This document shows, in pieces, positions 1 to 39,658 of a stretch of 39,658 nucleotides of DNA. The stretch is taken from positions 1 through 39,658 of IMG/VR virus record IMGVR_UViG_3300040801_002884, one strand, 5' to 3'. The notes beneath the pieces are model-generated. The model was given only the letters and a program-made list of their open reading frames with translations. It was not told the DNA's origin and searched no databases. A program made the position numbers and the translations under genes. This DNA comes from a virus. The number at the start of each line of letters is the position of its first letter. The first letter of the stretch is position 1.

Positions 1-8
1 AAGTGTGA

Positions 9-722
9 TTAAAATTTTATAAATCCTTTTTCCCATCCTTGATCCAATAAAACTTGTATCTCGGATGGGAAAATGAATTTGTTGATTTTTAATTTTTTGT
101 TGTGCATTTTCTTCTTTCCTTTTTTAGACAGAGAAAGAGATTTTTTGTGTTCTTCAGATTTTGGAACATTTAAATGTGCTTTGCTTATTTTATCACTCCA
201 AGTAATATTTCTACCTTTAAATGATTTTGTTCTTCTTATGATAAAATCTTTATCTTGTTTTTTACCTTTAAATCTTTTACTTATTGCTTCTTTTTGTTCT
301 TCAGAAATGATTCTACCTTTACTTGCATTCGATATTTTCTTTCTCGTTTCTTCTGACCAAATTCTGTTTTTACCGGCATCACTTATTTTCTTTCTTGCTT
401 CTTTAGTGTGTTTTATTACACAGCCACCGACTCCTCCTCTTCCCATATTATATGTATTTTTTTGTTTTACAAATTCTTCATTGACAATTTTCTTCTCCTT
501 CAAGTATGCGGATTCTCTGTTGTCAAAAACAAAAAGGGTTTCTCTTTTGAATGAATTTATACCGTATTTTTTAATTGATTGTCTTAGGAGTTTACCCGAA
601 CCTAGATATCCATCAAATAAAACAGGAAAATGAAACTTTTGCTTATGTACACCAATGTAAATTTTTTGGTTGACAAGATTTGTGGTTTGATATACAATAT
701 AAATAGAATTAGATTTTGACAT
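9..722 (-). CDS. GIY-YIG homing endonuclease, Seg-like, with NUMOD3-type repeats
   Basis: Predicted free-standing DNA endonuclease of about 237 residues. The N-terminus carries the GIY-YIG core: a YIVY strand near residue 7 and KIYIGV near residue 20, then KYGINSFKRE and an ExxYLKEKKIV helix that can supply the catalytic Arg and Glu, and a Gly-rich NMGRGGVGG segment. The C-terminal half is a run of short basic repeats of the type KxxISxAxKGR, SEEhKKxxSxxxKGK, typical of NUMOD3 DNA-binding modules in T4 Seg enzymes. I chose the ATG at 722 because GAGGAAG lies just upstream; a GTG at 734 is in frame but swallows this ribosome site. It is the only leftward gene in the early region, as expected for a selfish insert. 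Target unknown. Confidence 0.85.
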   Translation of the reverse strand: MSKSNSIYIVYQTTNLVNQKIYIGVHKQKFHFPVLFDGYLGSGKLLRQSIKKYGINSFKRETLFVFDNRESAYLKEKKIVNEEFVKQKNTYNMGRGGVGGCVIKHTKEARKKISDAGKNRIWSEETRKKISNASKGRIISEEQKEAISKRFKGKKQDKDFIIRRTKSFKGRNITWSDKISKAHLNVPKSEEHKKSLSLSKKGKKKMHNKKLKINKFIFPSEIQVLLDQGWEKGFIKF

Positions 723-767
723 GTTCTTCCTCACAAAGAAATGTTGAGATTTAGAGAAAGGAAGGTG

Positions 768-796
768 TTGACCGCATCTTCTTTTCTTGTTATACT
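768..796 (+). promoter_or_regulatory. sigma70-type promoter with extended -10
   Basis: TTGACC at 768-773, 17-base spacer, TATACT at 791-796, with TG one base upstream of the -10 hexamer (TGTTATACT). It points at the gene starting at 833 and shares the TG-T-TATA layout of the other promoters in the window. Confidence 0.65.
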
Positions 797-804
797 TATT
801 TATA
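797..804 (-). promoter_or_regulatory. T4 late promoter-like octamer TATAAATA (leftward)
   Basis: A perfect TATAAATA on the minus strand about 75 bases before the homing endonuclease start. T4 late promoters consist of this octamer recognised by gp55. It abuts the rightward -10 element. A single octamer is expected by chance several times in DNA this AT-rich, so only the position supports it. Confidence 0.35.
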
Positions 805-832
805 ATAAATAAAAAATGAAAGGGCTCAAAAT

Positions 833-1036
833 GTGACTAATAAAATGACAGATATCACTAAACAAGAAGCTGTAGATAAGATCATTACATTATCGGAAGA
901 GATTCAGAAGGAATTAGAATCTCTTCAGAATAAAAACAATATTATTCCGTGTCCATTTATTGCAGAAGGTTGTAACAAAGGATGCTCTTTTTATGCGGAC
1001 GGATCGGAATGCATTTTCAAAAATAAACCATCTTGA
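833..1036 (+). CDS. small cysteine-rich phage protein
   Basis: A 67-residue protein that I do not recognise. The N-terminal half is a charged helix (about residues 5-35); the C-terminal half holds five Cys in about 23 residues (CPFIAEGCNKGC, then C), which suggests metal binding. The GTG start at 833 follows AAAGGG by about nine bases; an ATG four codons later is the alternative. An ATG at 831 is directly followed by TGA and cannot be used. First gene behind the promoter at 768-796 and first of a run of closely spaced small rightward genes. Confidence 0.6.
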   Translation: MTNKMTDITKQEAVDKIITLSEEIQKELESLQNKNNIIPCPFIAEGCNKGCSFYADGSECIFKNKPS

Positions 1037-1048
1037 ACATCAAAACAT

Positions 1049-1243
1049 ATGAACATAGATTTAAATAAAAACACTGTAATTTCCAATGAGTGTTCTTCCT
1101 GTGAGGCAACATTTGACGTCATACATTCAATGGATACTTTTTCTTATCAACCAAAAAACTGCTATTTTTGTGGCGCCGAATTGTCAGAAGATGAAATAGA
1201 AGAAAATCAATTGGATTACGAATATGACGAATATGACGAGTGA
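1049..1243 (+). CDS. small zinc-ribbon-like protein with acidic tail
   Basis: A 64-residue protein with two Cys pairs, CSSC near residue 16 and CYFC near residue 38, spaced as in a treble-clef or rubredoxin-type zinc ribbon. The last 20 residues are almost entirely Glu, Asp and Tyr (ending EYDEYDE). Such acidic tails in small phage proteins often mediate contacts with basic host proteins, but that is inference. Its 3' end overlaps the next gene by 20 bases. Confidence 0.65.
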   Translation: MNIDLNKNTVISNECSSCEATFDVIHSMDTFSYQPKNCYFCGAELSEDEIEENQLDYEYDEYDE

Positions 1244-1490
1244 CCCAAAGAAAAATATAAAAAGGAAGGTTTGTGTTCATTTAAAATGCAAAACTTATTT
1301 AGAAGGTTTTATCTACGTCACCGGTGATCTTAGATTTTCTAATGCTGTTTTAAAGAAACTTAATGAGCATAAACAATTTCCAATGACTGAAGTTATTATT
1401 GATCATGAAATTAGAGTATCTTGGTTAGTAGTTACATCGGATTATGTGGCATTTGTATATCCGTGTGAAAATATTCAGTACAACAAATAA
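1224..1490 (+). CDS. hypothetical protein, distant paralogue of the 3045-3281 product
   Basis: An 88-residue mostly beta protein, not recognised. It aligns by eye with the product at 3045-3281: a shared IKRK start, a hydrophobic strand, a GxIxV turn, LRxS, then an acidic/hydrophobic C-terminal strand pair. This pattern (short strands around G and RxS) resembles small SH3-like or LSM-like folds, but I cannot assign one. The ATG at 1224 lies inside the preceding gene and has no clear ribosome site, so translation may be coupled; an in-frame ATG at 1233 is possible. Confidence 0.5.
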   Translation: MTNMTSDPKKNIKRKVCVHLKCKTYLEGFIYVTGDLRFSNAVLKKLNEHKQFPMTEVIIDHEIRVSWLVVTSDYVAFVYPCENIQYNK

Positions 1491-1503
1491 ACAAAGGAAA
1501 CTA

Positions 1504-1938
1504 ATGAAAACTTTTAAAAAACTAACGGAAGAATTAAATGAAGCCAAAGGCAAAAAGTATGAAATCAACAAAGATGGAAGAGTTGTAGCACTAAAGAATT
1601 TTGGAAATGTTAAAAAAGGTGATGTCGGAGGATTTGTAAAATCAGAAAAAAATCTTTCTCAAGAAGGTGATTGCTGGGTTTATGATGATGCTCGGGTTTA
1701 TGATAATGCTTATGTTGGCGATGATGCCAGAGTTTCTGGAAAGGCAGAGGTTTCACAACGTGCACGAGTTGTTGATAACGCTAGGATTTCTGGAAAGGCA
1801 GAGGTTTACGGTACCGCCATGGTTTTCGGAAATGCTCGGATTTCTGATAATGCATCGGTTTCAAAAGATTCTAAGGTCGGTGGAGATGACAGTCTTTCCG
1901 GAAATGCTTGGGTTGCTGGCAGGGCTTCGGGATTCTAA
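1504..1938 (+). CDS. left-handed beta-helix (hexapeptide-repeat) protein
   Basis: A 144-residue protein. After a helical N-terminus (about 1-20) and a beta segment with a GDVGGFV motif near residue 40, residues 55-140 are tandem imperfect hexapeptides such as ARVYDN, AYVGDD, ARVSGK, AEVSQR, ARISDN. This period is diagnostic of a left-handed beta-helix like that of LpxA-type acyltransferases. No obvious catalytic His is seen, and phages often carry such proteins with unknown roles. The ATG at 1504 follows AAAGGAAACT; an upstream in-frame ATG at 1444 sits inside the previous gene and lacks a ribosome site, so it was rejected. Confidence 0.7.
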   Translation: MKTFKKLTEELNEAKGKKYEINKDGRVVALKNFGNVKKGDVGGFVKSEKNLSQEGDCWVYDDARVYDNAYVGDDARVSGKAEVSQRARVVDNARISGKAEVYGTAMVFGNARISDNASVSKDSKVGGDDSLSGNAWVAGRASGF

Positions 1939-1999
1939 TATATTTAAACCTAAAATTTTCATTAGAACGTTAAATAAAGATAAAAAGTCATAAAAAGAG

Positions 2000-2028
2000 T
2001 TGACAAATGGCTCCTGTTTTAGTATAAT
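2000..2028 (+). promoter_or_regulatory. consensus sigma70 promoter, class A
   Basis: TTGACA at 2000-2005, 17-base spacer, TATAAT at 2023-2028: a perfect consensus promoter. Spacer and upstream bases are nearly the same as in the promoter at 4179-4207 (TTGACAAATG, CTCCTG, TTTAGTATAAT), which marks a repeated promoter cassette. Confidence 0.85.
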
Positions 2029-2083
2029 AGATTATACAATAAAGATTGACTCATTAATCATTTTACTAAATCGGAGCCATAAT

Positions 2084-2311
2084 ATGAAAGGTTATCTTGA
2101 AATCAATGCTTCAGAATCAAACGGAATTCTTTACTACTCTTTCGAGAACCGAGGAACTTCTTATACACTTTGCAAAATAAACAATGGATGGGAGTTGTGG
2201 TCTAAAAGACTTGCCGCTTCTTTTGATCCTACTATACGTTTCTTTTCATCAGTAAAAGAAATTGAATCAAAAATCAAATCACTCCGAGGAATTTCTTCCT
2301 TAATCAATTAA
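2084..2311 (+). CDS. small hypothetical protein
   Basis: A 75-residue protein, not recognised. It begins MKGYLEINASES and has alternating strands with Tyr and Trp (YYSFENRGTSYTL, NGWELWSKRL) and a Lys-rich helix at the end, so a small alpha/beta fold is likely. The ATG at 2084 is preceded by CGGAGCC at a usable distance and by the promoter at 2000-2028. A longer in-frame reading from 2000 would start inside the -35 box and was rejected. Confidence 0.6.
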   Translation: MKGYLEINASESNGILYYSFENRGTSYTLCKINNGWELWSKRLAASFDPTIRFFSSVKEIESKIKSLRGISSLIN

Positions 2312-2324
2312 AAGGATTTATATT

Positions 2325-2777
2325 ATGAAATATGTCATAGAATTGTTAGAAATTAAACAGGTTCCCAAAAATTTCATCGGATGTTCTGTTTGCGGTAAAT
2401 TTAAAGATCCTTCAGAATATCGAAAGCCCGATCATAAACATCAAAGCAGAACCAACTGTATTGATTGCTACAATATGGGTTGGGATGAAATGCAGAAATT
2501 GAAGAAAGAAATTGAAAAATTGAAGAAAAGTCATGAATACCGAGTACTTTCAATTCAATTCAGGGTTTTCATAAATTCATATTCAAAACAGGAACTCATT
2601 GACCGAATCAAATCAAATCATGAAGAAGTTATAAAGAAACTCGAGGATCTTCCTGATAATGCTCTAATTGATATTGATTCGGATAGTTGTTTATCTGAGG
2701 ATTACTATATTGAAGTTATAAGCGCGGCTCCCAAATTCAAGTGGGCACCTGATGTAACCATATTCAAATTACGGTAA
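2325..2777 (+). CDS. zinc-finger and coiled-coil protein, HNH-like N-terminal fold possible
   Basis: A 150-residue protein. CSVCGKFK near residue 20 and CIDCYN near residue 45, separated by a short His- and basic-rich segment (KPDHKHQSRTNC), form a CxxC/CxxC zinc knuckle like the zinc half of HNH nucleases, but the catalytic HNH residues are not evident. Residues 55-70 are a KLKKEIEKLKK coiled coil and the C-terminal part is acidic. The leader AAAGGATTTATATTATGA is identical to the one before the next gene, so both are probably translated at similar levels. Confidence 0.6.
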   Translation: MKYVIELLEIKQVPKNFIGCSVCGKFKDPSEYRKPDHKHQSRTNCIDCYNMGWDEMQKLKKEIEKLKKSHEYRVLSIQFRVFINSYSKQELIDRIKSNHEEVIKKLEDLPDNALIDIDSDSCLSEDYYIEVISAAPKFKWAPDVTIFKLR

Positions 2778-2789
2778 AGGATTTATATT

Positions 2790-3023
2790 ATGACTACTAA
2801 AGAACATGTAGAAGATATGAAAAAGGGACTTTGTGTTCGTGTTGATTATGGATACTTATATGTTAATGTGTCCAGGGATCGTTTGATCAAGAATGATCCT
2901 ATAATTGGATGGATAGATAGTTGTAAAAATGTACCAACGGATGACGTAATTCACAGAGATTCAATAGTCGGAAAAGGTATTAGAAAGATTGTAATAGAAT
3001 CATTTTTTGAACAAAATTATTAA
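2790..3023 (+). CDS. small hypothetical protein
   Basis: A 77-residue protein of unknown function. Strand-rich middle (CVRVDYGYLYVNVSRDRL) and an amphipathic C-terminus. It has the same 18-base leader as the preceding gene (2776-2793 versus 2311-2328), which puts an AAGG ribosome site at equal distance from both ATGs. It is part of the small-gene operon driven from 2000. Confidence 0.55.
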   Translation: MTTKEHVEDMKKGLCVRVDYGYLYVNVSRDRLIKNDPIIGWIDSCKNVPTDDVIHRDSIVGKGIRKIVIESFFEQNY

Positions 3024-3044
3024 TAGGATAAATAGGAGATTAAA

Positions 3045-3281
3045 ATGATCAACAAAGAAAAGATAAAAAGGAAATATGTAATCTACATCAGTTATGAACC
3101 TATGATTTATATAGTAGGACTAATTAATGTGAATAAAGGATTAAGACCTTCTGATGGGATAAAAGAAGAAATGAATACCGGATTTATTACTGTAGAAGTA
3201 ACTAAAGGAAGTGAATTCGGGGCTGGTGAAATACTTGTAATTCCAGCAAATCAGATAAAAAGTATTATAGTAGAAGAATAA
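3045..3281 (+). CDS. hypothetical protein, distant paralogue of the 1224-1490 product
   Basis: A 78-residue predicted all-beta protein (KRKYVIYISY, YIVGLINVNK, LRPSDGI, ILVIPANQIKSIIVEE). Shares the IKRK, GxI and LRxS positions with the product at 1224-1490. The ATG at 3045 follows AGGAG. Function not known. Confidence 0.55.
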   Translation: MINKEKIKRKYVIYISYEPMIYIVGLINVNKGLRPSDGIKEEMNTGFITVEVTKGSEFGAGEILVIPANQIKSIIVEE

Positions 3282-3283
3282 TT

Positions 3284-3392
3284 ATGGGCTGGTCAAAAGG
3301 ATTTGATAATAAATGGAATAGAGATATAGGGGCACGGAATTCCTGCTATATGTGATCATCAGGGGGGGGGTGGAAAGGAAATAGACAGATGA
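3284..3392 (+). pseudogene. frameshifted remnant of a small conserved phage protein
   Basis: From ATG 3284 the frame reads MGWSKGFDNKWNRDIG and then, after a GGGGCAC stretch at 3329-3335, runs into TGA at 3353. A one-base shift at that stretch restores GIPAICDHQ, then four Gly from a nine-G run, then GKEIDR and a stop at 3390. From memory, small phage proteins have the pattern FDxxWNRDIGYGxPAxCDHPxCxxxIDRGLxYVC, so the gene seems broken once and also truncated, with the Cys before GKEIDR replaced by Gly. It could instead be a base-calling error next to G runs. Start codon lacks a clear ribosome site. Confidence 0.5.
3362..3370 (+). repeat. nine-base G homopolymer
   Basis: A run of nine G in very AT-rich DNA, inside the pseudogene at 3284-3392. 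Poly-G tracts are prone to slippage in replication and are used as phase-variation switches in some bacteria and phages; they are also sites of sequencing error. Confidence 0.9.
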
Positions 3393-3423
3393 ACAACCAA
3401 CATCTTCATTTTAAGGAGTAATG

Positions 3424-4163
<740 letters not shown>

Positions 4164-4178
4164 AAAGTCAAAAAGGTG

Positions 4179-4207
4179 TTGACAAATGTCTCCTGATTTA
4201 GTATAAT
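4179..4207 (+). promoter_or_regulatory. consensus sigma70 promoter, class A
   Basis: TTGACA at 4179-4184, 17-base spacer, TATAAT at 4202-4207. Nearly identical to the promoter at 2000-2028, including the AAAAAGTCA segment upstream of the -35 box and CTCCTG and TTTAG in the spacer. Drives the 52-residue peptide and radical SAM genes. Confidence 0.85.
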
Positions 4208-4248
4208 CCCTGTATATCATGAAGATTAATATTAATTCGGAGTACATT

Positions 4249-4407
4249 ATGAAACAGTCTTTTGACGAATATCTTGCTGAACTTGAAGAGAAAGAAGAAC
4301 GAAAAGAATATGAATCCCGTTATGACGGTTCCTATCAGGCTTCTAAAGGTGATTATGAAGGAGCCATATATGCTCGTGATGAATTTAATTCAGGGAGGAT
4401 TTCATAA
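4249..4407 (+). CDS. 52-residue acidic peptide coupled to the radical SAM gene
   Basis: A very charged peptide. Residues 5-20 form a Glu/Lys-rich helix (DEYLAELEEKEERKEY) and the C-terminal half is rich in Tyr, Ser, Gly and Asp (SRYDGSYQASKGDYEG, then AIYARDEF). No Cys. The ATG at 4249 has GGAG six bases upstream; an in-frame ATG at 4219 is too close to the promoter. The stop codon shares one base with the ATG of the radical SAM gene, so the two are translationally coupled. Could be a partner or a modified substrate of that enzyme, or simply a small early protein. Confidence 0.65.
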   Translation: MKQSFDEYLAELEEKEERKEYESRYDGSYQASKGDYEGAIYARDEFNSGRIS

Positions 4408-5111
4408 TGTATCTTCAGATCACGACTAAATGCAATATGACTTGTGAACATTGTTGTTTTTCTTGTTCAATGAATGGTAAACACGGAGACTATGACACTA
4501 TTCTAGAGGCAATAAATTTTGCCGCTGAGGAAGACTCAGAATTTATCACTATAGGAGGAGGTGAACCGACTCTTCATCCGAGATTCTTTGATATTCTTGA
4601 AAGATGCTTAAAAAGATTTGATCACGTCTGGTTCGCAACTAATGGAAGTGTTACCGAATCAATGTACCGGATTCATAATATTATGCAGGATCAAGATTAT
4701 GAATCTTTTGAATGCACCTGTACTGAAGAAGATCTTGAATATTATGAGTGTGAATGTGATCATCAGGTGATTTATTCAAACAGTAAACTTGCTGTTGATA
4801 TATCTTCTGATCATTATCATGATCCCATAGATGAAAGGGTTGTCAATCTCTGGAAAAGAATGTCTAAAGATAATCATAACTACAATTTTAGAGATGTTGC
4901 ACACAGCGGCGGAGGAGTTTCCAATCAGGGAAGGGCTGCAAGAACTGGTGCCGGTCAGGGAAATCATTGTGTTTGTAGTGACATCATAATAAAGCCAGAC
5001 GGAAGACTAAAGATGTGTGGATGCCATTTCTCTCCAATTATCGGTGATATCTGGAGAGGCATTTCTAAAGAATATGATTATCATTATAACACTTGTTACA
5101 GAGAAATTTAA
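4407..5111 (+). CDS. radical SAM enzyme with Cys-rich insert and SPASM-like C-terminus
   Basis: A 234-residue radical SAM protein. CNMTCEHC (Cys9, Cys13, Cys16) binds the 4Fe-4S cluster; GGGEPTLHP (about residues 50-58) is the SAM-binding motif; FATNG (76-80) and DISSDHYHD (131-139) match later strands of the barrel. A Cys-rich insert with CTC and CEC lies near 103-117, and the C-terminus has Cys188, Cys190, Cys204 and Cys206 around IKPDGRLKMCGC, resembling a SPASM/twitch auxiliary cluster. At 234 residues it is short for a SPASM enzyme. Substrate unknown. The overlapping acidic peptide upstream is the only clue; nucleotide-, peptide- or tRNA-modification are all open. Confidence 0.8.
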   Translation: MYLQITTKCNMTCEHCCFSCSMNGKHGDYDTILEAINFAAEEDSEFITIGGGEPTLHPRFFDILERCLKRFDHVWFATNGSVTESMYRIHNIMQDQDYESFECTCTEEDLEYYECECDHQVIYSNSKLAVDISSDHYHDPIDERVVNLWKRMSKDNHNYNFRDVAHSGGGVSNQGRAARTGAGQGNHCVCSDIIIKPDGRLKMCGCHFSPIIGDIWRGISKEYDYHYNTCYREI

Positions 5112-5119
5112 TATTTCTC

Positions 5120-5148
5120 TTGACAACTCTTTTTAATAATGTTATAGT
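5120..5148 (+). promoter_or_regulatory. extended -10 promoter, class B
   Basis: TTGACA at 5120-5125, 17-base spacer, TATAGT at 5143-5148 with an upstream TG. It contains the AATAATGTTATAGTTC block shared with promoters at 8879, 12766 and 17970. Drives the CCA-adding enzyme and the tRNA behind it. Confidence 0.8.
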
Positions 5149-5186
5149 TCATTATAAATCAAACAAAAACTAAATCTGAGGTTAAT

Positions 5187-6533
5187 ATGAACGAATTGAA
5201 ACTCCCCAAAAATGTTCAACTTATCGGGTACGCTCTTATAGCCGCCGGATATCCCACATATCTTGTTGGTGGTGCAGTTAGAGATTTCATCATGGGAAAT
5301 GAACCCAATGATTTTGATCTTTGTACAAAGGCTAAGCCAGGCGAAATCATCGAAGTAATCACAAAATATTTTCCTCTTTCTAAAGTGAACTTTGTCGGTT
5401 CATCTTTCGGTATCATTATTTGTGATGGAATTGAAATCGCTACTTTTCGTGGTGATAGATATTTGAATGATGGTGATGATAAAAATGTAGACATCAGTTA
5501 TGTTGATACTATTGAAGAGGATCTTGCCAGACGAGACCTGACAATAAATGCCATTGCTATGGACTTTAACCGTGAATTAGTAGATCCTTTCGGTGGTCTG
5601 AATGACATCAATAATAAACTGATTCGGTTTGTCGGAGATCCTAATGAAAGAATCAATGAAGATTATAATCGTATTATAAGGGCTTGTAGATTTGCCGCTA
5701 GATTTGATTTTCTTTTTCATGATGATACCGTCGATGCTCTTATTGATAACAGAAAAAAGATATCAAAAATCAAACCCGAAAGAATCCAGAAAGAAATCTT
5801 AAAAGCAATGGAGTTGGATGAACCTTCACTTTTTTGGGATTTGCTCAGAACTTTGGGTTTCTTTGAAATCTACTTGAAAGAAATGAACAGATCATATGGT
5901 TTTGACGGCGGAAAGCATCACGCTGAAACTGTTTGGGAACATATGATGGCAGTTGGTGATGCTCTGTCTCCTAATGATCCTATTCTCAGACTTGCTGGAT
6001 ATCTTCATGACATTGGTAAGCCCAAGGCATATGACGGAGAGAGATTTGTCGGCCATGAGAAAGAAGGTCAGTTGATTCTTTTGAATGATCTGAAAGAACT
6101 GAAGTTCTCTAATAAAGATATTGAAAGAATTTCCGGTCTTACTCGTGCACATATGTATCTTTTGAAGTTTATTTCTTCAAAGTCAACCAGAAAACTGAGG
6201 AACAAAATCAATACACTTGGGATTGATTGGCGAGATCTTACTCGATTGAGAATTGCTGATGCTAAAGGGAACTTTAAATCTGCAAATGAAACTATTTCTG
6301 GTGTTAAAGAGATAGTTAAAACATTTACTCTTGTTGAAGAAGAGCCGGTTAATTTGAATTCTCTTGCGGTTTCTGGTGGTCAGTTGATCAAAGAACTTGA
6401 ACTTACTCCAGGACCGATTGTTGGTGAAATCCACAGGGAGTTGTTTGACTTCTTTATTGAAACCGGTGTGGCTGATGAAGATTGCCTTCTTCTGGAGAGT
6501 GTGAGAATTCTCAAAAATAGATCTAATCTATAA
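5187..6533 (+). CDS. cca: CCA-adding tRNA nucleotidyltransferase with HD domain
   Basis: A 448-residue class II nucleotidyltransferase that builds or repairs the 3' CCA of tRNA using CTP and ATP. Visible motifs: GGAVRD (28-33), the catalytic DFD pair (Asp42, Asp44), RRD at 115-117 for base selection, DPFGG near 133 and the NEDxxRIIRACRFAARF segment near 157-173. An HD phosphohydrolase domain follows (HDIGK, His274-Asp275), as in E. coli-type enzymes with 2',3'-phosphatase activity. Length fits the full-size family. The ATG at 5187 has TGAGG upstream. The gene's stop codon overlaps a tRNA gene without encoded CCA, so phage enzyme and phage tRNA are co-transcribed. Confidence 0.93.
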   Translation: MNELKLPKNVQLIGYALIAAGYPTYLVGGAVRDFIMGNEPNDFDLCTKAKPGEIIEVITKYFPLSKVNFVGSSFGIIICDGIEIATFRGDRYLNDGDDKNVDISYVDTIEEDLARRDLTINAIAMDFNRELVDPFGGLNDINNKLIRFVGDPNERINEDYNRIIRACRFAARFDFLFHDDTVDALIDNRKKISKIKPERIQKEILKAMELDEPSLFWDLLRTLGFFEIYLKEMNRSYGFDGGKHHAETVWEHMMAVGDALSPNDPILRLAGYLHDIGKPKAYDGERFVGHEKEGQLILLNDLKELKFSNKDIERISGLTRAHMYLLKFISSKSTRKLRNKINTLGIDWRDLTRLRIADAKGNFKSANETISGVKEIVKTFTLVEEEPVNLNSLAVSGGQLIKELELTPGPIVGEIHRELFDFFIETGVADEDCLLLESVRILKNRSNL

Positions 6534-6631
6534 AACAGTGGCGGAACTGGTAGACGCACATAGCCCTTGACGCTATGATTCGCGCTGAGTGATCATAAGC
6601 AAGAATGCAGGTTCGAATCCTGTCTGTTTTA
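6532..6631 (+). tRNA. class II tRNA, Leu-like body, anticodon ambiguous
   Basis: A 100-base tRNA that starts inside the TAA stop of cca. Acceptor AAAACAG (6532-6538) pairs with CTGTTTT (6624-6630), discriminator A6631, no encoded CCA. T arm GCAGG-TTCGAAT-CCTGT (6607-6623) is canonical. The D arm (GCG...TGGTAGACGC) is very like bacterial tRNA-Leu. The anticodon arm is CATAGC/GCTATG with loop CCTTGAC (6565-6571): six pairs and C33, or five pairs and a nine-base loop. In the seven-base loop the anticodon would be UUG; other registers give UGA; no Leu anticodon fits. The 29-base variable arm (6578-6606), closed by ATTC/GAAT, is longer than usual. It may be functional but unusual, or decayed. Confidence 0.75.
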
Positions 6632-6665
6632 TTTTCTTATATTGTATCTTTTGTTCATTTTTATG

Positions 6666-6693
6666 TTGACATAACCTCATAATATGTTATAAT
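6666..6693 (+). promoter_or_regulatory. extended -10 promoter
   Basis: TTGACA at 6666-6671, 16-base spacer, TATAAT at 6688-6693, with TG one base before the hexamer. The spacer has CCTCATAAT as in the class B promoter at 17970. Drives genes from 6742. Confidence 0.8.
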
Positions 6694-6720
6694 GAACCAT
6701 AAGATTGAGATTGAGAACAA

Positions 6721-6745
6721 AACAAATAAGGAGACTTTATTATGA
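6721..6745 (+). repeat. duplicated translation leader, copy 1 (copy 2 at 6896-6920)
   Basis: The 25-base leader AACAAATAAGGAGACTTTATTATGA style segment occurs twice, 175 bases apart, before the genes at 6742 and 6917, with 23 of 25 bases the same. Each copy has AAGGAG eight bases before the ATG. Suggests tandem duplication of a translation-initiation cassette. Confidence 0.8.
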
Positions 6746-6894
6746 TGTATGCATTGTTTATATTAGATTTACTTTCTGTTTCTATAGACGACGGTGATTA
6801 TCCTTCACATGAATCTTCTCTGTTTTGGTTAGATATCGCTTACTCCATATCTGCTGATCAGCGGGATATAGTTTCTGAGTTGGCTCACGGTTGA
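6742..6894 (+). CDS. 50-residue hypothetical protein
   Basis: A short protein: hydrophobic N-terminus (MMYALFILDLLSVSI), an acidic middle with DDGDY, then a helix ending SAHG-like (SADQRDIVSELAHG). Excellent ribosome site (AAGGAG, eight bases upstream) and own promoter make it a likely real gene despite its length. No family recognised. Confidence 0.6.
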   Translation: MMYALFILDLLSVSIDDGDYPSHESSLFWLDIAYSISADQRDIVSELAHG

Positions 6895-6916
6895 TAACAA
6901 ATAAGGAGTTTTTATT

Positions 6917-7156
6917 ATGAAAAGAACAGCAAGAAATGAAATCTACAAAAATGTTGTCAAATATAATGGTGTTTGCCATGCCGGAACAATTAGTCAAGAT
7001 ACCGGATATACCATTCAGACTGTTAAGAAACATATAAAGAATTTCATGAAAGAGGGCAAAATTGAGAATATTCCTTGTCCTAGTAGCGGTAAAGATTGCT
7101 ACTATATTGTGATTCGGAATTATGTTATCAATGATAATCTTGATGCTACAGAATAA
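6917..7156 (+). CDS. winged helix-turn-helix DNA-binding protein
   Basis: A 79-residue protein with a wHTH pattern: helix 1 (RNEIYKNVVKYN), a helix-turn-helix (AGTISQDTGYTIQTVKKHIKNFMKEG), then a strand/wing region (KIENIPCPSSGKDCYYIVI). The recognition helix would be about residues 32-44. Length is that of a small single-domain regulator. It lies behind its own promoter with a copy of the preceding leader, so it may control early phage or host genes; the target is not visible. Confidence 0.65.
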   Translation: MKRTARNEIYKNVVKYNGVCHAGTISQDTGYTIQTVKKHIKNFMKEGKIENIPCPSSGKDCYYIVIRNYVINDNLDATE

Positions 7157-7165
7157 GGAGAAAAA

Positions 7166-7612
7166 ATGAGTTTAAAAAAAGGCGACTATGTATCTGTTTA
7201 CGACTTTTCTTTCATCGAACGTGTCGATTCTTGGGAGTCGAATGTTTATATAAATGATACAGAGGATACAGTTTTCAAAATTCTAGAAATCAAACCATTA
7301 AATTTTTTGAGAACAGTGAACGATTCCGAAAGACCGATACATGATGTATACATTCAAGACACAAAAACTAAAAAGATATATCTACATTCTTTATATCTTT
7401 GTAAAAAGAAAATGTTTAGGACTGCAAAAAAATCACATGAGATTGTCAAGTGGTTAGAAGATCATAATTGGGAATGTCAAGATGACGGTTGGAAATCTCA
7501 CTGTGTAACAGATTATCCCGCTTTTTTCAACTTTCGAATGCTTCAAGAGTGTGGCAAAAACATTGAAGAATCCGATTATAAATGGAAAGATGAGTGGGTT
7601 GATTACAATTAA
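7166..7612 (+). CDS. hypothetical protein
   Basis: A 148-residue protein, not recognised. The N-terminal half is strand-rich with a KGDYVSVYDFSF start and IHDVYIQDTKTKKIYLHSLYL near residues 70-90, which resembles a small beta-barrel. The C-terminal half is aromatic and acidic (HNWECQDDGWKSHC, YKWKDEWVDYN). GGAG precedes the ATG. Same operon as the wHTH gene. Confidence 0.55.
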   Translation: MSLKKGDYVSVYDFSFIERVDSWESNVYINDTEDTVFKILEIKPLNFLRTVNDSERPIHDVYIQDTKTKKIYLHSLYLCKKKMFRTAKKSHEIVKWLEDHNWECQDDGWKSHCVTDYPAFFNFRMLQECGKNIEESDYKWKDEWVDYN

Positions 7613-7624
7613 AGGAGAATTGTC

Positions 7625-8032
7625 ATGGGATTTAATTATAAAAAACTAGAAGATTTGTATCATACATTTCCGAGATCAGGAGAGTTTAAGAAGCATTGGC
7701 TGTATTTAAAGGGCGAAGTCGTCTTTTCTGGTGATGAAAAAGAATACAGGGACTTCATTGCAAATAACTCCAAATCAGAAAAATGTGTACATGAATCAAA
7801 TGTTGATGATGTTGCTTGGAAAGCGGCAAAGAAAGTTCACAAGGAAAAGAGAATTGCGGCTGAAGAAGAGTTTAAAAAATTTCTCTTTTCTGAATACGGA
7901 GTTAATAACAACATAATCAACAAAATTGTATGGGAAGAAACCATCAATAACGGCAGTGAACTTCATGAATGGGAACTTAAATTTGCAGAACTATCATATC
8001 TTGCTAAGAGGATTCTTGAACAAGTAATTTAG
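7625..8032 (+). CDS. hypothetical helical protein
   Basis: A 135-residue mostly helical protein, not recognised. A Lys/Glu-rich helix near residues 60-90 (AWKAAKKVHKEKRIAAEEEF) may be a coiled coil, and another helix (ELHEWELKFAELSYLAKRI) closes it. AAAGGAG is six bases from the ATG. Part of the 6742-8295 operon. Confidence 0.55.
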   Translation: MGFNYKKLEDLYHTFPRSGEFKKHWLYLKGEVVFSGDEKEYRDFIANNSKSEKCVHESNVDDVAWKAAKKVHKEKRIAAEEEFKKFLFSEYGVNNNIINKIVWEETINNGSELHEWELKFAELSYLAKRILEQVI

Positions 8033-8049
8033 ATAATTTAGGTGTTAAT

Positions 8050-8295
8050 ATGAGTAAAGAAATCGGAAGAATCAAAAAGGCTGGATCTATGAAATTCAGA
8101 AAGGACTTTTATGTCAATGAATTTTATGGTGGCGCCCCTGTTGGAAGGTGTTATCAATTTACTCAATATAACACCGAAAGGAAAGATCACCATTATGTTA
8201 CTATATCAAAAGAAGAGTTTAGACAACTTCAGTGGATGATATTTCTACATAATCATCCGAGACTGAAGAAATTCTTTAGTATGTTTAAGAGGTAG
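8050..8295 (+). CDS. small basic hypothetical protein
   Basis: An 81-residue basic protein, not recognised. Strand-rich first part (KFRKDFYVNEFYGG, VGRCYQFTQYNTE), HHYVTISKEEFRQLQWMI then a basic tail with HNHPRLKKFF. Ribosome site AGGTG is modest. Last gene of the operon before the hairpin that precedes endonuclease VII. Confidence 0.5.
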   Translation: MSKEIGRIKKAGSMKFRKDFYVNEFYGGAPVGRCYQFTQYNTERKDHHYVTISKEEFRQLQWMIFLHNHPRLKKFFSMFKR

Positions 8296-8300
8296 CCTAT

Positions 8301-8355
8301 CTTCTCCTTAGTTGTTTAATGTATAAGTAATATTATATTAACAACTAAGGAGAAG
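8301..8355 (+). promoter_or_regulatory. hairpin sequestering the endonuclease VII ribosome site
   Basis: A perfect 16-base inverted repeat (8301-8316 and 8340-8355; core CTTCTCCTTAGTTG and its complement) with a 23-base loop. The right arm contains AAGGAG, the ribosome site of the gene at 8359. RNA started upstream would fold and hide this site; RNA started in the loop would not. In T4, gene 49 has the same kind of control. Confidence 0.85.
8322..8329 (+). promoter_or_regulatory. late promoter-like octamer inside the hairpin loop
   Basis: TATAAGTA, one mismatch from the T4 late consensus TATAAATA, lies in the loop. A start about 13 bases downstream of its first base would be near 8335, after the left arm, giving a message that cannot form the hairpin. 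Confidence 0.55.
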
Positions 8356-8358
8356 TGA

Positions 8359-8898
8359 ATGAAAAAGTATAGACAACTAAAAACCACTGAAGTAAAACCT
8401 CTTCGTGAAAAACTTCACCAAGAGCAAAACATGATTTGTCCGATTCTTCAGCAAGAATACTCTTTTGAGGAAATGGCTTTAGATCATCTTCACAAACAAA
8501 GAAAGGCAGATGATCCTGAAGAAACTGACACTGGATTAATTCGTGGTTGTATCAACATTCAAGCAAATATTGTTTTAGGTAAAATCGAAAATTCGTGGAA
8601 AAGAACTGGACTTGCTGATAGAGGTCATTCTCTTTCTGATGCTTTGAGAAGAATGGCGGATTATCTTGAAAATGAACCTTTACCTTTAATACACCCCTCG
8701 GAAAAAATTCCCGTTATTAAATTCAAAAAGTCATCTTACAATAAACTTGTCAAGAAGATAAAAGAAACTGATCCTAATAAAAAAATTCCACCGTATCCCA
8801 AACGACAGGTTTTGACAAAAGAACTAAAAACTTTATTTGAAAAGTATAACGTAGAAGTGGAATATTATAAAAAAAGTCTTGACAATACCTCAGAATAA
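8359..8898 (+). CDS. 49: endonuclease VII-like Holliday junction resolvase (gp49)
   Basis: A 179-residue His-Me finger nuclease (T4 gp49 has 157 residues) that should cut four-way junctions and branched DNA before packaging. The core runs CPILQQEYSFEEMALDHLHKQ (27-47), with Asp42, His43 and His45, then LIRGCINIQANIVLGKIENSWKRTGL (60-85) with Asn70. T4 endonuclease VII binds zinc through two CxxC pairs; here each pair keeps only its first Cys (Cys27, Cys64), so the zinc site appears lost or changed. The C-terminal half is Lys-rich. Translation is likely controlled by the upstream hairpin. A class B promoter overlaps the gene's end. Confidence 0.85.
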   Translation: MKKYRQLKTTEVKPLREKLHQEQNMICPILQQEYSFEEMALDHLHKQRKADDPEETDTGLIRGCINIQANIVLGKIENSWKRTGLADRGHSLSDALRRMADYLENEPLPLIHPSEKIPVIKFKKSSYNKLVKKIKETDPNKKIPPYPKRQVLTKELKTLFEKYNVEVEYYKKSLDNTSE

Positions 8899-8907
8899 TG
8901 TTATAGT
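8879..8907 (+). promoter_or_regulatory. extended -10 promoter, class B
   Basis: TTGACA at 8879-8884, 17-base spacer, TATAGT at 8902-8907, with TG upstream. Contains CCTCAGAATAATGTTATAGTTC, the same block as at 12772-12796. The -35 box lies in the last codons of the endonuclease VII gene. Confidence 0.85.
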
Positions 8908-8958
8908 TCTTTATAATAAAGATAATAAAGATTGAGAAAATTTAAAAGTGAGGTTATT

Positions 8959-9366
8959 ATGAATATTGAAAGTCAATTGAAAAAAGTTACTGTTTGGGAA
9001 TGTACTGATGGTGAAAATTTTATTTCTAAAATTGCCGCAATTCATCATCAAAATGATATCAATGAACTTGAAAAGGCTAATGATCTTCTCGATAAATTCT
9101 TTTCAATCGGTGATATTCTGGAAGTGGCTTTTGGTGTGCTTCCAGAATATATTGATGAAAAACTTTATAATGTTAACAAAAATTCAAAACTTGTTATCGA
9201 ACACTGGCAATGTAAAAATACTCCTGGGTATCAGCCAAGAAGGTTTGAAAGTAGACACAAAATGTTTGTATCAGGTGACGCAGGTGCTTGGTCTGGGCCA
9301 TATGGAGCATCAATAACAATCAGTGATATTACTCGGTATGCAAAAGATGAAAGGAGCATTCTATGA
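8959..9366 (+). CDS. hypothetical early protein
   Basis: A 135-residue alpha/beta protein, not recognised. It starts MNIESQLKKVTVWECTDG, has a central helix (NELEKANDLLDKFF) and a Gly-rich C-terminal part (FVSGDAGAWSGPYGAS). The ATG at 8959 follows GTGAGGTTATT, a leader also found before the gene at 12844; the earlier in-frame start at 8932 lacks a ribosome site. The stop overlaps the next ATG (ATGA). Confidence 0.6.
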   Translation: MNIESQLKKVTVWECTDGENFISKIAAIHHQNDINELEKANDLLDKFFSIGDILEVAFGVLPEYIDEKLYNVNKNSKLVIEHWQCKNTPGYQPRRFESRHKMFVSGDAGAWSGPYGASITISDITRYAKDERSIL

Positions 9367-9650
9367 AAAGAATATTTTTAGTTTTATTTACACTTTTTGT
9401 ATTCACCGTTCCCGTTGAATCTCATTCTTTTACTCTAAATGATTTTCTTTCAACTGTTGAAAGGTTGTCCGCTTCTAAACAAAGAGAAGAAAACAATCAA
9501 AGACAGATAGAACAACAAAGAAGAAAGCAAGCATTAAGAGAGGAACGTGAGAGGGAACAATTGAGAATCAACCGAGAAAGACATGAAATGTATATGGAGA
9601 GAGAAAGAATAAGGAATGAAGCAATGAGGAGAGCGAATGATCTTAACTGA
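9363..9650 (+). CDS. exported Arg/Glu-rich coiled-coil protein
   Basis: A 95-residue protein with a clear signal peptide (MKRIFLVLFTLFVFTVPVES, cleavage likely near residue 20-22). From about residue 40 to the end it is a long charged helix made almost only of Arg, Glu, Gln and Asn (RQIEQQRRKQALREERERE). It would be a periplasmic coiled coil, perhaps spanin-like or acting at the envelope; no lipobox or partner is seen. It overlaps the gene before (ATGA) and RNase H after. Confidence 0.6.
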   Translation: MKRIFLVLFTLFVFTVPVESHSFTLNDFLSTVERLSASKQREENNQRQIEQQRRKQALREEREREQLRINRERHEMYMERERIRNEAMRRANDLN

Positions 9651-10620
9651 TTTTAACGGAGTGGCTATATCGGCAATTGTTGCCGCGGCATTCAGAGAAA
9701 AGATTCCTATGGAAAGAAATATGATAAAGCATATTGCTATCACTTCTTTTCTTAATATCAATAAACATCTTGCACGTGAGTATGGCAAGCATTATCTTTT
9801 AGTTGATTCACGTTCTTGGCGAAAAGATGAATTTCCTTTTTATAAAGCCAATAGAAAAGATGCAAAAGAGAAATCTTCTATTGATTGGGATCTTATATTC
9901 TCTGTTATGAATGAACTAAGGGATGATTTTGATCAATACTTTCCTTTTGAAATTCTAAGACATGAGGGGTGTGAGGCTGACGATCTTATTGCGGCTTTAA
10001 CAAAATATGCTCAGGCTTTTGAAAAAGTTGTTATAGTATCAAAGGATAAAGACTTTCATCAACTTGTCAATTTCTCAGTATCACAGTATAATCCGATGAC
10101 CAAGAAATTTTTTGATGTGGATCCTGAGGCGTTCCGAACAGAACACATTCTTTCAGGAGACTCTGGAGATGGTGTTCCGAATATTCTTTCTGATGATGAT
10201 GCCTTTATTAGTGAATCAAAATCACAAAAGAAAATGACAGCAAAAAGAAAGGAGATTTTACTAAGATTAGCAGAGAATGAATTTCAAAATGTATCTCTAA
10301 ATGATGAAAAAGAACTTAAAATATCAGCGGAAATCTTAAAAAGAAATTGGGAGAGAAACAAAAGACTCATTGATTTGACGGAACTTCATGAATGTACTAA
10401 AGGATTCCTTAGAGAGTTTGAAACATCAAATGCCGAAGAAAAACTCCCTAATGATTTGCTTCAGTATTTTGTAAAAAACAAGATGATTGTTTTGATGGGA
10501 AAAGTAAATGATTTCTTCATAAAGAAAAGTGAAGGGAAGAACGAAACTAAAGTACTAAATAAAAAACATAGTACAAAACACAACACAAACAATACTAATT
10601 CATTGAAAAAATTCATGTAA
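9637..10620 (+). CDS. rnh: RNase H / FEN-family 5'-3' exonuclease
   Basis: A 327-residue homologue of T4 RNase H (305 residues), which removes RNA primers from lagging-strand fragments with gp32 help. Acidic active-site segments: ILTDFNG at the start, HEGCEADDLIAAL near 110-122, VVIVSKDKDFHQL near 131-143 and the H3TH-like SGDSGDGVPNIL near 173-184. The Lys-rich C-terminus (NKKHSTKHNTNN) is extended. It overlaps the coiled-coil gene by 14 bases. T4 groups rnh with 33, 59 and 32, as this region does more loosely. Confidence 0.9.
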   Translation: MILTDFNGVAISAIVAAAFREKIPMERNMIKHIAITSFLNINKHLAREYGKHYLLVDSRSWRKDEFPFYKANRKDAKEKSSIDWDLIFSVMNELRDDFDQYFPFEILRHEGCEADDLIAALTKYAQAFEKVVIVSKDKDFHQLVNFSVSQYNPMTKKFFDVDPEAFRTEHILSGDSGDGVPNILSDDDAFISESKSQKKMTAKRKEILLRLAENEFQNVSLNDEKELKISAEILKRNWERNKRLIDLTELHECTKGFLREFETSNAEEKLPNDLLQYFVKNKMIVLMGKVNDFFIKKSEGKNETKVLNKKHSTKHNTNNTNSLKKFM

Positions 10621-10631
10621 CGGAGGAAACC

Positions 10632-11234
10632 TTGGACGATTACGATAAACACATAAAAATGACACAAGAAATTCTTGATGCTAAATTTAGAAAAGGGGAA
10701 ATAAAAAGACTTTTCATTGGAGAAATTTTGGAAGGTCTTGCTGAAGTTAAAACATTTCCAGAAAGAGTGAAGGCTCTTCGTGCTAATTCTGAAAGATCAC
10801 TTAATACTATTCTGATGTATACATTCAAGAATGAACAACATAGAATCACAAAAGAAATATTAGACAATCTTTCTTACGATGAAACTCCTATCGGAGATAA
10901 TGACATTTCATTGTATCCAGGGAATCTTCATGAAGTTGCCAGAAGACTTTATGTATTTAATCGTGCAGATTTAACTGAAATGAAACTTAAAAGACTTTTA
11001 GAGGATATACTGGAGACCTTACATCCCTCTGAAAGAGAGATTTTGATTGGTGTTTTTAAAGGTAAATTGCCGTACAAAAATATCACTAGAAATTTAGTCG
11101 AGACTGCTTTTCCTGATCTGTTTGTTAATGAAGTTAAGAAAGATACTTCTGAGGCACAAGAGGAGGGAAAGTCAGAAGATTCTCGCGAAGAATCAGAAAA
11201 GAAATCAAAAAATCCAGAGGAAGATCCTAAATGA
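10632..11234 (+). CDS. DUF6433-like phage protein, TTG start
   Basis: A 200-residue largely helical protein resembling the DUF6433 proteins found next to replication genes in T4-like and cyanophages (from memory of RxxxFxGKLPYKNI-type motifs: LIGVFKGKLPYKNITRN, AFPDLF). About 40 C-terminal residues are a disordered Glu/Lys/Ser tail. The start is TTG at 10632, eight bases after GGAGG; no ATG fits. Function unknown. The stop overlaps the next ATG (ATGA). Confidence 0.7.
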   Translation: MDDYDKHIKMTQEILDAKFRKGEIKRLFIGEILEGLAEVKTFPERVKALRANSERSLNTILMYTFKNEQHRITKEILDNLSYDETPIGDNDISLYPGNLHEVARRLYVFNRADLTEMKLKRLLEDILETLHPSEREILIGVFKGKLPYKNITRNLVETAFPDLFVNEVKKDTSEAQEEGKSEDSREESEKKSKNPEEDPK

Positions 11235-11497
11235 TTTTATTTGAATATTTCTGTAATGATGATAATCATCACGAAGGCTGCGGTCATGAATTTGAAGTAC
11301 TTCTACCGATTGATGATAGAATCAAACCGATGGGAGAAAAGTGTCCGAATTGTGGTAAAAAGGGAAATGTTTGTAGAAAATATTCTTCTAAACTGTTTAC
11401 TAGGGTTATAAATCCACATAAAAAAATGTCTGAAGATTTCAAATCAGAAATGAAGAGAATTCACAAGGAACACAAAATAACATCAGAATATTTTTAG
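11231..11497 (+). CDS. zinc-ribbon protein, FmdB-like
   Basis: An 88-residue protein beginning ILFEYFCNDDNHHEGCGHEFE with CPNCGKKG near residue 39. This is the YxC..C..Fe...CPxCG layout of FmdB-type zinc ribbons. The C-terminus is basic (KSEMKRIHKEHK). First of three adjacent zinc-ribbon genes before the nuclease at 11926. Confidence 0.7.
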   Translation: MILFEYFCNDDNHHEGCGHEFEVLLPIDDRIKPMGEKCPNCGKKGNVCRKYSSKLFTRVINPHKKMSEDFKSEMKRIHKEHKITSEYF

Positions 11498-11510
11498 GAG
11501 ATTTGTAGCA

Positions 11511-11726
11511 ATGCCTTTGTACGAATTCATGTGTTTGAAGTGTAATAAAGAATTTGAAGAATTTAAATCCCTCCGAGGAACACCGGAGGGAAAATATGAA
11601 ATCGATATGCCTACTTGCCCTGATTGTGGGGCAAGTACCAAAAAACTTGTATCTGCTTCTAACTTTCATCTAAAGGGTAGTGGTTGGGCTAAAGATTTGT
11701 ATTCAAAACCTCCGAAGAAAGGATAG
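11511..11726 (+). CDS. FmdB-family zinc-ribbon protein
   Basis: A 71-residue protein with the family hallmark MPLYEFMCLKCNKEFEEF, then CPDCGASTKKL near 36-46, and a tail GSGWAKDLYSKPPKKG that is typical of FmdB proteins (GSGWxxxD-Y). The two CxxC pairs bind one zinc. Its role in phages is unknown; DNA or protein binding is a guess. AGGAG upstream. Confidence 0.85.
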   Translation: MPLYEFMCLKCNKEFEEFKSLRGTPEGKYEIDMPTCPDCGASTKKLVSASNFHLKGSGWAKDLYSKPPKKG

Positions 11727-11728
11727 TT

Positions 11729-11929
11729 ATGACTATAAAACACATTAAAGACAGAGATATGATAGGAATTTGTGGAGCATGTGGAGCAGTTTTTGAGGCT
11801 AATAGAGAAGATTTTGATAATACTCTTATGACTGTATGGGATTGTCAAGTTTGCGGTGAGAATGATTCTGTTCCTTTTTATGATAAATCTCCTTCTCATA
11901 GACTACTTTTTGACGAAATAAAAAGATGA
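11729..11929 (+). CDS. zinc-ribbon protein
   Basis: A 66-residue protein with CGACGAVFE near residue 13 and CQVCGENDSVPF near residue 38, again two CxxC pairs. It may be a transcription-factor-type ribbon. Its stop overlaps the ATG of the nuclease gene by four bases, so expression is coupled. Likely a divergent duplicate of its neighbours. Confidence 0.65.
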   Translation: MTIKHIKDRDMIGICGACGAVFEANREDFDNTLMTVWDCQVCGENDSVPFYDKSPSHRLLFDEIKR

Positions 11930-12582
11930 TTCAACATATAAAACCGGAGGTTGAAACAACATATGATGATATTGGTAGATTATATAAGATTGATCGTAAT
12001 TATTACTACTCTGTTACTTCTGTCTTATCGGCTACGTCTGATAAATCTAGTATTGATGTTTGGAGAGAAAGGATTGGAGAAAATGAAGCGGATAAAATCA
12101 CTAAGAATGCATGTAATACCGGAGAAGGATTCCACCAAAAATGTGAAAACTATCTACTGAATGAGCCGTCTCCCAAAAAATCATTTTTAGTGGAAAAGTT
12201 GTTTAAAGAATGTAAGCCAATTCTAGATAAATATATTGATTATACTTTTGCAACTGAAATTGTTCTTTGGAGTCATGTTGCTAGAATTGCTGGTAGAGCC
12301 GATGCGGTGGTTTCTTGGAGAGGAGAACCAGTAGTTTTAGATTATAAATGCATCAATAATAATGATCCTAGATTTTTGGGAGATTATTGGATCCAATTGA
12401 CAATGTATGCTATGTGTATAAGAGAGATGTTCGGAGTAAACATTAAAAAATTGATTCTTGTAACTGCAAGCAAGAGAAATCTTTCTTGCACATCATTTGA
12501 ATCTCCAACACGGTTTCATCTAGATGAAACAATCAAAAGAATTAAAAAATTTAGGGAGATAATGAAAGATGCCAGAGCATAA
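11926..12582 (+). CDS. PD-(D/E)XK nuclease, MGME1/Cas4-like exonuclease
   Basis: A 218-residue nuclease. YSVTSVLSATSD...VWRERIGENEADKI and the NTGEGFHQKCENYL helix (His70) match the N-terminal part of MGME1/RecB-type exonucleases. The catalytic motif is GRADAVVSW...EPVVLDYKC, with Asp126, Asp139 and Lys141, preceded by Glu111; the QLTMYAMC helix supplies the Gln-Y motif IV. It lacks the Cys set for the Cas4 iron-sulfur cluster. Expected to degrade ssDNA ends, in recombination or host DNA recycling. Overlaps genes on both sides. Confidence 0.8.
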   Translation: MIQHIKPEVETTYDDIGRLYKIDRNYYYSVTSVLSATSDKSSIDVWRERIGENEADKITKNACNTGEGFHQKCENYLLNEPSPKKSFLVEKLFKECKPILDKYIDYTFATEIVLWSHVARIAGRADAVVSWRGEPVVLDYKCINNNDPRFLGDYWIQLTMYAMCIREMFGVNIKKLILVTASKRNLSCTSFESPTRFHLDETIKRIKKFREIMKDARA

Positions 12583-12769
12583 ATGTTATTCATGCGGAGA
12601 GTTTCACATTCCTGAAGTTACTATCAATGATTCCGCTTTCGATCCTGAATTAGAGGAAGATGCAAAATATTTTTGTTCATTTGATTGTTTTTATGATTAT
12701 GAGGACAATTATGAATACTTCATGAGAAATATTTTTCCATTTTTTATTCTTTTGCATAAAAAGTGTTGA
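12569..12769 (+). CDS. small zinc-finger-like protein
   Basis: A 66-residue acidic protein with CYSCGEFH at residue 6 and a C-terminal pair CSFDCFYDYED near 36, followed by a hydrophobic end (RNIFPFFILLHKKC). The pattern resembles short MYM- or HIT-type fingers. Starts inside the nuclease gene without a clear ribosome site. Its last bases overlap the -35 box of the next promoter. Confidence 0.55.
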   Translation: MPEHKCYSCGEFHIPEVTINDSAFDPELEEDAKYFCSFDCFYDYEDNYEYFMRNIFPFFILLHKKC

Positions 12770-12794
12770 CATGTCCTCAGAATAATGTTATAGT
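12766..12794 (+). promoter_or_regulatory. extended -10 promoter, class B
   Basis: TTGACA at 12766-12771, 17-base spacer, TATAGT at 12789-12794 with TG upstream. It differs from the promoter at 8879 at only a few positions from -35 through the start region. Followed by the same GTGAGGTTATTATG leader. Confidence 0.85.
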
Positions 12795-12843
12795 TCATTA
12801 TAATAAAGAGTAAGACAGATAAAAAATTAAATGTGAGGTTATT

Positions 12844-13062
12844 ATGGATGTTAATGAAAGAATTGCTATGTTAGAAGAAGCCCGTGAAATGATTCTTGCC
12901 GCAGCCGATCTTATTGAAGGAGCGGTTGCTCGAACTGATATTGCCATCTCTTGTGATGCTTATATAATTTCTCATCTCCGAAATTGGGCTGATGAAGATG
13001 GAGCTAATCCTTATGACCAGACCGTTGATAGAATCATTGAAGACCTCCAAAGAGGTGAATAG
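12844..13062 (+). CDS. small helical acidic protein
   Basis: A 72-residue protein, helical throughout (RIAMLEEAREMILAAADLIEGAV, then HLRNWADEDGANPYD). Not assigned, though small proteins of this type are frequent in T4-like early regions. Strong own promoter and GAGG ribosome site suggest high early expression. Its TAG shares a base with the GTG start of the next gene. Confidence 0.6.
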   Translation: MDVNERIAMLEEAREMILAAADLIEGAVARTDIAISCDAYIISHLRNWADEDGANPYDQTVDRIIEDLQRGE

Positions 13063-13229
13063 TGGACGACTTCAAAAAAGAAATGAATAAAGTTTGTGGT
13101 GTAGGTGGAATACACTGTCAATGTTGTAATCCTTTCTTCGGTAAAGATAGAAAAGCACTGAGAAGAAAAGTGCGGAGCACACTAAAACAGAAATTAAGGA
13201 GAAAACTTAATGGAAGTTCCTATGAGTAA
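13062..13229 (+). CDS. small basic Cys-rich phage protein
   Basis: A 55-residue protein with a GTG start: MDDFKKEMNKVCGVGG, IHCQCCNPFFGKDRK, then a strongly basic helix (RRKVRSTLKQKLRRKL). The CxCCNPF plus basic helix layout recurs in small proteins of many phages, from memory. AGAGG lies seven bases upstream of the GTG. It overlaps the next gene by 20 bases. It may bind nucleic acid; function unknown. Confidence 0.6.
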   Translation: MDDFKKEMNKVCGVGGIHCQCCNPFFGKDRKALRRKVRSTLKQKLRRKLNGSSYE

Positions 13230-13416
13230 AAGAAATAAAGAATGGATTGATAATGCTTCTTATAAAGAACTTCTTTATCGGTGGAGATATGCTCCCGCTG
13301 GGGATCCTATGTTTGTAGGTGAAACGGGAAGTTACTTTGAAAATACAATGCACAAAAAGAAACTTCTTTTATCTCCAGAAGAAGCGTCAAATATTAGTAA
13401 ACAAATAAGTTGGTAA
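13210..13416 (+). CDS. conserved phage hypothetical protein
   Basis: A 68-residue protein of a type I recall from many phages: SKRNKEWIDNASYKELLYRW, then FAPAGDPMF-like (RYAPAGDPMFVGETGSYF) and a basic end. AAGGAG is eight bases before the ATG at 13210; an ATG four codons later is possible. Function unknown. Confidence 0.65.
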   Translation: MEVPMSKRNKEWIDNASYKELLYRWRYAPAGDPMFVGETGSYFENTMHKKKLLLSPEEASNISKQISW

Positions 13417-13420
13417 ATAA

Positions 13421-13846
13421 ATGAAATTGTCTAAATATCCATATAAGGGTTGGGATTGGACGGAAGTTTGTAATGCTATTAACATTACTGCTTCAATAGA
13501 TGATAATCCTTTTTATCAAAAATGGTGGTCTGATTATGACATACTTGAAGGATTTGAGAATCTTCCTCCTTTATCGGATAAAGATCGTTGGTTGTTAGAA
13601 AATGAAGGACTTTATTTTGATTGCTATATTCAGGCACTTTTTATGCACAATCCCATAAAATGGAACAGAAAGCGAAGAACCATGGCATGGCTTGCTAAAA
13701 ACATAAGAGATTATCTTAAAAAATTAGCACCAGAAGAAGAACAAATTAGTTACTCTGCTCCTCTTTGGAAAGGTCTTTCTGAAATTGAACATGATGAAAC
13801 ACTATTACAGCATTATCGGATATTATTTAGAAGTGCTTGGAGTTAA
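13421..13846 (+). CDS. hypothetical protein, Trp-rich
   Basis: A 141-residue helical protein, not recognised. It has nine or so Trp (YKGWDWTEV, YQKWWSDYD, MAWLAKN, PLWKGL) and a Lys/Arg-rich helix (WNRKRRTMAWLAKNIRDYLKKL). Starts just after the previous gene with weak ribosome site; ends seven bases before the tRNA gene. Confidence 0.55.
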   Translation: MKLSKYPYKGWDWTEVCNAINITASIDDNPFYQKWWSDYDILEGFENLPPLSDKDRWLLENEGLYFDCYIQALFMHNPIKWNRKRRTMAWLAKNIRDYLKKLAPEEEQISYSAPLWKGLSEIEHDETLLQHYRILFRSAWS

Positions 13847-13853
13847 TTTATAA

Positions 13854-13929
13854 AGGGGTGTAACTCAATTGGTAGAGTACGTGGTTTTGAGCCACGCTGT
13901 TTTCAGTTCAAATCTGAACACCCCTTCCA
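13854..13929 (+). tRNA. tRNA-Gln (anticodon UUG), CCA encoded
   Basis: Standard cloverleaf: acceptor AGGGGTG/CACCCCT (13854-13860 with 13919-13925), D arm ACTC/GAGT, anticodon arm CGTGG/CCACG with loop TTTTGAG (13885-13891), anticodon TTG at 13887-13889, A37 at 13890, five-base variable loop, T arm TTCAG-TTCAAAT-CTGAA. T73 is followed by CCA (13927-13929). Bacterial tRNA-Gln usually has G or A at 73, so U73 is unusual. Reads CAA, and with wobble CAG. The RlmN-like gene follows at once. Confidence 0.93.
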
Positions 13930-13945
13930 TTTTAAATTTAATATA

Positions 13946-14980
13946 ATGTATTCTATGCTATCTCTATTTTCTAAAAAGCAAGATCTTCCTAAATCAGTCG
14001 CTGAACTATTTTACAACAAAGAAAAAACTGTTTGTAAAGTAGTTCACAAGTCTGGTGCTGAAACCACTATCAAAACAAATCAATCCTGTGACGGTACAAC
14101 AGATCCTAAAAAAGTTGTTGTCTTCATATCATCTTCAGTTGGTTGCAACCAGGGTTGCAAATTTTGCTATTTAACAGCAAAGAAATATCCTTACTGCAAA
14201 CTCAGTGAAACGATTATCATCAAAAATACTCTTGATGCCATCACCGCCTGTCAAGATCTGATAAAAGGCAAATATTTAAAGTTGTCTTTCATGGGAATGG
14301 GTGATGTCTTTTATGAAAATCTTAACATCAAAACTATAGTAAGAAACATATTTAAGGTTCTTTTGATTGATAAGGAGATAGAAGGAATTGATGGTGTTGA
14401 TATTGGAACATGCATGCCTAATACAAGTTTCTTAGAAAATAAGATTGTAGAAATTAGTAAATTAAATAAATATCTTTTTGAAAATTATTTTCTTTACTTT
14501 AATCCAAAAAATGTGTATACTGATATAGTAATGAATAAATTCGGAAATGTTTTTCCGAGGACTCCTGTTAGATTATTTGTTTCTTTAAGTACTGTTGATC
14601 CCGGAGTAAGACATTATTTAATGCCTAACTCAATTGATATTATAGATCTGGAAAATATTCTTGATGAAGTTGATACTAATATAATTTTTCATTGTATGTT
14701 TTTTGAAGGATTAAATGATTCATTTTTTTATCTCAGAGATTTAAAAGAATTTGTGAAAAAACACTACGGATCGGAATTAAGAATACTGAGATTTAATAAA
14801 TGTTCTAATGATGTAACTTTAAATGAATCTCCTAATTTTTGGAGAATAATCGATTATTTTAAAAATGATAAAGATATTAGATTTAAATATCAGATATCAA
14901 CTGGTAAAGAAATTCAAGCATCATGCGGACAATTCATTTGTAAAAATTGTAAAGATATATTAATACGGGAGGATGTGTAG
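13946..14980 (+). CDS. RlmN/Cfr-like radical SAM enzyme lacking the second mechanistic Cys
   Basis: A 344-residue radical SAM protein with the RlmN/Cfr methyltransferase signature. Residues 58-74 (VVFISSSVGCNQGCKFC) carry the CxxxCxxC cluster (Cys67, Cys71, Cys74); LSFMGMGDVFYENL (about 113-126) matches the SAM-binding FMGMGEPLxNYxN motif; RLFVSLSTVDPGVRHYLMP matches the xAISLHA...R..xMP strand; FEGLNDS matches the GVNDS motif; QASCGQF (Cys327) is the C-terminal CGQL motif carrying the methyl-accepting Cys. The other conserved Cys, seven residues before the first cluster Cys (E. coli Cys118), is Phe60 here. RlmN methylates C2 of A2503 in 23S rRNA and A37 of some tRNAs. Extra Cys333 and Cys336 are odd. 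The start ATG lacks a clear ribosome site. Confidence 0.85.
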   Translation: MYSMLSLFSKKQDLPKSVAELFYNKEKTVCKVVHKSGAETTIKTNQSCDGTTDPKKVVVFISSSVGCNQGCKFCYLTAKKYPYCKLSETIIIKNTLDAITACQDLIKGKYLKLSFMGMGDVFYENLNIKTIVRNIFKVLLIDKEIEGIDGVDIGTCMPNTSFLENKIVEISKLNKYLFENYFLYFNPKNVYTDIVMNKFGNVFPRTPVRLFVSLSTVDPGVRHYLMPNSIDIIDLENILDEVDTNIIFHCMFFEGLNDSFFYLRDLKEFVKKHYGSELRILRFNKCSNDVTLNESPNFWRIIDYFKNDKDIRFKYQISTGKEIQASCGQFICKNCKDILIREDV

Positions 14981-15153
14981 TGTACTTAGATGAATTTATA
15001 GGATGTTTGGTTGTTTTATGGCTTATTTTTTCTTGGTTAACTCATGTTGTAGTTTGTCTGTACACTGGTTCTTGGGGATTTTTAATCGCGGGTGCTCTGA
15101 TGTTCCCTATTGCTAATATTCACGGAACCGGTATTTGGTTCGGATTCTTTTAG
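14980..15153 (+). CDS. small conserved phage membrane protein
   Basis: A 57-residue protein with two hydrophobic segments (GCLVVLWLIFSWLTHVVVCL and GFLIAGALMFPIANIHG). I recall this WLTHxxVCxxTGSW...GALxFPIxxxHGxGxWFG pattern in many phages. GTG start at 14980 shares a base with the stop of the radical SAM gene; GGGAGG is seven bases upstream. Probably an inner-membrane protein of unknown role. Confidence 0.7.
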   Translation: MYLDEFIGCLVVLWLIFSWLTHVVVCLYTGSWGFLIAGALMFPIANIHGTGIWFGFF

Positions 15154-15164
15154 AGGATGATATC

Positions 15165-15482
15165 ATGAAGATTCCATTACAAGCGATTTTGATGGCTGGT
15201 GAAGATATGAAGAAAATCACCATGGACGGTTCCAAGAAAATTACTATTAGAACTGAACATAGGTCCTACATACCAGGACCGGTTTTGTGTGGATGTCATA
15301 TTCTGAATTGGGCATGCATGAGAGAAATTACAAATGTTAGACATACCACATTCGGAGAAATAACTAAAGAAGAATGTGAAGCAGATGGTTGTAAAGATCT
15401 TAATGAATTGTGGGTATTGTTATATAAATATTATGGATATATTGAATATAAAGATCCCATGACTGTAATTTACTTGAAATAG
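15165..15482 (+). CDS. ASCH-domain (PUA-like) protein
   Basis: A 105-residue protein. KKITMDGSKKITIRTEHRSYIPGPVL gives the ASCH-type G.KKxTIRxGxRxYxPGxV strand, then ITNVRHTTFGEITKEECEADG and LYKYYGYIEYKDPMTVIYL match the domain's later half. ASCH domains are RNA-binding or nucleoside-processing modules related to PUA. ATG at 15165 is eight bases after GAGG; a longer start at 15135 lies inside the previous gene. Together with tRNA and RNA-modifying enzymes nearby, an RNA role is attractive but inferred. Confidence 0.7.
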   Translation: MKIPLQAILMAGEDMKKITMDGSKKITIRTEHRSYIPGPVLCGCHILNWACMREITNVRHTTFGEITKEECEADGCKDLNELWVLLYKYYGYIEYKDPMTVIYLK

Positions 15483-15490
15483 GAGAAGAG

Positions 15491-15694
15491 ATGATGAAAA
15501 AGATTATAATGATAATTATTTTGTTGTTATTGAGCGGTTGCTACGGAGGTACTATTCCTCTTAGTGTAATCAAAGAAGGAGAAGAAAAGTGCGAAATTAA
15601 TGGTGGAATAAAAGAGATTGACATATTTAAAATAGCTGTGTATTATGATGTTCATTGTAACAATGGTGCTACATTTAGAATAGATAGTTTATAA
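15491..15694 (+). CDS. small lipoprotein
   Basis: A 67-residue lipoprotein: MMKKIIMIIILLLLSGCYGG is a type II signal with lipobox LSGC, so Cys17 would be lipidated. The mature part is about 50 residues with two Cys (EKCEING, VHCNNG). Could be a superinfection-exclusion or lysis (spanin-like) component; no evidence chooses. AGGAG precedes the ATG; the ATG at 15494 is an alternative. Confidence 0.7.
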   Translation: MMKKIIMIIILLLLSGCYGGTIPLSVIKEGEEKCEINGGIKEIDIFKIAVYYDVHCNNGATFRIDSL

Positions 15695-15713
15695 ACAATT
15701 AAGGAGAAATGAA

Positions 15714-16112
15714 ATGAATGAACAAGTGAACTTGTTAGAAGTAGAACCAATTGGTGTTGATTATGTTAATGTGAGTCAACAAGGAATTCTAAAACCTATC
15801 ACTCAAAAAACTGAAGAACAATTGATTGTTGAATCTTTGTTGCCTGAATCCAATCAGGTTGTTGACTTTGTTTACGGACCTCCGGAAAGAATGGAAGGCG
15901 AGTCTAGAAAACATTATATTGTCAGGAGAAAACTTGAGCATGAAATCTTTAAACGCAGAATGAAAAACGGTGTTAATGTTTGGGATACTGCCACTAAAGG
16001 TCAATGTACATCAGAAAAGACAAGAACAAAAAAGACTCTTAAAAGAATGGGATTGGCCAAGAAACTGTATAAAGAAGTTTTGAAAGGTCTTAAGGCTGAC
16101 GGTAGAGTATAA
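15714..16112 (+). CDS. hypothetical protein with basic C-terminus
   Basis: A 132-residue protein, not recognised. The first third is acidic and probably extended; from about residue 65 it is highly basic (KHYIVRRKLEHEIFKRRMK, then KTRTKKTLKRMGLAKKLYKE), which suggests nucleic-acid binding. AAGGAG before the ATG. Confidence 0.55.
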   Translation: MNEQVNLLEVEPIGVDYVNVSQQGILKPITQKTEEQLIVESLLPESNQVVDFVYGPPERMEGESRKHYIVRRKLEHEIFKRRMKNGVNVWDTATKGQCTSEKTRTKKTLKRMGLAKKLYKEVLKGLKADGRV

Positions 16113-16133
16113 ACTCAAATAAAGGAGTGTGCT

Positions 16134-16382
16134 ATGTTTATTTACAACGATTTTGATTCATCTAACATTAAACAAATCAAATACACTGATAATATTGAAT
16201 TCGTCGATGCTCCAGATGAAGCCGATTTCGGTGTGTTAGAAATCACCTTTTTGAATAACACTGTTTATGAGTATTACAATGTGCCTTGGGAATTGTATCA
16301 GGAAATGGTGCAATCTAAATCAAAGGGTACATTTCTCAACAAAGAAATAAAAGATAAATATGAATTTGCAAAAATCAAATAA
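16134..16382 (+). CDS. KTSC-domain protein
   Basis: An 82-residue protein that matches the KTSC domain: SSNIKQIKYTDN, LEITFLNNTVYEYYNVPWELYQEMV, SKSKGTFLNKEIKDKY (normally A.S.G.yfn..Ik..Y). KTSC occurs alone in phages or fused to lysyl-tRNA synthetase, and is thought to bind RNA. AAGGAG upstream. Overlaps the next gene by 23 bases. Confidence 0.8.
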   Translation: MFIYNDFDSSNIKQIKYTDNIEFVDAPDEADFGVLEITFLNNTVYEYYNVPWELYQEMVQSKSKGTFLNKEIKDKYEFAKIK

Positions 16383-16944
16383 GTGGACAAAATATTCCGG
16401 TGATAAAGTCTTTTTCACTGCTGATGAACATTACTACCACCGGAATATAATAAAATTTTGCAATAGGCCTTTCTTCGATGTTAAAGAAATGCATGATGCT
16501 CTAATAAACAATCATAATGAGGTGGTGCGGGATGACTGCATCACCTTTCACATTGGAGATTTTGCTCTTTGTAACAAGGATTTTGATGCTGTCATTAGTA
16601 TTTTAGATAGACTTAATGGAAAACATATCATGATAAATGGGTCACATGATAAATGGTTCTATTCATCAAAAATACGTTATAATTGCGGAATTGCTCATGA
16701 TATGATTCATAAGATTGAGGTAGATGGTCAAAGAATTGTTCTTTGTCATTATGCAATGAATGTGTGGCCATCTTCTTTTCACGGTTCTTGGCATCTTTTC
16801 GGTCATTCACACGGAAGATTAAAAGGATCCGGAAGATCTTTTGATGTTGGTGTAGACTGTAATAATTTTTATCCATTATCATTTGAAGAAATAACAATAG
16901 AAATGTCACTTCTTGATACATTTAATGATGTTGAAAGAGGTTAA
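16360..16944 (+). CDS. calcineurin-like metallophosphoesterase with altered GNHD motif
   Basis: A 194-residue metallophosphoesterase. VFFTADEHYYHRNII gives the first metal motif (Asp22, His24), ITFHIGDFAL the second (Asp67), LCHYAM and FGHSHGRL the later His motifs. The usual GNHD is GSHD (Ser95), replacing the Asn that bridges metal and stabilises the leaving group. RPF and the DEMHDALINNHNEVV-like segment match the phage subgroup (DxHFGHxNIIxFCxRPF). Substrate unknown; nucleotide or cyclic phosphodiester possible. Starts inside the KTSC gene. Confidence 0.8.
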   Translation: MNLQKSNKWTKYSGDKVFFTADEHYYHRNIIKFCNRPFFDVKEMHDALINNHNEVVRDDCITFHIGDFALCNKDFDAVISILDRLNGKHIMINGSHDKWFYSSKIRYNCGIAHDMIHKIEVDGQRIVLCHYAMNVWPSSFHGSWHLFGHSHGRLKGSGRSFDVGVDCNNFYPLSFEEITIEMSLLDTFNDVERG

Positions 16945-16963
16945 TCTCAAAGCATAAATAGAT

Positions 16964-17179
16964 ATGAATACTAAAGAGAAATTATTAGGATTAGAAATAA
17001 GCCTGATTCAAGAGAAACTTAACACCAACTTTTGGCAGTCTGAATGTTTTAAAGCAAAATTAGAAACAGTGAAAACAAATCGCAGCATTTTTGAAAAAGA
17101 ATTAGAAATCAAGAATGAAGAACTGCGACAATATGAAGATACTGTTATTACTGAGACTGTTGGTGAAGCCGATGAATAG
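16964..17179 (+). CDS. small coiled-coil protein
   Basis: A 71-residue protein that is one long charged helix (EISLIQEKLNTNFWQSECFK, EKELEIKNEELRQYED) with an acidic end. No signal peptide. It directly precedes the holin-like gene, so it may belong to the lysis cassette, but that is only position. Confidence 0.55.
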   Translation: MNTKEKLLGLEISLIQEKLNTNFWQSECFKAKLETVKTNRSIFEKELEIKNEELRQYEDTVITETVGEADE

Positions 17180-17181
17180 AT

Positions 17182-17634
17182 ATGTTTCAAGAAATTATAG
17201 CACCTATCATAGAAAACGAACAAAGTTTGTTCATAGTCTATGCTATTATCATTGCGGCCATAGGAGGATTTGCTAATTGGTTAGCAAATGATAAACATAC
17301 TATATCAAAGTGTGTTATCGGTGTTTTTCTTGCTGGCTTCGCCGGTTTTTTGGTAGGAGAAATATGTCTTGCTGTTAATATAACTGGTAGTTGGGCATAT
17401 TTCATGTGCGGTTCTGCAGGCCTTGCCGGTGAAGCAATTATTAAATTTTCAAGACAGTATATCATTCATAAAACTGGTCATATTTTAAATATTGAAAACA
17501 CTATGGATGAAATAAATGAAATTGAAAGAAAATATGAGGAGCATAGGCGGGAAGCGGAAGAAAAAGTAACAAAAAAAGCAAAATCAAAATTAAAAAGATT
17601 TTTGAACATTGAAACAGACGAGGAAAAGAAATGA
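17182..17634 (+). CDS. holin-like membrane protein (LydA/holin 3 type)
   Basis: A 150-residue protein with three membrane helices near residues 17-35, 43-63 and 69-88, rich in Gly and Ala (AGFAGFLVGEICLAV, GSAGLAGEAIIKF), followed by a long charged cytoplasmic helix (EIERKYEEHRREAEEKVTKK). The FLVGE...GxAGxxGExxI pattern fits LydA-type phage holins, which form the inner-membrane holes that start lysis. Neighbouring membrane and hydrolase genes support the call. No terminal stretch overlaps except ATGA with the next gene. Confidence 0.65.
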   Translation: MFQEIIAPIIENEQSLFIVYAIIIAAIGGFANWLANDKHTISKCVIGVFLAGFAGFLVGEICLAVNITGSWAYFMCGSAGLAGEAIIKFSRQYIIHKTGHILNIENTMDEINEIERKYEEHRREAEEKVTKKAKSKLKRFLNIETDEEKK

Positions 17635-17960
17635 GTGAAGAATTAATGTTAACTTTACAAGTAATTAATTTATCTAGTCTTCATAATTTTCTAGGATTAG
17701 TTCAAATATCTCTCGCGCTGTTCGGATACTATATCTCTTTTTTCTTCAGAAGAAGTAGAGTATTTCAATTCAAAGTAATTTGTGTTTTCTCTTTTCTAAT
17801 GGTTGGTGGTGTAGGTTCTTTCATAATTGATTACATGTATTTTCACATGTTTCAACACCTTCTTACATTGGGATTTGCTCTTTGTGCAACAATTCTATAT
17901 TGGAGAGAGGCAAAATATTGTAGAAGATGCACAAATCCAAAAGGATGTCGCCGTGGTTAA
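17631..17960 (+). CDS. membrane protein coupled to the holin-like gene
   Basis: A 109-residue protein with hydrophobic segments near residues 20-38, 45-65 and 70-88 and a short basic, Cys-rich end (CRRCTNPKGCRRG). Four-base overlap with the holin-like gene suggests coupled synthesis, as for holin and antiholin pairs. No specific family recognised. Confidence 0.6.
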   Translation: MSEELMLTLQVINLSSLHNFLGLVQISLALFGYYISFFFRRSRVFQFKVICVFSFLMVGGVGSFIIDYMYFHMFQHLLTLGFALCATILYWREAKYCRRCTNPKGCRRG

Positions 17961-17969
17961 ACTTTTTTG

Positions 17970-17998
17970 TTGACAAGACCTCATAATAATGTTATAGT
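17970..17998 (+). promoter_or_regulatory. extended -10 promoter, class B
   Basis: TTGACA at 17970-17975, 17-base spacer, TATAGT at 17993-17998, with TG upstream. Carries CCTCATAATAATGTTATAGTTC, the shared class B block. Confidence 0.85.
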
Positions 17999-18057
17999 TC
18001 TTTATATGAATTGATAAGAATCAAAAAGAACAAAACTTAATTACTATGAGGAACAAC

Positions 18058-18339
18058 ATGAACTTTGAATTCAATTATAGCAGAAGAGACGAATTAAGCG
18101 ATATTATCAGTGACTCGTATAAAGATCTTTACGGTGTGCGACCAAGGTTTATAGATTTTGCAAACACTTCTTTAGACGAACTTGAAAGACTTGCTGATGA
18201 CATTTCCAGCAAACTTCGTGTGGAAATAGAGCGCGAGAAGAAAGAAAAACAAGAAATCATCAAAAAGATTCTTGAATACGGAGCTCCTGACGCTAAAACC
18301 GCGCAAAAATGGTTAGATGACGCTGAATATAACTTTTAA
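18058..18339 (+). CDS. small helical conserved phage protein
   Basis: A 93-residue protein. SYKDLYGVRPRFIDFANTSLDELERLADDIS resembles a motif seen in many phage hypotheticals (YGxRPR...MTxxEL). The C-terminal half is a Glu/Lys coiled coil (EIEREKKEKQEIIKKI). The ATG at 18058 has GAGG six bases upstream; an in-frame ATG at 18046 does not. Function unknown. Confidence 0.65.
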   Translation: MNFEFNYSRRDELSDIISDSYKDLYGVRPRFIDFANTSLDELERLADDISSKLRVEIEREKKEKQEIIKKILEYGAPDAKTAQKWLDDAEYNF

Positions 18340-18353
18340 TAATGGAGAAAGAA

Positions 18354-18755
18354 ATGCTATCAGACCACCTTCAAACAGAAAAACTCCCCTCAGATCTTAA
18401 GGCCGCAATCAAAAAGTCGATTCTTGGTTATCTTCATGACAAAGATGAAGCAATGCAATATATGATAACAAAAAATCAGGAAGCACAAACTGATGGTTCG
18501 GTTCTCAAAGGAAAATTCATTAGTTGTACTATTGGGAAAATGACTTTGCCCTGCGGTACTCCAGGTTGGTTATTTGAGCAACCTGCTTATGAATATTCTA
18601 AATACATTGAACAATGGGGAATTTCATATCCGGCAAAGGATGCAGAGAAAGTATTAATTGGAATTCATTATACTTGGGTAACACTTGTTAAACTTGAAAC
18701 CGGAGATGAAACACTCGCTCATTTGTACAAATATGTGGATCTTGGAGAAAAATAG
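18354..18755 (+). CDS. hypothetical protein
   Basis: A 133-residue protein, not recognised. N-terminal helices (KLPSDLKAAIKKSILGYLHDKDEAM), then a beta part with TIGKMTLPCGTPGW and WVTLVKLETGDE. The ATG at 18354 follows GGAG by six bases; the in-frame ATG at 18342 lies before that site. Shares the promoter at 17970. Confidence 0.55.
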   Translation: MLSDHLQTEKLPSDLKAAIKKSILGYLHDKDEAMQYMITKNQEAQTDGSVLKGKFISCTIGKMTLPCGTPGWLFEQPAYEYSKYIEQWGISYPAKDAEKVLIGIHYTWVTLVKLETGDETLAHLYKYVDLGEK

Positions 18756-18758
18756 TTG

Positions 18759-18787
18759 TTGACAATGCCACAAAAACATAGTAATAT
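18759..18787 (+). promoter_or_regulatory. candidate promoter, weak -10
   Basis: TTGACA at 18759-18764 and TAATAT at 18782-18787 with a 17-base spacer. The -35 is perfect but the -10 matches only part of the consensus, and there is no TG. Points at the endolysin gene. Confidence 0.5.
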
Positions 18788-18831
18788 AAATTATAAGATA
18801 AATTTTGTATAAATCTATCCGAGATTATATT

Positions 18832-19389
18832 ATGATGAAATTGATTTTTGTTTTTATTATGTGTTTGACGGCGTCTGCTGAAGCATCAATTAACACAATA
18901 AGACTGGATCTTTTAAGATACAGTTATCACCAAGCACATAAAGAGGAAACTATCTTGAAAAAAATAAAAAATATAACAGAAGAAGACAGACATTGGTTAG
19001 CATTAAACATTTACTTTGAAGCCAGAAGTGAGAATCTTCACGGTAAAATGGCAGTTGCATTTGTAACAATGAATAGAGTTATCAAGAATAAAAATCATTG
19101 GCCCGACACAATAAAAGAAGTTGTGACACAGCCATGGCAGTTTTCTTGGTATAATTCAAAAAAAGTTCCACCTATAACAGAACAATCGGCATGGGAAGAT
19201 GCGAAACATATTGCAGATCTTTCTATAGAACTGTATAATACAATGGCTGAATCAGAAGAATTCGAGGTTGATGGAATCACAAAAGGATCGGATCATTATT
19301 TTGCTGATTATATTGCTATGCCATCCTGGGCTAAAAAGATGAAGTTCAATGCTAAAGTAGGAACGCATATATTTTATACTGATATTTAA
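18832..19389 (+). CDS. SleB-type cell wall hydrolase (endolysin) with signal sequence
   Basis: A 185-residue exported peptidoglycan hydrolase. MMKLIFVFIMCLTASAEA is a signal or signal-anchor sequence. The catalytic domain from about residue 50 has WLALNIYFEARSENLHGKMAVAFVTMNRV, the Hydrolase_2/SleB signature with its catalytic Glu, then WPDTIKEVVTQPWQFSWY and a C-terminal HYFAD...PSWAKKMK segment. These enzymes act as lytic transglycosylases or amidases on the wall. It follows the holin region and has its own promoter. The ATG at 18835 is an alternative start. Confidence 0.8.
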   Translation: MMKLIFVFIMCLTASAEASINTIRLDLLRYSYHQAHKEETILKKIKNITEEDRHWLALNIYFEARSENLHGKMAVAFVTMNRVIKNKNHWPDTIKEVVTQPWQFSWYNSKKVPPITEQSAWEDAKHIADLSIELYNTMAESEEFEVDGITKGSDHYFADYIAMPSWAKKMKFNAKVGTHIFYTDI

Positions 19390-19409
19390 AATTAAATCTA
19401 GGAGAGTAA

Positions 19410-19637
19410 ATGATATTACAAAAGCACGAATTCTGTGAGTGGATAGAAAGATATCGGGCTATTAACAAAGAAAAATACATGGATTCTATTCTAGAGGCAT
19501 GTCAATATTTCTCTGTTGATCCCGAATCTATTAAACCACTATTAAATGAACAGATAATTCATAAACTAGAAGCCGAATCTATCAAACAAAACTTACTAAA
19601 AAACAATTCTAAAACAAGATTATCAGTATTTTTATGA
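19410..19637 (+). CDS. 33: late-transcription coactivator gp33-like
   Basis: A 75-residue homologue of T4 gp33 (112 residues), which binds the RNA polymerase beta flap and links the gp55-holoenzyme to the gp45 clamp for late transcription. EKYMDSILEACQYFSVDPESI...LLNEQIIHKLEAESIKQNLL matches the core motif (YMDxIxxFCExxxxE...KIxxEAxxxN). Shorter than T4. Position directly before gp59 and gp32 is the conserved T4 order. AGGAG upstream; overlaps gp59 by four bases. Implies late promoters of the TATAAATA type. Confidence 0.75.
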   Translation: MILQKHEFCEWIERYRAINKEKYMDSILEACQYFSVDPESIKPLLNEQIIHKLEAESIKQNLLKNNSKTRLSVFL

Positions 19638-20245
19638 TGACGCCTCTAAGAGCATATGAAATTTTTCAAGCAATGCAATTGCACTGGAAAAGTGATAGTT
19701 ATGATTTTGTGTTGTATAATGGAAAATTGAAACATGTTAATAGATTTCATTTTGACAAATCGCCAGAAAAGAGATTCTTCTTTAAAGCGACAGATAAGTT
19801 TTCTAATGAAAATGAGTTTAAACTATACCTTGTTCCTATATTTCTGGAAAATAGTAATGTTTCGGCATTTGATTTATTCTCCGAAAGTAATGAAAACATT
19901 TCTGATAAATGGTATAGGCACATACAAAAATTGAAATCTATTTTTAAAGAAGAGGCTGGAATTATATTTGAATACATATTCAAAATGGAACTTTCATTTG
20001 ATGAGTTTTTTCTAGGAGAACCAGTTAAAAGTTTTCTTGCTTATGATAAAATTTGCATAGAAACATTTATTATTTTAGAAAAATTGTTAAAATTTCTTGA
20101 CAAATCCAAGGCATCTGATATAATATATTTACAGTTATATGAAGATAAAGTTCGTGCTTATACTTCATTTATACAAATTGACAAGTCTAAATATAAGACT
20201 ATACTTGAACAGACAATCAAAAAGAAAAAGGAGGACCACATGTAA
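19634..20245 (+). CDS. 59: helicase loader gp59-like
   Basis: A 203-residue homologue of T4 gp59 (217 residues), which loads gp41 helicase on gp32-coated forks. YEIFQAMQLHWKSDSYDFVLYNGK matches the N-terminal HMG-like half and FLAYDKICIETFIILEKLLKFLDK matches the C-terminal half (FKLLQSNIISFETFILLDSF in T4 has the same frame of residues). The rich basic end (KKKKEDHM) contains AAGGAGG as its codons. Between gp33 and gp32 as in T4. Confidence 0.85.
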   Translation: MMTPLRAYEIFQAMQLHWKSDSYDFVLYNGKLKHVNRFHFDKSPEKRFFFKATDKFSNENEFKLYLVPIFLENSNVSAFDLFSESNENISDKWYRHIQKLKSIFKEEAGIIFEYIFKMELSFDEFFLGEPVKSFLAYDKICIETFIILEKLLKFLDKSKASDIIYLQLYEDKVRAYTSFIQIDKSKYKTILEQTIKKKKEDHM

Positions 20246-20326
20246 CCAGCCGTTGAAAGACCGGCAAACCGAATAATAAAGACATAAAAGACAATTAAAA
20301 AGAAAGACAAAAAGGACAAAAATTAC
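20228..20326 (+). promoter_or_regulatory. gp32 leader: start-stop element and A-rich tract
   Basis: AAGGAGG at 20228-20234 is followed by ATG-TAA at 20240-20245 (last codons of gp59), then a short GCCG/CGGC hairpin (about 20250-20266) and a tract from about 20270 to 20326 that is nearly all A and G with repeated AAAGACA units. T4 gp32 represses its own message by cooperative binding to an unstructured leader; this tract is a good candidate operator. Confidence 0.5.
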
Positions 20327-21226
20327 ATGGATTTTTCTAAACTTAAAGAAAACAAATCAACTGCGGCACTTTTAAAATCACTTCAAAAAACATCTTTTGC
20401 TAAGTCCAATAAGTACGGCAATGATGAAACTGAGTGGAGAATTTCTAAGGATAAAGAGGGCAATGGCTCTGCTATAATTAGATTTGTTGCTTCTCCAGAC
20501 GGAGAATTGTTTCAAGAGGTCAGAAATCACGGCTTTAAGAAAAATGGTAAATGGTATATTCAAAACTGCCCTAAAACTCTTGATTGGGATAATGCCTGCC
20601 CTGTTTGTGAAGAAGCAAACAAACGTGTAGGTGATAGAAAATGGGACGAGATTCCTAAAGCAGAACAAGATGAAATTAGACCGATGTTTGCAAAGACATC
20701 TTATTGGTCTAATGTCCTTGTTATAAAGGATCCTGCTGAACCTGAAAATGAAGGTAAAGTTTTTAAATTCAGATTCGGTAAAAAGATTCTTGATAAAATT
20801 GTTGCTAGACTTCAAGATGATGAACTTGAAGGAAAAGAAGGTATCAATGTATTCGATAATGATGATGGTGCCAACTTTAAACTTATTGTTAAGAAAGTCG
20901 CAGGTTGGGCTAACTATGATGATTCTTCATTCATGGCTCCTTCCAAACTTAAAAACGGTGATGAAGTAGTTAAAAATGGACATGAAATCGGTTGGATGAG
21001 ATCTGATAAAAATTTCAAGGTTTATGAGGAACTTTGTAAAGCATTCAACAAAGTAATGGGGTCATCTAGTACTCCTACTAAAACCGCTGAAGATTATGTT
21101 TCAGATGATATTCCTGAAGACACTGGCAAGTATTCTAAAAAGTCAGATAGTACTGAAAATGAAAGTACTGATGATGAAGACGATGATTATATGAAGTATC
21201 TGGAAAGTCTCGCTCAAGAAGACTAA
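20327..21226 (+). CDS. 32: single-stranded DNA-binding protein gp32
   Basis: A 299-residue homologue of T4 gp32 (301 residues), coating ssDNA in replication, recombination and repair. The basic N-terminal B domain (MDFSKLKENKSTAALLKSLQKTS region) gives cooperativity; the OB core holds the zinc site His (NHGFKKNGKWYIQNCPK) plus CPxxLDWDNACPVC, matching His64, Cys77, Cys87 and Cys90 of T4; the Asp/Glu-rich end (STDDEDDDYMKYLE) is the acidic protein-interaction A domain. AAAGGA lies about 10 bases before the ATG. Likely autoregulated through its leader. Ends at a terminator. Confidence 0.95.
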   Translation: MDFSKLKENKSTAALLKSLQKTSFAKSNKYGNDETEWRISKDKEGNGSAIIRFVASPDGELFQEVRNHGFKKNGKWYIQNCPKTLDWDNACPVCEEANKRVGDRKWDEIPKAEQDEIRPMFAKTSYWSNVLVIKDPAEPENEGKVFKFRFGKKILDKIVARLQDDELEGKEGINVFDNDDGANFKLIVKKVAGWANYDDSSFMAPSKLKNGDEVVKNGHEIGWMRSDKNFKVYEELCKAFNKVMGSSSTPTKTAEDYVSDDIPEDTGKYSKKSDSTENESTDDEDDDYMKYLESLAQED

Positions 21227-21231
21227 TCAAT

Positions 21232-21270
21232 AAAGGGGTGATTACAGAAATGTAGTCACCCTTTTATTTT
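21232..21270 (+). terminator. intrinsic terminator after gp32
   Basis: AAAGGGGTGATTAC (21232-21245), loop AGAAAT, GTAGTCACCCTTTT (21252-21265): a 14-pair stem with two G-U pairs, followed by ATTTT. Lies between convergent gp32 and tape measure genes and may work in both directions, more weakly leftward. Confidence 0.9.
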
Positions 21271-23566
21271 AGAAACCGAAATTAGTATTCAATTGTCTTA
21301 AAGTGATATCTTCTTGGTGTGGAGACGCCTGTACATTATAACTATTTTGTGTTTTGTTAATATTATTCACATTAGAAGTTTTTGGTGAATTCACTACAAC
21401 ATTTTTATTAGTTTTTTCTCTTTCACTTGCTTCTTGATTTAAATACTCCGCAGATTTTGTGCTTAAATTTGATCTAGGATTAATTGCTCCCATCATTACA
21501 TCACTTTTACTTCCTAAGATATCTTTCAATTTGTTTCTTGTTTCTTCATCAAAATCATCATACTCCATAAGATTTGCTATTTGTTTTCTATTAAGATCAT
21601 TAATAGCATCCCAGTCTGTTATAACATCATTCCTAAACATTCTTTTATCAATGACTTTTTTATCTTCAAGATCATCTATAATATTGGAAGATTTCTCTGG
21701 TTTCAGTTGCTCAACAGATAGTTTTTCATCATCTTTGAAGAATGGTATAGATCCTTTTATCAAGTCAACAACAGAAAAATTCTTGAAAATATCAAAGATT
21801 TTTCCGAAAAAATCTGATACTATTTCTTTTATATCCGGAATTTCAAAATCAAATGTAAAGGCTTCCTTAGTGGCTTCTATTATGAAATCTAGACCTTCTT
21901 TAGCAGAAGCCGTTATATTATTAAAAACATTTTTAACTGAGCCTATCAATTCACTAACTTTTGTTTCGACAAACTCGGCAACAGATATATCTCCTAGTTG
22001 TAAACCATCAAGATTAAGAACTGTTTTCCACCAATTCCACATCAATCTATAAGGTGCTTTAATAAGTTCTGTTAAAGAAAAACCTTCTGGAAATGATATA
22101 CTGAAAATATTAGTGAAAAAATTCTTTATTCTGTCAATAGTTCCTTTTATCATATCGTAATAAGAAGCAAGAAACTCAGTTACTTTTTGATCAACAAATC
22201 CACCTATATCAGTTTCAATTCCTACAAGACCGAAAAGTGAATCAGCAATACCCGCTATTCCCCCTAAAGTTCCACCTATAGCGGAAGCCATTTTGTCTGT
22301 TGTTGTAGCAACATCTTTACCTAACTTTTCAGCGGCATTATTCCATCCGTCAATTCCGTCTGTTACAGCATAGAAAGCAGTAACGGCTAATCCAACAGGA
22401 CCAGCAAATCTAGCAACACCTTTCAAGAGAAGTTTGCCGCCACTTTTTAAAACTGCACCTGCTTTTGAGAAAAATGCTCCTATGCCTGCAAGACCCATCA
22501 TAAATGACTGAAACATTTCGTTGAGACCTAATATTTGCAACAAACTATTTTGTTTATCTGTTGCATCAGCCAGATTCATATCAGAACCATTATCAATGTT
22601 ATTAATGGCCTCAATCATTTTTTCAGTTCTTCTATTATCTTCTCTTTGTTTCTCTATTTCGGCGAAACCTGATGCTTCAGAGTTTTTTACTAACGTGTTA
22701 ATTGAATTACTTAAATGATCTAATAATAGATTGCTTGTTTGAATTTCTGCTGTGTTTAAATCTAGAAGTTTATTTCCCTCTTGAACTGCTGTTCTATTTT
22801 CATCTTGTGCCGCTATCAATTGACCATTTTCAATAGCATACATTTCCCGAAGTTTCTCAAGAGTAGATAGCATTTTTTCAGCATTAGGATCATCAGGGTC
22901 AGCGTTATCATATCTTTCTTGCAGTCTATCAATAGTTTCAACTATTTTTTCAGTCCGTTGATCACCTTCTCGTTTTTGTGTTATAGGATCCTTTGCTTCT
23001 TTATCTCTTTTTAATTCTGCCGCTAAAACATCTTTATGTTGATCTTGAAGAATTTTTTCTCTTTTTTCATCGGCTTGTTTTCTTTTATCCATCATGGATT
23101 GCATCATAGAACCGATGAAAAGAAAAGCAGGATTATCTAATCCAATTGTACCCAAAATACCAGCAATAGAAGGAAGATTTGATTTTAAAGAATCTGAAAA
23201 AGCCGCTCTTAATGAATGTTCATTTTCTTTTAGAGATTGATTTGTCATTTTCATTTCGCGTAACAAATCATCTAAAACCATTTTTTCTTTATCAGTAATA
23301 TTAGATTTATTATTTGTAATCAATTGTTCAATTACACCAAGACTTTTTCCAGCAAGAATATTTTCTTTTCTGTTTGATGCTTCATACACATCAGAAGAAA
23401 CGACATTCATTTGCTTTATAATAGAGGCAAATGCATCCGACTGCTTCTCAATTTTTTCAATCTCACGCTCTACCATATCCTGATATTTTAGTTCAGAACT
23501 TTGCTGAAAAAAATCAGGTCTGTCTGCTCTAATATTTTGGAGATCTTCCTTTGTTATTTTTGCCAT
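21269..23566 (-). CDS. tail tape measure protein (gp29-like)
   Basis: A 765-residue protein, longer than T4 gp29 (590). Long helical N-terminal half with coiled-coil stretches (MVEREIEKIEKQSDAFAS, KIVETIDRLQERYDNADP), a central Gly/Ala hydrophobic part (about residues 350-450: MGLAGIGAFFSKAGAVL, ARFAGPVGLAVTAFYAVTDG, AIGGTLGGIAGIADSLFGL) and further helices, as in tape measures, which set tail length inside the tube and leave during injection. By the usual 0.15 nm per residue the tail would be roughly 115 nm. Starts directly after the gp51-like frame's stop. Confidence 0.8.
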   Translation of the reverse strand: MAKITKEDLQNIRADRPDFFQQSSELKYQDMVEREIEKIEKQSDAFASIIKQMNVVSSDVYEASNRKENILAGKSLGVIEQLITNNKSNITDKEKMVLDDLLREMKMTNQSLKENEHSLRAAFSDSLKSNLPSIAGILGTIGLDNPAFLFIGSMMQSMMDKRKQADEKREKILQDQHKDVLAAELKRDKEAKDPITQKREGDQRTEKIVETIDRLQERYDNADPDDPNAEKMLSTLEKLREMYAIENGQLIAAQDENRTAVQEGNKLLDLNTAEIQTSNLLLDHLSNSINTLVKNSEASGFAEIEKQREDNRRTEKMIEAINNIDNGSDMNLADATDKQNSLLQILGLNEMFQSFMMGLAGIGAFFSKAGAVLKSGGKLLLKGVARFAGPVGLAVTAFYAVTDGIDGWNNAAEKLGKDVATTTDKMASAIGGTLGGIAGIADSLFGLVGIETDIGGFVDQKVTEFLASYYDMIKGTIDRIKNFFTNIFSISFPEGFSLTELIKAPYRLMWNWWKTVLNLDGLQLGDISVAEFVETKVSELIGSVKNVFNNITASAKEGLDFIIEATKEAFTFDFEIPDIKEIVSDFFGKIFDIFKNFSVVDLIKGSIPFFKDDEKLSVEQLKPEKSSNIIDDLEDKKVIDKRMFRNDVITDWDAINDLNRKQIANLMEYDDFDEETRNKLKDILGSKSDVMMGAINPRSNLSTKSAEYLNQEASEREKTNKNVVVNSPKTSNVNNINKTQNSYNVQASPHQEDITLRQLNTNFGF

Positions 23567-23740
23567 TTATTTACTCTTATTCTTTTCTATTTGCTGTATT
23601 ATCAAAGCAGTGTATACATCCCTTTCCCATGGTATCATATTATTGATTTCTGTAAGACTCAAATTGTGATAAGTGAAAAGAGCCATATTCATTTGAAGTC
23701 TTCCAGCAAGGGTTTCATGAGAAAGGGCTAGACGAAAAAA
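23567..23740 (-). CDS. 51: gp51-like tail assembly chaperone extension, read by -1 frameshift from gp26
   Basis: After the T-TTT-TTC heptamer at 23740-23734 the -1 frame is open for 55 residues, ending at TAA 23569-23567, directly before the tape measure ATG. It reads RLALSHETLAGRLQMNMALF and goes on with SLTEINNMIPWERDVYTALI, the L(S/T)EIxxMxPWERxxY motif typical of frameshifted tail chaperones and gp51-like proteins. It has no good start of its own: an ATG at 23692 would give only 41 residues. The product would be gp26 of about 236 residues plus this domain. The gp26 stop lies just after the slip site. Confidence 0.7.
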   Translation of the reverse strand, partial: FFRLALSHETLAGRLQMNMALFTYHNLSLTEINNMIPWERDVYTALIIQQIEKNKSK

Positions 23741-24441
23741 TTATTAAGCCCCTCGAATTTATATTCTGATTTATTTTTACACTGTACACATGTAAATTTT
23801 ACAGTATGATTCAATTTCGGAACTTTATTAAGAAAATCATGAACAATTAATTTCAATGATTTTGATGTCATCTTTTTGACAAAATTTTCTAACTCTTCCG
23901 GCGGAAGATCTGATGTTTCATACACATTATCTTTATAGAAAATGGTTTCAATTAAAGAACCCACTAGAGAAAAAAGAGAAACATTTCCATCAGCCAATTG
24001 ATCAAGTACATTAAAACCAGGGTATTTCATAGAAAACTGTAGATCATCAGAAAATTTTACAATGTTAGAATCTTTTTCTAATTTAGGCTTTTTGATGTCT
24101 TCAATATTAACAATAATCTCATTCTTATATCCACATTCCTCATTTTTACAAGGAAGCAATAATTCAATTTCTTCACCAACTGATTTAGAACGTAACAGAA
24201 GAAACAAATACTCAATATCAAACGATGCTAAGGAATCTACATCTATTTCATCATAAGTACATTTATTGATAATATCCTTTGCCGCTTCTAACATTACTTT
24301 AACGTCACCAGACTCCTTTGCTGTTAATAATGCTTGTTCTTCTCCAGACGTATAAGATCTGTATTTAACTTTTTTATTGTTACTGATTAATGTGGTAGTG
24401 TACGTTGGTGATGTTTGAATTGTATCTAAAATTGATCCCAT
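23728..24441 (-). CDS. 26: baseplate hub assembly protein gp26-like
   Basis: A 237-residue protein (T4 gp26: 208). KKVKYRSYTSGEEQALLTAKESGD near residue 24 is the family's N-terminal motif (YRxYTxGEE), and two Cys pairs, CKNEECG near 105 and CVQCKNKSEYKFEGL near 218, look like a zinc ribbon. It acts in hub assembly and corresponds to the short tail chaperone of other contractile systems. AGGAG precedes the ATG at 24441. Its 3' end carries a -1 frameshift site leading to a gp51-like domain. Confidence 0.8.
   Translation of the reverse strand: MGSILDTIQTSPTYTTTLISNNKKVKYRSYTSGEEQALLTAKESGDVKVMLEAAKDIINKCTYDEIDVDSLASFDIEYLFLLLRSKSVGEEIELLLPCKNEECGYKNEIIVNIEDIKKPKLEKDSNIVKFSDDLQFSMKYPGFNVLDQLADGNVSLFSLVGSLIETIFYKDNVYETSDLPPEELENFVKKMTSKSLKLIVHDFLNKVPKLNHTVKFTCVQCKNKSEYKFEGLNNFFV
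23734..23740 (-). promoter_or_regulatory. slippery heptamer T-TTT-TTC
   Basis: Reading on the minus strand, codons AAT TTT TTC GTC TAG contain TTTTTTC in the X-XXY-YYZ register of a -1 frameshift site, two codons before the gp26 stop. GTCT-AGC and GCT-GGA-AGAC downstream could pair, though they start closer to the site than is usual. Confidence 0.65.
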
Positions 24442-24459
24442 TTCTCTTCTCCTGTATAA

Positions 24460-24960
24460 TTATTTATTTTCCCAGTGATGATATGCCCAAACTACGCTGA
24501 ATACTGGAACTAATCCCTCTTGAGTATATCCTAATTGTATTTGTGATATTTCCATTGGCCATGCTTCAATCAACTCTATTTTATTTATAGTTTGATCCAT
24601 TTTATTTTGTGTATTTATTTGAACTGATCCGACAAAATCCTTATAAAAAGAGAAGTAATAATCTTCTCCTGCTATTAATAATTGCCAGTCATTAAAAAAC
24701 TTTCTTTCTTCTAATGAATCAGTTGCATAAAATTCTGTTGTTACATCGGTGTATAACTCAGCATAAGGAACTTTCCTTATAGGACCATGGTGATATTGCT
24801 CTACCGTTGAAAATCCTCTGCCCGGAAGATCAACCGAAGAACAATTTAAACTAATCTCTTCAGTTAACCAACCTGCAGGGCCGCCTATGAAAACAGTATA
24901 TCTAGTTGCATCTAAAAATGGGTTAGCGGCAACATTTGCTTTAAACTTTGTTATATTCAT
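24460..24960 (-). CDS. tail tube-fold protein (gp19/gp54 type)
   Basis: A 166-residue protein close in length to T4 gp19 (163). FKANVAANPFLDATRYTVFI, LNCSSVDLPGRGFSTVEQYH, YTDVTTEFYATDSLEERKFFNDWQ and IELIEAWPMEISQIQLGYTQ follow the order of the tube fold: N-terminal strand, PG loop, RxxFxxWQ helix, and the WPxxxxxxxLxY turn near the end. It could be the main tube protein or a baseplate tube initiator; being in the hub cluster, away from any sheath gene, favours the latter slightly. Overlaps the gp2-like gene by a TAATG junction. Confidence 0.7.
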   Translation of the reverse strand: MNITKFKANVAANPFLDATRYTVFIGGPAGWLTEEISLNCSSVDLPGRGFSTVEQYHHGPIRKVPYAELYTDVTTEFYATDSLEERKFFNDWQLLIAGEDYYFSFYKDFVGSVQINTQNKMDQTINKIELIEAWPMEISQIQLGYTQEGLVPVFSVVWAYHHWENK

Positions 24961-25535
24961 TAATACCTACCTCTTGAATCATTCCACACTTCTGATACTG
25001 ACGCACCTTTAAAATCTGCTGTAGGAAGTGATATTGCTTTATGCCACTGTTCTGGTCTTATAGTGTTTATTTTAGACCGCACATTTTGCTTGATATATTG
25101 TTTGATACATGGTTTAAAATACCGATATTTAGCGGCAGATTGTAGAATATCATAAGTCATTCTAAATTTAGTTGTTGAATTAAAATTATCATTATTAATA
25201 ATGTTCATTAAATTTAAAAGAAATCTTTGTCTAATCTGCGGATTAAGATAATGAAGATTCAATCCCATAAAATGTGTACTCGTCTGATTGATTGCAATCA
25301 CTAAAGGAAATCTATCCCAGTACGGCAATTTTCCATCACCCTTGGCTTTATATAGAAAAGTGTGCATAGATCCCTCAAATGGTGACTGTTTACCTCTTTG
25401 ACGAAGATCTGACATTTTTACATTTTTGAGTGATTGTTTTTGAAGTTCTTTCAATCTATCTCTAAACCAAGATTTAGCCGACTGAACTTCCTCTTTTCTA
25501 AATATTTGTGTTTCAAATGGAGATTTTTTAGCCAT
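24960..25535 (-). CDS. 2: DNA end protector gp2-like
   Basis: A 191-residue protein. LYKAKGDGKLPYWDRFPLVIAIN and FMGLNLHYLNPQIRQRFLLNLM match a motif I recall from gp2-like DNA end protectors of cyanophages and T4-like phages (PYWDxFPLVxP...GLNLHYLP). T4 gp2 guards the ends of packaged DNA against RecBCD and is also needed for head completion. It sits next to gp4, another head-completion gene, as in T4 (order 2, 50, 4, 53). Confidence limited by memory of the family. Confidence 0.6.
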   Translation of the reverse strand: MAKKSPFETQIFRKEEVQSAKSWFRDRLKELQKQSLKNVKMSDLRQRGKQSPFEGSMHTFLYKAKGDGKLPYWDRFPLVIAINQTSTHFMGLNLHYLNPQIRQRFLLNLMNIINNDNFNSTTKFRMTYDILQSAAKYRYFKPCIKQYIKQNVRSKINTIRPEQWHKAISLPTADFKGASVSEVWNDSRGRY

Positions 25536-25538
25536 AAC

Positions 25539-26042
25539 TTATTTCTTTTTAAACTGACCTATTTTTTTATAAGCGAATGCTTTAGTCATTTTTGGTTTAA
25601 GCCCCAATTTTTCTAATTCATTTTCTGTCCAAATGACAAATTCTGCGCCGTTGTCTTCCGCAAATTTCTTTGCCGCTGTCCATTTAGCATTATTTATAGC
25701 ATGTGTCTTTACTTCATTGATAAAAGTTTTTTGTTTTTTACCCTTTGTATTTTCTGGTTTTTGTGTTTGGTAAAAAGGTTTGACTTCAATCAACAATTTC
25801 TTGCCATTTTTGAATCTAATAGCAAAATCTATAAAATATCTATGCGGCTTTCTATCCACTGGTGATATGTATTGAACTACTGCTTCTTCCGAAGCCCATG
25901 CTTCGACTTCGTCATTTTTATCACACCAGATACAAATCATACGTTCCCAAGAAGATCTGCAAACAATATTATCGATATTAGAAGGTACTAAATATTTTTC
26001 GGGGTTCTTAGGTCTATATTTGCTTTTGAATGTTTTTGACAT
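25539..26042 (-). CDS. 4: head completion nuclease gp4-like
   Basis: A 167-residue homologue of T4 gp4 (gp50/65). KSKYRPKNPEKYLVP, CRSSWERMICIWCDKN, ASEEAVVQYISPVDRKPHRYFIDFAI, KKLLIEVKPFYQ and NNAKWTAAKKFAEDNGAEFVIWTE match family motifs; the fold is a TnsA-like PD-(D/E)XK nuclease with Asp in FIDF and Glu-x-Lys in IEVK. It finishes DNA packaging so that heads can join tails. The ATG at 26042 gives the family start; a TTG at 26078 is in frame. First gene of the leftward late arm. Confidence 0.85.
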   Translation of the reverse strand: MSKTFKSKYRPKNPEKYLVPSNIDNIVCRSSWERMICIWCDKNDEVEAWASEEAVVQYISPVDRKPHRYFIDFAIRFKNGKKLLIEVKPFYQTQKPENTKGKKQKTFINEVKTHAINNAKWTAAKKFAEDNGAEFVIWTENELEKLGLKPKMTKAFAYKKIGQFKKK

Positions 26043-26110
26043 TTCTTCATAGTTAATAGTTTGTGTTGATAAATACAATTAGAATTATTTAAATATAAAA
26101 TTACTAATGT

Positions 26111-26118
26111 TATTTATA
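26111..26118 (-). promoter_or_regulatory. late promoter TATAAATA for the leftward structural arm
   Basis: A perfect TATAAATA on the minus strand in the 86-base divergent gap between gp4 and gp48, giving a start near 26105. On the plus strand TATAAAAT at 26094-26101 and GATAAATA at 26068-26075 are weaker candidates for the rightward arm. Confidence 0.6.
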
Positions 26119-26128
26119 GGGTCAAAAA

Positions 26129-26881
26129 ATGCGTGTAGATTTAATGTTACAAAAACAGGCGACAAGCACTGTCAGAAGAATGGGTGATATAAGTTGGAGA
26201 GCACCTTTCACAATTCTTGATTGTGAAGGAGAATTTGCAGTTTTACCGCTTCCTCTATCAGTTGTTTCCGGGAATCAAATGCTATGGGAACAAAAAGATT
26301 TTACTGCCGATTCAATTAGGGGTGCGGCAGTTCTAGGAATGAGAGATAAATGGAAAGATGATCTTACTGGATCCGGGGCCGAATTAGTATCTGCATACGC
26401 TTCAGGACTTTGGAAAGATACTCAATCTTCGGTAGGTTCTGCTTTAGGCGGAGTTGATAATTTGGGTGACTTCATAAAGCATAAAGAAGGTAAAGCAGTC
26501 AATTCTAATAAAGAAATGACATTCAATGGTATGGGATACAGATCATTTACACTTGCTTTTGAATTAGTTCCTCTAGATGAAAAACAAGCAAAACAAATTG
26601 ATGAATTTATAATTTTCTTTCAAGAAAAGGCATCACCTGAGTTTGCTTCTCCTAAAAAGATATACTGGAAATATCCCCCTTCTTGGGAAATTGTTTGGTC
26701 AAAAGGATTAAAATTACCAACAATTATGCCAGCATATTTAACAGACTATTCTATAAACTATGCAGGTGCTGGTAAAATGGCTTTTCATAAATCCGGTCAC
26801 TCAACACAAACTAATATAGAATTAACTTTTGTGGAAAGTACTCTTCATACCAGAGATAAAATTAAAGCGTTCCCAGGTTAA
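26129..26881 (+). CDS. 48: baseplate tube cap protein gp48-like
   Basis: A 250-residue protein (T4 gp48: 364). NSNKEMTFNGMGYRSFTLAFELVPLDEKQAKQIDEFIIFFQEKASPE carries the NxxLxFxGMxxRxFxFxFxLxP motif of gp48/gp54 tube-baseplate junction proteins, and KIYWKYPPSWEIVW the YPSxWxI motif. It would cap the hub and template the tube. First gene of the rightward structural arm; AGGG seven bases upstream. Confidence 0.75.
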   Translation: MRVDLMLQKQATSTVRRMGDISWRAPFTILDCEGEFAVLPLPLSVVSGNQMLWEQKDFTADSIRGAAVLGMRDKWKDDLTGSGAELVSAYASGLWKDTQSSVGSALGGVDNLGDFIKHKEGKAVNSNKEMTFNGMGYRSFTLAFELVPLDEKQAKQIDEFIIFFQEKASPEFASPKKIYWKYPPSWEIVWSKGLKLPTIMPAYLTDYSINYAGAGKMAFHKSGHSTQTNIELTFVESTLHTRDKIKAFPG

Positions 26882-26884
26882 TAT

Positions 26885-27457
26885 ATGAAATTATCACTTA
26901 TAGAAAAATCGAATTTTTATTTTAATAGATTTCCTATTGTTGATTATCATCTTAAAGGTGTGGATAGACCAACTTTAGATTTTATTCATCGATGGGCTTT
27001 TAGAAAACACATTAAAGAAAATGCCGCTTCTTATTCTAAATGGATAATTAGGGATGAAGATAGTATATTTTCAATTGCTCAAACAATATATGGCTCTCAA
27101 CATCATTTTTGGATAATCATGATGATGAATGATATGATTGATCCCATTTTTGATTGGCCTCTTGATAATCGCGATCTGATTGAATATGTAAAGAAAAAAT
27201 ATGGAGCAGAAAATATTTATGAACCGCATCATCTTGAGGCTGTTGGAGCAGAAGGAAATGATGATATAAATGTTTTACCTTCTGGAACAATTGTGTCTAA
27301 TAATTATACTGCTGATAAAGTTACTGTATCTAATTTTGATTATGAATCGAGACTGAATGAAGAAAAGAGAAATATAAAGTTGCTCCTTCCAGAATATCTT
27401 GAAACTGTTTTAAGAGAAAAGAGCGAAATTCTTTCGTCTAATTTTAATAGGAATTAA
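26885..27457 (+). CDS. 53: baseplate wedge protein gp53-like
   Basis: A 190-residue protein (T4 gp53: 196). DEDSIFSIAQTIYGSQHHFWIIMMMNDMIDPIFDWPL is the LysM-like segment conserved in gp53 (IAxxxYGxxxxxWIIxxxNxxxDPxxDWPL). gp53 binds the gp6/gp25/gp7 core and joins wedges around the hub. Immediately follows gp48; C-terminal part is acidic and extended. Confidence 0.85.
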   Translation: MKLSLIEKSNFYFNRFPIVDYHLKGVDRPTLDFIHRWAFRKHIKENAASYSKWIIRDEDSIFSIAQTIYGSQHHFWIIMMMNDMIDPIFDWPLDNRDLIEYVKKKYGAENIYEPHHLEAVGAEGNDDINVLPSGTIVSNNYTADKVTVSNFDYESRLNEEKRNIKLLLPEYLETVLREKSEILSSNFNRN

Positions 27458-27459
27458 TA

Positions 27460-28917
27460 ATGCCATTTACTGAAAACGGAATTGAAGTAACCCCCTTTGA
27501 TTTTTTTGTTGACAAACTTATCATCGTAGGGGATTATGGAGAAATTGACATAACATACATGATGGTTGAATTGAATATAATAGAATCACTTTTTGATAAA
27601 TGTATTACTGGTTCTTTAGTTGTAACGGATGCTCTGAATGTTATCTCAAATCTTCCTTTACTTGAGGGAGATAGATTGAAAGGATATATTATGAGAAACG
27701 ATTACGATAAATATATTAGAGATTTTGACCCTGATTTTGAAATAAAATTTGAATACGAAGTTATTAAGATAAGAGAACAGAAAAAAACAAAACAAGATCA
27801 GCAAATATGGTCAATCAATTTTGCTTCATGGTCTTGGGGAGACAATCTTGGAAGAAGGGTTTCTAAGTCATATCGTCAATGGCCATACTCTGATATGGTG
27901 AAAGACATATATGACAAACATCTCCAAAGAGGTGGTCTGTCTGGTGCAACTGAAATGAAAGGAATTGATGTAACGGGAACAGAGAAATTATGGAACATTG
28001 TTATACCTAACTGGAAACCGTTTCAAGCAATAACATATCTAATGAGAAGATCATTTGATGGCGATGTTGTTAACTATCTTTTTTATGAAGATAAAGAAAA
28101 GTACTACTTCAAACCTCTTAATGATTTGATGGCAGAAGGTCCAAAAGCGACTTACTTTACTGCTGTTTCTGAAGAATATATAGGAATAGAAGAAAGCAGA
28201 ACAATAAGCATAGATGTTTTAGAACCGCAATATAACAAGATTCTTTCTTTTGAAATGAAAGATTATCATGATATATCTGCTGGCGCAATGTTAGGGTTAG
28301 TAAATACTCGTCTTATTAAGCATGATGTTTTTAACAAAAGAATATATGACTATTATTATAAAGGACCTGAGGGAGATAACTATATTATAGAAGATCCTCA
28401 TGAATACAATAAAGACTTTGCGGCACTTGAACATGCTGATCCTGGTGGTGTTGAAATGATCAAAGGAACCACTAATAACAAATTTTGTTGGGACGGTGAC
28501 AATGTTTTATCAGTATATCCAGAACATTTGTTTCAATGGGATGATCAAGAACAATTTGAACCAGACAAATGGTTAAGACAAAGAAACGGACAAATGCAAC
28601 AAGCAAAGTTTATTAGATTTCAAATCATAACTCCGGGAAATCTGACAAGAAAAGTTGGAGATAAAATAAAAATAGAATTGTACTCACCACAGTGGAAACC
28701 TAAAGGTCCTGATGAAAAACCGATCATGGATAGTAAATTTCAAGGAAACTATCTCATAACATCTATAAGAAGAAAGTTCACTGGTGATCAATATAGCAAT
28801 GTTTTAGAAGTTATTAAGGATGACTACTTCAGTCTCGTAAATGATAGTATCTGGGACAGAGCAAAAACAGATTATCCTTTTAGAAAGGATGGAAAAGGAA
28901 ATGTAATCGGGTTATAA
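27460..28917 (+). CDS. 27: baseplate hub protein gp27-like
   Basis: A 485-residue protein (T4 gp27: 391). An N-terminal barrel with LNIIESLFDKCITGSLVVTD, KLWNIVIPNWKPFQAITYLM (family: NxxIPNxxPxxAIxxLxxRA) and the later barrel with FQIITPGNLTRKVGDKIKIE and SKFQGNYLITSIRRKF match the gp27/phage late control D fold. It forms the trimeric ring between the gp5 spike and the tube. Coupled to gp53 (two-base gap) and gp5. Confidence 0.85.
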   Translation: MPFTENGIEVTPFDFFVDKLIIVGDYGEIDITYMMVELNIIESLFDKCITGSLVVTDALNVISNLPLLEGDRLKGYIMRNDYDKYIRDFDPDFEIKFEYEVIKIREQKKTKQDQQIWSINFASWSWGDNLGRRVSKSYRQWPYSDMVKDIYDKHLQRGGLSGATEMKGIDVTGTEKLWNIVIPNWKPFQAITYLMRRSFDGDVVNYLFYEDKEKYYFKPLNDLMAEGPKATYFTAVSEEYIGIEESRTISIDVLEPQYNKILSFEMKDYHDISAGAMLGLVNTRLIKHDVFNKRIYDYYYKGPEGDNYIIEDPHEYNKDFAALEHADPGGVEMIKGTTNNKFCWDGDNVLSVYPEHLFQWDDQEQFEPDKWLRQRNGQMQQAKFIRFQIITPGNLTRKVGDKIKIELYSPQWKPKGPDEKPIMDSKFQGNYLITSIRRKFTGDQYSNVLEVIKDDYFSLVNDSIWDRAKTDYPFRKDGKGNVIGL

Positions 28918-28918
28918 T

Positions 28919-30571
28919 ATGATAGATCAGAATATACTACCTCAAAATACCGGATTTTATTGGTTCTTCGGAGTCGTAGAATGCACAAATGACCCAGAAA
29001 AAATGGGAAGAGTGATGGTCAGAGCAATCGGTGATCACACTCAAGATCTTGATGAAATACCAAGAGAAGATCTACCGTGGGCGCTTCCGATGATGCCAGT
29101 GAATTCTGCTTTTATTTCTGGAATTGGAAATTCGCCGACTGGTCTTGTTAAAGGTTCTCATGTTGTTGGTTTCTATAGAGATGGTGCACACAAACAACAA
29201 CCGGTGATAATTGGTTCAATCGGAGGAATCCCCATTGATCCTCCAGATCCAACTATCGGTTTCAATGATCCTCAAGAATGTTTTCCAGATATCACAAAAC
29301 TTGAAGAGCCTGATACAAATAGACTCGCTAGAGGTGTAGCTGGAAAACATGTAAAAGAACATCTAGCAGTAACAACCAGAAGAAATACTGTTCTTAAAGG
29401 AATTTGGTCAGCGGCTTCTAAATGGGATGAACCAGAAACACCGTATGAAGCAATCTATCCTTACAATAAAGTTTGGGAGGGACCGTATAATCCTGAATGT
29501 GACGAATGTGAATGGGGACATATAGAAGAATGGGACTCCACTCCTGGTGCTGAAAGATACTTTAGACAACACAAAACTTCACAGAATTTTCTTGAAATAC
29601 ATCCTGACGGTAAAGAAGTCAGAAAGATTTATGGACCTTCATTTGAAATCAATCTTGCTTCAAAACACATTTTGATAGACGGTGATTATCAAGTTACTAT
29701 TCAAGGAAATAAAGAGGAGAGAATAAAGGGTGATTACATGCAAGTAATTGATGGTGATTACTCACAAGTTGTCACAGGAAATAAAATACTTCATACTTTT
29801 GAAGATGAAGTTCAAGTTGTTCAAGGTGCTATATATCGTTTGGCTAAAGATACTATCACTGATGTAACTGAAGCAGGATATAATTTAGCCGCCGCTGATG
29901 CAATTGACATGATGTGTGGAACGGATTTTACAGCATTAGCAGGGACTTCTTCATCTATTGCCGCTGGTTCTGGCATTTCTCCATCGGTTCCAGGGAAACC
30001 AGGATCTGATCAAGATTCTCCTAGTTATGAAAATATTATTTTAAGTTGTAAAGAAGAAAATAAGGCTAAATCTGCAAAATCTGGTTTAGTTGTTCCCGAT
30101 ATTCCATCCGCCGGTGTTGGTGGAGGAGGGGCTGGAGGAACTTATGTAAAAGCACATATAAGTAGTAATGTTTATGTGAAAGCCACTAATACACATAATA
30201 CTGGTCATCTTTACATACCTAATATAGATTGTGTTGAAGCAACTATAACAACAATTGATGGCATAGATCTTACATATACAAGTATTGATTCAACTGATAT
30301 TATGTCAGGAACGGTTACGGCGATATCGGCTTCTGCTGGTAATGTAATAACTTCAAGTTTAACATCTTCTATTATATATGGAATTATTGCTGGTCCGGGC
30401 ATGGGAGAATCTACCGCTCAAACCTCTTCAGGAGAAATTGCTATACCACATACTCCTACTTCCGCTCCTTTTGTTGTAATAGCAGGAGATACGCCTGCTA
30501 TAGAAGTTGAATCAGAAATTGAATACGCTGAACCATTCATTCCCGGTGAAATTTATCCCCCTTGTCCTTAA
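28919..30571 (+). CDS. 5: baseplate central spike gp5-like, without lysozyme domain
   Basis: A 550-residue protein. GFYWFFGVVECTNDPEKMGRVMVRAIGDH, PWALPMMPV and VVGFYRDGAHKQQPVIIGSI form the N-terminal OB fold that docks on gp27. After a linker, KHILIDGDYQVTIQGNKEER and GDYMQVIDGDYSQVVTGNK are beta-helix repeats of the spike. T4 gp5 has a lysozyme domain between OB fold and spike; no lysozyme motif is seen here. The last 200 residues (Gly, Ser, Thr, Ile-rich) are a further repetitive beta part. Penetrates the outer membrane. Confidence 0.8.
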   Translation: MIDQNILPQNTGFYWFFGVVECTNDPEKMGRVMVRAIGDHTQDLDEIPREDLPWALPMMPVNSAFISGIGNSPTGLVKGSHVVGFYRDGAHKQQPVIIGSIGGIPIDPPDPTIGFNDPQECFPDITKLEEPDTNRLARGVAGKHVKEHLAVTTRRNTVLKGIWSAASKWDEPETPYEAIYPYNKVWEGPYNPECDECEWGHIEEWDSTPGAERYFRQHKTSQNFLEIHPDGKEVRKIYGPSFEINLASKHILIDGDYQVTIQGNKEERIKGDYMQVIDGDYSQVVTGNKILHTFEDEVQVVQGAIYRLAKDTITDVTEAGYNLAAADAIDMMCGTDFTALAGTSSSIAAGSGISPSVPGKPGSDQDSPSYENIILSCKEENKAKSAKSGLVVPDIPSAGVGGGGAGGTYVKAHISSNVYVKATNTHNTGHLYIPNIDCVEATITTIDGIDLTYTSIDSTDIMSGTVTAISASAGNVITSSLTSSIIYGIIAGPGMGESTAQTSSGEIAIPHTPTSAPFVVIAGDTPAIEVESEIEYAEPFIPGEIYPPCP

Positions 30572-30585
30572 CTATAAATAGAGAT

Positions 30586-31002
30586 ATGAGCAACTATAAT
30601 TACATCGAAAACAAGCCGTCTAAACTGTATACTGATTTAAATTTAGCATTTTCAAAGAACCCTGTTAATAAAGATGTTACAGTAAAAAGAAATGAAGAGG
30701 CTATAAAGCAATCTTTAAGAAATCTCATTCTTTTGGGCAAAAAAGAAAAACCGTTTCATCCTGAGATTGGTGGCGGCGCTTATGATTTACTCTTTGAAAA
30801 TTTTGATGAGGTCGGAACTGCTGATATTCTTCAAATAAAAATTGCCGGCATCATTCAAAGATTTGAACCCAGAGTAGATCTGGAAAGAGTAGATATTGAT
30901 TTTTTAAATGATAATAATAGTGTATCAATAACAATTTATTATACAATACTAACAACACTGGTACAATCTAGTGTTCAACTATTTCTTAAAATAGCAAGAT
31001 AA
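30586..31002 (+). CDS. 25: baseplate wedge protein gp25-like
   Basis: A 138-residue protein (T4 gp25: 132). KNPVNKDVTVKRNEEAIKQSLRNLIL, GKKEKPFHPEIGGGAYDLLFEN and RFEPRVDLERV, with the EPR motif, are hallmark gp25 segments. It is a core piece of the wedge, conserved in all contractile injection systems. The ATG at 30586 was preferred over a TTG at 30562 that lies in the gp5 gene; its ribosome site (AGAGA) is weak, so it may depend on coupling to gp5. Confidence 0.9.
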   Translation: MSNYNYIENKPSKLYTDLNLAFSKNPVNKDVTVKRNEEAIKQSLRNLILLGKKEKPFHPEIGGGAYDLLFENFDEVGTADILQIKIAGIIQRFEPRVDLERVDIDFLNDNNSVSITIYYTILTTLVQSSVQLFLKIAR

Positions 31003-31003
31003 A

Positions 31004-32815
31004 ATGACTACAAACAAATCGGAAATCAATGTAACTGATCTTGATTTTGATCTTATCAAGCAAAATCTTATAGAATACTTTAAAGCGGATCCTACATTTT
31101 CGGATTATGAATTTGAAGGAAGTGCGCTCAACATTCTATTAGATATCTTATCATACAACACTCATTTAAATGCCGTTATGGCTAATATGAGTGTGAATGA
31201 AATGTTTATCGACTCCGCCCAATTAAGACAATCAATTGTTTCAATTGCAAAGGCTCTTGGATATACGCCGAGAAGTGTTAGAACATCCATGGCCAATATT
31301 GCTCTAGAATTTACAAACATTTCCGGCGCGCCTGCTTACATAACAATGCCAGCAGGAACAAGATTTAGTACGCCGCAAGGCCTTGTGTATTCAACTAAAG
31401 AACAGATATTAATATATCCGAGTGTTGGAGATGGTGCTGGTGTTTACCGAATAGATTCGGTTGACATATATGAAGGAGTTTACAACAATTTTCAGTATAC
31501 TGTCAATTATTCTGATATTGATCAAAAATTTGTTATACCTTCAGTCAATGCAGATATATCTTCATTAATAGTCACTGTTATTGAAAACAATGTACCTACT
31601 ATATATTCTCTTAGTGAGAATATAACTCTTTTGGATCCGACTTCTACAGTTTACTTTTTACATGAAACTTCTACAGGTAGATTTGAAGTAACTTTTGGTG
31701 ACGGTATTATTGGAAGAAAGCCAATAAACAATGCTGTAATTCAATTTTCCTATATTATTACTTCTGCGGCTGAAGAAGCGAATGGAATTGAAGTATTTAA
31801 ACAATATCAGCAAATAGATGGTTTTTCTTCTTACACAATAACAACTAATACAAAAAGTTACGGTGGCGCCCCAGCGGAATCTAAAGAAGAGATACAAAAA
31901 TTGGCTCCATTAATTTTTAAAGCACAAAATAGGGCTGTTGTTACTGAAGACTATAAAAACTTTTTGTTATCTGAATATCCATTTATTGATACAATGTCCA
32001 TATGGGGCGGTGAATATAATAATCCTCCTATTTATGGAAAGGTTTTCTTTGCAATAAAACCGGAACACACTGAATTTTTATCAAATAATCTTAAAGAAAA
32101 AATTAAACAAGAATTTATAAGAAAATATAATGTTGTAACTGTAATACCAGAAATAGTGGATCCGGACTATACATACATTTTATATGATGCTTCTATAAAA
32201 TATGATTATAATAAAACTACATTAACTAAAACACAATTAGAAATATCTTCAAAACAAAATCTTATAGAATTTTTTGAAAATACTACAGAGAAATTTAATA
32301 AACCGTTTTATTTCTCTTCATCAGTAAATGTTATTTCCGATACTGATGAATCAATCATGAGTGTATTGGCTGATGTTACTTTGATGAAGAGAGGCTATCC
32401 TACATTAGGAGATCCTTTCATAAGATCATTCTCTTTTAATTCGGCAATAAAGCCAGGATCATTATATTCTTCAATATATAACCCTGGAGGAATAGATGGA
32501 ATACAGCAACAGATTCTTTTTGATAATGGAAATGGTGTAATAGGAACAAAAAATGCAACATCAAAAGAAATAATTAATAATAATGTTGGTAATATTAACT
32601 ATGTAACTGGTTTACTAAACATCAATATAATTGCATATAGTTTACCATCAGATACTAATGATATAAGAATATATTGTGAACCTGTAATAAAGAATGTATA
32701 TCCAGATTTTAATCAGATTCTTGTTGTTGATGACTCACCGTTTTCGGATGACTTTGGAAGACCTCAAGGAATAAAAATAACTGCTTTAGTTGAAGATTTC
32801 GACAAAAAATATTAA
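31004..32815 (+). CDS. 6: baseplate wedge protein gp6-like
   Basis: A 603-residue protein (T4 gp6: 660). DFDLIKQNLIEYFKADPTFSDYEFEGSALNILLDILSYNTHLNA and SAQLRQSIVSIAKALGYTPRS are the conserved N-terminal gp6/J-like motifs; the middle has FEVTFGDGIIGRKP and LIFKAQNRAVVTEDYKNFLLSEYP. It forms the inner baseplate ring with gp25 and gp53. Directly after gp25 as in other T4 relatives. Confidence 0.88.
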   Translation: MTTNKSEINVTDLDFDLIKQNLIEYFKADPTFSDYEFEGSALNILLDILSYNTHLNAVMANMSVNEMFIDSAQLRQSIVSIAKALGYTPRSVRTSMANIALEFTNISGAPAYITMPAGTRFSTPQGLVYSTKEQILIYPSVGDGAGVYRIDSVDIYEGVYNNFQYTVNYSDIDQKFVIPSVNADISSLIVTVIENNVPTIYSLSENITLLDPTSTVYFLHETSTGRFEVTFGDGIIGRKPINNAVIQFSYIITSAAEEANGIEVFKQYQQIDGFSSYTITTNTKSYGGAPAESKEEIQKLAPLIFKAQNRAVVTEDYKNFLLSEYPFIDTMSIWGGEYNNPPIYGKVFFAIKPEHTEFLSNNLKEKIKQEFIRKYNVVTVIPEIVDPDYTYILYDASIKYDYNKTTLTKTQLEISSKQNLIEFFENTTEKFNKPFYFSSSVNVISDTDESIMSVLADVTLMKRGYPTLGDPFIRSFSFNSAIKPGSLYSSIYNPGGIDGIQQQILFDNGNGVIGTKNATSKEIINNNVGNINYVTGLLNINIIAYSLPSDTNDIRIYCEPVIKNVYPDFNQILVVDDSPFSDDFGRPQGIKITALVEDFDKKY

Positions 32816-32829
32816 ACTCTTATCAAATT

Positions 32830-34977
32830 ATGGCAAATAAAAGCATAACTTCAGTTATAGAAAATCACATACCGCTATTTATAAGACTTCAATATCCTAA
32901 TTTTGTTGAATTCATAAAATTATATTATGCGGATCAGGAGCAAGTAGGTTCATCATATGAATTTATAGCAAATCTTCTGGATTATTCTAATATTGATTTG
33001 ACTTCAATCCAACTCCTGGATAGTTTTAGTAAGCAGTATATAAAGACTCTTCCTAAAAATATTCTTCCTGAAATCAATAAAAGAACTTTGATAAAATACG
33101 CAAGAGAATTTTATCAGTCTGTTGGTTCAGAAAGTTCTATTAGATTTCTTTTCAGAATACTTTTCAACGAGCATGTTGATTTATATTATCCCTCTGTTGA
33201 TATCATACGGACATCTTATGGTAAATGGCAAGTAGAAAAAATAATAAAAATCACTAACACAAGAAGAAATAATGATATCATTTCGATTGAAGGAACTGAA
33301 ATAGTTGGTCAAACTTCTGGTGCTAGAGGTTTAGTAGAGAAAGTTAATGTATATACTGCTACTAACGGTGCTGATGTTGCTGAAATAAGTTTAACTGATT
33401 TCGATTCTATTAATCCTATTTCTAATTTTATTCCTAAAGAAACTGTTGTAGCAACATCATTAGATGGTGATATGACATTTTCTGAAATAGTATATTATAT
33501 TATATCTGATATTAATATCACTAACGGCGGAATGTATAATCGTGAGGGTGATTTGATCAAAGTCATCAGTACTGTTGGTTCTGATGCCGCGGTAAGAGTC
33601 GATTCAGTTGAAGATGGTTCAATTGATTCAATAGAAATAATAAATCCCGGTGATGGTTATCTTCCCGGTGATTTGATATTCTTTGAAGAATCTAGAACAA
33701 GTATAGGAGCCCGGGCGATAATCACAGAAGTTGATAGCATAGATTCTGAAACTCCGGGTCCCATTCTAACAATTAAACTCATTGATAAGGGACACTCTTA
33801 TAAAGAGATTCCAACATATGAAATAAGATCTGAAGCGGGCGAGGGAGCAATTTTATATCCTATTTCATCTAGTATAGGAAAAATTAAAACTATTAACATC
33901 ATTAATCATGGTGTTAGATATAGTCCAGAAATTACAAACTCTTTTCCTCTGCAATTTCCGATATACTTTGGAGAAGCATATGAATTAGGTTCTTTACAAT
34001 TTTATAAAACTGCTTTTGTATATGATTCTGCTTGGAATGAAATAGACTATAATAAAAATGAAACAATTGTTGGTTCAATAAGTGGTGCTGAAGCAAATAT
34101 AATCAGATTTGATAAAAATACTGGTATTTTAACATATGAACTTTTGCCTGGTTCTATAAATTTTCAAGTAGATGATATTATAACAGGTCAAAGTACCACT
34201 GCTACAGGATATATAATACATCAATTATGGTCTGTTAGTTCAGAAATAATACCCGGTGCTTTGGGAGAGTATAAAGGAAGATTCTTAAACAGAGATGGTT
34301 TTTTAAGTTCAGACAAATATTTACAAGATTCATATTATTACCAAGATTTCTCTTATGTAATAACAACTACAAGACCTAAAGATGAATGGTTCAATTATAT
34401 AAAACCGAATGTACATCCTGCGGGAACTATTGCGTTTGGTTTCGGCGAATCATTTGAAATTATAAAAGAAGGTGTTTTAGGCGGATTTGTAAGTCCTACA
34501 CTTGAATCAGTAAGATATTATATAGACGAATATGATTATGATGAAACTAGGTGGACTCCACAATTATACGGAGAAAGATTACTTGCACAAAAGCCGAATA
34601 CACAGAAAAAAGATTATAAAGTTTATGAAGATTTCTTTATTGAATCGGGTTCTATAGATCAACTTGTTTTAGATGATAATGATACTATTCTTTTATTAGA
34701 TGAAGAACCTTCTAATGATAATTTTCTCATCATGAATGATGAACCTCTAGTATATAAAGACATAAATACATCTATAAAGGCACATTTATGTTTCGGTTCA
34801 AAAATAGTGTATGATATTGAAGGTGAGTTTGGTTTAGGAATAGATGATATTGAAAACACATTTTCTATTGACGATTCATCAGTATCAATTGAATCTAGTT
34901 ATACTGATACTGATAATTATACAGATAATGAAAATTATACAACCGAAAGTGAAACAGAGAACTTTTTAGTGACTTAA
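32830..34977 (+). CDS. large baseplate/virion structural protein (gp7 position)
   Basis: A 715-residue protein. The N-terminal 130 residues (IENHIPLFIRLQYPNFVEFI, YAREFYQSVGSESSIRFLFRILFNEHVDLYYP) resemble a T4-like cyanophage structural-protein domain I recall (PxFIxxxYPxFVxFLxxYY...YxxKGTxxSxxxLFRLLF). The middle holds beta repeats of the type INPGDGY...GA...VD and NHGVRYSP. The Asp/Glu/Thr-rich end (DNYTDNENYTTESETE) is likely disordered. T4 places gp7 next to gp6 and gp8, so it may be the wedge initiator equivalent; not certain. Confidence 0.6.
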   Translation: MANKSITSVIENHIPLFIRLQYPNFVEFIKLYYADQEQVGSSYEFIANLLDYSNIDLTSIQLLDSFSKQYIKTLPKNILPEINKRTLIKYAREFYQSVGSESSIRFLFRILFNEHVDLYYPSVDIIRTSYGKWQVEKIIKITNTRRNNDIISIEGTEIVGQTSGARGLVEKVNVYTATNGADVAEISLTDFDSINPISNFIPKETVVATSLDGDMTFSEIVYYIISDINITNGGMYNREGDLIKVISTVGSDAAVRVDSVEDGSIDSIEIINPGDGYLPGDLIFFEESRTSIGARAIITEVDSIDSETPGPILTIKLIDKGHSYKEIPTYEIRSEAGEGAILYPISSSIGKIKTINIINHGVRYSPEITNSFPLQFPIYFGEAYELGSLQFYKTAFVYDSAWNEIDYNKNETIVGSISGAEANIIRFDKNTGILTYELLPGSINFQVDDIITGQSTTATGYIIHQLWSVSSEIIPGALGEYKGRFLNRDGFLSSDKYLQDSYYYQDFSYVITTTRPKDEWFNYIKPNVHPAGTIAFGFGESFEIIKEGVLGGFVSPTLESVRYYIDEYDYDETRWTPQLYGERLLAQKPNTQKKDYKVYEDFFIESGSIDQLVLDDNDTILLLDEEPSNDNFLIMNDEPLVYKDINTSIKAHLCFGSKIVYDIEGEFGLGIDDIENTFSIDDSSVSIESSYTDTDNYTDNENYTTESETENFLVT

Positions 34978-35001
34978 CATTATAAAAGGAATTTAATATA
35001 C

Positions 35002-36360
35002 ATGTCAAATTATACAACACCTAAAAGATTGAACGAATTAGATGATGTTTCTGGTACTATAACAGAAAATTCTCTTTATCTAGTTCAAGATGCTGTTGGA
35101 AATCGACTAGGAGTGGTTCGGGCACTCGATATTGTTGGTAAAACAACATTAGATGATATTCAAGATGGCACAACATATCAAAGAATATCTTTAGTTGAGA
35201 AAACAGAAATAACCGATATACGAACAGATTTAACAAGCCATGAAACTGACTTCACTAATCCTCATATAGTTACCAAAGATCAAATTGGTCTTGGTAATGT
35301 AGATAATACTTCTGATCTTGCTAAGCCTATATCAACTGCTACTTTGGCTGCATTGGCTGATAAAGCGGATGATGATCATACACATCCTGCATTAGAAGTT
35401 GTTACAGTTTCGGCTGGTGATAATGTAACGGTAACAGAAACAACACCAGTTGAGGGTCAAAGAAATTATGAGATTGATGCTAATATTACACCGCTTGTAG
35501 AAGGTGGTAATATTGATATTGAAGAATTTGGTGGCAATATGATAGTAACTTCTGAGGCGCCAAGAAGAAACTATTTTATTAACTCAAACTTTATGATTAA
35601 TCAAGACTCTAACGTTACTACTGATGGGACCACTGCAACTGCATCATTAGATGCAGGGGAATACGGTCATGACATGATTAAAGCAATTACACCTAGTGCT
35701 ATATATCAAATAACAGAGTCTACTAGAGCCTTAACACTTATTGGAGGAATCATTGGTCAACGCAATGATGATCTGATAGGCATAAGTGGAGAGATTGTAA
35801 CTATCTCTATAAAATCTGGAGAACTTACAGTCGGTGCTACGGCAGGGTCTGACGGTTCTACAGTTACTCCTGGGTGGCCACACACATTTGAACTGAATAT
35901 GGACGAAGGAGCATTCGTCACATTTACAGCGGCAACAAATGTGACTGGCATTAAAATTGAAACAGGATCTTATGCAACTGAATACGAGATACCTGAACCT
36001 AGGGCGGAAGAGGCACGATGTTATTATTACTACCAAAAATATAATTGGAGCACGGCAGGTAAAACCGTCGGCAGTGGTTATGGCTCAGAGGTTTTATCCA
36101 ACACTTATATATATGTGACTCTTGATTTGAGATCCAAGATTAAATCTACCGCCGCCCTTTCCGGGATCGGAACATCCTATATTCGGAATATATACAACGA
36201 CTCTCAAACAGTAACATCTGTGTCTTTGGAATCTCTTTCGGATGCACAAGATAAGGCTTTTGTCGAGTTTAAATCTACCGGTGCTTTAGCAACTGATTCA
36301 CATTTTGGAATTATTTTTGTGACCGGAGATTATTACCTAGAATTTGACGCAAGATACTAA
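35002..36360 (+). CDS. tail fibre protein 1
   Basis: A 452-residue fibre protein. The N-terminal 70 residues (RLNELDDVSGTITENSLYLV, TLDDIQDGTTYQRIS) are a baseplate-attachment module shared with the gene at 38328. NPHIVTKDQIGLGNVDNTSD is the fibre-shaft motif found in many phages. From residue about 190 a lectin-like receptor-binding domain begins (NYFINSNFMINQDSN, EIPEPRAEEARCYYYYQKY). Followed at once by a small chaperone-like gene. Confidence 0.8.
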   Translation: MSNYTTPKRLNELDDVSGTITENSLYLVQDAVGNRLGVVRALDIVGKTTLDDIQDGTTYQRISLVEKTEITDIRTDLTSHETDFTNPHIVTKDQIGLGNVDNTSDLAKPISTATLAALADKADDDHTHPALEVVTVSAGDNVTVTETTPVEGQRNYEIDANITPLVEGGNIDIEEFGGNMIVTSEAPRRNYFINSNFMINQDSNVTTDGTTATASLDAGEYGHDMIKAITPSAIYQITESTRALTLIGGIIGQRNDDLIGISGEIVTISIKSGELTVGATAGSDGSTVTPGWPHTFELNMDEGAFVTFTAATNVTGIKIETGSYATEYEIPEPRAEEARCYYYYQKYNWSTAGKTVGSGYGSEVLSNTYIYVTLDLRSKIKSTAALSGIGTSYIRNIYNDSQTVTSVSLESLSDAQDKAFVEFKSTGALATDSHFGIIFVTGDYYLEFDARY

Positions 36361-36392
36361 ACTATTATCACAATATAAAAGGAAATAAAACA

Positions 36393-36911
36393 ATGGAAAG
36401 ATATAAATTAACAAATAGCCCGGATCTGATCATTGATCAAGAAAACAACAGATGTATTCCTAGAGGACATAGATTGTGGGAAGAATATGAAGAATGGTTA
36501 GCAGAAGGAAATACTCCTGATGATATTATGACAAAAGAACAGGCTCTTCAAACCAAGATGCATGAAATTTCTCAATTGAACAGAAATACTAAACAAGAAG
36601 ATTTTGTTTATGAAGGAAATACTTTTATTGCAGATCAAGAAGCAATTCAAGCAACCCAAAATCAATGTCTATTGATGGATGATATGGCTCCGATACCTAC
36701 GCCAGAGGGTCTTTGGGTTCTTGCTGATAACACAACATTATATATGACTGTTGCAGATTTCAAATTATTTGCGACTGCTTTTTATATGAGAGGATCTAAT
36801 AATTTCGGTATTAAAAAATATCATGAACAACAAGCATATAATATATTTGTAGATCCTGAGACAACTTATCAAGATATCCTTGATTATGATTGTACAACAA
36901 ACTGGTACTAA
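36393..36911 (+). CDS. tail fibre assembly (chaperone)-like protein
   Basis: A 172-residue protein. The EYEEWLAEGNTPDDI segment near residue 30 is the YxxWLAxGNTP motif of DUF4376-type fibre-assembly proteins that aid fibre folding. The remainder is helical with aromatic residues. Placement just after a fibre gene supports the role. AAAAGGAAAT leader. Confidence 0.65.
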   Translation: MERYKLTNSPDLIIDQENNRCIPRGHRLWEEYEEWLAEGNTPDDIMTKEQALQTKMHEISQLNRNTKQEDFVYEGNTFIADQEAIQATQNQCLLMDDMAPIPTPEGLWVLADNTTLYMTVADFKLFATAFYMRGSNNFGIKKYHEQQAYNIFVDPETTYQDILDYDCTTNWY

Positions 36912-36936
36912 TAGTATTAGAATATAAAGGAAAGAA

Positions 36937-38286
36937 ATGTCGGCAACAATTAATAGTTCAACTCACCTAGACAGCATAACTAGATTTATTGATCATCTTG
37001 ATAGTGCAGAAGATTATTATTTTCTCTTCGCTGGTAGGGTTGCTCCATGGGCAGATGAAACTGGACCGGATACCGCTATAGCATCTTATGATAATTTTAA
37101 AGATGTCAGAGATACCCTTATCTTTATGAAAAGAATTAGGTCTGAAGACTGTGTTCCGGGTTTAAAAAGATATAACTGGGAATCTGGTAAAGTCTACTCT
37201 CCGTGGAGATCTGATAAAGATATGCTGACTGAACAAAATTTTGTTCATCCAGATAACCCTTATTATGTATTTGTTGATGACTTTTCCACAGGTGCCCTTT
37301 CAAGATCTATTTTCTTATGTCTAGATAACAACAATGGCGCAACAAGCATTAATCAACCTTCTGGGACTCAATCTACTCCTATTACTACTGCTGATGGATA
37401 TATTTGGCAGTTTATGTATAATATAAGAAATGATCAATATCAATATGTAACTGATGCTGTAATCCCTTGTCCTATTGATGACTCTCAAAAATCATCCACA
37501 CAGATTACAGTTGAAGGTAATACGACTCCTGGAACTATCAATATTATTAGAATTAACAATGCTGGTACAGGATATTCTGACGGTACTATAAACATAACTG
37601 GTGATGGAACTGGTGCTACTGCAACTTTCACAGTTGATCCAGAGGATGGATCAATCAATAAAATAACAATGAGCAATTTTGGTTCAGGTTATTCCTATGC
37701 TGATTTAGAAATTGTGTCATCATCTTCTGGAAATGATGCTGAATTGAAAGCAATGATTTCACCGTCAAGAGGTCACGGATATAATTCTGCTGAACAATTA
37801 AATGCTGGGTTTGTTATCATTAGGGCTTCTTTTATCAATACAGAAGGTGGGAAATTTCCAACTCAAAATGCATATAGAAGAATAGGAATTCTTAAAAATG
37901 TAAAATCTACTACTGATCAACTTTTAATTGATGATAGTTACAATTTTTTTGATGAACTTCAGGTAAGTCTTATTTCTGACCCGTTTCCTTTAACACAAAC
38001 TATTAGAGGAGTTGATTCAGGCGCAACTGCTAAAATATTTTATAGAGATCCAGCCGAAGGTACTACTGCTTCTTTCTTTCTCATTGATAGAAAAGGTTCT
38101 TTCACAATAGGAGAAGAAATACAGTATGAAGAAGATGGAACTGTGTTTGCAACGGCGGAAATAGATGATATAAATCTATCAACACAAAATAAATATTCTG
38201 GTGATATTTTTTATTTTGAGAATGTTCAATTTGTTTCTAGAAGAACTGGTCAAACAGAAAGATTTATTATACCGATAGAATTTTAA
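36937..38286 (+). CDS. 8: baseplate wedge protein gp8-like with inserted beta repeats
   Basis: A 449-residue protein (T4 gp8: 334). YYFLFAGRVAPWADETGPDTAIASY, VLIFMKRI-type segments, DCVPGLKRYNWESGKVYSPW and ITTADGYIWQFMYNI match gp8 motifs (FxGRxxPW..., DGYxWxYxxxI). An extra part at about residues 185-275 has NNAGTGYSDGTINITGDGTG and SNFGSGYSYADL beta repeats, which explains the extra length. gp8 forms the outer wedge and anchors gp10-type components. It lies between two fibre genes. Confidence 0.8.
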   Translation: MSATINSSTHLDSITRFIDHLDSAEDYYFLFAGRVAPWADETGPDTAIASYDNFKDVRDTLIFMKRIRSEDCVPGLKRYNWESGKVYSPWRSDKDMLTEQNFVHPDNPYYVFVDDFSTGALSRSIFLCLDNNNGATSINQPSGTQSTPITTADGYIWQFMYNIRNDQYQYVTDAVIPCPIDDSQKSSTQITVEGNTTPGTINIIRINNAGTGYSDGTINITGDGTGATATFTVDPEDGSINKITMSNFGSGYSYADLEIVSSSSGNDAELKAMISPSRGHGYNSAEQLNAGFVIIRASFINTEGGKFPTQNAYRRIGILKNVKSTTDQLLIDDSYNFFDELQVSLISDPFPLTQTIRGVDSGATAKIFYRDPAEGTTASFFLIDRKGSFTIGEEIQYEEDGTVFATAEIDDINLSTQNKYSGDIFYFENVQFVSRRTGQTERFIIPIEF

Positions 38287-38327
38287 TCATAAATATAAAA
38301 AACAATAAATTTATATAAAGGCTAGTT

Positions 38328-39658
38328 ATGGCATACGATTCACCGAAACAAATTGATCAATTAGATGATGTAAGTTCCACACTTACCAAAGATTCTTTAA
38401 TTCCAGCGCAGGATGAAATTGGAAACAGACTTGGTCATGTTACTCCTATAGATATTGTTAGTAAAGCAACATTAGACGATATTCAAGACGGTACGACTTA
38501 TAAAAGAATATCTTCCGCAGAACAAGTGGAGATTGGTACAATTCGATCAGATGTAGACGCTCACGTTGCTGATACTGATAATCCTCATGGAGTTACCAAA
38601 GCAGATGTTGGTCTTGGTAATGTAGCGAATATTGCACCAGAAAATTTACCTGTTTCAACTGCTGTTGACGCTGAGTTGGCTTTAAAAGCAAATGATGCGG
38701 AAATATCAGTTATAGGAAAAACAGGAAATTGGGGTGATATTATCGGAACTTTAAGCAATCAAGCAGATTTGCGTGATGCTTTAGATGCTAAAGAACCTGT
38801 AATTGCAACGAAGAACACAGCATTCAATAAAGACTTTGGCACAACTGCTGATACTGTTACTGAAGGTGATGATTCAAGACTATCCGACGCAAGAGTGCCG
38901 CTAACTCATGGGAGTGATAAACATTCTGTAGATTATCTCGGTGCATTGGATACAGCCGTTGATTCAGATAAATTAGACGGTGCGGATCTTTCTACTGATA
39001 ACACTTTTGCCGCTGATTCTGATGAACTTGTTCCGTCTCAAAAAGCAGTAAAGTATTATGTTGATAATGCCGCTGTTGGAACTTCTGTTTTAAAAGGAAA
39101 TGACAATTTATTAATTAATTCACATTTCGGTATTAATCAAGTAGATTATGCGGCTGATGGTGTAGACACTTTAGCGACAGGAACTGCTGGACATGAATAT
39201 GGTCATGATTTATGGAAATTATCTGGTTCTGCCGCTTGGGCACTGATATACACAAAAAATGGCCCAGGTGATATCACTATAAATCAGACTTCATCAAATG
39301 GTGCCGGATTTGTGAATTTCGAACAAAAAAATAATGATTTAATTTCCGCATCAGGGGAAGTTGTAACTCTTTCATTTGAAGTTGTTTCTATAGATTCTGG
39401 TAAATCAATGGTTGTGTTTTCTGATGGCATGACCCATTCTATTGCAGCCAGAACAATTGATGCGGCTGGATTATATGAATATACTTTTACTGCTGATGGA
39501 GGTGGTAGATTACTTTTCTTTAAACAGCATACGGCAGCAAATAATGAAGATATTAACTTGAGAATAAAGAACTTAAAAATTGAGCGCGGTTCCACTGCTA
39601 CAAAATGGGAACTTCCTGAACCTAATAATGAATTACACAGATGTTTGCCTTATTATTA
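38328..39658 (+). CDS. tail fibre protein 2, partial (continues past the window end)
   Basis: Open from ATG 38328 to the end of the window, 443 codons, no stop reached. The start QIDQLDDVSSTLTKDSLIPA and TLDDIQDGTTYKRIS repeat the N-terminal module of the fibre at 35002. It then has NPHGVTKADVGLGNVAN, DSRLSDARVPLTHGSDKHS, KLDGADLSTDNTFAADSDEL and a PSQKAVKYYVDN shaft segment. A C-terminal NLLINSHFGINQVD and ELPEPNNELHRCLPYY mirror the receptor-binding domain of fibre 1; about 110 residues should lie beyond the window. Confidence 0.85.
   Translation, partial: MAYDSPKQIDQLDDVSSTLTKDSLIPAQDEIGNRLGHVTPIDIVSKATLDDIQDGTTYKRISSAEQVEIGTIRSDVDAHVADTDNPHGVTKADVGLGNVANIAPENLPVSTAVDAELALKANDAEISVIGKTGNWGDIIGTLSNQADLRDALDAKEPVIATKNTAFNKDFGTTADTVTEGDDSRLSDARVPLTHGSDKHSVDYLGALDTAVDSDKLDGADLSTDNTFAADSDELVPSQKAVKYYVDNAAVGTSVLKGNDNLLINSHFGINQVDYAADGVDTLATGTAGHEYGHDLWKLSGSAAWALIYTKNGPGDITINQTSSNGAGFVNFEQKNNDLISASGEVVTLSFEVVSIDSGKSMVVFSDGMTHSIAARTIDAAGLYEYTFTADGGGRLLFFKQHTAANNEDINLRIKNLKIERGSTATKWELPEPNNELHRCLPYY

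Follow-up and report, generated by a model that had tools for sequence, protein, structure and literature searches.

A mostly phage-borne family of RlmN/Cfr-like radical SAM proteins that keeps the methyl-carrier cysteine and lacks the counterpart of RlmN Cys118

Class A radical SAM methylases are defined by two conserved cysteines (PMC9692996). In RlmN and Cfr, one of these carries the methyl group (Cys355 and Cys338, respectively), while the other (Cys118 and Cys105) is now seen mainly as a general base that deprotonates the adenine carbon, whereupon the crosslink between enzyme and RNA falls apart (PMC9692996, PMC13001441). The earlier view of Cys118 as a disulfide-forming ‘resolving’ residue has been largely superseded by this general-base role (PMC9692996). 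The second cysteine is regarded as indispensable, and its removal traps the enzyme on its RNA, the adduct being captured when Ala or Ser occupies the position (PMC9692996, PMC13001441). Other elements serve substrate recognition or radical chemistry: the N-terminal HhH2 domain binds RNA in both enzymes, Arg327 of Cfr contacts the ribose of A2503, Met95 and Tyr97 of Cfr belong to a strand packing on the target adenosine (PMC13001441), and Met176 of RlmN is a proposed stabiliser of the cysteinyl radical (PMC9692996). No description of RlmN-like proteins without Cys118 was found in the open-licence literature searched.

The window analysed here is a viral stretch of 39,658 nucleotides (IMG/VR record IMGVR_UViG_3300040801_002884), whose phage, judging from its gp32-type SSB, baseplate wedge and tail tube genes, is a T4-like myovirus. 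It encodes an RlmN/Cfr-like radical SAM protein of 344 residues, P0001, in an intact ORF (13946..14980; this and all features of the window given below lie on the plus strand). An earlier note on this DNA had read in the ORF a Cys67/71/74 cluster, the motifs FMGMG and SCGQF, and a Phe at the place of the second cysteine, all of which are borne out. Alignment with RlmN and Cfr places Phe60 (codon 14123..14125) exactly at Cys118/Cys105 and the methyl-carrier candidate Cys327 (14924..14926) at Cys355/Cys338. In E. coli RlmN numbering, the CX3CX2C cluster cysteines Cys67, Cys71 and Cys74 (14144..14167), invariant in all rows, correspond to Cys125/129/132, Met116 to Met176 and Asn284 to Asn312.

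The affinity to RlmN and Cfr proposed in the earlier note holds at the level of fold and family, but P0001 reaches no curated cut-off for either enzyme. The RlmN model TIGR00048 matches it with E 4e-13 and 49.1 bits against a cut-off of 290, while NF000424 gives 25.1 bits (cut-off 530) and TIGR04432 19.6 bits (cut-off 550). On its own, P0001 has a single sequence-level PDB match below E 0.001, namely Cfr (PDB 9p0p); profile A3 matches RlmN/Cfr chains with E 2e-55 to 4e-64, and the homologue from phage 201phi2-1 matches RlmN with E 5e-16. The region aligned by the profile begins at RlmN residue 83 and Cfr residue 71, and the N-terminal HhH2 domain is absent. Structurally, the AlphaFold models (pLDDT 81.5 for P0001 and 92.9 for the 201phi2-1 homologue) point to the same relatives, each having RlmN as its first PDB match. 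For P0001, Foldseek ranks the crosslink of C118A RlmN with tRNA highest (5hr7, E 4e-12), and the best ten PDB matches are RlmN and Cfr, with TMq of 0.60 at best for P0001 and up to 0.76 for the 201phi2-1 homologue.

Queried singly against viral and genome contigs, P0001 returned no relative, and alignments were required; among annotated phages, the only tblastn match is BBK09218.1 of Klebsiella phage 05F01 (34%), with Val at position 60. This protein, together with profiles, served to collect about 90 related loci by search patterns that did not include position 60. A large clade carries Tyr at this position in every row (72 loci; 43/43 non-redundant rows), and its members include phages 201phi2-1 and D6, Caulobacter phages CcrPW and CcrColossus, Brevundimonas phages and many uncultured large or jumbo phages. 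Phe occupies the position in the window protein and in L170, L172-L177, L178 and L179, Ile in L180-L182, and Val in 05F01. A third phage clade (Tunturi_5, L088, L184-L187) has Cys, as do phage RlmNs outside it, 22 of 22 RlmN rows and 79 of the 80 sampled relatives on bacterial contigs. Among the last, only L090 differs: it is of the Tyr type and sits among bacterial genes on a contig of a Planctomycetota MAG, the single such case among 199 Planctomycetota genomes sampled; the family is thus mostly, not strictly, viral. A search for a plasmid homologue found none. As judged from these alignments, the missing Cys118 is a family trait accompanied by retention of the carrier cysteine, and its replacement in P0001 is more than chance, substitution by Phe, Ile or Val being fixed in its own clade and Tyr in a sister clade.

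Two of these loci have neighborhoods of separate interest. In L090, the Tyr-type gene (3971-4906) is divergent from an AbiEii nucleotidyltransferase toxin gene, and the same genome holds a second, weaker match elsewhere that may be an ordinary RlmN. In 05F01, the Val-type gene (L001 6674-7954) follows an ‘ADP-ribosylation’ gene and precedes an anaerobic ribonucleotide reductase gene.

The individual clades are well supported in the tree (Tyr 100/100, Phe 99/97, Phe plus Ile/Val 100/100, phage-Cys 99/97, RlmN 100/99), whereas their order is not. The first tree joins the window clade to the Tyr clade at 91/54, and a larger tree gives a different order at 88/65. The placement of PHROG 27142 beside the window protein accordingly combines a profile match (phrog_27142, E 2e-9) with this 91/54 join, in a clade order that shifts with more rows. 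A single origin of the Cys118 loss has a p-AU of 0.43, which singles out neither one loss nor several.

The general-base role of Cys118 means that candidate substitutes extend beyond cysteine to residues such as Tyr and His. At position 60 itself, Tyr could serve as the base; Phe, Ile and Val cannot. Within the Phe subclade, candidate substitutes are Cys48 (14087..14089) and Cys286 (14801..14803), each conserved in 6/6 Phe-subclade rows and in 0/3 Ile/Val rows; the latter carry Cys63 instead, a contrast that may stem from one tree split. Cys286 lies two residues past Asn284, while Cys48 sits in a low-confidence loop (residues 47-51) that replaces the second beta-prime strand and occupies the place of the RlmN/Cfr strand that packs on the target adenosine. 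Cys114 is present in part of the Phe and part of the Ile/Val members. His249 (14690..14692) is a family-wide candidate, invariant in all phage clades where RlmN rows have Glu in 21/22. A role for His249 as compensation for the cysteine loss was rejected, since the Cys-bearing phage clade has it too, which makes this residue older than, or independent of, that loss. Beyond the cluster and carrier cysteines, the alignments contain no thiol conserved family-wide. The earlier note had named the two cysteines of the CKNC tail as candidates for the replacement, numbering them 333 and 336; they are Cys332 and Cys335 (14939..14950), they occur in the window protein and in no relative, and the model of the tail stays under pLDDT 50, so this proposal is dropped. 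Its broader suggestion of a different finishing chemistry is a fair inference from the loss of the Cys118 equivalent and the retention of the carrier.

With Cys118 lost and the carrier kept, the family must either finish the reaction another way or consist of no ordinary methylases. We give about an even chance to the reading that P0001 is an RlmN-type RNA methyl synthase, with tRNA as the probable substrate, and that another base or thiol opens its intermediate. P0001 resembles RlmN in fold and probably in the first half-reaction, and the cluster cysteines, Met176, Asn312 and carrier Cys355 are shared by P0001, the Tyr clade and RlmN. In the proposed sequence, Cys327 would be S-methylated, a second SAM would turn S-methyl-Cys327 into a methylene radical, and this radical would add to an adenine of an RNA. 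Less certainly, some other group would then take the place of Cys118 in deprotonating and opening the crosslinked intermediate. This group may be the invariant Tyr at the Cys118 place in the Tyr clade, and Cys286, Cys48 or the family-wide His249 in the Phe subclade.

Genomic neighborhood analysis suggests which RNA could be involved. A tRNA-Gln(UUG) gene (13854..13929) ends 16-19 bp upstream of the P0001 start codon, a gap that the script used for the random-placement test put at 17 bp (p 0.002). RlmN of E. coli accepts tRNA-Gln(UUG) as a substrate (PMC5130265), but the phage anticodon loop UUUUGAG, with A37 and G38, differs by its G38 from the loop tested for E. coli RlmN. The same phage encodes a CCA tRNA nucleotidyltransferase (5187..6533), a further tRNA-related context. 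Under the same random placement, the nearest tRNA gene lies at a distance of 14 bp in L178 (p 0.001), 128 bp in L176 (p 0.005), 414 bp in L170 (p 0.06) and 24.5 kb in L179 (p 0.35), so that a tRNA gene lies within 14-414 bp in 4/5 sampled Phe-subclade lineages. The five p values, combined by hand with Fisher's method, give about 3e-6, a figure that is suggestive only because the choice of subclade was made post hoc and tRNA genes are grouped in accessory clusters. The Ile/Val members lie at least 40 kb from any listed tRNA gene, and the Tyr-clade phages 201phi2-1 and L080 have zero tRNA genes. RtcB and tRNA genes accompany the family gene only in the phiKZ-like group, and no partner gene is conserved across deep lineages. 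For the Phe subclade, this context suggests a tRNA substrate, perhaps A37 of phage or host tRNAs.

Several further features were observed in these contigs. In the window, a tRNA-like gene at 6532-6631 (Rfam 42 bits, missed by ARAGORN) has a long variable arm and a D-arm like that of tRNA-Leu; its anticodon loop is apparently of 9 nt (CCCUUGACG), or of 7 nt with C33 and the anticodon UUG. A second, unrelated radical SAM protein (4407-5111) is encoded directly 5' of the CCA-adding enzyme gene. The viral contig L170 carries a tmRNA (6531-6926; tag peptide VSIKFRSSFLQNYVVEGDG) in the tRNA cluster adjoining its Phe-type gene. On the jumbo-phage contigs L058 (2153-2227), L068 and L075 (both 1865-2020), one or two tRNAs with a CUA anticodon (called tRNA-Pyl) suggest amber-codon reassignment.

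A different radical SAM chemistry, or a different substrate, on an RlmN fold with a C-terminal cysteine is unlikely; in that case, Cys327 would serve to donate a hydrogen atom or to bind, not to carry a methyl group. The second cysteine, the N-terminal RNA-binding domain, the R-N-L motif that follows the cluster in RlmN and the ribose-contacting Arg are all gone. The counterpart of Cfr Arg327 is Gln in the window clade and Ile or Val in the Tyr clade (Gln, Ile, Val or Tyr overall), and SLH is replaced by SLY (Tyr clade) or SLS (window protein). Because the substrate residues differ in this way from RlmN/Cfr and the RNL motif and HhH2 are missing, the target may be no RNA adenosine at all. The 49 of 290 bits against TIGR00048 are consistent with such a departure, as is a relative in Moorella phage MTATph1 (L015 2878-3702), an RlmN-like protein in which Gly stands in the position of Cys118 and the C-terminal carrier cysteine is missing, which indicates that the fold is usable without both mechanistic cysteines. 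Against a different chemistry, however, nearly all rows retain the [AS]CG[QMT]F motif and the Met176 position, and no constraint is apparent for a carrier cysteine that bore no methyl group, although some rows were fetched through their SCG motif, which biases the count of Cys327 conservation upward.

It is improbable that the phage protein is a one-shot inhibitor or tag that, like the C118A variant of E. coli RlmN, remains bonded to RNA, here by a thioether-methylene bridge to one particular adenine of host or phage origin. The residue lost is exactly the one whose mutation traps the RlmN/Cfr adduct while the carrier stays (PMC9692996, PMC13001441), and the Ile, Val or Phe found at position 60 is unable to act as a base. 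The invariant Tyr of the big clade, by contrast, points to a function in chemistry or packing and not to the mere removal of the cysteine, and the Phe and Ile/Val subclades have extra, subclade-specific cysteines. An adduct has no positive support, and a single-copy suicide protein of ~300-345 residues would be a costly inhibitor. There is similarly little to recommend an ordinary RlmN function in which a thiol supplied in solution or by a partner such as thioredoxin or glutathione stands in for Cys118. A thioredoxin-like gene does lie less than 4 kb away in three Tyr-clade loci, but partner genes are not conserved across lineages; moreover, loss of Cys118/Cys105 abolishes RlmN/Cfr activity according to published work cited in PMC9692996, so small thiols are, on that account, evidently insufficient in these enzymes.

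A decayed, non-functional gene is very improbable. The window protein sits on a long branch (1.29 changes per column), which would fit this reading, but its ORF, cluster and carrier cysteine are intact. For the family, strong purifying selection in close pairs of relatives (dN/dS 0.04-0.15) shows that the Cys118 replacement is not decay; distant pairs, among them window versus L170 (0.47), are too diverged to judge.

Whether the intermediate is opened by another residue, as preferred here, or by other means, a widespread natural family with Tyr, Phe, Ile or Val at this position and the methyl carrier retained offers a test of whether Cys118 acts as a general base, as a partner of the radical or by forming a disulfide. 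The family also directs attention to a so far unstudied step of RNA modification or RNA capture in jumbo phages, among them the laboratory-grown isolate 201phi2-1; capture, if true, would mark or disable a specific adenine of a host or phage RNA.

Because the second cysteine and the N-terminal domain are missing and no curated cut-off is reached, P0001 is assigned to neither RlmN nor Cfr but to a variant family next to the two. With RlmN (TIGR00048; E. coli, PDB 3RFA, 5HR7), its best solved-structure match, it shares the radical SAM barrel, CX3CX2C, FMGMG with the Met176 equivalent, the Asn312 equivalent and the C-terminal CGQ[F/L] with the carrier cysteine. Unlike RlmN, it is without Cys118, HhH2, the ribose-contacting Arg, the RNL motif and the Glu at position 249. 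The same features are shared and missed relative to Cfr (NF000424 / TIGR04432, PDB 9p0p). The examined members of PHROG 27142 (‘Fe-S-cluster redox domain-containing’; 201phi2-1 gp434 and jumbo-phage relatives) likewise lack Cys118 and keep Cys355, but they have Tyr rather than Phe, Ile or Val, MARG rather than MGMG, and none of the extra conserved cysteines. Finally, the Cys-bearing phage clade (Tunturi_5 gp170, L088, L184-L187) resembles P0001 in His249, in C-[HYW]-[LT]-T after the cluster and in CG-x-F at the carrier, and differs from it in retaining Cys at position 60.
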